From assembly GCA_021833825.1 (NCBI GenBank), contig JAKBEL010000021.1:65687-112113 (forward strand): a stretch of 46,427 nucleotides of DNA, read 5' to 3'. Each line of letters starts with the position of its first letter. Positions within the stretch are counted from its first letter, which is position 1. The notes under the pieces are model-generated. The model saw nothing but the letters and a program-made list of their open reading frames with translations. It did no database searches and was not told the origin of the DNA. The position numbers were made by a program, and so were the translations under genes. This document shows, in pieces, positions 1-46,427 of this stretch. Source of the DNA: a bacterium (GTDB lineage Bacteria; Babelota; Babeliae; Babelales; Vermiphilaceae).

Positions 1-887
1 TAGATCAGACCATCTTGTCTCTGGTTGAAGATATTGACCCACGAGTGATATCAATACAATCGTCGATTGATAATACAGTTAACTGTTGCAGTGCAGTGAA
101 CGTGATCGATACAAGAACAGCATCAATATATGATGTTGATCAAACGATCCTATCATTAGTTGAAGATATCGACCCGCGAGTGATATCGATTCAATCATCG
201 ATTGATAATTCAGTTAACTGCTGTAGCGCAGTCAACGTGATCGATACAAGAACAGCATCAATCTATAACGTAGATCAGACGATCTTGTCATTGGTTGAAG
301 ATATTGACCCTAGAGTGATATCGATTCAATCATCGATTGATAATTCAGTTAATTGTTGCAGTGCAGTCAATGTAATAGATACAAGAACAAGTAGTATCTA
401 TAATGTAGATCAGACTATCTTGTCTCTGGTTGAAGATATCGATCCTAGAGTGATATCAATTCAATCATCGATTGATAACTCAGTTAACTGCTGCAGTGCA
501 GTCAATGTGATCGATACAAGAACAGCATCAATATATGATGTTGACAGAACTATCTTGTCATTGGTTGAGACAATAGCTGTAGCTGGTGACGCATGTAGTT
601 GTATTAATGTTCTTCAGAGTGATCTAGATGCTATAGCTACTCTGCTTGAAGCAAATTTTAGTGCAACAGCGGTTATAGGATCAGTTGTGGAAGGTATCTC
701 TGCTGATTTAAGTCTGCTACCTGTGATTGACAGTAAATGTAGTAATATTCTTTATAACATTGGCTCTCGATCAGATTTTGCATATAGTCAGACTGATCAG
801 TTAAGTACTATAGATCAGATTAATGCATTAGATCTGTCAGTTATTGCATGGCTCAAGACATTACTTGCAGATTTACATGGCTTGTAA
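1..887 (+). CDS. Tandem-repeat protein, 5' end outside window
   Basis: The reading frame is open from the first base, so the start codon lies upstream of the window. The visible part holds four almost identical 45-residue units (at 15-149, 150-284, 285-419 and 420-554) plus a partial, diverging fifth. Each unit carries the pattern LSLVEDIDPRVISIQSSID, then a CC pair, then VNVIDTRT. The residues after about base 555 (VLQSDLDAIATLL, then a Ser- and Asp-rich tail) are related in style but not repeated. Hydrophobic residues are regularly spaced, which suggests a helical or fibrous stalk. I recognise no catalytic domain. Such proteins are usually exported in this kind of bacterium, but the signal peptide would be outside the window. 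A strong hairpin terminator follows the stop codon. Confidence 0.8.
   Translation, partial: DQTILSLVEDIDPRVISIQSSIDNTVNCCSAVNVIDTRTASIYDVDQTILSLVEDIDPRVISIQSSIDNSVNCCSAVNVIDTRTASIYNVDQTILSLVEDIDPRVISIQSSIDNSVNCCSAVNVIDTRTSSIYNVDQTILSLVEDIDPRVISIQSSIDNSVNCCSAVNVIDTRTASIYDVDRTILSLVETIAVAGDACSCINVLQSDLDAIATLLEANFSATAVIGSVVEGISADLSLLPVIDSKCSNILYNIGSRSDFAYSQTDQLSTIDQINALDLSVIAWLKTLLADLHGL
15..554 (+). repeat. Four 135-bp near-identical in-frame tandem repeats
   Basis: Units start at 15, 150, 285 and 420 with an exact 135-base period. They differ at only a few positions, mostly synonymous or conservative (for example ASIYD versus SSIYN). The partial unit at 555 keeps only its first residues (LSLVE). 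Low divergence between units suggests recent duplication or continuing homogenisation by recombination. More units probably lie to the left of the window. Confidence 0.9.
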
Positions 888-904
888 TAAATAGCTTGTC
901 TAAA

Positions 905-947
905 AAAGCAAAAAGAGGGTCCTTTAAAGGGGCCCTCTTTTTGCTTT
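905..947 (+). terminator. Rho-independent terminator
   Basis: A 15-bp stem pairs 908-922 with 930-944 (one G-T pair) around a 7-base loop. Poly-A lies on the left and poly-T within and after the right arm. It sits 20 bases after the stop of the repeat protein and before metG. Confidence 0.85.
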
Positions 948-1006
948 AAAAGCCGTTTTGAGTTATGATCAAAGATCAATATATTTAAGATTATTTTGGA
1001 AAAGTT

Positions 1007-2944
1007 ATGACTAAAAAAAACAGTTGTTATCTTACTACTCCGATCTATTATGTAACCGCAAAGCCCCATATTGGATCATTATATTCAACTTTAATTGCTG
1101 ATGTTATTAAACGTTGGTATGCCTTACGTGGCTATAAAACATTCTTATTGACCGGCACAGATGAGCATGGTCAAAAAGTGGCGCAGGCGGCTGCTGCTGT
1201 AAATATGGAGCCGAAGCGATTTGTTGATAGTTTTATAGATGCGTATAAAGATGCTTGGCGTACTTTTGAGATAGATTATACTTACTTTATCCGTACAACA
1301 GATGCTGATCATATTCGTTCTGTTCAGCATTGGATTAAACAGCTTATGGATCAGGGAGATATTTATAAATCAGAATATGAGGGATGGTACTGCACTCCCT
1401 GTGAAACCTTTATTAACGAGACAGAGATTAATGACCAGCGGCAAGAAGGCCAAAAGCCCCATTGTCTTTCATGTAAAAGATCGGTTGAGCAGATAAAAGA
1501 GGAAGCCTACTTTTTTAGGCTTTCAGCTTATCAACAAAAGTTGCTCGATTTTTATGAGCAGAATCCTGATTTTATTGTTCCAAAAGAGCGTACACAGGAG
1601 GTGCTTAATGTTATTAAATCAGGTCTTAAAGATATCAGTATTTCACGTAAAAATATAACGTGGGGCATTCCATTTCCTGGAGATGGTCATCATGTTACTT
1701 ATGTTTGGGCGGATGCTCTAAATAATTATATTACAGCAATTGGATATGGCAAAAAGGGCCAAGAGGCTCAGTTTAATGAGTGGTGGCCAGCAACTGTACA
1801 GGTTTTGGGTAAAGATATTATTCGTTTTCATGCGATTTATTGGCCAGCATTTTTGATGGCATCGGGTCTTGCTTTGCCAACGCAGTTGCTCGTTCATGGA
1901 TGGATTCAGATTGATAAACAAAAAATGTCAAAATCTTTAGGAAATGTTATTGATCCTATGGATCTTTATCATCAATATGGTGCTGAGCCGGTTCGTTATT
2001 ATTTAATGCGCCATATGGCAATTACACAAGATAGTAATTTTAGTATCGCTGATTTGGAACAGTCAATAACATCAGATTTGGCAAATGATCTTGGTAACTT
2101 GCTCAATCGCATGACAAGCCTTGCTTTTAAAAATGGTGTTGAGCAGATAGATGATCCGGGAGTTTGGTCCGATAGAGCATTAGAGATTATTGATGAGAGC
2201 TGGAATCTCATAGAAGATGTTCATGAATATATGAGTGAATATACTTTTCATATGGCGTTAGCACGTATTTGGAAGTTTATTCATCAGGTTAATGCCTATT
2301 TTCATGCACATGAACCATGGAAGTTGGCAAAATCAGATTCAGAGAAATTTATTGAAGTTTTGGCGGTAACTTGCCATAGTTTGCGTGTTATTGCAACATT
2401 ATTATGGCCTATAATGCCTAATAAAATGGAGCAATTATTAGATAGTATTGGTATTTTATTGAAACTTCAAGAACAGCATGATCTTGTGAGTGATTTAGAG
2501 CTGACATGGAAAGGAAGATCTTTTATGTTGAAAAAAATAGCGACATTGTTTGAGAAGCATGAACCTCAAGAGATTAAAGAAAAAATTGAAAAAGTAGAAG
2601 AGGTTGACCAAGAGCCATTCATCTCTATAGATGATCTGGTAAAAGTTCATCTTGCAGTTGGAGCTGTTGTTGTTTGTGATGAAGTCTCTGGATCAGATAA
2701 GCTTTATAGATTAGAAATCGACTTTGGTGATCAAGGAAAAAGACAGATTCTTTCGGGTATAAAAAAATCATATGCATCTGATGAATTAATAGGCAAGCAA
2801 GTGGTCTGTGTTCTCAATTTAAAGCCTAGAATGATGCTCGGTTTTGAATCACAAGGTATGGTTCTTGCAGTGCAAGATGGTAATGGAAAAGCACAATTGC
2901 TTATGCCTTTTGCCTCAGTCCCAAATGGCTCTAGGCTTAAATAA
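1007..2944 (+). CDS. metG: Methionine--tRNA ligase
   Basis: Charges tRNA-Met with methionine in the cytoplasm. The class I HIGH motif appears as HIGS at residues 21-24 and the KMSKS loop is at 306-310. One zinc knuckle is visible as CxxC at 129-132 and CxxC at 153-156. The core is followed by the anticodon-binding helices (for example WKLAKSD). An acidic linker leads to a C-terminal Trbp111-like tRNA-binding domain (about 540-645, ending near GFESQGMVLAV), as in MetRS forms that dimerise through this domain. The length of 645 residues is normal. The ATG has a GGAAAAG ribosome site just upstream. It appears to be a single-gene unit after the terminator at 905-947. Confidence 0.97.
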   Translation: MTKKNSCYLTTPIYYVTAKPHIGSLYSTLIADVIKRWYALRGYKTFLLTGTDEHGQKVAQAAAAVNMEPKRFVDSFIDAYKDAWRTFEIDYTYFIRTTDADHIRSVQHWIKQLMDQGDIYKSEYEGWYCTPCETFINETEINDQRQEGQKPHCLSCKRSVEQIKEEAYFFRLSAYQQKLLDFYEQNPDFIVPKERTQEVLNVIKSGLKDISISRKNITWGIPFPGDGHHVTYVWADALNNYITAIGYGKKGQEAQFNEWWPATVQVLGKDIIRFHAIYWPAFLMASGLALPTQLLVHGWIQIDKQKMSKSLGNVIDPMDLYHQYGAEPVRYYLMRHMAITQDSNFSIADLEQSITSDLANDLGNLLNRMTSLAFKNGVEQIDDPGVWSDRALEIIDESWNLIEDVHEYMSEYTFHMALARIWKFIHQVNAYFHAHEPWKLAKSDSEKFIEVLAVTCHSLRVIATLLWPIMPNKMEQLLDSIGILLKLQEQHDLVSDLELTWKGRSFMLKKIATLFEKHEPQEIKEKIEKVEEVDQEPFISIDDLVKVHLAVGAVVVCDEVSGSDKLYRLEIDFGDQGKRQILSGIKKSYASDELIGKQVVCVLNLKPRMMLGFESQGMVLAVQDGNGKAQLLMPFASVPNGSRLK

Positions 2945-2985
2945 AAACTTCTTATGTTCCTTCCCAAAGCTAGATTGTTGATCTC

Positions 2986-3019
2986 TTGACATGAAAAGTC
3001 TATTTTGTTTATCTATACT
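2986..3019 (+). promoter_or_regulatory. Possible promoter, long spacer
   Basis: TTGACA at 2986-2991 and TATACT at 3014-3019 lie upstream of the beta-helix gene. The 22-base spacer is longer than the usual 16-18, so the TATACT box may act alone or the match may be partly chance. Confidence 0.35.
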
Positions 3020-3061
3020 TTAGAATTGAAGATGTAATAATTGTAAGAAAAAAGGATAGGT

Positions 3062-4126
3062 ATGTTCATGCAGAAACGTTTAATGATCTTGTTTGCGTTA
3101 TGTTATGTTATAGCAAGTCATGGAGCTGCAACTTTTGCACCATTGTTGCCAGTAGATTCTTTATTGCTAACCACGACTGCCGCAACATTATTAGATACAA
3201 CAATTATTAATAAGCCAGGCACATATTATTTATATGTTGATTTAGATGGTCCATTAGTTATTAATGCTCCACAAGTTATTATTAATTTAAGTGGTAATAC
3301 GATTAATGGAGGGGTTACACTGACTGAATCTGCGAGTGCAGTTGCGATATATAATGGGCTGATAAATGGTGCAGGAGCTGTTGGAATTACGGTATTAGAG
3401 GGTGTAAAAAATATTTTATTCTCACAGATTCTTCTGCGAGATTGTTCTACGGGTATTCAGGCAAATGGGACTTTGGCCTCTCCTATCAGAAAAATTTCAT
3501 TAGAGCAGGTAGAGGTGCAAGGTGCAGCAAATGATGGTGCAAATTTGTCTTATTGCCAAGAACTGTTTGTTGCCGATTCAACATTCTATAGCAATGGTAA
3601 TTATGGCCTTTATGTACAAAATTGTAATAGGGGTTTAGTCGAAAGCTGTTCATTTATTGATAATATTGCTTCAGGTCTGGCAGTTGATGCCACTAATAAT
3701 ATTAAATTAGTTGCCAATAGTTCTTCGTCAAATGGTGATTATGGCTATTTTTTTAGTTCTACTGCGCAGGCGATAGCTGCTTATAATTGTGATGCTTCGA
3801 ATAATACGTTATCAGGGTTTTTGACTCAGGGGCAAATATCTATGATTGAATGTCAGGCAAATAATAATACTAGTGATGGTTTTACGGTACAGACAATTCA
3901 GACTAGTCTATTGCAATCTTGTCAAGCCAATAATAACACTCTTTGTGGTTTTAATGACTTGTCTTCGTTAAATGTTAGCTATATAAGTAATATTGCGCAT
4001 GCAAATGGCAATGATTACTGTGTTCTTGGTGCGCCGGTTGCTCCGCTTGTTGTAGCGCCTTATTACTATGCATCAATAGCTGCAGGTGCGGCAGGAGTCT
4101 CTTCTTGGACTAATGTGCAGGTGTAA
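3062..4126 (+). CDS. Exported right-handed beta-helix protein
   Basis: The first 22 or so residues (MFMQKRLMILFALCYVIASHG) form a signal peptide: basic start, hydrophobic core, small residues before the cleavage site. From about residue 55 the chain is a ladder of short Asn/Gly-rich strands ('NNIKLVANSSSSNGDYG', 'ANNNTSDGF' and the like), typical of parallel beta-helix proteins of the NosD/pectate-lyase-like fold. I see no catalytic pectate-lyase signature, so binding or surface display is as likely as polysaccharide cleavage. AAGGA lies 5 bases before the ATG. The next gene encodes a longer protein of the same kind, which points to tandem paralogues. An alternative start is the third codon. 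Confidence 0.8.
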   Translation: MFMQKRLMILFALCYVIASHGAATFAPLLPVDSLLLTTTAATLLDTTIINKPGTYYLYVDLDGPLVINAPQVIINLSGNTINGGVTLTESASAVAIYNGLINGAGAVGITVLEGVKNILFSQILLRDCSTGIQANGTLASPIRKISLEQVEVQGAANDGANLSYCQELFVADSTFYSNGNYGLYVQNCNRGLVESCSFIDNIASGLAVDATNNIKLVANSSSSNGDYGYFFSSTAQAIAAYNCDASNNTLSGFLTQGQISMIECQANNNTSDGFTVQTIQTSLLQSCQANNNTLCGFNDLSSLNVSYISNIAHANGNDYCVLGAPVAPLVVAPYYYASIAAGAAGVSSWTNVQV

Positions 4127-4245
4127 ATACTGTGTCTCTTTAAAAAAGAGAAAGTGAAAGCTTATTGACATCAGATTCTGGTTTTTGTTTTTATAGAGAA
4201 TAAGGGAAGAGATCCGTTTAAAAACTATTTTAAAGGAATTGGAAG

Positions 4246-5892
4246 ATGAAGCTTTCTGTTATTCAGCTTATATTGTGTTTAGTGCCGATCTGGCTTTTTG
4301 GATTTAATGGTTTAGATGAGGAAGTGAGAGCGCCTCGTCCAGATGCTCTTTCATACCCTGGTTCAACGCCTGAAATAGTCTCTCCTTTTGACACAGCGCT
4401 GCTTGAGCAGATTCAGCAATGCATTTGTCAGATAAAAAATATTTTGACATCGCCATCATGTAGTCCAATAGTAATAGCGCAAACTGGCGATGTTGTAATA
4501 TCAGCACCAGGATTTTATTGTTTGGCCAATAATGTTGGCAATATAACAATAACAAGCTCTTTTGTAAGGCTTGATATGAATAGCCGTATTGCAGAGAGTA
4601 TTGTGATATCAGGTGCTGCGGGTAATACAATAGAGCATGTTATCATAGAGAATGGATTTATTTATAATATTCCGCAAGTATTAGGGAATAGCATTCAGAT
4701 TGACTGGGCGGATGATATTATTATCTCAAATATTGATATAGACTCAGATCCTACTGCTTCAGCTAGTAATCAGGGCATTCATATTGCAAACTCAGGAAAC
4801 ATTTTTATTCGTGAGTCGAGCATTTATAGAGCTTTTAAGGGTATATTAGTTGATTCGGTCAATGCTCTTACTATCGATCAAACCTCTATCGTTTCTTCTG
4901 TTGATGCGAGTCTCTACGTAGGGGCTATAAGTGACAGCAGTATAATTACTCTTGCCAACAGTTTTATTGATAATAGTCGAAGTTATGGAGTTGATGCTAA
5001 CGGCGGGAATATATATATTGCTAATACTCAAGTTCTCAATAGCGCAGCTGATGGAGTATTTGTTACATCAACGCCATATGTTTATCTTAAAGATGTTTTT
5101 GTTGATACTTGTCAGCAAGCTTTTTATTGGCAGGGTGCTATTAAAAATGTTGAAGCTTATAATTGTACTGCTCTTAATTATAGCAGAGTCGGATTTGCAA
5201 TGTGGGCAGGATCGGCAATATTGAGAGGTTGTGTAGCATTTTCAACTGTTCCTGCAACGTTCCCATTTCCTGTCAATGGTTTTTTTGCGCAGCAAGATGC
5301 TAATGCTGTTATGTATAATTGTGATACAGCGCATAATGATGGGTCTGGCTTTTCTTTTATATCGATAGGTTCTTTTACATTTTATAATTGTACTTCTTTA
5401 AATAATAATGCTAAAGGGTTTGATATTAATCCAGCTTTAGTTAGGGGAAAATATATATTTTACAATTGCGAAGCAAGTGGGAATAATGATAATGGATTTA
5501 GTGGACTTAGTACCACATGTAATTTTTATTCTTGTGATGCTATAGCAAATACAGGTAATGGATTTGCAGTAGATGAAGGGAATTATGTCATAGCTGGGTG
5601 TACGGCATCATCTAATATTGGCAATGGTTTTATATTTTCAAACAGCGGATTTGAAAATATAAATGTGATTGTTCAAGAGTGCGTTGCGATTACCAACGGG
5701 CAATATGGTTTTTTTAATAATATTCCATCAGATGCTACTCAGCGTGCTGCATATACAGGTAATGCTGCTGTTGGTAATGTGTTGGGTGATTTTAATGCTG
5801 AGCAGGGCAAAACACCATTCTTCTGGAAGTTTGCCAAAAACCAGGCAATAAGTATTTTTGATAATGCCGTAATTGAGCTTCTTGTAAACTAA
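4246..5892 (+). CDS. Exported right-handed beta-helix protein, larger paralogue
   Basis: A signal peptide (MKLSVIQLILCLVPIWLFGFNG) is followed by a short acidic linker with IQQCICQIKNIL. From about residue 85 to the end there are parallel beta-helix turns, with repeated 'YNC..' steps (YNCTALNY, YNCDTAHND, FYNCTSLNN, FYNCEASGN) and GNGF or DGSGF corners. Cysteine recurs once per turn, which may form a stacked Cys ladder. The fold is that of NosD/pectin-lyase-like repeats. No enzyme active site is evident, so adhesion or glycan binding is possible. A good ribosome site (AAAGGAATTGGAAG) precedes the ATG. The gene follows the shorter paralogue by 119 bases and ends at a hairpin terminator. Confidence 0.8.
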   Translation: MKLSVIQLILCLVPIWLFGFNGLDEEVRAPRPDALSYPGSTPEIVSPFDTALLEQIQQCICQIKNILTSPSCSPIVIAQTGDVVISAPGFYCLANNVGNITITSSFVRLDMNSRIAESIVISGAAGNTIEHVIIENGFIYNIPQVLGNSIQIDWADDIIISNIDIDSDPTASASNQGIHIANSGNIFIRESSIYRAFKGILVDSVNALTIDQTSIVSSVDASLYVGAISDSSIITLANSFIDNSRSYGVDANGGNIYIANTQVLNSAADGVFVTSTPYVYLKDVFVDTCQQAFYWQGAIKNVEAYNCTALNYSRVGFAMWAGSAILRGCVAFSTVPATFPFPVNGFFAQQDANAVMYNCDTAHNDGSGFSFISIGSFTFYNCTSLNNNAKGFDINPALVRGKYIFYNCEASGNNDNGFSGLSTTCNFYSCDAIANTGNGFAVDEGNYVIAGCTASSNIGNGFIFSNSGFENINVIVQECVAITNGQYGFFNNIPSDATQRAAYTGNAAVGNVLGDFNAEQGKTPFFWKFAKNQAISIFDNAVIELLVN

Positions 5893-5910
5893 TTTTAGTA
5901 TTGCTGATTT

Positions 5911-5957
5911 AAAGAGCGCTTTATCCATTGTTATAACTATTGGATAGAGCGCTCTTT
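5911..5957 (+). terminator. Hairpin terminator
   Basis: A 17-base arm (5911-5927, AAAGAGCGCTTTATCCA) pairs with 5941-5957 with one G-T pair. The T-run after it is short (only TTT), so termination strength is uncertain. Confidence 0.65.
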
Positions 5958-6000
5958 GCATTGATGAGAGATTTTTTAGCCAAGAGCATTTGTAAAAATG

Positions 6001-6009
6001 TGCTATGCT
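6001..6009 (+). promoter_or_regulatory. Extended -10 promoter element
   Basis: TGC then TATGCT, 30 bases upstream of the heparinase-family start codon. The same TGn-TAnnnT arrangement occurs before many genes in this window. There is no convincing -35 box. Confidence 0.5.
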
Positions 6010-6038
6010 GAGATTCGTCTGTTTAAAAAGGAGTCTCT

Positions 6039-7922
6039 ATGCTAAAAATAGTTATCATAAAAATAAAACGTCTTTTTGCAAGTTGTTGTGAGATAGGTAT
6101 TTATCAGACATGGTTGATTATTAAATGTCGCATTGTTCGTGCCTATTTTATGTATCGTATGCGTGGGAAAGCTTTGAAATATGCATCATCTTATGGGTGG
6201 AGTCGACTTGCAAAATTATGTTTTAAAGATTGGGATACTATTTTCGGTCGTCTTTGTGGGCGGCAATTGCCATATATTAAAACATTGTTTGGTGACGCTC
6301 AATCAGAGCAGTTAATGTCTGATGCTAATCAATATGTTCAACATTTTTTTCAAGGATTGGGTTCATCATGGTATCAACTTGATGATACTATGTGGCATAC
6401 CGATATTCGTTTAAAGCAGTCTGGATTGGGTGATACACTCTTTTCTTCCGCATTATTTTATGCAGATATAGAGATTGTTACGGGCCAAGATGATCGGATC
6501 CAGAAAGATATTAAAGTTCCATGGGAGCTCTCTCGATTGCAGCATTTGCCGCTACTTGGGTATATGTATCAAGCAACCAATGATCATAAATATAAAGATG
6601 CATTTGTGATGCATGTGCAACATTGGAGAGAGCATAATCCATATCTATTGGGTATCAATTGGCTCTGCCCTATGGAGGTTGCATTACGTTCAATTAGTTT
6701 AGTCATTGCATTCGATTCTTTCAAAAAAGCTGATATTGACGCATCGTTTTGGCAATCATATGCAGGATTGCTATATGATCATATGATCTATCTAGAGGGC
6801 AATTGGGAATGGTATGATGGTCGAACATCAAATCACTATTTATCAGATCTTGTTGGTTATTTGTATCTCTGTTTTTTCTTTCAATCATGTTGGGATGTTT
6901 CTAAAAAGCTTGATTGGGCGATTAAAGAGATAATAAGAGAAATGGAAAAACAGATATTTAAAGAGGGCACAAGCTATGAAGGTTCAACGCGATATCATTC
7001 CTTAGTTACTGAATTATTTTTTCATGTACAGCAGCTCGCGGGAGTTATGCATATTACATTGCCAGAATCATTTCATGAAACATTATCACGCATGTTTGAA
7101 TTTATTGATTGGTGCTCTATTGATGATAAACATATGATAACGATTGGTGATCATGATGGTGGAAAAGTGACTTATGTTGGTCTGCCCTATAAAGTTATTT
7201 CTGGAGGCAAACGGTCGACGCATATAAAACATTATAATCAGTTTGGTCTTTCGATAGTAAAAAATAATCGTTGGCATGTGAGCTTGCGTCATCATGCCTA
7301 TCATAACAAGCAGCCATCGGGTCACTATCATAATGATGTTGGCTCTATAACTGTAGGCATTAAAGGAATCCCGGTGCTTGTTGATCCTGGTAGTTATCTT
7401 TATACCTCATCTAAGATAATTCGTAATCAATTTAGGTCCGCATCAGTTCACAATATGATTCATATAGAAGGGCAAGAGCTTGTTCCTTTTGATGACCGTC
7501 TGTTTGCATTGGCTGTTCCTGAGAATCGGATTGATATGAGTCATAATGATAAAAAAATATTATATACATCGCATAGATTATTTGAGCAATATCATATTAA
7601 GTATAATAGAGTTATTAAAGTATTTGAAAATGCTTTGTTTATAAATGATAATATCGAAAAACTTGATATAAATAATGAAGATATTTATCTGTTTTTTAAT
7701 TTTAATTTTGATGCTAATGTAACATTGCAAAAAGAGTTTGATTATTGGGTTGGCTATTATGGCAATAAGCCTCTTTTTAAGATGCAATCATCATATGATC
7801 TGCAAAAAGTGAAAGGGGACACTTCTCCAACTTATGGTGTTTTAGTTCCAATGGATCGTCTCATTAGTCAGGTGCCTTGTTATGCTACGCAAACATATGT
7901 GACCTCTATCTCTGTGTTATGA
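6039..7922 (+). CDS. Heparinase II/III family protein
   Basis: Two family regions are visible. The N-terminal alpha-toroid carries 'GINWLCPMEVALRSISL' and 'SNHYLSDLVGYLYL', and the C-terminal beta-sandwich carries 'SGHYHNDVGSITVGI' followed by 'PVLVDPGSYLYT'. These match the heparinase II/III-like lyases, which cleave uronic-acid-containing polysaccharides by beta-elimination. Family members are also found in polysaccharide biosynthesis clusters. Conserved His, Asn and Tyr of the active region appear present (NHY and GHYHND). The first 35 residues are basic and partly hydrophobic but not a clear signal peptide, so location is uncertain. 627 residues is normal. The start has an AAGGAG ribosome site. 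The neighbouring exported beta-helix proteins suggest a glycan-related group, but this is inference. Confidence 0.85.
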   Translation: MLKIVIIKIKRLFASCCEIGIYQTWLIIKCRIVRAYFMYRMRGKALKYASSYGWSRLAKLCFKDWDTIFGRLCGRQLPYIKTLFGDAQSEQLMSDANQYVQHFFQGLGSSWYQLDDTMWHTDIRLKQSGLGDTLFSSALFYADIEIVTGQDDRIQKDIKVPWELSRLQHLPLLGYMYQATNDHKYKDAFVMHVQHWREHNPYLLGINWLCPMEVALRSISLVIAFDSFKKADIDASFWQSYAGLLYDHMIYLEGNWEWYDGRTSNHYLSDLVGYLYLCFFFQSCWDVSKKLDWAIKEIIREMEKQIFKEGTSYEGSTRYHSLVTELFFHVQQLAGVMHITLPESFHETLSRMFEFIDWCSIDDKHMITIGDHDGGKVTYVGLPYKVISGGKRSTHIKHYNQFGLSIVKNNRWHVSLRHHAYHNKQPSGHYHNDVGSITVGIKGIPVLVDPGSYLYTSSKIIRNQFRSASVHNMIHIEGQELVPFDDRLFALAVPENRIDMSHNDKKILYTSHRLFEQYHIKYNRVIKVFENALFINDNIEKLDINNEDIYLFFNFNFDANVTLQKEFDYWVGYYGNKPLFKMQSSYDLQKVKGDTSPTYGVLVPMDRLISQVPCYATQTYVTSISVL

Positions 7923-7984
7923 ATCTTCATAATATTATGTAAGCATTTAAGATATCTTTGTTTATGGGCAAAGCGAATGCAAAA

Positions 7985-8014
7985 TTGACAGCCAGGATTA
8001 AATATTGCTATTAT
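7985..8014 (+). promoter_or_regulatory. Promoter, -35 TTGACA and extended -10 TATTAT
   Basis: TTGACA at 7985-7990, an 18-base spacer ending in TGC, then TATTAT at 8009-8014. Transcription would begin near 8021. This rules out the upstream ATG at 7958 as the start of the next gene and supports the ATG at 8063. Confidence 0.7.
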
Positions 8015-8062
8015 GAATGGTGGTTAGTAAAGGCTAGGGGAATATATTACGAAAGATATACT

Positions 8063-9130
8063 ATGCAAAAAATTATGTTAATAATAATGCTGTTAATGAG
8101 TAGCATAGGATGTAATAGTCTAGATGCTGCAGCACATAATGTTCCTGATTCATATCATGGACAGCAAATAAGAGTAGGTACAGTTGATGACCTTATTAAA
8201 CAGGCTTCTCCGCTTTCAGAACAGGTTAGAATAGGATTTGATGCTTGGAGTCAAGAGGATGCAAAGAGAGCTCTTTTAAAGCAATTGCTACATTTTAGAT
8301 TTGCCAATGTTAATGAATATAGAGCAAAAATGGCGCAAGATAATGCCCTAATAGCTCAGAATGGGTTAAGCAATGAGAGTAAATGGAATTATGTATTTGG
8401 AGTTCCAAAGCTTGGTTATCATATTAAAATTGCAGGCCCGGTCAATAGAATACAGTCAGCTCTTATGGAACATGGTATTTGGCCAGGGCAACAACCATCA
8501 CCAGATGTTTTAGCAAGAATATTATCTGGTGAGACCCCTACATATCAGACTGCATCTCGAGCAGCATATTTTTTGATACTCAAAGAGTTTTTGAATAGAA
8601 CAAAATTGAAACATATAACTATTCCAGAGACACATTTAGTCTATTATCCTGGTGTGCCAGAGAATGTGCGTGATGATTATGTTTTAATTTTAGAAAAAGA
8701 TTTGCCTGCCGATTTGGTAAAAATAACTTCAGGTCTTGCAAAGAATCTATCTAATGAAATGTTGAGTGAGTTGATTCAGACAATAATTGCAGCAGGATTG
8801 TGGAGTATTAATGATAATCTATTTCTTGATAAAAAAGAGAAGATATATGTTGTTGATTTAGAGCAGCCAAATAACTCGGCTGCACAAGATTTTTTCCATA
8901 AGGATAAGGCTCGTTATTATGGTAACATAAATGCTGGTCTAGAAGGGCTTCTTCAATTATTGCAGGGCGATAATAATAGGCTTCGCCTTGCTAAGATCTT
9001 TATTGAATCAAATCCTATTGTGCAATCCGCTGATTATAATCCTCGTTATAAGCGCGAGCTTGAAGCGATGCTCCAAAGAATGATTCCTGAAGAACCTGTG
9101 CAGCATGCAACAGATCTGTCAGCAGAATAA
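8063..9130 (+). CDS. Putative lipoprotein of unknown function
   Basis: The frame is open from 7958, but the first 35 codons overlap a good promoter. The ATG at 8063 gives a proper export signal: MQKIMLIIMLLMSSIGC, with a Cys after small residues like a loose lipobox. The mature part is 330-odd residues, mixed alpha/beta, of no family I can name. Two short stretches faintly recall the protein-kinase-like fold: a Lys in 'GYHIKIAG' and a later 'DNLFLDKKEKIYVVDLEQP' that resembles a catalytic-loop Asn followed by a DFG-like Asp. The HxD motif is missing, so at most it would be a degenerate kinase fold. I would not assign a function. Confidence 0.7.
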   Translation: MQKIMLIIMLLMSSIGCNSLDAAAHNVPDSYHGQQIRVGTVDDLIKQASPLSEQVRIGFDAWSQEDAKRALLKQLLHFRFANVNEYRAKMAQDNALIAQNGLSNESKWNYVFGVPKLGYHIKIAGPVNRIQSALMEHGIWPGQQPSPDVLARILSGETPTYQTASRAAYFLILKEFLNRTKLKHITIPETHLVYYPGVPENVRDDYVLILEKDLPADLVKITSGLAKNLSNEMLSELIQTIIAAGLWSINDNLFLDKKEKIYVVDLEQPNNSAAQDFFHKDKARYYGNINAGLEGLLQLLQGDNNRLRLAKIFIESNPIVQSADYNPRYKRELEAMLQRMIPEEPVQHATDLSAE

Positions 9131-9182
9131 TTAAATGTATAGAAATATTTAAAAAATAAAAATACAAAAACGTATAACAATT

Positions 9183-9191
9183 TGTTATAGT
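9183..9191 (+). promoter_or_regulatory. Extended -10 promoter of glmS
   Basis: TGT then TATAGT (9186-9191). The predicted transcript start near 9198 gives a leader of about 30 bases. That is too short for a glmS ribozyme and places the extended glmS start codon inside the transcript. Confidence 0.55.
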
Positions 9192-9228
9192 ACCTTCATA
9201 TTTTCTCTTTTAAAAGGAAAGAGCCATT

Positions 9229-11136
9229 ATGAAGGTACGTTTTTTTATTATTGTTTTATTGTTTACATGCTTCTATTCTCCTATTATTAATCCATGCAGC
9301 ATAGTTGCATTTATTGGTAATGTACTTTGCAAAGTGCGTCTGTTGACCAAAGAGTTGCCACGTTTAGAATATCGTGGATATGATTCTGCCGGTTTTGCTT
9401 GTCATGATGTAGTGACTAATGACATTGTCGTTCTTAAAAAGCCTGGCAAATTAGATGTGCTTAAAGAGCTTGCATTAAAAAGTCCGTGTGATGGGTATGC
9501 TGCAATTGGACATACTCGCTGGGCTACTCATGGAGGTGCAACAGAGGTCAATGCACATCCACATGTAAGTGAAGATGGTAAATTGGTATTGGTGCATAAT
9601 GGTGTTATCGAGAACCATTATCAGATTAAACAGCAATTAATAAAGCAGGGCGTTCAATTCAGATCAGAGACCGATACTGAAGTGATGACGCAATTGCTCG
9701 CAAAATGTATAGAAAAAGCCGGAGATCTTAAAAAAGGAGTACTCGCTTGTGTTAAACAGCTGAAGGGCGCTTGTAGTTGTGTTGCTCTGCATAAAGACTT
9801 TCCTGATATGTTAATTGTAGTACGGCAGCGCTCTCCGTTATGCATCGGTTTAGCAAAAGATGGTATGCATGTAGCATCAGATTTTTTAGCATTTGCAGAT
9901 AAAACTGATACTGTATTTTTTATGCCAGAATCGTCGATTGCTTTTGTTAAAGCAGAATCTATTAATGCTTTTGATTATGATGGCAATGCTTTGCCAATCG
10001 AATTAAAGCAGGTGCATTTACAACCATCCGCATATGAAAAATTGGATCATGATCATTTTATGCTCAAAGAGATCTATGAACAGCGCGTTGCTATTGAAAG
10101 AACTGTTGCCTATTACAATAGTTTAGGCGATGATCTTTGGGATCTATTAGGATTAACTAAAGAGCAAGTTGAGAATTTGAAAAGTATGAATCTTTTTGGT
10201 TGTGGCACCTCATGGCATGCGGCTCGTATTGGTCAATTCTTTTTTGAATCGATAGCCGATCTTCCTACAGCAGTGCATCTAGCTTCAGAATTTCGATATA
10301 TGAAGTTTTTTGCTCCTAAAAATTCATTATTTGTAGCAATCTCTCAATCGGGTGAAACTGCAGATACGCTTGAATTGATTCGTTATTTTAAAGAACAAGA
10401 TGCTCATGTGATAACTCTTACAAATAGTCCAATGAGCTCTATGGTTCGAGAAACTGATGGGCATTTGTTGCTTAAAGCTGGTCCAGAAATTGCGGTTGCA
10501 TCAACAAAGGCATTTTCAACGCAATTGACAGGTCTTTATTGGCTTGCTCATCGAATTGCTCTCCAAAAAGGTCTTATTGATGAGTTGGAGATGCGGCAAG
10601 CCGAGCATGATCTCTGTTATGCCGCACAAGTTCTTGAAAAAACAATCGAGCAATACAAAATAGATATAATTTCAGATGCTGCTTATTATGCACAGTTTCA
10701 ACGTATTATGTATTTAGGTAGACATGTCTCATATCCATTTGCATTGGAAGGTGCGCTTAAATTAAAAGAGATCTCTTATATATTTGCTCAAGGATATCCG
10801 GCAGGAGAGTTGAAGCATGGCTCTATTGCATTGATTGATGAACATACTCCTATTGTATTATTTTCTCATCAAGATCCTATTATTTATCAAAAATTGATTA
10901 GTAATGCACAAGAGGTCAAAGCTCGTAAAGGTCATCTGGTATCATTTGTCTTTGAAGGGCAAGATGAGTTGATAGCTCTTTCAGATAAAGTCTATATTAT
11001 TCCTAGAGTTGCACCATTGCTTGAACCACTTGCAATGACTGGGGTAATGCAGTTTTTTGCTTATCAGATAGCCTTAGTTCTTGGAAGGGATATTGATAAG
11101 CCGCGCAATCTGGCAAAAGCTGTTACGGTCGAATAA
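9229..11136 (+). CDS. glmS: Glutamine--fructose-6-phosphate aminotransferase with N-terminal extension
   Basis: Makes glucosamine-6-phosphate from fructose-6-phosphate and glutamine, the first step to UDP-GlcNAc for peptidoglycan and LPS. The class II glutaminase domain has the conserved 'LEYRGYDSAG' and 'GHTRWATHG'. Two SIS sugar-isomerase domains follow ('GCGTSWHAA', 'AISQSGETADTLE', 'STKAFSTQ'). The C-terminus DIDKPRNLAKAVTVE is the classical GlmS ending. Oddity: the catalytic Cys, normally residue 1 after Met removal, is residue 23 here (PCSIVAFIG). It follows a basic and strongly hydrophobic stretch (MKVRFFIIVLLFTCFYSPIINP). The ribosome site AAAGGAAAGAG and the promoter at 9183 support this start, and no in-frame start exists nearer the Cys. 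Activity would need removal of the extension. Confidence 0.95.
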   Translation: MKVRFFIIVLLFTCFYSPIINPCSIVAFIGNVLCKVRLLTKELPRLEYRGYDSAGFACHDVVTNDIVVLKKPGKLDVLKELALKSPCDGYAAIGHTRWATHGGATEVNAHPHVSEDGKLVLVHNGVIENHYQIKQQLIKQGVQFRSETDTEVMTQLLAKCIEKAGDLKKGVLACVKQLKGACSCVALHKDFPDMLIVVRQRSPLCIGLAKDGMHVASDFLAFADKTDTVFFMPESSIAFVKAESINAFDYDGNALPIELKQVHLQPSAYEKLDHDHFMLKEIYEQRVAIERTVAYYNSLGDDLWDLLGLTKEQVENLKSMNLFGCGTSWHAARIGQFFFESIADLPTAVHLASEFRYMKFFAPKNSLFVAISQSGETADTLELIRYFKEQDAHVITLTNSPMSSMVRETDGHLLLKAGPEIAVASTKAFSTQLTGLYWLAHRIALQKGLIDELEMRQAEHDLCYAAQVLEKTIEQYKIDIISDAAYYAQFQRIMYLGRHVSYPFALEGALKLKEISYIFAQGYPAGELKHGSIALIDEHTPIVLFSHQDPIIYQKLISNAQEVKARKGHLVSFVFEGQDELIALSDKVYIIPRVAPLLEPLAMTGVMQFFAYQIALVLGRDIDKPRNLAKAVTVE

Positions 11137-11174
11137 TCTCCTGTGTATCTGTAGGTATTGCCAAACCATCTTTC

Positions 11175-11203
11175 TTGACAAAATGAAATAATTGGGGTAG
11201 ATT
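11175..11203 (+). promoter_or_regulatory. Promoter of DEAD-box helicase, TTGACA-17-TAGATT
   Basis: TTGACA at 11175-11180, a 17-base spacer, then TAGATT at 11198-11203, directly abutting an ATG at 11204. Transcription would start near 11210, beyond that ATG. The real start is therefore the next in-frame ATG at 11240. Confidence 0.65.
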
Positions 11204-11239
11204 ATGAACAATATAGTATTACCTACAAATGGAGATTTA

Positions 11240-12826
11240 ATGCTTAAATTTACAGATTTACAGATTCAACCAGAGATTCAACGTGCTTTAGATGGGCTCG
11301 GATTTACAACGCCGACTCAAATACAGGCTCAAGCCATACCTCTGTTGAAATCCTCTCAGATCGATTTTCATGGGCAAGCACAAACGGGAACAGGCAAAAC
11401 AATAGCCTTTGGTATTCCTCTAATAGAACAGACCGAAGGAAAGGGTTGTTTCCCTGAAGCGTTGATTATTGCTCCAACTCGTGAGCTTGTGGTTCAGATT
11501 GTCGATAGTCTGCAAGCGCTTGCTAAATATCGTAAAATTTCGATAGAACCAATTTATGGTGGTGTTTCGATGTTTGCCCAGGAGAAAGCTTTAAGAAAGG
11601 GAGTTCATATTGTTGTTGGAACACCAGGAAGATTGCTTGATCATTTGAATCGCGGACTTTTAAAATTACATAAAATTAGAACGTTAGTGCTTGATGAAGC
11701 TGACGTTATGCTCGATATGGGTTTTAAAGCTGATATTGATGCAATATTAAAATGTACACCAGACAATCGTAACATTTGGTTGTTCTCAGCAACGGTAAAA
11801 CCGGGCATTGATGATATTAAAGTATCACACATGAAAAATCCGGTTATTGTTCGTGTTGCATCGCAGCAGGTAACAACCAATAATACTAAGCAATATTACG
11901 CAGTTGTTGGTCAAAAAGATAGACTTGCAGCGCTTTCCCGATTTATTGATTGTACTCCAAATTTCTATGGTATTGTGTTCTCTCCAACTAAACTATTGGC
12001 AGATCAACTTTCTAAAGATTTGGCAAAGGCTGGCTATGAGGTTGAAGCATTGCATGGAGATATGGGCCAAGCGGCACGTAACAATGTTATTAAACGTTTT
12101 AAAGATAAAAAAGTAAACTTACTTATTGCAACTGACGTTGCAGCACGTGGGATTGATGTCGCAGGGCTTACTCACGTGATTAACTATGCATTGCCACGTG
12201 AACAGGAAAACTATGTTCACCGTATCGGAAGAACTGGTCGTGCAGGCAATGAGGGTGTTGCAATTACGTTTATTGCAAATAATGAATTGAACAAATTAAA
12301 GCGTCTGGCAAAAAAATTTAAGGCCGATATTGTTCCACTCAAAATGCCTACTGTACATGATCTTATTGATGTAAAAATAGAAAAGACTATCGAGCAGATA
12401 AAAAATATCTGCACAAGTGATGTTGTTGCCTCTTCGGCAGCAGTCAATAGATTGCGCCCATTGCTTGATACTTATTCAAAGGATCAATTGATCTCAGGTC
12501 TTCTTAATATGTTGCTCTCTTCATTGGTTCCAGCAAAAGCTGAAGAAATGCAAGATAACAACGATCATTACAAAAGAAGAGATGATGGATCTTCGCAAGA
12601 ACTTATGCTCAATGTGGGAACCATGGATGGAGTATCGACTAAAGATGTGCTGACATTCATTCTCGATTCTAAAAAAATAGAACGAAATCAGATCAAAAGA
12701 TTGCGCGTTATTCGTAAACTCACTTATGTGACCGTTGATGCAGATCTTGCAGAGGATCTAATGATGGAACTGCATAACAAAAAGTTGGCTGGTCGCAAGA
12801 TTAGAGTGAGTTTTGTTAACTCGTAA
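11240..12826 (+). CDS. deaD: DEAD-box ATP-dependent RNA helicase
   Basis: Unwinds RNA duplexes, typically in ribosome assembly, RNA turnover and cold adaptation. Motifs in order: Q motif (FTDLQIQ..GFTTPTQIQ), AQTGTGKT, PTRELV, TPGRLLDH, DEAD in 'VLDEADVMLDMGF', SAT, then 'IATDVAARGIDV' and 'HRIGRTGRAG'. The C-terminal roughly 75 residues look like the DbpA/DeaD RNA-binding RRM ('MLNVGTMDGVSTKDVLTFIL', ending 'KIRVSFVNS'). The frame is open from ATG 11204, but I chose 11240 for three reasons: a -10 box abuts the first ATG, GGAG lies 5 bases before the second, and MLKFTDL is where the family normally begins. Whether it is DeaD/CsdA or a CshA-like paralogue cannot be settled here. Confidence 0.93.
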   Translation: MLKFTDLQIQPEIQRALDGLGFTTPTQIQAQAIPLLKSSQIDFHGQAQTGTGKTIAFGIPLIEQTEGKGCFPEALIIAPTRELVVQIVDSLQALAKYRKISIEPIYGGVSMFAQEKALRKGVHIVVGTPGRLLDHLNRGLLKLHKIRTLVLDEADVMLDMGFKADIDAILKCTPDNRNIWLFSATVKPGIDDIKVSHMKNPVIVRVASQQVTTNNTKQYYAVVGQKDRLAALSRFIDCTPNFYGIVFSPTKLLADQLSKDLAKAGYEVEALHGDMGQAARNNVIKRFKDKKVNLLIATDVAARGIDVAGLTHVINYALPREQENYVHRIGRTGRAGNEGVAITFIANNELNKLKRLAKKFKADIVPLKMPTVHDLIDVKIEKTIEQIKNICTSDVVASSAAVNRLRPLLDTYSKDQLISGLLNMLLSSLVPAKAEEMQDNNDHYKRRDDGSSQELMLNVGTMDGVSTKDVLTFILDSKKIERNQIKRLRVIRKLTYVTVDADLAEDLMMELHNKKLAGRKIRVSFVNS

Positions 12827-12868
12827 TTCTAATATTAGAGTATCCTGTCAGCAATGTAGGGGGTTTAG

Positions 12869-13231
12869 GTGCGAGTATCAGTTTTGATTTTGACCTTTAG
12901 TACAGTATCGCCTTTTTTCTTGGATGGCTTTGATAATAAAGTCTTACAAGATCTTGATCCGATGTATCAAATTATTCTTGAAAACCATCCTGGTCCTCAT
13001 AATCAAAAAGATCCTGATTTCATGAAAAATATGAATCGGGCATATCAAGAAGTAAAAAACAATAGTGTAAGGGTTAATTCGCAAGAAGAAGCATTCTAGC
13101 TTTTGCATGAGTTTGCTCCATCTTTTTGTGATAAACATCTTGGTATTTCTGTAGATGGCCAGATTGGATCATCTGAAGAGCGACCGCCACAGCCCTTTTT
13201 GATTAAAAAATTCACTTGCATTAAACGATAA
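12869..13231 (+). pseudogene. Broken S41-family peptidase remnant
   Basis: A GTG start with an AGGGGG ribosome site begins a 76-codon frame that stops at TAG 13097-13099. The same frame continues sensibly after the stop for 43 codons ('LLHEFAPSFCDKHLGISVDG') to TAA at 13229. The two parts together resemble the N-terminal region of S41 (C-terminal-processing-like) peptidases, which carry 'HPG..N..DP.F......Y' and then 'F...F.DGHLGI'. The catalytic Ser/Lys domain is absent and the following 200 bases hold only short frames, so this is a decaying 5' remnant. The family match is from memory of sequence patterns and is moderate. Readthrough is unlikely because the rest of the enzyme is missing. 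Confidence 0.6.
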
Positions 13232-13434
13232 TAGTGAAGATCTTTGTATGACGATTTCACCTCTTGAAGATAAGAATGAAATAATCCCGGTGTTTGAATC
13301 ATTCAAGGAAAGCGCTCCTAGCTGCTTAAATTGTTCAGTTAGATAGTAAGTATACATTTTACAAATATTTCATTATCATAGTATGAGCTCTAACTTGAAT
13401 GTTAGACATAATCTCTCTTTTTTAGGACTTAGAT

Positions 13435-14091
13435 ATGCATAATTTTGTAAGATACAAATTTTATCGTGAACATAAATATCTAAGCTTTGTACTTAACGAC
13501 TTAGAGCGTTTAGTTGCAAAGACAAATTTTCAAATCTCTGAAGAATTAGAAAAAGTTGCCGATCAATTTAAAGCAGCAGTTGAACTACTTAAAGGACATG
13601 CTGAGTATGCAGATAATTGCCTGCATGTATTGCTTAAGCAGAAAGACTCGAAAGTATATGAGCATATAGAGAAAGATCACGGTCTTTTAGATGCAACAAT
13701 CAATAACTTGCAATTATTGCTTGATCAAGTCAATTTTGCTGTAGCTGCAACAGAAAAAATAGAGGCGGGTTATCAATTTTATATATCATATAGAAAGTTT
13801 GTGGGAGATAATCTTATTCATCTGCATGAAGAAGAGACCATTATATTGCCAGAGCTGCAGCGTTTGTATTCAGATGAAGAGCTAAAAGAGGTAGAAGCAA
13901 AAGCATATGCTGTTATGTCACCTCATGAATTAATCGACATGCTGCAAGTGCTGTTCCTTCATATGAATGCTGATGATAAGAACGCTTTTTTGTCCGATAT
14001 CAAAGAGTGTCAATTTGAAAAATATGCGGCTATCTTGCCCAAAATAAAAACTCAAATACCAGAGCGTGAATTGCCACTGATTACTCTATAG
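13435..14091 (+). CDS. Hemerythrin-like HHE-domain protein
   Basis: An all-helical protein of 218 residues with the spaced His and acidic residues of the hemerythrin/HHE cation-binding family: H13 in 'YREHKYL', H55 and E57 in 'LKGHAEYAD', H82 in 'EKDHGLLD', and H139/H141/E142-144 in 'LIHLHEEETIILPEL'. Such proteins bind a di-iron centre and serve in oxygen or NO sensing and in iron-stress repair. There is no signal peptide, so it is cytoplasmic. It stands alone between the broken peptidase and the GNAT gene. The ATG follows TTAGGACTTAG. A link to iron-sulphur repair (ScdA/RIC-like) is possible but not shown. Confidence 0.75.
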   Translation: MHNFVRYKFYREHKYLSFVLNDLERLVAKTNFQISEELEKVADQFKAAVELLKGHAEYADNCLHVLLKQKDSKVYEHIEKDHGLLDATINNLQLLLDQVNFAVAATEKIEAGYQFYISYRKFVGDNLIHLHEEETIILPELQRLYSDEELKEVEAKAYAVMSPHELIDMLQVLFLHMNADDKNAFLSDIKECQFEKYAAILPKIKTQIPERELPLITL

Positions 14092-14184
14092 CTTAGTTTT
14101 TTTGCACTTCTGGCACTCTTGAGCATCACTCTCTAGCTTTCAATAACCAATCTATTATATCCTATGACTAAATAGGAGGGTATA

Positions 14185-14670
14185 ATGGAGGTATTATATA
14201 ATGATCATGTTCTTCTGCGCCCGTTATCATACGCATATGTTTTTCCGTATTTAGTCTCATTTGTATCACAAGTGAGAGATATACTTCATGTGCCAGATCT
14301 AGAGGCTGAATATCGATATTTATCAAATCGTCTGCTTTGTCAAAAAGAGCAGACGATATTTTTTTACTGCATTTTTGAGAAAACGACAGATATTTTTGTT
14401 GGAGCGATTGAGATTCGTGGCGCTGAATTCCCTGGTCAACTGTATACGTGGTTGCATCCAGATTATTGGGGGCAGTGCTACTTTCAAGAGGCGTTACGAC
14501 TCTTGTCGGCATACTATTTTTTAGTAACTCAAGAAGCTTATTTCACTGCTCGTGTTGATACTGATAATTTGCGAAGCTACTATGCTCTTAAAAAAGTTGG
14601 TTTTGCGGATTATGCAATCGTAGAGGGTCCTTATGCAAAGCAATATGAGCTGTTATTTGTTATGATTTAG
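14185..14670 (+). CDS. GNAT-family N-acetyltransferase
   Basis: 161 residues of the RimJ/RimL type. It begins with 'LLRPLSYAYVFPYL', followed by the central strand 'FVGAIEIRG', the 'YTWLHPDYWGQCYFQEAL' acetyl-CoA binding region, and the C-terminal 'VDTDNLRSYYALKKVGF' helix found in nearly all GNATs. It transfers acetyl from acetyl-CoA to an amino group, and the substrate cannot be read from the sequence. AGGAGG lies 7 bases before the ATG. It converges with topA across a palindromic element. Confidence 0.85.
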   Translation: MEVLYNDHVLLRPLSYAYVFPYLVSFVSQVRDILHVPDLEAEYRYLSNRLLCQKEQTIFFYCIFEKTTDIFVGAIEIRGAEFPGQLYTWLHPDYWGQCYFQEALRLLSAYYFLVTQEAYFTARVDTDNLRSYYALKKVGFADYAIVEGPYAKQYELLFVMI

Positions 14671-14728
14671 GCTCTGTGAAATAATCGTTGATGGTGACCT
14701 GTCTCGGCATAGCTGGAAAGCGACGACG

Positions 14729-14847
14729 GAGAACTCTACGAAACTTAGTGTAGTATGAGTATCGAACCATTTTTAATCAATTAATCGAGCGATAATAATA
14801 GTTCCTTCGATACCCGTACTTCGCTCTCTGAGCTTCGTAGGGTCCTC
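14729..14847. repeat. Long imperfect palindromic element between convergent genes
   Basis: The left arm 14729-14766 (with CTCTACGAAACTTAG and GAGTATCGAA) is the imperfect inverse of 14806-14847 (with TTCGATACCCGTACTTCGCT and CTTCGTAGGGTCCTC). The loop of about 39 bases is AT-rich. The arms are richer in GC than the surroundings and carry compensatory-looking differences. It resembles REP or MITE-like intergenic palindromes and may also act as a two-way terminator for the GNAT gene and topA. No coding capacity is seen in 14671-14898. Confidence 0.65.
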
Positions 14848-14898
14848 AGAATGAGCGGGAAAGATGCGCTAATAATAAAGTATCTCAGATGTAAGGTG

Positions 14899-17145
14899 TT
14901 ACCCTTCTTTTTTATAACCACAGTTTTTATCAGAACAGAGCAGTGTTACCTTGCCATCCTTGCTGAATTTTTTCATTAAGAATGGTAGTTTACATTTTGG
15001 ACATGGTGTCTCTTCTATATCGCTAAACACGGCAAATTTACATTGTGGATAGTTGCTGCATCCCCACATAGTGCCACCGCGCCATTTACGTTGAATGATA
15101 TCCCCTTTTTTGCATGAAGGGCATTTAAATGATGCTTTTACTTGTGGTATATATTTACATTCAGGATATCCAGAACAAGCTTTAAACAGTCCAAATCTTC
15201 CTTTTATCATGCGTAATTGTTTGCCACAGTTTGGGCATGTCTCATCAAGAAGGGTTGGGGCTTCTGCTTGAGTGAGCTCAATAGTGCCATCTTCAGCTCG
15301 TGTAAAATTAGAGGTGAAACTACAATCAGGATAACCAAGGCATCCTAAGAATGAGCCAGATTTGCCAAACCGTATTGCTAACATATGTTTTTTACATTCA
15401 GGGCAGGCAATCTCTGTTGGTTCAGGTTTTTTACGTTTATCTTCGCCCATGAATGCGTCAAGTGCTGTTTTGAAAGCTTCATAAAATTCACGCAATAGCG
15501 TGTCTCTATCAAGTTCACCTTGAGCAATTTTATCAAGATCCTCTTCCATCAGTGCGGTGAACTTAACATTCATAATTTGTGAAAGATTATCAACTAACAT
15601 CTTCACTACAGCCATGCCAAGTTCAGTAGGGGTGAATCGTTTTTTGCTATCAACAATAACGTAGTCACGAGCTTGGATAGTGCTTAAAATATTGGCGTAG
15701 GTACTTGGTCTACCAATACCCTCTTTTTCAAGCTCTTTAACAAGTGAAGCTTCGGTATACTTTGCGGGTGGTTGTGTAAAATGTTGTTTTGGGTCAATCT
15801 TTTGAAGAGCTAAGGCATCTTTAGCCTTGAGATCTTTTGGAATGATTGTTACTTTCTCGTCTTGTTCATCCTCTTGACCATATACCTTGAGGTAACCGTC
15901 AAATATTAAAGTTGAACCGGTCACTTTGAAGGTGTATTTTCCGCCCTGAATCACCACATTGCGTTGAGCATATTGAGCAGGGGTCATCTGGCTTGCAACA
16001 AATCGTTGCCAGATGAGCTCATACAGGCGAGCTTCATCTTTAGGTAGATACTGTTTTGCAATGCTAGGTGTGATGTTGACATCAATAGGTCGAATAGCTT
16101 CATGAGCATCCTGAGCTTTACCACCTTTAGCATAAACATTCGGTTTTGAAGGTAAATAATCTTTACTATAGGTCTTATTGATAAATGTGCGAGCTTGATC
16201 AAGGGCAGTATCAGATAATCTCAAGGAATCGGTACGCATATAGGTTATAAGTGCAACAGGTGTTGATTTATCCTGTAATGGCAGACCCTCATAGAGTTTT
16301 TGTGCCAAAGTCATAGTCTTTTTAACAGCAAAGCCGAGTCTATTAAATGCGGTCTGTTGTAAAGTGCTGGTCATAAAGGGAGCATTTGGATTTTTAAGTC
16401 GTGTTTTGTCGACAATCTCTTGGACAATAAATGTCTCTTTTTTTATTCCAGCAACAACTTGAGCTGTCGTTTCGCCATCTTTTAAATCAATTTTTTTATC
16501 GTTAATATGGGTAAGAGCCGCCTCAAAATTGGTATCATTGTGGCCAAAAATGCCCAGTATGCTCCAATATTCTTCAGGTTTGAAGTTCCGAATGGCCTCT
16601 TCACGTTCACATATTAAGCGCAATGCAACCGATTGCACCCGTCCGGCCGATAGCCCTTTTTTGATTTTTCTCCATAATATAGGAGATACTTCATAACCTA
16701 CCCAGCGATCAAGTATTCGGCGAGCCTGTTGAGCAGCAACTTTATTAAGGTCAACATCAGTCTTATCAATAATAGCCTGCTTAATTGCAGGAGCGGTTAT
16801 TTCGTTAAAAGTTATGCGGTGCATAATCTTAGGATCTTTAATAACCTTTTTTATCTCTTGGCCAATGTGCCAAGCGATAATCTCCCCTTCTCGGTCAGGA
16901 TCTGGCCCTAAGAATATTTCACTAGATGTAGATGCTGCTTTGCAGATGTCTGCAATAATTTTCTCTTTGTCTTTAATGGGGACATACTCAATCCCAATAG
17001 AGCCATTGATGGTTATTCCTAGGCTGTTGGGTGGTAGGTCGATAATATGCCCAACTGTTGACATAATTCTAAAGTCGTCACCTAAAAACTTGGAGATTGT
17101 TTTGATTTTTGCAGGAGATTCTACTATTAATAACTTTTTTTTCAT
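14899..17145 (-). CDS. topA: DNA topoisomerase I
   Basis: Relaxes negative supercoils by single-strand passage (type IA). With the start at 17145 (MKKKLLIVESPAKIK) the protein is 748 residues. The TOPRIM domain comes first, with E in 'VESPAK' and the acidic triad in 'DPDREGE' (D82, D84, E86). Next is the catalytic Tyr302 in 'TYMRTDSLRLS'. The end carries four zinc-ribbon repeats, each with CPxC and a later Cys pair (CPECKK, CPNCGK, CPSCKK, CPKCKL). The frame stays open to an ATG at 17196, but a TATAGT box at 17214-17219 (minus) would leave almost no leader there. Family members start at the MKKKLLIVESPAK point, so I prefer that start. No strong ribosome site is seen for it. Confidence 0.95.
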   Translation of the reverse strand: MKKKLLIVESPAKIKTISKFLGDDFRIMSTVGHIIDLPPNSLGITINGSIGIEYVPIKDKEKIIADICKAASTSSEIFLGPDPDREGEIIAWHIGQEIKKVIKDPKIMHRITFNEITAPAIKQAIIDKTDVDLNKVAAQQARRILDRWVGYEVSPILWRKIKKGLSAGRVQSVALRLICEREEAIRNFKPEEYWSILGIFGHNDTNFEAALTHINDKKIDLKDGETTAQVVAGIKKETFIVQEIVDKTRLKNPNAPFMTSTLQQTAFNRLGFAVKKTMTLAQKLYEGLPLQDKSTPVALITYMRTDSLRLSDTALDQARTFINKTYSKDYLPSKPNVYAKGGKAQDAHEAIRPIDVNITPSIAKQYLPKDEARLYELIWQRFVASQMTPAQYAQRNVVIQGGKYTFKVTGSTLIFDGYLKVYGQEDEQDEKVTIIPKDLKAKDALALQKIDPKQHFTQPPAKYTEASLVKELEKEGIGRPSTYANILSTIQARDYVIVDSKKRFTPTELGMAVVKMLVDNLSQIMNVKFTALMEEDLDKIAQGELDRDTLLREFYEAFKTALDAFMGEDKRKKPEPTEIACPECKKHMLAIRFGKSGSFLGCLGYPDCSFTSNFTRAEDGTIELTQAEAPTLLDETCPNCGKQLRMIKGRFGLFKACSGYPECKYIPQVKASFKCPSCKKGDIIQRKWRGGTMWGCSNYPQCKFAVFSDIEETPCPKCKLPFLMKKFSKDGKVTLLCSDKNCGYKKEG

Positions 17146-17330
17146 AATTATCACAAATGTTTTAAGTGCCTCTAGTTCGCCTTTTAATGGTACCATATGT
17201 ATGTTTACTGTCTACTATACATTTTTAGAATACTGTAAAAATTTTCAAAAAGTCAAATATTAAATTGATTGGCAGAAAAATAGCCTTTTAATAATAGTGA
17301 TCTTTTTTAATGAGGGGCAAGAGCAACTTC

Positions 17331-17359
17331 TTGTCGAATAACAAGCAATATGCTACTGT
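17331..17359 (+). promoter_or_regulatory. Promoter for the Bat-cluster operon
   Basis: TTGTCG at 17331-17336, a 17-base spacer ending in TGC, then TACTGT at 17354-17359. It lies 40 bases before the first gene of a compact run of plus-strand genes reaching 24845. No other good promoter was seen inside that run. Confidence 0.5.
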
Positions 17360-17398
17360 TTTTAGAGTAAGATAAGATAGATAAGAATTCAAGCTCTT

Positions 17399-18094
17399 GT
17401 GAAAGATTGTATTGTGTTATTATTAAGGTCCTGGAAAGAATCATTACTGATTTATATACCTAAAAATTTTAAATTGTTTTTGTTGGTGACTATCAAATCT
17501 GCATTGCAGACCTATGGATATCTGATATATCATTTTTGGTGGCTCTTTTTATTAATAGTTTTAGTTGATACGGGATGTTACTATCCAGAGTGTCTATTGC
17601 CCGGAAGTTTGTGGGTGCTTTTAAATATGTTTTTAAAAGCACTTTTTCTGTTGATTGTCTTTATGTTATCAAGACCTTCGGTGTCGCTTAAAAATATTCA
17701 TTATATTCTGGAAAAGCTTTATAGCTTTGGATTAGGGGCTTTAGTTCTTTATCTATTTTTTTATATGGTATCAACAATCATTAAATATATAGTTGTTGGT
17801 TTGGTTATGATGCCTATTTTTGTCTGCTCTTTATTATTTTATTTAGATACGGCTGGATTATTACAAGATGTTTTATCCTCATTGTGGCGTGGCGTTAAAA
17901 TGTATCTCTTTAATACTCCATTCTTTCTATTATCAGCAATTGTGGTTTTAGGCATTTGGTATCAAGTTACATTGCTCTCTGTCTATTGGAAATACCTCTT
18001 CTTTTTATTTGTGCCGTTTGTGGTATCTTATTTTAAGAATATGTATGTTAAGCGTTTACATGATCAGTTTAACCTTTATTATACAGCTTTCTAA
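17399..18094 (+). CDS. Multi-pass membrane protein of unknown function
   Basis: 231 residues with at least five hydrophobic spans (around residues 25-60, 70-92, 112-135, 137-150, 175-215) and few charged residues. I recognise no family. It starts with GTG and has a weak ribosome site. Its stop codon overlaps the ATG of the PlsC gene (TAATG), so translation is coupled to the acyltransferase and the Bat genes. An envelope role is a reasonable inference. Confidence 0.75.
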   Translation: MKDCIVLLLRSWKESLLIYIPKNFKLFLLVTIKSALQTYGYLIYHFWWLFLLIVLVDTGCYYPECLLPGSLWVLLNMFLKALFLLIVFMLSRPSVSLKNIHYILEKLYSFGLGALVLYLFFYMVSTIIKYIVVGLVMMPIFVCSLLFYLDTAGLLQDVLSSLWRGVKMYLFNTPFFLLSAIVVLGIWYQVTLLSVYWKYLFFLFVPFVVSYFKNMYVKRLHDQFNLYYTAF

Positions 18095-18816
18095 TGATGG
18101 CAATTAAGACTCTATTGTATACTATCTATTCTCGCATTCTCTTAATCGTGATAATGCTTTTAGCTATTATTCCGGCTCTGATATTAGTTTTTGTTGTTCC
18201 ACAAAAATATCGTTATAATAGCATATATTTTGGCTTGTCAGGGCTCTTGTATTGGATAATTATTAAAGCATCATTGTTACCTATAACCATTATTGGCAAA
18301 GAGCATCTGCCGGAATGTTCCGCTATCTATATTGCAAATCATGTCTCATCTTTTGATATACCGATGCTTGGGATGTTAGTTGGGACAAAGCCCCATTTTT
18401 GGATCGCAATGAAATGGCTTACTAATTTTTGGTTATTCCGTCTCTTTTTGCCCCGTACAGCTGTTTTGGTCGATATGGAAAATCCTCATGGGAATGTTCG
18501 TTCTTTAATTAGAATAATGCAGATGACAAAAGAGCAGAATATGAGCGTTATGATCTTCCCTGAAGGAGGTCGTTTTGTTGATGATAAGATTCATAGTTTT
18601 TATGGCGGATTTACTCTTCTTGCAAAAAAGACAGGTTTTCCTGTAATCCCAGTGCGCATATATAATCTTGAAAAAGTCTATCCACCAGGAACATTTTGGA
18701 TTCACTATTATCCTGTTAAAGTGATTATTGGTGAGCCAATGTATATGCGTGAAGATGAAGATGATGAAGCATTTAAAGAACGTGTTTATGCATGGTTTGT
18801 TAATCAGGAACAGTAA
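18094..18816 (+). CDS. plsC: 1-acyl-sn-glycerol-3-phosphate acyltransferase
   Basis: Adds the second acyl chain to lysophosphatidic acid to give phosphatidic acid at the inner membrane. The family's HX4D motif is present in 'ANHVSSFDIPML' (H83, D88), and the glycerophosphate-binding 'FPEGGRF' follows. One N-terminal membrane span (about residues 12-35) and a second hydrophobic stretch anchor the enzyme. 240 residues is normal. It overlaps both neighbours by one base, so it belongs to the operon. The acyl donor (CoA or ACP) cannot be told from sequence. Confidence 0.9.
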   Translation: MMAIKTLLYTIYSRILLIVIMLLAIIPALILVFVVPQKYRYNSIYFGLSGLLYWIIIKASLLPITIIGKEHLPECSAIYIANHVSSFDIPMLGMLVGTKPHFWIAMKWLTNFWLFRLFLPRTAVLVDMENPHGNVRSLIRIMQMTKEQNMSVMIFPEGGRFVDDKIHSFYGGFTLLAKKTGFPVIPVRIYNLEKVYPPGTFWIHYYPVKVIIGEPMYMREDEDDEAFKERVYAWFVNQEQ

Positions 18817-19802
18817 TGAGTTATCTTTTGCAATGGCAACAACCGCAGTTCTTGTATTGGTTGATTCCTATTATTCTTTTTGCTCTATGGTATAGATGGA
18901 GATATAGTCGAGCCGTTCGTTATCGCTATAGTTTAGTCCGTACTATCATTAGCGCTCAGGCTCAATCAGAGCATATTTATAAAAAATTTTTTACTACTAT
19001 TCGGCTGCTCGCATTATCTTCTATTGCTCTGTTGATAGCGATGCCACGATTGGTTGATGTTGATTCAAAATTGCCGGTTGAAGGTATTGATATTATGCTT
19101 GTTCTTGATATTTCAGGAAGTATGCAGCTTCAAGATGATTCAAAAGACGCTCGTACTAGAATAGATATTGCAAAAGAGGAGGCGATCCGCTTTGTTGAAA
19201 AGCGTGAAAATGATGCAATAGGTTTAGTTCTTTTTGCAAATGATGCACTCTCGCGCATTCCTTTGACTATGGACAAACAGATGCTTAAAGAGATTATTGG
19301 AGATCTGCAGATAGGTTTTATTAATCCTGATGGAACTTTGCTTTTTACAGGAATGTTAACCGCAGCAAATAGGTTAAAACAGTCAAAAGCTAAGAGTAAA
19401 ATTATGATTCTATTGACCGATGGTGAGCCATCTGATGGTGATATGAGTCCACAAATAACATTAGAAGCGGTTAGAGCATTGGGCATTAAGGTTTATACAA
19501 TTGGTATAGGCAGTGACGAGACTCGTTACATTCAACATCCATTTGGCCTATTGCCTATTCAAGGTGTAAATAAAGATCTGCTCATGAGTATAGCAAAGCA
19601 GACTGGGGGACAATTCTTTTTGGCAAAGAGTCAATCAGATATGCGCATGATATATAATACCATCAATAGTTTAGAGACATCAGAGCAGGAGGTTCAGTCT
19701 TTTGGTCGGTGGTATGATCTAGCATTTTTTGCTATTTGGGCTATTTTAGTAATACTATTTTTAGAACTTTTTGTTGCAACATTTGTTTGGTTTAGTATAT
19801 GA
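18816..19802 (+). CDS. batA: BatA-like von Willebrand A domain membrane protein
   Basis: Membrane spans near residues 12-28 and 60-80 flank a short loop. The VWA domain has an intact MIDAS metal site (DISGSMQ, later 'LLTDGEPSDGD'), and a final membrane span ends the protein (about 302-325). This is the layout of BatA in the Bacteroides aerotolerance operon, where two VWA proteins sit in the membrane next to TPR and BatD proteins. The stop overlaps the ATG of the second VWA gene. The domain and order are seen directly. The aerotolerance role is from other bacteria and has been disputed in some. Confidence 0.85.
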   Translation: MSYLLQWQQPQFLYWLIPIILFALWYRWRYSRAVRYRYSLVRTIISAQAQSEHIYKKFFTTIRLLALSSIALLIAMPRLVDVDSKLPVEGIDIMLVLDISGSMQLQDDSKDARTRIDIAKEEAIRFVEKRENDAIGLVLFANDALSRIPLTMDKQMLKEIIGDLQIGFINPDGTLLFTGMLTAANRLKQSKAKSKIMILLTDGEPSDGDMSPQITLEAVRALGIKVYTIGIGSDETRYIQHPFGLLPIQGVNKDLLMSIAKQTGGQFFLAKSQSDMRMIYNTINSLETSEQEVQSFGRWYDLAFFAIWAILVILFLELFVATFVWFSI

Positions 19803-20809
19803 ATGCACATATTGTATCGTTTCATTGGGCTCGTCCAGATCTATTGATTGTGTTGGCAATAATAGTTGTCATGGGGGCTCTGTTGACACTCTATCGATTG
19901 CACAAAACAGATGCGATTGTGCATCTTTTGAGTAATGCACAATCAAAAAAAAAGTTATTGCTCAACTATTCGTATTCGATCAAGGTTATTAAATCAGCTC
20001 TTTTTGTGTTATCGATTTTGTTTCTATGTATAGCTCTTTTGCGCCCTCAATGGAATGAGATTGAGTCGCCGATTCCTCATGAGGGAAGAGACGTGCTTAT
20101 TGCACTTGATATATCCCGTAGTATGTTGGCGCAAGATGTATCGCCAAATAGATTAGAATATGCAAAAGAGAAGATTCGGAAATTATTGAAGCGTTTAAAA
20201 TCAGAACGTGTTGGATTGATGCTCTTTTCGGGATCAACATTTTTGCAATGCCCTTTAACTGAAGATAAGAGCGCGTTTTTGATGTTTTTAAATTCGGTAG
20301 ATGTAGAGACGATATCTTCAGGAACAACTGCATTTGATCAAGCAATTAAAGAGGCGATTGCAGTTTTTGAAAAGATGCCTGAACGCAAAAGTAAATTGCT
20401 TATTATTTTTACTGATGGAGAGGATTTTTCGAGTAATTTAGCATCGATTAAAAAGAGGGCTGCTTCTATTGGGCTTCATATTATCACTGTTGGAGTTGGC
20501 ACTGCGCAAGGCGCTCCGATTCCATTATATGATGCGCAAGGAAAGCAGAACGGGCATCAACTTGATGCTAAAAATAATGTTGTTATTTCACGCATGAATG
20601 AAGGAATTCTGCATAGATTAGCCGAAGACACGGGAGGGCTTTTTGTCCCAATAAGTTCTGATGATGGTGATATTAAAGCGATGAATAGATTTATATCATC
20701 TTTTGAAAAAGAGCGTTTAGCAGATAGGCAAGTTAAACGTTATCAAGAGCAGTATGCATGGCCTCTATTGATCAGTTTTTTTTCTCTACTTATTGAGTGG
20801 TTATTATGA
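19799..20809 (+). CDS. batB: BatB-like von Willebrand A domain membrane protein
   Basis: Two N-terminal hydrophobic spans (about residues 15-32 and 58-82), then a VWA domain with MIDAS 'ALDISRSMLAQD', the BatB-typical 'NRLEYAKEKIRKLL' and 'GLMLFSGSTFLQCPLT', and 'FTDGEDFSSN'. A hydrophobic C-terminus (WPLLISFFSLLIEWLL) ends the protein. It overlaps BatA by 4 bases and the TPR gene by 4 bases. It is a paralogue of the preceding gene with a better match to the BatB subgroup. Confidence 0.85.
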   Translation: MNAHIVSFHWARPDLLIVLAIIVVMGALLTLYRLHKTDAIVHLLSNAQSKKKLLLNYSYSIKVIKSALFVLSILFLCIALLRPQWNEIESPIPHEGRDVLIALDISRSMLAQDVSPNRLEYAKEKIRKLLKRLKSERVGLMLFSGSTFLQCPLTEDKSAFLMFLNSVDVETISSGTTAFDQAIKEAIAVFEKMPERKSKLLIIFTDGEDFSSNLASIKKRAASIGLHIITVGVGTAQGAPIPLYDAQGKQNGHQLDAKNNVVISRMNEGILHRLAEDTGGLFVPISSDDGDIKAMNRFISSFEKERLADRQVKRYQEQYAWPLLISFFSLLIEWLL

Positions 20810-21843
20810 TGTATATAACTATGTTATTATTGCTCGGGGCCTCTATGTGTAGCTACTCTTTTTTTGATTATGACCGTGCAATAGCGTATGCGCAGAAAAA
20901 TTTATGGCAAGATGCTGGTAATATACTCAACAGAATAGTGACTAAGGATCCTGAAAATTCAGAGCTTCTCTATGATGCGGGTGTAGCTGCATATAATAGT
21001 AAAGATTATCAACAGGCAAAGACCTATTTTGAATCAGCTGCGCAGCATGATAAAGCTCCAAAGGCTCTCAAAGCACAAGCTTACTTTAATAAAGGAAATG
21101 CTCATGTTGTTCTTGAAGAGCTCAAAGAGGCTCTGCTCAGTTATGAACAGGCATTAATGATTAATCCAGATGATCAACAGGCAAAGCACAATCATGAAGT
21201 TGTCAAAAAGATGCTTGAACAAAAAGAGCAGGAGCAACAACAGGATAAAAAGTCTGATAAACAGAATCAAAAGGATCAGTCAAAAGATCAAAATAGAGAT
21301 CAACAGAAAGATAAAAAGAGGCAGGGGCAGAATAGTAAGTCATCCGATGGCCAAGATAGTTCTGATGGCAAACAGCAGGATGATTTAAATAATTCCGAAG
21401 CTGATGATGAAAAAGAGGATGCAGAGCGTGATGATAGAAAAGATGAAGGTCTTGATCAAGAGCGCGATCAAGAAAACGGGCAAGAGAATGGGGCTGATCA
21501 AGAAGAGAATAAGCCCCAAGAGGATAAAGAGCGGAATGAACGTGGTGATTCTGATCAAAATCCTGAGTCCAATGAAGAGCAGGGCGAGCAACAAAAAGAG
21601 AGCAAACATGAATCACCTTCAGATAAAAATGGGATAGAACAACAGCAACAGGATAAGCAAGGTGAGCAAAAAGAGCAAGAGATAGATGATGAAAAAGAAG
21701 ATCCTATAGGCGTTGCTCTTGATCCTCGCTTGGAAAGAGTTCTTGAAAAACGTTCAGATCGTGATGCTCAACTTAATAAACAGATGGTCAGAGCATTGGT
21801 AAGTCGTGATATGAAAGGTTCTCATGGACAGAATTGTTGGTAG
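20806..21843 (+). CDS. BatC-like TPR protein with long charged tail
   Basis: The ATG at 20806 overlaps the stop of BatB (ATGA), and a GAGTGG lies before it. A signal peptide or anchor (MMYITMLLLLGASMCSYSFF) is followed by about three TPR units ('LYDAGVAAYNSKDYQQAKTY', 'AYFNKGNAHVVLEELKEAL'). A segment of about 170 residues follows, made almost wholly of K, Q, D, E, N and S. A short conserved-looking end (LDPRLERVLEKRSDRD) closes the protein. This is the BatC/BatE-type TPR place in the operon. The charged segment is likely disordered and periplasmic. Confidence 0.8.
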   Translation: MMYITMLLLLGASMCSYSFFDYDRAIAYAQKNLWQDAGNILNRIVTKDPENSELLYDAGVAAYNSKDYQQAKTYFESAAQHDKAPKALKAQAYFNKGNAHVVLEELKEALLSYEQALMINPDDQQAKHNHEVVKKMLEQKEQEQQQDKKSDKQNQKDQSKDQNRDQQKDKKRQGQNSKSSDGQDSSDGKQQDDLNNSEADDEKEDAERDDRKDEGLDQERDQENGQENGADQEENKPQEDKERNERGDSDQNPESNEEQGEQQKESKHESPSDKNGIEQQQQDKQGEQKEQEIDDEKEDPIGVALDPRLERVLEKRSDRDAQLNKQMVRALVSRDMKGSHGQNCW

Positions 21844-23560
21844 AATAACGTTGCTTTGCGCCCTATTTTTTACTGTATCATCATCAGCTCATATCAGATT
21901 GCAATTAACAGATATGCAAGGAAATGATCTGCAAGAAGCGAGTGCGGGTGAACCTTTTTTAATGACAGTTTCAGTTGAAGGTGACCGCTCTGATGAGCCG
22001 AGCGTTAAAGGTTTACAAGATTTCTATGTCAAGCGAACTAGTCAACGTTTAATGAATATTAATGGTAAACATTCGGCCGACTATTCTTATCATGTGCGTG
22101 TTGATAGAGCAGGTACTTATACTATTGGGCCAGCATTTTATGAAGATGCAGATGAAAAGTCAAAAACAGTTCGCATTAAGGTTCATCCGACTGGAGCTCC
22201 TAAGCAACAATCTCAATCAAATCAGAGAGAGAAGAAGAATATTAAAACTGAGCCTGTGCTCTTTAGATTATATGTTGATAAAGATGCTGTATATGTGGGC
22301 CAAAGAGTTAAAGCTCTACTGCGATTCTATTTTCCAGAAGATGAAACAATCACCGTTGAACAGGTTACGGTTGAAGATCCAACTTCGATTGATATGACCA
22401 AAAAAGAGGGGCCAAAAAAGGGGCAACAGGAGATTGAAAATAGACTCTACAACTTTTATGAATGGGAGTGGGATATGTTTCCACGTCAAGCTGGACAGAT
22501 TGTTATTCCAGCCTATTCATTAGATTTTGCAAAGCATCTGCCAATGGATAGACATTTGGGTGGATGGGCAGCATTACTTGGCCCTCGCTATGAACGAAAG
22601 CGCATCTATTCAAATGCGATAACACTCTCTGTTCGTGAGCTGCCCGCAACAGATGTGCAGATAGATGCGGTCGGTAATTTTACGCAATATCGTGCTGCAT
22701 TGAACACTGCTGTTGCCAAGGAGTATGAAGGAATTGTTTTAAGTTTAACGATAGATGGCGTTGGTGATATGGAGAGGTTGCAGTTGCCCGATCTTGTTAT
22801 GCCAGAAGGATTGAAATGGTATGCATCAAAGCAGTATATTGATGATCTGCCAATTGGAAAGCGAAAAACATTTGAATTCATTGTGCAAGGTTTACAAGAG
22901 GGTGATTTTGAAATTCCAGAGCAGCAGTTCACCTTTTTTGAAGGCGAAACATCAACATATAAGCAGCTACAGACAGCTCCGCTCTTTGTGACGATTTTAC
23001 CAGAATATAAATCTCCCCCAATAGTGCAACAGGATAAAAAAGAGGAAGCGACAAAATCAGAAGGGCATGCCATATCAGATCAGTTTGAGCCGATCGGTTA
23101 TTATCTGAATGGTTCTCAAAATCAAATGGCAATTCCTTGGATTATCTTTTTTATATTGTTCTCTATTCCAATGATATATATGTTGGGAATGTTTATAATT
23201 ACAAGGATGCCATCTGTTATAGATCATATTGCACCAGGATATGTTCTTAAAAAGAGAATTTTAAATCTTAAAAAAGAGCTTGAGCGTGCCACATTGCATA
23301 ATCAGACAGATAAGATTTACACAATTATAAAGCAACTATTTGCTCTTAATATGAAAACGGCTCCGGTCGCATTATCTCTTGATGATCTTATTAAAGAGAT
23401 CAAAAAGAGTTCATTGTCGATTGATCAAAAGGAAAAGCTTGGAGAGTTTTTATCAAAAACTTCTGAAATTGCATATGGTTTTGTGGTAGAATCTGAAAAT
23501 AATAAAGCTCTTTTTGATCAAGCGCTCATGTGGTTTGATACGATCGAAAGGGTACTATAG
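21824..23560 (+). CDS. batD: BatD-like protein
   Basis: A signal peptide (RITLLCALFFTVSSSAHI) leads into beta-rich periplasmic domains of the BatD family: 'AGEPFLMTVSVEGD', 'YHVRVDRAGTYTIGPA', 'FRLYVDKDAVYVGQRV', 'EWEWDMFPRQAGQIVIPAY'. A membrane span is at about residues 434-458, with a cytoplasmic helical tail of 115 residues. The gene starts inside the end of the TPR gene (20-base overlap) and ends one base into BatE. BatD is thought to work with the VWA proteins at the membrane. The precise role is not known. Confidence 0.85.
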   Translation: MDRIVGRITLLCALFFTVSSSAHIRLQLTDMQGNDLQEASAGEPFLMTVSVEGDRSDEPSVKGLQDFYVKRTSQRLMNINGKHSADYSYHVRVDRAGTYTIGPAFYEDADEKSKTVRIKVHPTGAPKQQSQSNQREKKNIKTEPVLFRLYVDKDAVYVGQRVKALLRFYFPEDETITVEQVTVEDPTSIDMTKKEGPKKGQQEIENRLYNFYEWEWDMFPRQAGQIVIPAYSLDFAKHLPMDRHLGGWAALLGPRYERKRIYSNAITLSVRELPATDVQIDAVGNFTQYRAALNTAVAKEYEGIVLSLTIDGVGDMERLQLPDLVMPEGLKWYASKQYIDDLPIGKRKTFEFIVQGLQEGDFEIPEQQFTFFEGETSTYKQLQTAPLFVTILPEYKSPPIVQQDKKEEATKSEGHAISDQFEPIGYYLNGSQNQMAIPWIIFFILFSIPMIYMLGMFIITRMPSVIDHIAPGYVLKKRILNLKKELERATLHNQTDKIYTIIKQLFALNMKTAPVALSLDDLIKEIKKSSLSIDQKEKLGEFLSKTSEIAYGFVVESENNKALFDQALMWFDTIERVL

Positions 23561-24249
23561 TGTGGTATTATGTAATGCTTATTTTTTCAGTTATGATGGT
23601 CTGTGCAGATGATGAACGCATTTTTGAAGATGCTCATAAGCTCTATCAGCAGAAGATGTATCAAGAGGCGTTAGAGCTTTATCAAAAGATTGAACAGAAG
23701 AGTCCTTCAGTCTTTTATAATATGGGCAATGCTGCCTATCATAATGGTGACTACATGTTTGCCCATCTCTATTGGTTGCGTGCACAAAAGCATGGAGATG
23801 CCAATATATTCAGAGCCAGTAGTAAAAACCTTGCATTACTTGCAAAAGAGGGGGCTATACAAGAGCAGTCTCCGTTGTTTTTATGGCTTTGGTCAGTAAT
23901 AAAAGTTGTGCCATTATTGTTGTGGCAATTAGTTTTTTTGATTGTATGGAGTTATCTATTTGTTATGATCTGCAAAAGATCTATTTCAAAGCGTAGCTTG
24001 GTAATCTCTAGTATGAGCTTGCTTCTAGTAGTACCTATTCTGTTGGTCGGTTATGATACGGCAAAGAGAGAGGCGATGATAATTAATGATGCACTAATAT
24101 ACAATGGCCCTCATGCATCTCTTTATCAGATAGGTAATCTGCCAAAGGGAAAGGTTGTTGTTGTTGCAAGCATAAAAGAGAATTGGATAAACATTATTGC
24201 TGATGGGAATGTAGGGTGGGTCTCTCAAGAATATGTAGCGCACATTTAG
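23560..24249 (+). CDS. batE: BatE-like TPR and SH3 protein
   Basis: A GTG start overlaps the BatD stop. Order: a short signal sequence (YYVMLIFSVMMVCA), two TPR-like helices pairs ('AHKLYQQKMYQEALELYQKIEQ', 'VFYNMGNAAYHNGDYMFAHLYW'), two membrane spans (about 112-135 and 145-165), and a C-terminal bacterial SH3-like domain ('LPKGKVVVVASIKENWINI', 'VGWVSQEYV'). This is the standard BatE layout. The C-terminal 34 bases overlap the next gene. Confidence 0.8.
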   Translation: MWYYVMLIFSVMMVCADDERIFEDAHKLYQQKMYQEALELYQKIEQKSPSVFYNMGNAAYHNGDYMFAHLYWLRAQKHGDANIFRASSKNLALLAKEGAIQEQSPLFLWLWSVIKVVPLLLWQLVFLIVWSYLFVMICKRSISKRSLVISSMSLLLVVPILLVGYDTAKREAMIINDALIYNGPHASLYQIGNLPKGKVVVVASIKENWINIIADGNVGWVSQEYVAHI

Positions 24250-24845
24250 GATCAAAATCAGCTCTTGTTATCAGTATATTGATTGTAATCTTAATTTTTT
24301 GTGATAAAGATCATCATAGGTTGTCAGAGTTAGATGCTCCGTTGCAATCTATGCAGCTTGTTCAAAGCGGGCAAGATCCTGCCATTAAGGTGGAATCCCA
24401 TTTGGATGAATCGACATCCTCTATTGCTCAAGACGGGATTCATTTTTGTTGGCCAATAGAACGGAATAAATTTTGGCTGAGCTCTTGTTTTGGACCAAGG
24501 AAAGGTCCTAATGGTAAAAAAAGTTTTCATACCGGTATTGATATGGCTGCTCATAAAGGGACGCCAGTAAAGGCTGCTGCCTCAGGAACCGTTATGCAAG
24601 TATATGAAGATCCATTAGGGTATGGCAAAACGATTGTAATAAAACATGATCAGACATATAAAACACGATATGCTCATCTTAACGTTATGTTGGTAAAAGT
24701 TGGTCAGCATGTCAAAAGAGGTGATCTGATCGGTAAAGTTGGTGACTCCGGTAATGTGCGAAAGCAAGGGAGAGATGCATCGCATTTACATTTTGAGCTT
24801 TATGAGCTTGGCAAACGGGTAAATCCGTTGTATTTTTTACAGTAG
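24216..24845 (+). CDS. M23-family metallopeptidase, membrane anchored
   Basis: LytM-type zinc endopeptidase that cleaves peptidoglycan cross-links or, when inactive, regulates amidases. All zinc and catalytic residues are present: H105 and D109 in 'SFHTGIDMAA', H154 in 'RYAHL', and the HxH pair H190/H192 in 'SHLHFEL'. One N-terminal membrane span (ALVISILIVILIF) is followed by a linker of about 45 residues. The GTG start lies inside the end of batE, and no other start lies before the span, so the genes are translationally coupled. The link to the Bat genes suggests a cell-wall role. Confidence 0.88.
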   Translation: MGLSRICSAHLGSKSALVISILIVILIFCDKDHHRLSELDAPLQSMQLVQSGQDPAIKVESHLDESTSSIAQDGIHFCWPIERNKFWLSSCFGPRKGPNGKKSFHTGIDMAAHKGTPVKAAASGTVMQVYEDPLGYGKTIVIKHDQTYKTRYAHLNVMLVKVGQHVKRGDLIGKVGDSGNVRKQGRDASHLHFELYELGKRVNPLYFLQ

Positions 24846-24878
24846 ATTCTTATATATTCAGTAGAAAGGTATTTTATA

Positions 24879-25835
24879 ATGTCAGACAAATGGAAAACAA
24901 AGCAAGATGGTTGGTTCTTCACCAAAAAGGGAGATTCGTTTTTTTCGTGGGCAAATATTAAAGAGATAATTGTTCTGTTGTCTATTGTATTTTTAATACG
25001 GACATTTGGCTTTGGTCTTTATCAAGTGCCAAGTGGCTCTATGGAGACCACTATGTTGGTGGGGGAGCGCTTTTTTGCCGATAAATTCAGCTATCTATTT
25101 ACCGCGCCAAAGCGTGGAGATATTATCTCAATGAATGAGCCAATTTATCCCTATTCCGATAATAAAATAAAGCGGTTGTTTGAAGAATATGTCTGGGGGC
25201 CATCAAATTGGACCAAGCGGATCATAGGGCTTCCAGGAGAGATTGTTGAGGGCAAAATTGAGGATGGCCATCCGGTAATTTATATTAATGGTCAGAAACT
25301 TGATGAACCATATTTGAATAAATATCCATTAATTGGTGTCTATAAAGTTGATCCATCAAGATTATTCCAACATATAAGAAAAGGCTGTTCCGATGTTGAA
25401 TTTTTGCAGAACATAACATTCTATTCTTATGATCCAGATGTTTCATATCAGAATCAGATATTTTATCGTATAAATCCAAAAAGAGTTGTCTTGGGTAAAG
25501 ATAATCAGTCGATACTGCTTTGGCCAAAAGATGCTATGGAATCATATGAGCAGGTTGAAAAGATGCATCAAGAGAAAAATTATTGGGATGGATCAGATGT
25601 TTTCCGTGTAGAGCTTGGCAAAGACGAATATTGGTGCATGGGTGATAATCGCAGAGGCAGCAAAGATTGTCGTTGTTTTGGGCCGATCAATCGCAGATTG
25701 ATTCATGGTAGAATTCTCTTTTTGATCTGGTCTTTAGATAGTGACGAATCATGGTGGATTGTTGATTTAATTAAGCATCCAATAGACTTTTGGAGCAGAA
25801 TAAGATGGGGCCGTTGTTTAAGAATGATGCATTAG
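24879..25835 (+). CDS. lepB: Signal peptidase I
   Basis: Removes signal peptides at the outer face of the inner membrane. One N-terminal span (about residues 28-48) leads directly to the catalytic Ser54 in 'PSGSMETTM'. The general base Lys113 is in 'WTKRIIGLPGE', and the C-terminal 'MGDNRRGSKDCR' box is intact. An insertion of about 80 residues between the Lys box and the last box makes the protein (318 aa) longer than minimal forms. The many exported proteins here would be its substrates. It follows the M23 gene by 33 bases and may be cotranscribed. Confidence 0.95.
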   Translation: MSDKWKTKQDGWFFTKKGDSFFSWANIKEIIVLLSIVFLIRTFGFGLYQVPSGSMETTMLVGERFFADKFSYLFTAPKRGDIISMNEPIYPYSDNKIKRLFEEYVWGPSNWTKRIIGLPGEIVEGKIEDGHPVIYINGQKLDEPYLNKYPLIGVYKVDPSRLFQHIRKGCSDVEFLQNITFYSYDPDVSYQNQIFYRINPKRVVLGKDNQSILLWPKDAMESYEQVEKMHQEKNYWDGSDVFRVELGKDEYWCMGDNRRGSKDCRCFGPINRRLIHGRILFLIWSLDSDESWWIVDLIKHPIDFWSRIRWGRCLRMMH

Positions 25836-25867
25836 ATCGGTGATTAATTTGCAGATTATTATTTTTC

Positions 25868-25876
25868 TGATACAGT
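25868..25876 (+). promoter_or_regulatory. Extended -10 promoter element
   Basis: TGA then TACAGT (25871-25876), 20 bases before the rhodanese start and leaving a short leader with ATAGGAG. Confidence 0.45.
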
Positions 25877-25895
25877 ATGTTTCATATAGGAGTTT

Positions 25896-26354
25896 ATGAT
25901 GAATAGATTGTTATACAAATTAACATTATGTTCTTTGATTTTTTTGGCAGGATGTGGGCAGACGGAAAAACAGCAAGGACTCTTTGTTGTTAACGTGTTA
26001 GATGCGGATCATTTTAATGATTGTCATATAAAAGGATCAATCAATATAACACTTGATCAGTTAGATGATTTTGCAAAAAAACTTGATAAAGAAAAAGCTG
26101 AAGTTGTTTTTTATTGCTCTAATTATATGTGTACTGCAAGTGGTTTTGCTGCAAAAAAGCTAAAAGATATGGGCTTTGCGCATGTCTGGGCGTACGAAGC
26201 GGGCATAGCAGATTGGTACCAAAAAGGGTTGCCGGTTGAAGGTGCATGCAAAAAATCGTATTTAACCAAGCAGATAAATCATGAAGAACTTGATCAATCG
26301 AATGATATCAGTATAATTAGTACAGAAGATTTGGCTAGCAAGCTTCATTTATAG
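25896..26354 (+). CDS. Rhodanese-domain lipoprotein
   Basis: A clean lipoprotein signal (LIFLAGC, Cys20) is followed by one rhodanese domain. The CH2A-like 'FNDCHIKGSINI' and the active-site Cys74 in the loop 'YCSNYMCTAS' are present. The substrate helix continues as 'AAKKLKDMGFAHVWAYEAGIADW'. Rhodanese domains carry persulphide or test redox state. Here the protein would sit on the periplasmic side of a membrane. About 35 residues after the domain are not conserved. The ribosome site TAGGAG is 7 bases from the ATG. Sulphur supply to the Suf system is unlikely, given the location outside the cytoplasm. Confidence 0.88.
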   Translation: MMNRLLYKLTLCSLIFLAGCGQTEKQQGLFVVNVLDADHFNDCHIKGSINITLDQLDDFAKKLDKEKAEVVFYCSNYMCTASGFAAKKLKDMGFAHVWAYEAGIADWYQKGLPVEGACKKSYLTKQINHEELDQSNDISIISTEDLASKLHL

Positions 26355-26371
26355 AAATTTGAATTAAAAAA

Positions 26372-26445
26372 GGCGGCATAGCCAAGTGGTAAGGCAGAGG
26401 ACTGCAAATCCTCCATCCCCGGTTCAAATCCGGGTGCCGCCTCCA
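26372..26445 (+). tRNA. tRNA-Cys (GCA)
   Basis: The acceptor stem GGCGGCA (26372-26378) pairs with TGCCGCC (26435-26441), followed by discriminator T and an encoded CCA. The anticodon loop CTGCAAA gives GCA. GGTTCAAATCC is the T-loop. The discriminator U73 is the expected cysteine identity base. Confidence 0.96.
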
Positions 26446-26505
26446 AAAGCAGTAGTGATGTAATAATATTTACAAAAAAGGAGCAGGAGAATAAAAAATA
26501 GTGCT

Positions 26506-26593
26506 GCCGGGGTGGCGGAATTGGTAGACGCAAAGGACTTAAAATCCTTCGGTCTTTATGGCTGTGCCGGTTCGAGTCCGGCCCTCGGCACCA
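26506..26593 (+). tRNA. tRNA-Leu (TAA)
   Basis: The acceptor stem GCCGGGG (26506-26512) pairs with CCTCGGC at 26583-26589 with one G-T pair, then A and an encoded CCA. The anticodon loop CTTAAAA gives TAA. A long variable arm (class II) lies between the anticodon and T arms, and the T-loop is GGTTCGAGTCC. Confidence 0.96.
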
Positions 26594-26610
26594 AAAAAAT
26601 AAGCGATAGC

Positions 26611-26640
26611 TTGACAAATGGTTACGCGGTACATTAGATT
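26611..26640 (+). promoter_or_regulatory. Promoter of the HU gene, TTGACA-18-TAGATT
   Basis: TTGACA at 26611-26616 and TAGATT at 26635-26640. The -10 box has the same variant sequence as the helicase promoter at 11198. The leader would be about 60 bases. Confidence 0.55.
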
Positions 26641-26706
26641 GCTCTTTTGATATCGCATTTTTGCGGAAAATATAGAAATAAACCTTAATATCTAAAGGAT
26701 ACGTTT

Positions 26707-26976
26707 ATGAACAAGGCAGAATTAGTAGAACGTATGGCGAAAGCAACCAAGTTGCCTAAATCTACTTGCAAAGATTGTTTAGAGGCTTTCATTGTTACCG
26801 TTGGTAACTCATTGAAGAAAGATACACCAGTTGTGTTGACTGGATTTGGTACTTTCAAAGTTATGAGAAGAAAGAGCCGTGTTGGTGTCAATCCAGCAAC
26901 TGGCAAAAAGATGACTATTCCTGCACGCAAAGTTCCTAAATTCAGCCCAGGAAAAGCTCTTAAAGATATGGTGTAA
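26707..26976 (+). CDS. hup: HU/IHF-family DNA-binding protein
   Basis: 89 residues with the whole HU fold: 'MNKAELVERMAKATKLPKS', 'LTGFGTFKVMRRKSRVGVNP' and 'ATGKKMTIPARKVPKFSPGKALKD'. The RVGVNPATG beta-arm, ending in the DNA-intercalating Pro, is intact. It binds and bends DNA as a dimer and compacts the nucleoid. It ends with a two-way terminator shared with the gene opposite. Confidence 0.96.
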   Translation: MNKAELVERMAKATKLPKSTCKDCLEAFIVTVGNSLKKDTPVVLTGFGTFKVMRRKSRVGVNPATGKKMTIPARKVPKFSPGKALKDMV

Positions 26977-27001
26977 TCCATCTCTTATCAGTTTTGAATT
27001 A

Positions 27002-27033
27002 AAAAAAGCCTCGATTAATCTCGAGGCTTTTTT
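27002..27033. terminator. Bidirectional terminator
   Basis: GCCTCGA (27008-27014) pairs with TCGAGGC (27021-27027), flanked by A-run and T-run on the two sides. It serves the HU gene (+) and the converging minus-strand gene ending at 27039. Confidence 0.85.
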
Positions 27034-27038
27034 CCGTA

Positions 27039-27941
27039 TTATGGCTTATATTCTATAGGCTGTTGTCCAAATGGAATGATATTTTCAAGCTTATCGTTGA
27101 GGGGTATAGCATTACCAAAGAGTTCTTTATTTATAATAGTCTCTATCAAATTTGAAACATTATTCTCGTATTTGTCTTTAATCAATTCCTCTTGATCCTG
27201 TACATCAAAATATTTTTCTGTCCCATCATGCTGTTTTGTAATTATTCTTGCAAACACATAGCGGGGAGCTGGAACGGACATCTTATCTTCGTAATTGCTT
27301 GGTGTAAGATAGATGGATGAAAAATTATTGTGATTATACGTTGTTATGTAAAATTGATCGTTTGCAATTTCAGTGGAGTCAGATGCTGCTTTGATATAAA
27401 AATGGGCAGTATTTGGTTGGACGGTAATGTTTTGGAAGTAGTCTGCGAAGGGACTCTTGCCTGGAAAAATAAGCTTTAATTGCCATGGTTGATCATGTTG
27501 ATTGATAAATACAAGTAGGTGATCAGAATTTTCGTTCATATTTTCAATGAGAGCTTTTAACTTTGCAATGAGGTCTTCCTTCATTTCTTCGGTTAGCGGT
27601 GCTTTCTTTCCTTCTTCTTCTGCTACTACTACTTCTTCCTCTTTCCCTTCTTCTTTCTCTTTCTCTACTTCTTTTTCTTTCCCTACCCCTCTTTTGTTCA
27701 TCTTATAAAAGCATAAACCGCCAGCGCATACAATAGCTGTAGTTGTTGCGGCGGCCCCTATGAGAGCTTTTTGGCCTGTTGTTAAGTTGGACCACCCGGA
27801 AGATAATGAGCTGATCCATTGGCTGGCCGATTGTCTCAAGTTTGAAAAGTACTCGCTCCAGCTTGTTGCGCAGATATTTCCACTTGATCCGATAATAATT
27901 CCGATTAAAAGAGTAACTTTTATGATGGTATTATGCTTCAT
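27039..27941 (-). CDS. Exported protein, paralogue of next gene, under a poly-C promoter
   Basis: The start at 27941 (MKHNTIIKVTLLIGIIIGS) has GGAG just before it. An upstream in-frame ATG at 27953 lacks one. A signal peptide is followed by a short region with 'QWISSLSSGWSNLTTGQK', then a membrane span (about residues 60-78) and a very charged K/E/V-rich stretch. The C-terminal domain of about 190 residues is beta-rich ('LVFINQHDQPWQLKLIF', 'SIYLTPSNYEDK'). I recognise no family. The N-terminal third is clearly related to the neighbouring gene at 28115-28810 (shared SxxWSNLTxxQ). The promoter carries an 11-C tract in its spacer, so expression may switch on and off. Confidence 0.8.
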   Translation of the reverse strand: MKHNTIIKVTLLIGIIIGSSGNICATSWSEYFSNLRQSASQWISSLSSGWSNLTTGQKALIGAAATTTAIVCAGGLCFYKMNKRGVGKEKEVEKEKEEGKEEEVVVAEEEGKKAPLTEEMKEDLIAKLKALIENMNENSDHLLVFINQHDQPWQLKLIFPGKSPFADYFQNITVQPNTAHFYIKAASDSTEIANDQFYITTYNHNNFSSIYLTPSNYEDKMSVPAPRYVFARIITKQHDGTEKYFDVQDQEELIKDKYENNVSNLIETIINKELFGNAIPLNDKLENIIPFGQQPIEYKP

Positions 27942-28009
27942 TAATATCTCCATTTTTTATATTCAGGCGTAAAGGCCTATATTACATAGCAATTAATACA
28001 TTTATTTCT

Positions 28010-28048
28010 ATTATAAATTATAAATAAGGGGGGGGGGGTAAAAGTCAA
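28010..28048 (-). promoter_or_regulatory. Promoter with 11-base poly-C tract in the -35/-10 spacer
   Basis: Read on the minus strand: TTGACT (28043-28048), then TTTA, eleven C (28028-28038), TTATT, then TATAAT (28017-28022), with a second TATAAT at 28010-28015. The spacer to the first TATAAT is 20 bases, three more than the ideal 17. Gain or loss of one to three C by slipped replication would change promoter strength, as in known phase-variable promoters of Neisseria (porA, opc). The tract is the longest G/C homopolymer in this AT-rich window. Confidence 0.7.
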
Positions 28049-28114
28049 TGCTTTGCCAAAAGATGTTAAAATGTTTACATAATATGCCGGTCGTCTCTTA
28101 TCAGCTCTGAATAT

Positions 28115-28810
28115 TTAATCTTGCTCAATAATTTGCTGAAAATTTTTGCTTGTTAGAGTGGATCTTTCAAGCTCTGAGGTTTCAACATTATTATGTTCCG
28201 AGATCGTTATCTTTTTGATCTTGTCATTATCGTCTGAAAAAAGCCTCTGCCTACCGTATAGCAAAACATGATCAGGTTGCTTTTGCATCGTTAAAATCTT
28301 AATCTTGCCGTACGTTTCTTCATTATCTTCAGATGATGGATTTTCATCTATGGCGATACATAAGGTGTGACCTTTTTTAACGGTTACTTCTTTGCGGAGT
28401 CTCTCAGAATTAATTTTGAGATATCCTAGTATATCTTGTGGACTCTTGTTAATAATTATCAATCGAAGTTTTGGAAGTATAGATGCGATATTGAGCTCTT
28501 GGGGTGAATATGTGACGACAGAAGTGCGATTAGTTGCCGGATTAGAGGTTTTGGCTTTTCCTTGTTGGTATCTTTTATATAGGTAGGTTCCGCCCAAGCC
28601 AAGAGCTGTTACTGTCGTTGCCAGAGCGATTCTCTGTTGAGTTGGTGTTAAGTTTGACCAGTGGGAAGATAGTTGGGACGTTAATTGTGCAGTCCCTTTT
28701 TGAATCCAGTTAAACAGAGATTCATGCCAAGTTGCTGCAGAGATCTCTCCAATTGATAGAGTGAGCATGCAGTTTAGTAGAGTAATTTTTAGTATCTGAT
28801 TATATTTCAT
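28115..28810 (-). CDS. Exported protein, paralogue of preceding minus-strand gene
   Basis: Signal peptide (ILKITLLNCMLTLSIGEISA), then 'TSQLSSHWSNLTPTQQRIAL', a membrane span (about residues 62-80), a basic stretch, and a domain of about 130 residues with 'PKLRLIIINKSPQDILGYLKI' and 'HVLLYGRQRLFSDD'. It shares the N-terminal plan with the 27039-27941 protein but is shorter and lacks the K/E-rich insert. AGAGGAA lies before the ATG. No family is recognised. The promoter upstream has normal spacing, in contrast to that of the paralogue. Confidence 0.78.
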   Translation of the reverse strand: MKYNQILKITLLNCMLTLSIGEISAATWHESLFNWIQKGTAQLTSQLSSHWSNLTPTQQRIALATTVTALGLGGTYLYKRYQQGKAKTSNPATNRTSVVTYSPQELNIASILPKLRLIIINKSPQDILGYLKINSERLRKEVTVKKGHTLCIAIDENPSSEDNEETYGKIKILTMQKQPDHVLLYGRQRLFSDDNDKIKKITISEHNNVETSELERSTLTSKNFQQIIEQD

Positions 28811-28859
28811 AAGTTCCTCTTTGTGGGATGTCTTTTATTTTACATGTGTTAATATATCT

Positions 28860-28889
28860 ATTATACATAAAGTAACCACAGCATTGCAA
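28860..28889 (-). promoter_or_regulatory. Promoter TTGCAA-18-TATAAT
   Basis: Minus strand: TTGCAA at 28884-28889 and TATAAT at 28860-28865. Upstream of it, ATGTAAACA (plus-strand positions 28914-28922) matches the same sequence upstream of the poly-C promoter (28072-28080). The two promoter regions are therefore probably duplicates. Confidence 0.65.
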
Positions 28890-28957
28890 TTGTTTTATCA
28901 AAAAGCATTATGCTGTTTACATAATTTTGAGAGATGGTCAGTTGACTGAAAAAAGTG

Positions 28958-28963
28958 TATAAT
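28958..28963 (+). promoter_or_regulatory. -10 box TATAAT
   Basis: A perfect TATAAT about 110 bases before the FUN14-like gene, with a weak -35 candidate TGGTCA at 28935-28940 (17-base spacer). The region 28811-29075 otherwise holds only divergent promoters. Confidence 0.4.
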
Positions 28964-29075
28964 TAAGCCACTATTTTTAAAAGATTGTCTCTTTTTATAT
29001 CTATATATTGAAAAAAACATATAATATATATTATGCTATTAGTAAATAATTAATCATCATTTAAAGGGAGTTATC

Positions 29076-29522
29076 ATGAAAGAGGATATGATGCCACAGG
29101 GATTTGAGGCCATGACAGAACAGTTTTCAGAAAAAGCTTCTGGAATCTTTTCAACCGCAAGAGAGAGTCTGCGCGAATCATTCAATGTGATGCTGGAAAA
29201 ATTTAAAGATTATAAGGGCAATGCTATTGAAATTGCCGTCTATGCGGGTATAGGTCTTCTTGTAGGGTTTTTATTCAAAAAGTATATAAAATATATTCTG
29301 CTCTTAGTTCTTTTTGTTGTGTCGCTCGTTATTTTAGAGCAGTTTGATATTTTGCATACTAATATCAATTGGCCAAAGCTGCAGGAGCTGCTTAATGTGC
29401 AAGCGACCGCAGATGTTTTTAATGCACAATCTGCTCAATCATATATTCAATGGGCAAAAGCAAACTTTGTAGTTGTTTTTAGTGCATCGATTGGATTCTT
29501 AATCGGTCTAAAATTGGGATAA
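29076..29522 (+). CDS. FUN14-like small membrane protein
   Basis: 148 residues. An amphipathic N-terminus of about 50 residues is followed by three hydrophobic segments. 'YAGIGLLVGFLFKKYIKYIL' is followed by a second span, then the FUN14-typical 'NINWPKLQELL' and a C-terminal 'GFLIGLKLG'. FUN14 proteins in bacteria have no settled function; in eukaryotes they are mitochondrial outer-membrane proteins. It precedes the split GspE genes by 3 bases, so it is cotranscribed with them. The family call is by pattern and moderate. Confidence 0.6.
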   Translation: MKEDMMPQGFEAMTEQFSEKASGIFSTARESLRESFNVMLEKFKDYKGNAIEIAVYAGIGLLVGFLFKKYIKYILLLVLFVVSLVILEQFDILHTNINWPKLQELLNVQATADVFNAQSAQSYIQWAKANFVVVFSASIGFLIGLKLG

Positions 29523-29525
29523 ATA

Positions 29526-30155
29526 ATGGAAGAGCATATCTTTATTGATGAATTGACCAATATATTGCTTAAGATTGGCGCATTGGATCCTGAGGCTGCA
29601 AAAGGTTTAGATGAAGCTTTTGCGCAATCGAGCCATGAAAATTTTGACTATTTTTTGCTTGAGGAGGGTCTGGTCGATAAAGAGGGTCTGCTCAAAGCAT
29701 TAGGTATTCTCTATCAGGTTCCATCTATTGATGTTGATGGTATATTCTTTGAAACATTCTTATTGCAAAAATTCCCGAAAGACTTTTTGTTACGAAGTGG
29801 AATTATTCCTTATGAACAGGATGAGAATATGCTCATAGTAGTAGCTTCTGACCCTGCAGATGATACCCTTCTTGATAGCATAGGAGAGTATGTCTCTTAT
29901 GATATACGTTTTTTTGTTGGTATATATACCGATATTATTGATGCGATTGAATCTTATTATGAAGCGTCAATAACTCAACCGATCAATGAAGATAAGAGCA
30001 TCCGTATTGAGAGGCTTGATAATCTACCCTATAGAAAAGATGAGCGGGATCTATCCTCTTTTGTAAAGGGGAAGATAGATGATTTTGTCAGGCATGAGAC
30101 TGAAGAAGATCGCAGAGAGGTTGAAGATCGTGCACATAATCTAAAAAAGAGATAG
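29526..30155 (+). CDS. Stand-alone GspE N-terminal (MshEN-type) domain protein
   Basis: 209 residues that match only the N-terminal part of GspE/PilB ATPases: a helical 'ILLKIGALDPEAAKGLDEA..' followed by the repeated pattern 'DYFLLEEGLVDKEGLLKALGILYQVPSIDVD', then 'FPKDFLLRSGIIPYEQDENMLIVVASDP'. A charged helical tail ends the protein. The ATPase domain is the next gene, 5 bases downstream. In most bacteria both lie on one chain of about 550-570 residues. The two genes read as a fission product, and the proteins probably act together. The N-domain links the ATPase to the inner-membrane platform and can bind c-di-GMP in some homologues. Confidence 0.82.
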   Translation: MEEHIFIDELTNILLKIGALDPEAAKGLDEAFAQSSHENFDYFLLEEGLVDKEGLLKALGILYQVPSIDVDGIFFETFLLQKFPKDFLLRSGIIPYEQDENMLIVVASDPADDTLLDSIGEYVSYDIRFFVGIYTDIIDAIESYYEASITQPINEDKSIRIERLDNLPYRKDERDLSSFVKGKIDDFVRHETEEDRREVEDRAHNLKKR

Positions 30156-30160
30156 CCACT

Positions 30161-31330
30161 ATGAGCAATGAAGCATCAGATAGATCTGTTATAGAGATTG
30201 TTGATGCTCTCTTGGGCCAGGCGGTAAGGCAGGAGGTTTCAGATATTCATCTTGAATCGACAATGGATGGTCTGCGAGTCCGTTTTCGTGTTGATGGGCT
30301 TTTATATGATCAAGAGCCATTTCATAATGATCTTATGCAGCAGATTATTTCTCGTATAAAGGTTCTTTCTAATCTTGATATTGCTCAAAAACGGGTACCG
30401 CAAGATGGTAAATTTCAGTTTATATGTAATGACCATGCTATTGATATGCGCGTCTCGACATTCCCCACTCTATTCGGGCAAAAAGTTGTTATTCGTATTT
30501 TAGATCCATCAGTTAAGAATATAACAATAGATCATTTAGGAATGTCTTTGCCAATTAAAGAGCAATTTATTGGTATGTTGAGTCAGCCACAGGGCTTTTT
30601 TTTGGTAACGGGCCCAACAGGATCGGGTAAAACAACGACGCTCTATGCAGGGCTTTCTCATATTAATAGGGCTGAAAAGAATATTATAACGCTTGAAGAT
30701 CCTATTGAATATCATATTGAGGGGATCACTCAAGGTCATATTCATCCAGAATCAGGATTCACTTTTGAAAAAGGGATGCGCGCCTTATTGCGTCAAGATC
30801 CAGATATTGTTATGGTCGGTGAGATTCGTGATCAACAGACGGCTCAAATAGCCATTCAATCGGCAATGACTGGTCATTTAGTATTGAGTACTCTGCATAC
30901 TAATGATGCGCCAAGTGTTATTATGCGGTTGATGGATATGGGAATAGAACCATTTTTAATCAATTCTAGTCTCTCTGGTGTGCTTGCTCAACGATTGGCA
31001 AGAATATTATGTTCCGATTGTAAAAGAGCGCGCCCATTAAAGATAGATGAGAAGCTTTTTTGTGATAAATTTCATGCAGGTATTACAAGTATGTATGAAG
31101 CTGCTGGGTGTAAAAGCTGTTTTGGCTTTGGGTATAAAGGGAGAATCGGTATTTTTGAGCTGCTGATTATGAGCCATGCATTACGAGAATTGATGAATCA
31201 GAGCCCTTCTCTTGAGATGATTAAAGAGCAAGCATATAAAGAGGGAATGGTCTCATTGATGTCCGATGGCCTTGATAAAGTAGCTCAAGGAATAATCTCT
31301 TTAGATGAGCTTTTACGCGTTGTCTCTTAA
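30161..31330 (+). CDS. Type II secretion / type IV pilus assembly ATPase (core domain)
   Basis: 389 residues holding the hexameric ATPase core: Walker A 'GPTGSGKTTT' (151-160), Asp box 'LEDPIEYHIEG', Walker B 'DPDIVMVGEIRD' (catalytic Glu221), and His box 'GHLVLSTLHTNDA'. It has the zinc-binding tetracysteine C284/C287 and C317/C320 ('GCKSCFGFGYKGRIGIFELL'), typical of GspE/PilB rather than PilT. It powers assembly of (pseudo)pilin fibres at the inner face of the membrane. The N-terminal MshEN-like domain is in the preceding gene. No other pilus genes are in the window. Confidence 0.93.
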   Translation: MSNEASDRSVIEIVDALLGQAVRQEVSDIHLESTMDGLRVRFRVDGLLYDQEPFHNDLMQQIISRIKVLSNLDIAQKRVPQDGKFQFICNDHAIDMRVSTFPTLFGQKVVIRILDPSVKNITIDHLGMSLPIKEQFIGMLSQPQGFFLVTGPTGSGKTTTLYAGLSHINRAEKNIITLEDPIEYHIEGITQGHIHPESGFTFEKGMRALLRQDPDIVMVGEIRDQQTAQIAIQSAMTGHLVLSTLHTNDAPSVIMRLMDMGIEPFLINSSLSGVLAQRLARILCSDCKRARPLKIDEKLFCDKFHAGITSMYEAAGCKSCFGFGYKGRIGIFELLIMSHALRELMNQSPSLEMIKEQAYKEGMVSLMSDGLDKVAQGIISLDELLRVVS

Positions 31331-31357
31331 ATAGAGATTTCTTTGTTCAGATTTCTA

Positions 31358-31366
31358 TGTTAAACT
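31358..31366 (+). promoter_or_regulatory. Extended -10 promoter before the suf cluster
   Basis: TGT then TAAACT (31361-31366), ahead of the small gene that overlaps sufC. No clear -35. It may drive the 31403 gene and sufCBD together. Confidence 0.4.
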
Positions 31367-31402
31367 TCTGTCTAAATAAGAGATTTAGGCAAGGAGTCTT
31401 TC

Positions 31403-31741
31403 GTGTATAAAAATGTTATGAATATAATGGTTATGGTAATTGGTCTGCAACCTATGATTATAGTGCCATCAGATAGTATCTCTTTTGATAGTGATACCGT
31501 CAACGGATCCGATGTTCAGGGAGTTCTTATCGATCAGGAGAGAGATGAGAGCCTTATCGATCAATCGAATGTGGCGGTGGATGGTGAGGATCGTACAACT
31601 GAAATAGCTGTTACCCTACCATTTCTGAATTTTAAAATAATTAGTGATAGCCCTATTGTGCAGGCAGTGAGCGGTATTTGTTTAGGAATCGGGTTTTTGT
31701 TAGTGGCATATAAATGGTATACAAATGATTCATCTGAGTAA
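31403..31741 (+). CDS. Small exported or anchored protein overlapping sufC
   Basis: 112 residues, GTG start with AAGGAG 7 bases upstream. A hydrophobic N-terminus (NVMNIMVMVIGLQPMIIV) resembles a signal sequence. The middle is rich in Asp, Ser, Glu and Val ('SFDSDTVNGSDVQGVLIDQE'), and a second hydrophobic span at about 83-103 (VQAVSGICLGIGFLLVAY) lies near the end. The last 17 bases overlap sufC, so the genes share a transcript. No family recognised. A role in Fe-S assembly is not implied by the sequence. Confidence 0.65.
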   Translation: MYKNVMNIMVMVIGLQPMIIVPSDSISFDSDTVNGSDVQGVLIDQERDESLIDQSNVAVDGEDRTTEIAVTLPFLNFKIISDSPIVQAVSGICLGIGFLLVAYKWYTNDSSE

Positions 31742-32453
31742 TTATAGTCTCTCTGTTGCGGGCAAGCTCGTAGTTGATAACATATCTCTTAACATTCCAT
31801 CAGGATCATTGCATGTGCTTATGGGCCCCAACGGTTCTGGTAAAAGTAGTTTAGCCTTATCACTCATGGGGCATAAAGCTTATACAGTGACCGGATCGGC
31901 AACAATTGATGGTCATGATGTAGTGCCACTATCTGTTGACAAACGGGCGCAGTTGGGTCTCTTTTTGAGTTTTCAGCAGCCCTATGAGATTCCTGGAGTT
32001 CCACTCTCATCATTCTTTAGAGTTATGTATGAAGTTAAATATGGCCCAATAGAAGCAAAAGAATTACAAGAGAGGCTGTTTGCCTATTTTGATCTTTTAG
32101 AGATTGATCATGCTCTCTATTATCGTAATCTGCATGAAGGTTTTTCAGGTGGGCAGAAAAAGAAGTTAGAGATGTTGCAACTATTATTATTAAAGCCGCG
32201 CGTTGCCATCCTTGATGAGATCGATTCTGGCCTTGATGTTGATGCATTGCGTACTGTCGCCTCTGCGCTCACCGTAGCGCGCAGAGAGAATCCTGAAATG
32301 GCTCTTCTAGTCATTACTCATTATCAACGATTATTGAAGTATCTAGAGCTTGATCGTCTGCATATAATGGTAGAAGGTTCACTTATAACATCAGGTGATT
32401 ATCAGTTAGCACACATTATTGAACAACAGGGATATGATGCGGTTATCTTATGA
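31725..32453 (+). CDS. sufC: Fe-S cluster assembly ATPase SufC
   Basis: ABC-type ATPase of the SufBCD scaffold. Walker A 'GPNGSGKSS', the SufC-typical 'LGLFLSFQQPYEIPGV', signature 'FSGGQKKKLEM' and Walker B 'VAILDEIDSGLDVDAL' are all intact. The terminal 'GYDAVIL' region is normal. 242 residues is normal. It overlaps sufB by 4 bases (ATGA). It acts in the cytoplasm and has no membrane partner. Confidence 0.97.
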   Translation: MIHLSNYSLSVAGKLVVDNISLNIPSGSLHVLMGPNGSGKSSLALSLMGHKAYTVTGSATIDGHDVVPLSVDKRAQLGLFLSFQQPYEIPGVPLSSFFRVMYEVKYGPIEAKELQERLFAYFDLLEIDHALYYRNLHEGFSGGQKKKLEMLQLLLLKPRVAILDEIDSGLDVDALRTVASALTVARRENPEMALLVITHYQRLLKYLELDRLHIMVEGSLITSGDYQLAHIIEQQGYDAVIL

Positions 32454-33790
32454 GTGCTATAACATTTCCTAAAGGTCTAAGTAGAGATATTGTTATTGCC
32501 ATTTCGACTGAAAAAAATGAGCCGGGATGGATGACAGATTTTAGGCTCAAGGCGCTTGATCATTTTGAACGTATGCCAATGCCTGCGTGGGGACCAGATC
32601 TTTCAGGTCTTGACATCTCTGATATCTATTATTATCTAAAGCCATTTGAAAAGCAGGAGCATACATGGAATGATGTTCCTGAAAAGATAAAGGAGACTTT
32701 TCAGGCATTGGGTATTCCACAAGCTGAACGAAAGTTTTTAGCCGGTGTTGGGGCTCAATATGAATCAGAAGTTATCTATAAGAGTCTCCGTCAAAAGTGG
32801 CAACAAAAGGGTGTTATATTTTTAGATACAGGTGCTGCATTGCGTGAATATCCAGATCTGTTTAAAAAATATTTTGCATCAGTGATTGCAGCTCATGACA
32901 ATAAATTTGCCGCTCTTAATTCAGCAGTCTGGTCTGGGGGCAGTTTTGTCTATCTTCCAGAAGGCGTGCATATTGATATGCCATTGCAGGCCTATTTTCG
33001 TATTAATGCTCAGAGCATGGGCCAATTTGAGCGCACGCTGATTATTGCTGAGCCCAATAGTACAGTTCATTATGTTGAAGGGTGCAGTGCGCCGGTCTAT
33101 CAAAAGGCATCATTGCATAGTGCGGTGGTTGAATTGATTGCGCATGAGAGTGCGCAGATACGTTATACTACAATTCAGAACTGGTCAGAGAATGTTTATA
33201 ATTTAGTCACAAAGCGTGCAGTTGCTTACCGTAATGCCAGAGTTGAATGGATTGATGGTAATTTTGGAAGTAAAATTACCATGAAATACCCTGCGGTTAT
33301 TTTAAAAGAGCCTGGAGCTCGAGCACAGATTATATCGCTTGCTGTAGCCAATAGCTTACAGCATCAAGATACTGGTGGTAAAGTTATTCACTTAGCACCA
33401 AACACTACATCCAATATTGTCTCTAAATCGATCAGTAAAAAAGGGGGTTGTGCAAGTTATCGTGGGTTGGTTAAAGTTATCAAAGGTGCAGAGCATGTTA
33501 TTTCTAAAGTGCAATGTGAAGCATTATTACTTGATAAGTTAGCCCGTTCAGAGACTTACCCGACCATTGATATTAAAGAGCAACTGGTCAATATTGGTCA
33601 TGAAGCGAGCGTGAGCACTATTGACGATGAGCAGATCTTTTATCTGATGTCTCGAGGAATCTGTCAGCAGCATGCGCATGCATTGGTAGTAAATGGATTC
33701 ATTGATGCATTTATTAAAGAGTTGCCTATGGAATATGCAGTTGAGATCAATCGTTTAATTGCGCATGAGATGGAGGGATCTATTGGATAA
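32450..33790 (+). CDS. sufB: Fe-S cluster assembly scaffold SufB
   Basis: 446 residues with the usual SufB core: 'WSGGSFVYLPEGV', 'STVHYVEGCSAPVY', 'GGKVIHLAPNTTSNIVSKSISKKGG', the Cys in 'KVQCEALLLDK' near the sulphur-accepting site, and the C-terminal 'HEASVSTIDDEQIFYLMSRGI' with the conserved Glu. Forms the SufBC2D complex on which the cluster is built. It lies between sufC and sufD with overlaps on both sides. Confidence 0.97.
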   Translation: MSAITFPKGLSRDIVIAISTEKNEPGWMTDFRLKALDHFERMPMPAWGPDLSGLDISDIYYYLKPFEKQEHTWNDVPEKIKETFQALGIPQAERKFLAGVGAQYESEVIYKSLRQKWQQKGVIFLDTGAALREYPDLFKKYFASVIAAHDNKFAALNSAVWSGGSFVYLPEGVHIDMPLQAYFRINAQSMGQFERTLIIAEPNSTVHYVEGCSAPVYQKASLHSAVVELIAHESAQIRYTTIQNWSENVYNLVTKRAVAYRNARVEWIDGNFGSKITMKYPAVILKEPGARAQIISLAVANSLQHQDTGGKVIHLAPNTTSNIVSKSISKKGGCASYRGLVKVIKGAEHVISKVQCEALLLDKLARSETYPTIDIKEQLVNIGHEASVSTIDDEQIFYLMSRGICQQHAHALVVNGFIDAFIKELPMEYAVEINRLIAHEMEGSIG

Positions 33791-34691
33791 TAGAGAATGT
33801 GGTCATATTGATCTGGGCTTTGGTATTGTAATGTATGCGGTTAATCGTGGGCTGCATTATGTACCAGAACATATAAAAATGTACCTTAATAATCCTGACA
33901 ATAAGTATTACAGGACGGATCGCAATGGCGATGGTGTAGGTGAGAGAAAAGAATCATATCTGGTATATGTTCCTGTTGGTCTTTATTCTGATCAGCTCAT
34001 TATGCTCTCATCAGCACATCTTGAATCTGTAACGGGAGATCTTTATATTGTTGTCGGTTCTGGTGCATCGGTTTCTTTTATGTATGATCAATCATGCTCT
34101 GCCGTGATCATTATCCATCTTGAGCCTTATGCTAAGCTCTCTTGGAGCCATAGTAATGAACATCTTTCTGATAATGGAAGTGCGCACATCACCTGTTATC
34201 AACAGCATGATAGTCAACTTATGTTTAATGGTCGGTATACGCGCACAACAGATAGTACCATGTTCTTTGTATTGTGTGAGCCAAAAGCGCATGCTCAAGT
34301 GACATTAAGCTTGCATTTACAGGAGGCCCATCAAGCATCTTTTAACACAACACAGCTCCATCGAGCACCTCAGACGGTCAGTAATCTGGTATTGAAAGGA
34401 TTATTGGCATCAGTCAGCAGATCGATTCATAAGGGGATGATTCGTATTGAGGCGGATGCTCAACAGAGTGATGCACAATTGATGAGCCGTTATCTGCTAT
34501 TGCATCATAAAGCGGAGGCTTATGTGGTTCCTAGCCTTGAAGTGCTTACTAATGATGTAAGATGCGCCCATGGAAGCTCTATTGGCCCATGTAATGATGC
34601 GCATCTTTTTTATCTGATGTCTCGAGGGATTCCATTGCATAGGTGCTATCAATTGTTGAGTGATGCTTTTTTAGATTCATCGTGGCGTTAG
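33783..34691 (+). CDS. sufD: Fe-S cluster assembly protein SufD, short form
   Basis: Partner of SufB in the scaffold. The C-terminal part matches the family: 'MIRIEADAQQSDAQLMSRYLLLH', 'YVVPSLEVLTNDVRCAHGSSIG' with the conserved His, and 'DAHLFYLMSRGIPL'. The N-terminal helical domain is reduced, so the protein is about 300 residues instead of 400-430. I chose TTG 33783 because GGAGGG lies 5 bases before it. ATG codons at 33759 and 33765 in the same frame are alternatives. It overlaps sufB by 8 bases, and its last 15 bases overlap the 3' end of the opposite-strand gene. Confidence 0.85.
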   Translation: MDNRECGHIDLGFGIVMYAVNRGLHYVPEHIKMYLNNPDNKYYRTDRNGDGVGERKESYLVYVPVGLYSDQLIMLSSAHLESVTGDLYIVVGSGASVSFMYDQSCSAVIIIHLEPYAKLSWSHSNEHLSDNGSAHITCYQQHDSQLMFNGRYTRTTDSTMFFVLCEPKAHAQVTLSLHLQEAHQASFNTTQLHRAPQTVSNLVLKGLLASVSRSIHKGMIRIEADAQQSDAQLMSRYLLLHHKAEAYVVPSLEVLTNDVRCAHGSSIGPCNDAHLFYLMSRGIPLHRCYQLLSDAFLDSSWR

Positions 34692-36242
34692 CATTGCTCT
34701 TATTTCATCAGCTAATGGGGAATTATCGCCCATTAATGCCTCTAATATATCTGGTATATAATTATGATTATAATCATCAGGATTGATAGTGGACGCTATT
34801 GTTATAGCGCGTCGTAGCGCCTCTGGATTGATACTTAATAGTTCCACTAATGCATGTAACCAGCTATTATCTTTTTCAACAATACGCGCAAGTGCCTCAA
34901 GGTCAACAACTTTATCGTAAGGGTCTATAAGGTCTTCACGAAACACTGATTGTGAATTCATTGTGTACAGGTAGAGTTGGTCATTTTCTTTGTGAAGTAC
35001 AACGGGAATCCAGTGGCGCATCGAGGCTCCTTGTTCTCCTATTTGAAGGTTGTTTAAAAAGAATATGTGTGTATAGGTTGGGATGTTATCGTTATGAATG
35101 TTCTCTATCGCATGCAATAATGATACGTCTTGATCGAAATTTGCCTCTATATCGCCATTGTGCAACATCACAACACTTTTATTCTTTAGTGGTGAATAGT
35201 TTAGAAATCCATTCTCATTAACAATTGTTGGTATAATGGTATATTGATTTTTGCCAATTTCTGGAGCGGTTTGTGCCATAATATTAATAATATCATTGGT
35301 ATCTATAGGGCAGCTTTCTACTTTGGCCATCCAGTCATTAAGGTTGAATGATTTTAGATTGTTTTCAAATGTTGCTCTATCAATCTTCTTGTTAAGAAGG
35401 TTATAACATTGTAATGCGTTATAGATGCTCATAAGTCCGCACTCATTCTGAACTTGACGTTGCACGATTAAAGGACTGCAGAGGGTCTCAAAGGTGATCT
35501 CTTTTGATAGAGCATTTAGATTTTCAGGTAAATCTCCAGATTGATTTATAAGGCGGGCATAATCATCAATATCTAAATGTGCATTTTTTGTAACTGTGCA
35601 TTTAGGTCCAGCAAGTTCCAGATTGTTCAAGTTTATTATGTGGGTGATAATGGGGAGATGCTGAGATGTTTTAAGCGAGGTCTCTATTGTTGTTGGGTAA
35701 TATCCTTCAACGGCAATAGGTCTTGCTTTCTGTTTGATTTCTAATAGTTTGTAGAGCTCTTCGTAGGCGCTTTTAGAATCATAATCTTCGCGGAATTTTT
35801 TAATATAATTGATATAACGCTCTCTCATTGATGGTTCTAGATTGATTAATATTGAAAAATCGCCCCTTTTGACCATGTCATAAAGAGATTCAATCTGCTC
35901 TTTTAAGAGCTCCTCTTGCTGCCCTTCTGTAATGATTAATTGAGCATTGATCTCATTTGCAACTCTTGGATACGTATTTGCGAGATTCGATTTTTGCAAA
36001 AATTCTTTTAAGAATAATAAGTCTGATGGGGAGTATTGTGCCACTGCAACCTCTAGTTGATTGTCAGGCTCTATGGATTCTAGTTTTTTTATGATCTCGA
36101 TATATTCTTTTTCTTGTTCAGAATAACCACTATTCCACCAGTTGAAGAGCATTTGTGATATGCTGTCCATAGTGCATAATCGATGCGTTGGCCCACATAA
36201 AATGAGCGCAATTATTAACATAATATAACGTTTTCTGTTCAC
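34677..36242 (-). CDS. Exported papain-fold-like cysteine protease candidate (possible effector)
   Basis: 521 residues. A signal peptide (MNRKRYIMLIIALILCG) is followed by a helical region to about residue 250. Then comes a segment with Gln263/Gln265 and Cys268 in 'QRQVQNECGLMSIYNALQ', a spacer of about 140 residues, and His410-Trp411 and Asn429 in 'MRHWIPVVLHKENDQLYLYT' followed by MNS. The order Gln, Cys, His-Trp, Asn-Ser is that of clan CA peptidases. It is closest in pattern to the Josephin deubiquitinases, which have C in 'QEGSLCAQHCLNN' and 'HWF...WFNLNS'. The C-terminal 90 residues are helical. The gene sits on the opposite strand inside the suf cluster. The catalytic reading is a pattern match and not proven. 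Confidence 0.6.
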   Translation of the reverse strand: MNRKRYIMLIIALILCGPTHRLCTMDSISQMLFNWWNSGYSEQEKEYIEIIKKLESIEPDNQLEVAVAQYSPSDLLFLKEFLQKSNLANTYPRVANEINAQLIITEGQQEELLKEQIESLYDMVKRGDFSILINLEPSMRERYINYIKKFREDYDSKSAYEELYKLLEIKQKARPIAVEGYYPTTIETSLKTSQHLPIITHIINLNNLELAGPKCTVTKNAHLDIDDYARLINQSGDLPENLNALSKEITFETLCSPLIVQRQVQNECGLMSIYNALQCYNLLNKKIDRATFENNLKSFNLNDWMAKVESCPIDTNDIINIMAQTAPEIGKNQYTIIPTIVNENGFLNYSPLKNKSVVMLHNGDIEANFDQDVSLLHAIENIHNDNIPTYTHIFFLNNLQIGEQGASMRHWIPVVLHKENDQLYLYTMNSQSVFREDLIDPYDKVVDLEALARIVEKDNSWLHALVELLSINPEALRRAITIASTINPDDYNHNYIPDILEALMGDNSPLADEIRAMLTPR

Positions 36243-36389
36243 GATTCTGTCCTTTGTGTATCAGGTTTATAAATACATTTATATTTGTAATTATATTCTA
36301 TTGATTGTTGATAAATCAATATTTTTTGAAATTTCTATATCGATCCTTTCTTCATTTCTGCTGGTAAAAGAGCAACATATGAAAAAAGA

Positions 36390-36398
36390 TGCTATACT
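36390..36398 (+). promoter_or_regulatory. Extended -10 promoter of sufS
   Basis: TGC then TATACT (36393-36398), 37 bases before the sufS ATG. It gives sufS its own transcript, as needed because the preceding gene faces the other way. Confidence 0.55.
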
Positions 36399-36434
36399 AC
36401 AAGGGTAGTCCCTCCCTTATACCTTGTAGAAGCT

Positions 36435-37628
36435 ATGAATAAAAAGATAAAATGCCAGTTTCCTCTATTTTATAAGCATCCAGAACTGATCTACCTTGAT
36501 AATGCTGCCACAACGCAGAAACCACAGGTGGTTATTGATGCGATGGTGGACTATTATACTGACTATAATGCCAATATTCATAGAGGTATCTATAGTTCAG
36601 GAGAGCGGGCCACATTGCAATATGAACAGGCACGCGCCACTGTTGCACAGTTTTTGAAAGCTGAGGTGGATGAGATTGTGTTTGTAAAAAATGCTACCGA
36701 AGGTATTAATTTAGTCACCTTTTCATATGGATTACAGCATGTTGGTCCCGGTGATCAGATCATTCTTACTGAATATGAACATCATGCCAATATATTACCA
36801 TGGCAACGGTTGGCGCAGACTGTTGGTGCAACGCTTGCCTATATTCCGGTGCGTGACGATGGAACGCTCGATTATCAAGTATTTGAATCTATGATCAGCC
36901 CAAAGACTAAGTTGATAGCGTGTGCAGCAGTCTCTAATGTTACTGGTGCTTATACCGATATTAAAAAAATTGTTGATGCAGCACGCAGTGTTGGAGCGCG
37001 AGTTCTTCTTGATGCAGCACAGTTGGTTGCACATGAAAGAGTTGATGTAAAAAAGATGGATGTTGACTTTTTGGTCTGTTCGGCCCACAAGCTCTATGGC
37101 CCCACTGGCATTGGAGCGCTCTATATTAAAAAGCCATTAGCTGATCAGATGGCGCCTTATCAATTGGGTGGATCGATGGTGTTTGATGTCGATTGGCACC
37201 ATGCACATTACGCAAAGGCTCCATATAAATTTGAAGCGGGTACACAACCGATTGCTCAAGCGATCGGTTTTTCGGCAGCAATCGGTTGGATTGAGCATCA
37301 AGGTATTGATGTGATAGCTCAGCATGAACATGCATTGATGCAATTATTATTACATAGTCTGATGACCATGCCCCATATTCGTATTGTTGGCCCGATTGAA
37401 CAGTTAGAGTCAAAAGGTCATCTTGTCAGCTTTGTGGTCAAAGGAATGCATGCACATGATGTTGCTGCATATCTCAATGATGCTCATATTGCAGTGCGTG
37501 CTGGCCATCATTGCGCGCAACCACTTGCTAAAAAACTTGGGATTGATGCTTCGGTGCGTGTGAGCCTCGGTTGTTATAATACCGTAGAAGATATAGAAGT
37601 TCTGGTTGATAAACTTCGTTCATTATAA
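36435..37628 (+). CDS. sufS: Cysteine desulfurase SufS
   Basis: PLP enzyme that takes sulphur from cysteine for Fe-S assembly. 'IYLDNAATTQKP' is the usual start, the PLP Lys219 is in 'CSAHKLYGPTGIGAL', and the persulphide-carrying Cys360 is in 'RAGHHCAQPLAKKLG', with the short loop of the SufS group. 397 residues is normal. It is cut off from sufCBD by the minus-strand protease-like gene. sufU lies 5 kb further on. Confidence 0.97.
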   Translation: MNKKIKCQFPLFYKHPELIYLDNAATTQKPQVVIDAMVDYYTDYNANIHRGIYSSGERATLQYEQARATVAQFLKAEVDEIVFVKNATEGINLVTFSYGLQHVGPGDQIILTEYEHHANILPWQRLAQTVGATLAYIPVRDDGTLDYQVFESMISPKTKLIACAAVSNVTGAYTDIKKIVDAARSVGARVLLDAAQLVAHERVDVKKMDVDFLVCSAHKLYGPTGIGALYIKKPLADQMAPYQLGGSMVFDVDWHHAHYAKAPYKFEAGTQPIAQAIGFSAAIGWIEHQGIDVIAQHEHALMQLLLHSLMTMPHIRIVGPIEQLESKGHLVSFVVKGMHAHDVAAYLNDAHIAVRAGHHCAQPLAKKLGIDASVRVSLGCYNTVEDIEVLVDKLRSL

Positions 37629-37814
37629 TATCTGCAGATTGCTCCATACATTTTTGTGCTCTTTGCATGGTGCAACTTTTTGAATTATAAGATTTTTTCA
37701 GAGTGGATAATTGCTTAAAATATCTCTGATTATGCCTTGTTATTTTTAAAGAAAGTGGGTAATGTTATGTGGAAATATTATTAACCTATTTTTTTTATTT
37801 AAAGGGAGCATGTT

Positions 37815-38354
37815 ATGTACATCTCATCAGCTAAGAGATTCTTTTTGGCCACTCTATTGTTGGCAACTGCACATCAATCTGAAGCAAAATGTTATTTTGC
37901 AAGTGGTTTTAAGCGTGCCGGCAAAGAGGCTGTAACGGTCAATGGCCTATTTACTAATTTTGTTGTTCATCCGTATGCTTCACGGCTTGCAAAGCAGAAT
38001 CTACCAGATGCGGTATTGCTAGAGGTTGGCTCTTTGCAATTACAAGCGCATGAGCTCTGGCAATTATGTGCTGCAATGTTTGTAGAGGCTCTTAATGCTA
38101 AGTTATTAGGCGCATCAGAGGATCAAGTAAAACGGACTCTCAAATTGGTTGTTTATGGCGCAGCATTGCATAAAGTCTTTGCAGCAGCATGTAAAGCGTT
38201 AGGTTTTGATGCTTATCTAAATGAAGATGATAAAGAGGCTTACGATAACTATGGTCGTGGATATATGCAAGCATTCTTTGCTTATGCACTGGATGAATAT
38301 TTAGATCCAGATCACTATGCTGAAATTGATGGAGCAGGTATCAACAATCTGTAA
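37815..38354 (+). CDS. Small exported alpha-helical protein
   Basis: 179 residues with a signal peptide (KRFFLATLLLATAHQSEA) and a helical mature part ('VGSLQLQAHELWQLCAAMFVEALNAKLL', 'LVVYGAALHKVFAAACKALGF', 'YGRGYMQAFFAYALDEYL'). The rhythm of the final helices resembles the two exported proteins that follow (38512 and 39572), so it may be a distant paralogue. No family recognised. AAAGGGAGC precedes the ATG, and a strong terminator follows. Confidence 0.75.
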   Translation: MYISSAKRFFLATLLLATAHQSEAKCYFASGFKRAGKEAVTVNGLFTNFVVHPYASRLAKQNLPDAVLLEVGSLQLQAHELWQLCAAMFVEALNAKLLGASEDQVKRTLKLVVYGAALHKVFAAACKALGFDAYLNEDDKEAYDNYGRGYMQAFFAYALDEYLDPDHYAEIDGAGINNL

Positions 38355-38383
38355 TAGATAAATCTTTCTGTTCTTGTTATTAT

Positions 38384-38415
38384 AAAAAAGGTGTCTTGCG
38401 AAAGACACCTTTTTT
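38384..38415 (+). terminator. Rho-independent terminator
   Basis: AAAAAGGTGTCTT (38385-38397) pairs with AAGACACCTTTTT (38402-38414) around loop GCGA, with the T-run in the right arm. Confidence 0.85.
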
Positions 38416-38511
38416 AATTTTGTTTTTATAAAACCGTTTTATTTGACAATTTTTTGTAAAGAGGCACACTTTCTACCTGTAATATATTTTTTTTAATATG
38501 CAGGAGTTTTT

Positions 38512-39372
38512 ATGTATAAGTTACGTTTAGGCCTATTGGCCATTTTATCGGTTTCAGCTTTGCATGGTGCAGATGATAAATCAGAAGATTTTATAGGTGA
38601 CTTGTTTTTTGAGGCAGGTGAGGAATGTGCCTCTGTATCCGATAATGATCGCCTTGACCAGCAAAAGGGTTTTGATTTTTTAAAGCAAGCGCTTATTCAA
38701 GAGTATAAGTTTCTTTTTCAAGGTTTCAGCGCAACAGTTAATGAAAATCTTCAAAATGCATTGCTAAAACGAAATGAAAGAATTAATAGCCTTGAGCAAG
38801 AATTTAAATCTTTAAATGGAGCAGTTGGAGATCATAAAGATCGTTTGGACCGTTTAGATAAAGCAGTTGAAGGTCATGGAGAGAAGATTAATTCCCTTGA
38901 GAAGCGTTTAGACGATTCATTAACAATAAGCGCTGTTATTAGCACTATCAGAAAGCCCTTGCTAGTTAACTTTGTTGCAAAGCAAGCGGCCGATTTCTGT
39001 CCATTGGTTGATCAGTTGCCTGCAGGGCTTAAGAATAATCGTGTAGTAAATAGCATTGCAGATATCTCTGTTGTTCAGCAACTTGCTCCATATGTTCACA
39101 AGCAAGATGTAGATCGCGCAATCTATGCTGCAGCCTTTGAGTGTGGATCGCAACTGGTTGCCAAGCAAGAGGTGCAATATACAAGCATTGTTAAGCATGC
39201 TGCTATTGCTTATGCTTTGAGTGCAGGAACTCGGGGTTTTCATCAATTGGCAAATCGTTATGGTGTTGAAAGTTATGTGCAGACCTCTAATTGGTTTATA
39301 AATAACATTGCGTATGGCCTGGTTGTTAAAGGTGGTATAGGCTTTGCTTTTGGCAATGAAAGTTCAAAATAG
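38512..39372 (+). CDS. Exported protein with coiled coil, member of a local paralogue pair
   Basis: 286 residues. The signal peptide (MYKLRLGLLAILSVSALHG) is nearly the same, also at DNA level, as that of the gene at 39572. An acidic stretch leads to a coiled-coil segment (about residues 80-140: 'NERINSLEQEFKSLNGAVGDH', 'EKINSLEKRLDDS'). A C-terminal helical domain of about 130 residues ends in 'VVKGGIGFAFGN'. This last domain aligns weakly with the whole mature part of the 39572 protein. GGAG lies before the ATG. No family recognised. Confidence 0.78.
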   Translation: MYKLRLGLLAILSVSALHGADDKSEDFIGDLFFEAGEECASVSDNDRLDQQKGFDFLKQALIQEYKFLFQGFSATVNENLQNALLKRNERINSLEQEFKSLNGAVGDHKDRLDRLDKAVEGHGEKINSLEKRLDDSLTISAVISTIRKPLLVNFVAKQAADFCPLVDQLPAGLKNNRVVNSIADISVVQQLAPYVHKQDVDRAIYAAAFECGSQLVAKQEVQYTSIVKHAAIAYALSAGTRGFHQLANRYGVESYVQTSNWFINNIAYGLVVKGGIGFAFGNESSK

Positions 39373-39388
39373 ATTGTTGATTATACAG

Positions 39389-39424
39389 AGAGCTTGTCAT
39401 CTGAATGTGGCAGGCTCTTTTTTT
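39389..39424 (+). terminator. Rho-independent terminator, duplicate copy 1
   Basis: AGAGCTTGTC (39389-39398) pairs with GGCAGGCTCT (39409-39418) with two G-T pairs, then a run of T. It is nearly identical, with its flanks, to the terminator at 40117-40153. Confidence 0.8.
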
Positions 39425-39505
39425 ATAATGAAACATTTCGCTAGCCATGTGAGCCATAGGTTTCGGCCCCTTGATTATCCAGAGCCTTGGTCAAAAAAGC
39501 ACTAT

Positions 39506-39533
39506 TTGACATTATTTTCAAAGCGGGTATAAT
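39506..39533 (+). promoter_or_regulatory. Promoter TTGACA-16-TATAAT
   Basis: A perfect -35 (39506-39511) and a perfect -10 (39528-39533) with a 16-base spacer, 39 bases before the start of the small exported protein. It is the best sigma-70-type match in the window and suggests strong expression. Confidence 0.8.
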
Positions 39534-39571
39534 AGTTATCAAAATATATAATTTTTAAACGGAGATTTTTT

Positions 39572-40093
39572 ATGTATATGTTACGTTTAGGCCTATTGGC
39601 CATTTTAGCCGCTTCAGCTTTGAATGCAGATACTGCTTATAATTTAAGATTGCTTTTATCTGATAAAGGCTACAGCTATACAGCTGTTAGTGCAATTGTA
39701 GCTAGAGAGTATGCTGATAATATCTCTCTGGTTGACAGGGCTCCAGCTTTTGTAAAAGATAGTTCATTGCTCAATCATCAATATACGCAGTTTCTCTGTA
39801 ATAAAAAAGAGGCAAATCGTATAATTTGGGGCTTGTTGCCGGCATTAACAAAAGAGGTTGTGTGTAACGTTTTTAACTATAGTTTGTTTTATGAACATGT
39901 TGCATCAAAATGGCGGGATTTTGCTCCATCACGCGTGGCTAAGGAAGTTGCTGTGGTGTGGGTTGCAAGCAGAGCGGAAAGAGCGGTTTCAGATTATGCT
40001 CCCTCTCTTGCCCCTTGGATCGATTATGTGCCAACAGGAATGATAGAATTTGCCCTATTGCATAGAGGTTTGGGTTATTGTTTTGGTCAATAA
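39572..40093 (+). CDS. Exported protein, paralogue of 38512 gene without coiled coil
   Basis: 173 residues. Signal peptide MYMLRLGLLAILAASALNA, then a helical domain that corresponds to the C-terminal domain of the 38512 protein. Matching landmarks include 'VAREYADNISLVDRAPAFV' versus 'VAKQAADFCPLVDQLPAGL', and the closing 'HRGLGYCFGQ' versus 'KGGIGFAFGN'. CGGAG lies before the ATG. It lies behind a near-consensus promoter and ahead of a duplicated terminator, so it is probably highly expressed and exported. Function unknown. Confidence 0.78.
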   Translation: MYMLRLGLLAILAASALNADTAYNLRLLLSDKGYSYTAVSAIVAREYADNISLVDRAPAFVKDSSLLNHQYTQFLCNKKEANRIIWGLLPALTKEVVCNVFNYSLFYEHVASKWRDFAPSRVAKEVAVVWVASRAERAVSDYAPSLAPWIDYVPTGMIEFALLHRGLGYCFGQ

Positions 40094-40116
40094 TATTTAA
40101 TATGTTGATTATACAG

Positions 40117-40153
40117 AGAGCTTGTCATCTGAGTGTGGCAGGCTCTTTTTTTT
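40117..40153 (+). terminator. Rho-independent terminator, duplicate copy 2
   Basis: AGAGCTTGTC (40117-40126) pairs with GGCAGGCTCT (40137-40146), then a run of T. It also lies at the end of the minus-strand gene whose stop is at 40158. Confidence 0.8.
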
Positions 40154-40157
40154 ATCA

Positions 40158-40799
40158 TTAAACATTTTGCTGCTCTTTTGTAATTATCAGATAGATAAAG
40201 CTACTCAATAGTGCTGCAAAGAAGCACCATAATGAGATCAGGTGATGCAGATAAAAGAGATAGGTGATAAGGTATGAGCCTGATAGCAGTAGGCCAAATG
40301 CCCAGAGGCTTGGCATTGAAGAGACAAAAAATGGCATCACGGTGGCCAATAGGTATGCTATTGAATCGATAGTCGATTGAACATCTGGAATCGATATATT
40401 GTAATAGATATGGCAGTTGGTAGGTTCCGCTATCACACCATGCCAGATTAAAAAATGGTAAAGATAGAGGCCGATCAGGATGCCGACCATTAAAAACATT
40501 GCCAGATAGTGCCTTCTTGTCTGTGATGGTTCAAGAACGGTGATCGAAAGTGGAATCCAGATGGGCCATACAAAGAGCGCAAAAAAGAGAAAGGCATAGG
40601 GCATGATCGATTGCAAGAGGGGCCAATGATGGTCAAAGCTTAACCACAAGATGCCTTCACATGCCTGTTGAAGCGCAAAGAGTAATGGAATCGCTGCCAA
40701 AAGAGTTGCCTCTTTATTGCGATTCTTTTTCAGGCAACAGGCACCAACAAATGCTAAATATGCACTTGCCATAAAACTTGCACTGGCGGAAAAGCACAT
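40158..40799 (-). CDS. DUF6629-like multi-pass membrane protein
   Basis: 213 residues from the start at 40799, chosen because the family begins MCFSA and AAGGAG lies upstream. An in-frame ATG at 40838 would add 13 polar residues. Six to seven hydrophobic spans are seen. The opening 'MCFSASASFMASAYLAFVGA' and 'AAIPLLFALQQACEGILWL' are hallmarks of this uncharacterised membrane family. Function is unknown. It faces a divergent TVP38-like gene. Confidence 0.78.
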   Translation of the reverse strand: MCFSASASFMASAYLAFVGACCLKKNRNKEATLLAAIPLLFALQQACEGILWLSFDHHWPLLQSIMPYAFLFFALFVWPIWIPLSITVLEPSQTRRHYLAMFLMVGILIGLYLYHFLIWHGVIAEPTNCHIYYNISIPDVQSTIDSIAYLLATVMPFFVSSMPSLWAFGLLLSGSYLITYLFYLHHLISLWCFFAALLSSFIYLIITKEQQNV

Positions 40800-40924
40800 A
40801 GCGTTATCACTCCTTTTTTGATCCATTTTTGCTCTCATTTATCCTTATAACCAAGATGATGCTGATTAAGCAAGATTATATGATATTAAAACAGCACGGG
40901 GCTGCTGCACAGTATCATAAAAGA

Positions 40925-40933
40925 TGGTATACT
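40925..40933 (+). promoter_or_regulatory. Extended -10 promoter element
   Basis: TGG then TATACT (40928-40933), 35 bases before the TVP38-like start, with a weak -35 CTGCAC (40905-40910). Confidence 0.5.
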
Positions 40934-40968
40934 CTGTGATATAGATTTGTTATTAACAGAGGAATATT

Positions 40969-41652
40969 ATGAATAAAGGTATGTTCAAAAAGATCTTGTT
41001 GGCCATTGGTATAGTGGCCATTGCATGGGGATTATATAGCTTTACGCCATTGCATGATTATCTAGCATTATCATCATTGCAGGAGCGTAGTGACTCATTT
41101 AAATTATTTGTTGATCAGCATTATTGGTTGAGTATTGTTATCTATATGGCTCTTTTTACACTGACCATTGCCCTCTCATTGCCGACATCAATTGTGTTAA
41201 CATTATTGGGCGGATATCTTTTTGGGGCAGTTCAAGGAGCACTATGTGCAACCATATCGGTAACATTAGGCGTGCTTGTAGCATATAGCTTTTTTAGACT
41301 ATTTTTACAGAATCTATTACGCGATCTTTATAAGGCTCAAGCAGAACAGTTTGAAATTGCAATGAAAAAAGATGGCATCAGTTATCTTCTGATGTTACAT
41401 TTTTCTGCGGTCTTGCCCTATTTTATTATCAATGCTTTTGCAGCTCTTGCGCGCATTCCTGTGCTTACGGTTATAGCTGCAACATGTATCGGTTTTTTAC
41501 CACAGGGCATTATATTTGCTTATGCAGGCAAAGAATTTAGTCATATCGCTCATGTTAATGATATTTTTTCTTGGAAGATTATTCTGGTATTTGCGCTTCT
41601 TATGGTTGCAGCATCTGTCCCCATGGCGATCAATAGATATAAAAAAGCATGA
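40969..41652 (+). CDS. TVP38/TMEM64 (DedA-like VTT) membrane protein
   Basis: 227 residues with five or so spans and the VTT core: 'LTIALSLPTSIVLTLLGGYLFG', 'GALCATISVTLGVLVAYSFFR', a polar amphipathic stretch, then 'LLMLHFSAVLPYFIINAFAALA' and 'LPQGIIFAYAGKEF'. Members of the wider DedA superfamily move phospholipids or small ions and affect membrane homeostasis. The exact substrate cannot be read from sequence. It stands as a single gene. Confidence 0.88.
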   Translation: MNKGMFKKILLAIGIVAIAWGLYSFTPLHDYLALSSLQERSDSFKLFVDQHYWLSIVIYMALFTLTIALSLPTSIVLTLLGGYLFGAVQGALCATISVTLGVLVAYSFFRLFLQNLLRDLYKAQAEQFEIAMKKDGISYLLMLHFSAVLPYFIINAFAALARIPVLTVIAATCIGFLPQGIIFAYAGKEFSHIAHVNDIFSWKIILVFALLMVAASVPMAINRYKKA

Positions 41653-41658
41653 TAGGAC

Positions 41659-41686
41659 TTGTTAATGGTGGAGTTCATTGTATACT
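41659..41686 (+). promoter_or_regulatory. Promoter TTGTTA-16-TATACT
   Basis: TTGTTA at 41659-41664 and TATACT at 41681-41686, 48 bases before the next start codon. Confidence 0.5.
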
Positions 41687-41734
41687 TAAAGTCATCTTAT
41701 GTTGTTGTCTAACTCTTATGTATAAGGATTTATT

Positions 41735-42775
41735 ATGAGTTTCAAGAATGTTTTTTACGGACTATTTTTGTGTAATATTCTATCATTGGCCTATGCGGGT
41801 AATGATGAAGTTTTTACATTGTCTGAAGAAGATCTTATTGAAAGGCAGGAGAGGCTTTTAAATTATGGAAATCTAGAAGAGATAAATGCAGGAGGGCATC
41901 CATATGCGCATATTCTTGATCAAGCACATGGGCAAGTAAAAGATGAAGAGGTTAAGTTTGAAGAGGTGCTGGAAGTGGCATCAGTTGAAAAAGAGGCGGT
42001 TGGCGCATCTGGCCCAGTTCAAGTAGAAGATGTTAAAGCAGAAGAATGCGGACCTGCGCAAGCAGAAGGTGTTAAATCTGATATACAAGAAGTTGCGCAA
42101 GAACCTGTTCAAACAGAAGTAGTTTTATCAGATGAGCCTACATCTCCAGCTACAAATGATACAGCGCCAAGCAATCAAGAGGTAGTTACTCTTTCAGATA
42201 CAGGTTCTACAGAGCAAGAATCAGCTCCACAAGAGGACAACAAGTCAGATGAGCCTACATCTCCAGCTACAAGTGATAATGCACCAAGCAATCAAGAGGA
42301 AGTTATTGTGCCTGCTCCAAAAGATGATGCTACATCTGAAGGATTTGCATTACTCTCAATTAAAGAGGCCTCAAAAGAGAAGCTTTTTGCTTTAACGGCA
42401 GGAGCAATGTTTGTTGGATATTGTTGTTATAAGGTCTGGAATATGTTGACCGCTTCAGTGGAAGATGTAAAAGATGAGTTAAATATCGTATTGACACATC
42501 AAGATCGCGATATTCTCTTTACTCTACTTCAAGCAATGGGGCAGGATATAGAGAATCTTCGTGAAAACAGGCATGAGGCTTGTGCAGTGAGTCAAGTTGA
42601 TATCTCAGCTTTAAGCGAGATTTTAGCGCCTGAATGTAAAATAATCTGTAGCAATTTTGTAGAGCTCTATAACGCTATTGATGCTTCGGGTAATAATATT
42701 CAATTTATTATTATGTTCTATGCTCAATTTGAGCATTCAGTCCAAGCACTTTTAGAGCAAGCAGAGATTATCTAA
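41735..42775 (+). CDS. Exported Glu/Ser/Pro-rich protein with internal repeat
   Basis: 346 residues. A signal peptide (MSFKNVFYGLFLCNILSLAYAG) is followed by a long acidic, low-complexity region with two copies of 'DEPTSPAT.D.APSNQE' 117 bases apart. Next comes a hydrophobic span at about residues 222-242 (FALTAGAMFVGYCCYKVW) and a helical C-terminal domain of about 100 residues. An acidic, Pro-rich external region and a membrane span suggest a surface-exposed or effector-like protein. No family recognised. It is 6 bases before sufU, so they may be cotranscribed. Confidence 0.75.
   Translation: MSFKNVFYGLFLCNILSLAYAGNDEVFTLSEEDLIERQERLLNYGNLEEINAGGHPYAHILDQAHGQVKDEEVKFEEVLEVASVEKEAVGASGPVQVEDVKAEECGPAQAEGVKSDIQEVAQEPVQTEVVLSDEPTSPATNDTAPSNQEVVTLSDTGSTEQESAPQEDNKSDEPTSPATSDNAPSNQEEVIVPAPKDDATSEGFALLSIKEASKEKLFALTAGAMFVGYCCYKVWNMLTASVEDVKDELNIVLTHQDRDILFTLLQAMGQDIENLRENRHEACAVSQVDISALSEILAPECKIICSNFVELYNAIDASGNNIQFIIMFYAQFEHSVQALLEQAEII
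42128..42299 (+). repeat. Two direct repeats within the Pro/Ser-rich region
   Basis: The two copies begin TCAGATGAGCCTACATCTCC at 42128 and 42245 and run about 54 bases with a few changes. They encode DEPTSPATNDTAPSNQE and DEPTSPATSDNAPSNQE. Confidence 0.75.
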
Positions 42776-42781
42776 AAAAAT

Positions 42782-43156
42782 ATGGACATGTATCAAGAAG
42801 AATTGATGGATCATTATCGGCGGCCACGGCATCGTGGTCGCCTTAAAGATCCTGATTTTGATACGGGGCAATATAATCCATCTTGTGGTGATGTTATTAG
42901 TATACAGGGTATAATTAGTGACGGGCTCTTGAAATCGATAGCGTTTGAAGGCAAGGGTTGTGTTATTAGTCAGGCATCGGCCTCATTATTGTGCCAAGAG
43001 GTTTTACATAGATCAGTTGATGAGATTTTAGCATTAGGCACAGCTGATATGATAAAGCTTATCAAAATTCCATTGGGGCCAATACGATTAAAGTGTGCTC
43101 TTCTTTCATTGCATGCGCTACAAGAGGGTATTTTAAAATATCAAAAGGAAGTGTAG
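42782..43156 (+). CDS. sufU: SufU/IscU-type Fe-S scaffold or sulphur-transfer protein
   Basis: 124 residues. Cys35 and Asp37 in 'YNPSCGDVI', Cys60 in 'FEGKGCVISQASASLL' and Cys105 in 'GPIRLKCALLSLHAL' are the zinc or cluster ligands. The 'MYQEELMDHYRRPRHRG' start and 'SQASASLL' match SufU. However, the insertion of about 20 residues that SufU usually has between the second and third Cys is missing, so the length is IscU-like. It receives sulphur from SufS. It lies 5 kb from sufS on the same strand, and the NurA-like gene follows after 5 bases. Confidence 0.88.
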   Translation: MDMYQEELMDHYRRPRHRGRLKDPDFDTGQYNPSCGDVISIQGIISDGLLKSIAFEGKGCVISQASASLLCQEVLHRSVDEILALGTADMIKLIKIPLGPIRLKCALLSLHALQEGILKYQKEV

Positions 43157-43161
43157 ATATC

Positions 43162-46427: not shown

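Follow-up and report, generated by a model that had tools for sequence, protein, structure and literature searches.

Homopolymeric C and G tracts in the promoter spacers of exported-protein genes in Dependentiae: a candidate set of phase-variable promoters

In the stretch of DNA analysed here (the window, 46,427 nucleotides in full), eleven consecutive C residues lie between the -35 and -10 elements of one promoter, which raises the question of whether the tract is a switch that sets the level of an exported protein, as in the porA and opc promoters of Neisseria meningitidis. Re-reading of the coordinates in the sequence confirmed the minus-strand TTGACT-20-TATAAT arrangement with its eleven C exactly as the first-pass annotation had described it (Table 1). 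The tract is a pure G/C homopolymer that lies wholly inside the -35/-10 interval, and the spacer is near the functional range, where the gain or loss of one to three bases would matter. No other G/C run in the 46-kb window exceeds 5 bases; the promoter that holds the tract is one of just two TTGAC(N)-15..22-TATAAT pairs found there, and the promoter score of the locus was matched by shuffled flanks at p = 0.003 (0.3%). The second TATAAT is probably not the -10 partner of TTGACT. The promoter sits approximately 75 nt 5' of a gene for a signal-peptide protein and, from the position of the -10 element, a 5' leader of approximately 70 nt is predicted.

Table 1. Positions in the window of the tract promoter, the gene downstream of it and the neighbouring paralogue.
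Feature	Position	Strand	Basis or remark
-35 element TTGACT	28043..28048	minus	direct reading of the sequence
Promoter spacer TTTACCCCCCCCCCCTTATT = TTTA-C11-TTATT, 20 nt	28023..28042	minus	
C11 homopolymer within the spacer (G11 on the plus strand)	28028..28038	minus	
-10 element TATAAT	28017..28022	minus	
Second TATAAT, immediately 3' of the first, 27 nt from the -35	28010..28015	minus	
300-aa exported protein gene	27039..27941	minus	start MKHNT..., SD GGAG; longer ORF from 27953
ATGTAAACA, common to the paralogue's upstream region	28072..28080 (copy: 28914..28922)	minus	
Upstream paralogue, 231 aa	28115..28810	minus	41% identical across the N-terminal ~93 residues
Upstream paralogue's promoter TTGCAA-18-TATAAT, without homopolymer	28860..28889	minus	internal comparison

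The gene opens with MKHNTIIKVTLLIGIIIGSSGNICA at 27941, with the GGAG motif just 5', and its product is laid out as a signal peptide, a second hydrophobic segment, a Lys/Glu-rich linker and a C-terminal domain of unknown fold. Pfam and NCBIfam gave no match for this protein and no family for P0001 or P0002; the structure predicted for P0001 from its single sequence had a mean pLDDT of 36 and is not interpretable, and a search with P0001 across 84,980 species yielded no relative. The promoter of the neighbouring paralogue and the upstream element that it has in common with the C11 locus are present as claimed. The conclusion that had been drawn from this pair, namely that the tract was gained by one copy of a duplicated unit, does not hold: of the three paralogues of the family, one has C11 (spacer 20), one, on contig C16, has C9 (spacer 17) and one has no tract (spacer 18), and a simple gain by one copy is rejected because the tract is present in two of the three. 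A DUF4030 match of the C16 paralogue was weak and under its cut-off, and was disregarded.

The window is part of contig C7 of the source genome (1.23 Mb, 23 contigs, 96% complete). The earlier description of this genome as poor in long G/C runs is correct for the window and incorrect for the genome, in which counts drawn from pattern searches and fetched stretches gave 17 runs of at least 8, where composition predicts approximately 2. When the run-length decay of the window (approximately 0.18 per base) is extrapolated, approximately 10 runs of exactly 7, approximately 2 of at least 8 and 0.4 of at least 9 are expected, and the numbers observed for lengths 7, 8, 9, 10 and 11 are 13, 8, 7, 1 and 1; the excess therefore starts at length 8, and it is this genome-wide excess that is itself the signal. 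The runs of exactly 7 lie within ORFs in 8 of 13 cases. Those of at least 8 lie nearly all 5' of genes or at gene 5' ends, and 10 of the 17 fall inside TTG-(15-20)-TANNNT spacers, against 2.6 expected from shuffled flanks (P approximately 4e-5); genome-wide, homopolymers are both overrepresented and located where expression is controlled. By inspection, the runs at C1:4392, C14:44266 and C19:104814 lie just 5' of the TTGAC(A/C) -35 element of a signal-peptide gene, and those at C23:722 and C23:5010 precede signal-peptide genes that have interrupted G runs in their own spacers. A G8 at C2:32336-32343 (L005) separates two possible start codons at the beginning of a gene for a PAP2-family exported protein. 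A G9 at C16:16972-16980 (L016), a candidate reading-frame switch, spans codons 3-6 of a gene of the NamZ family (exo-beta-N-acetylmuramidase) and is in frame in the assembled sequence.

The ten tract-spacer promoters of the source genome carry runs of 8 to 11 and all precede signal-peptide genes, which represent at least four families unrelated to one another: that of the window gene, an MFVTKKR family, an MKKRLLLL family, and exported ankyrin-repeat proteins (Pfam Ank, E 2e-45) together with a gene that has the same promoter. The coding strand carries C in the window's family and G in the three others and it is therefore the length of the tract, not its sequence, that recurs. The ankyrin-repeat group includes two tandem exported genes with near-identical 5' parts (C23:21552 and 22941; L172), each behind TTGAC-G9-ATTTTGC-TATACT.

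Two congeners of the source genome, Ca. Dependentiae bacterium OFTM133 (G001) and a second genome (G002), have the same arrangement. An E. coli-type promoter score alone missed most of their loci, because the hexamers there are TTGC[AT]T and TAACAT, and was replaced by the TTG/TANNNT test with shuffled flanks as the null. The tracts found in spacers number 9 in G001 against 1.7 expected and 8 in G002 against 1.4, which brings the three genomes of the genus to 27 of 44 runs against 5.7 expected; 200,000 simulations peaked at 18. The export of the products was judged by a crude rule, from signal-peptide-like N-termini, and by this rule all 27 downstream genes qualify, compared with 18 of 46 genes of the window (Fisher 3e-8). 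In G002, a C10 promoter (L132, C8:102661) precedes the gene for an 880-aa exported protein with a UDP-glycosyltransferase-like part and an adenylate kinase. In G001, runs of C9, C31 and C68 stand at a contig end (C39:139-249, L127) and probably arose as an artefact of sequencing or assembly.

Copies that are otherwise near-identical differ in tract length; these copies are paralogues and not strains, with one genome per species and no second strain found in two scans of genome contigs. Four promoter-gene units of G002 with near-identical flanks carry 9, 10, 10 and 12 C, with spacers of 18, 19, 20 and 21, and the indels of their promoter regions are essentially confined to the tract (one unit has an extra T in the flank); in the source genome, paralogues differ by 8/9 and 9/10. 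Over 34 loci, with spacers of 15-21 and tracts of 8 to 13, tract length is weakly anticorrelated with the remainder of the spacer (rho -0.37, P 0.03), although paralogous promoters are not independent observations. The variable-spacer design of porA and opc, to which the locus had been likened, is thus well supported in its anatomy, which recurs at approximately 27 loci in three congeneric genomes and in other families, and the instability of the tract is indicated indirectly, by the paralogues of near-identical flanks.

It is conceivable that the tract is instead a fixed part of the promoter with a structural or regulatory role, such as a regulator site or stiff DNA that keeps the promoter weak, with no switching involved. 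In favour of this, the TTGC[AT]T-C8..12-TAACAT promoters of G001 and G002 keep the position of the tract and its flanks, and tract length is equal in several paralogues (9/9/9 on contig C40 of G001, 9/9 on C23 of the source genome and 9/9 on C20 of G020). Nevertheless, we consider this improbable on three grounds: first, versions with C and with G on the coding strand both occur in unrelated promoters of one genome. Second, tract lengths range from 8 to 13, and the promoter indels of G002 fall in the tract only. Third, among three paralogues on one contig (C23:722, 2304 and 5010; L171) the same spacer holds a pure G8 in one copy and interrupted runs (GGGAGGGG and GGGGTGGG) in the other two, and the locking of a once-variable spacer fits this better than a conserved binding site; the interrupted spacers look as if switching was locked. 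Two of these three paralogues have an additional C8/C9 run farther upstream.

Beyond the genus, 101 Dependentiae genomes were searched, and the pattern TTGCN{1,7}C8N{3,14}TANNAT gave 36 matches, at 34 distinct places, spread over 14 genomes from seven families, against 1 match for the reversed C-tract pattern used as a control. Outside family f1, the matches with a called downstream gene nearly all precede signal-peptide genes, by rule or by eye. The G-type pattern (TTGA...G8...TANNNT) gave 19 matches against 8 for the control across the phylum, among the matches listed, and in these it is clear in the source genome (8) and in G054 (4) only and near background elsewhere. In G054, a member of another family, four TTGAC..G10-11..TA promoters on contigs C9 and C12 (L259, L268, L270 and L272) precede exported proteins, three of the four genes belonging to an MKKI(V/L)MGL family. 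Several genomes outside the window's genus have a small or absent excess of runs and the design is therefore recurrent, not universal. Two stray matches to a promoter pattern, in Parabeggiatoa (L179) and Bacteroidales (L184), are at about chance level by estimate.

This distribution bears on the notion that the loci descend by repeated duplication from a single promoter-gene cassette, in which a homopolymer had arisen by chance, and that the tract has no function. Many of the loci are indeed paralogous cassettes, but such neutral inheritance is already disfavoured, and very improbable, given at least four unrelated families with differing flanks and strand orientation in the source genome alone, the spread of tracts across seven Dependentiae families, the decay that would be expected of pure runs of 8 to 13 if not maintained, and the tie of the tracts to signal-peptide genes. 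The single-locus view and the implausible C31 and C68 runs with which the G001 contig begins might suggest that the homopolymer arose in an AT-rich promoter by chance or is an artefact of assembly. This reading is very improbable, and for the set it is refuted by the enrichment in number, position and gene class and by the same tract placement in independent assemblies of other species.

It is therefore suggested, with a probability of roughly 0.78, that the C11 locus belongs to a multi-locus set of phase-variable promoters of the porA/opc type that drive exported-protein genes. The position and purity of the tracts, their enrichment, their association with signal-peptide genes and the length differences between paralogous promoters are observed; from these sequence features we infer that the tracts slip within a population, affect transcription and play a part in the interaction with the host. 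The C11 tract would make the spacer of a sigma-70-type promoter hypermutable: at replication, slipped-strand mispairing would add or remove C residues and shift the -35/-10 distance, which is 20 nt at present and would be 17 nt with 8 C, the changed spacer would change promoter strength, and the level of the exported protein would differ from cell to cell. The window locus is one of approximately ten promoters of signal-peptide genes in the source genome with a C or G run in the spacer, and the arrangement is present also in congeners and other families. Against switching, MutS and MutL are both encoded and slippage would be lower because of their presence, which also rules out lost mismatch repair as the cause of the tracts; the commonest class of tract, 8 to 9, is at the short end for high-rate switching; and the observed spacers tend to 18-21 instead of centring on 17, partly because the runs examined are all of at least 8. 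There is an even chance that the whole forms a mainly transcriptional phasome, in which many unrelated exported proteins, including ankyrin-repeat proteins, are independently switched by G/C runs in spacers, so that each cell shows its host a different combination of exported proteins.

Members of the phylum Dependentiae parasitise single-celled organisms, probably living as obligate intracellular parasites of protists, and such hosts are without adaptive immunity; phase variation has mostly been studied in animal pathogens and commensals. These bacteria may randomly switch what they export; if so, an uncultured phylum of protist parasites would be using the same contingency strategy against its single-celled hosts. 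The tract set is furthermore a shortlist of exported proteins for a phylum in which most of the secretome has no known function. A literature search covering few subscription journals returned nothing relevant that links Dependentiae or Babela to phase variation, homopolymers or slipped-strand mispairing.

The opc promoter of Neisseria meningitidis has a poly-C run between its -35 and -10 elements, the length of which sets the spacer, and its product is exported. In Mycoplasma hyorhinis and Bordetella pertussis, repeats lie near or within the core promoter of surface-protein genes; these promoters are like the tract promoters in having repeats and differ in repeat base, phylum and gene families, and to our knowledge no homology between them is to be expected. 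Experimentally, porA transcription depends on the poly-G run in the promoter spacer, and one base more or fewer alters transcription; the same source describes the repeat-containing promoters of M. hyorhinis and B. pertussis (PMC3899988), and Sarkari et al. 1994, by its title as cited in PMC5084427, concerns the opc promoter. The promoters described here resemble porA (poly-G) and opc (poly-C) in that the length of a pure G/C run sets the -35/-10 spacer, and the product is predicted to be exported from its signal-peptide-like N-terminus. The length-dependent expression measured there is a prediction here, and here many promoters of one Dependentiae genome carry the tract. For Chromulinavorax destructans, the passages searched report signal peptides on 44% of proteins and many exported ankyrin-repeat proteins, a class represented here by the two tandem genes with G9 spacers; the word promoter is absent from the main text of that paper and those passages contain no mention of switching (PMC6561590). 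Many G/C homopolymer contingency loci per genome are likewise found in the phasomes of Helicobacter canadensis (PMC2823697) and Campylobacter (PMC6321876). In H. canadensis, G runs of at least 9 vary in read data and 5 of 29 tract genes are promoter-associated (PMC2823697), compared with 10 of 17 runs in promoter spacers in the source genome, where only the run of the NamZ gene clearly lies within a reading frame, close to the start of that frame. The kind of system is already known; what is new is the organism that carries it, how many loci there are and that tracts in promoter spacers predominate over those in reading frames.
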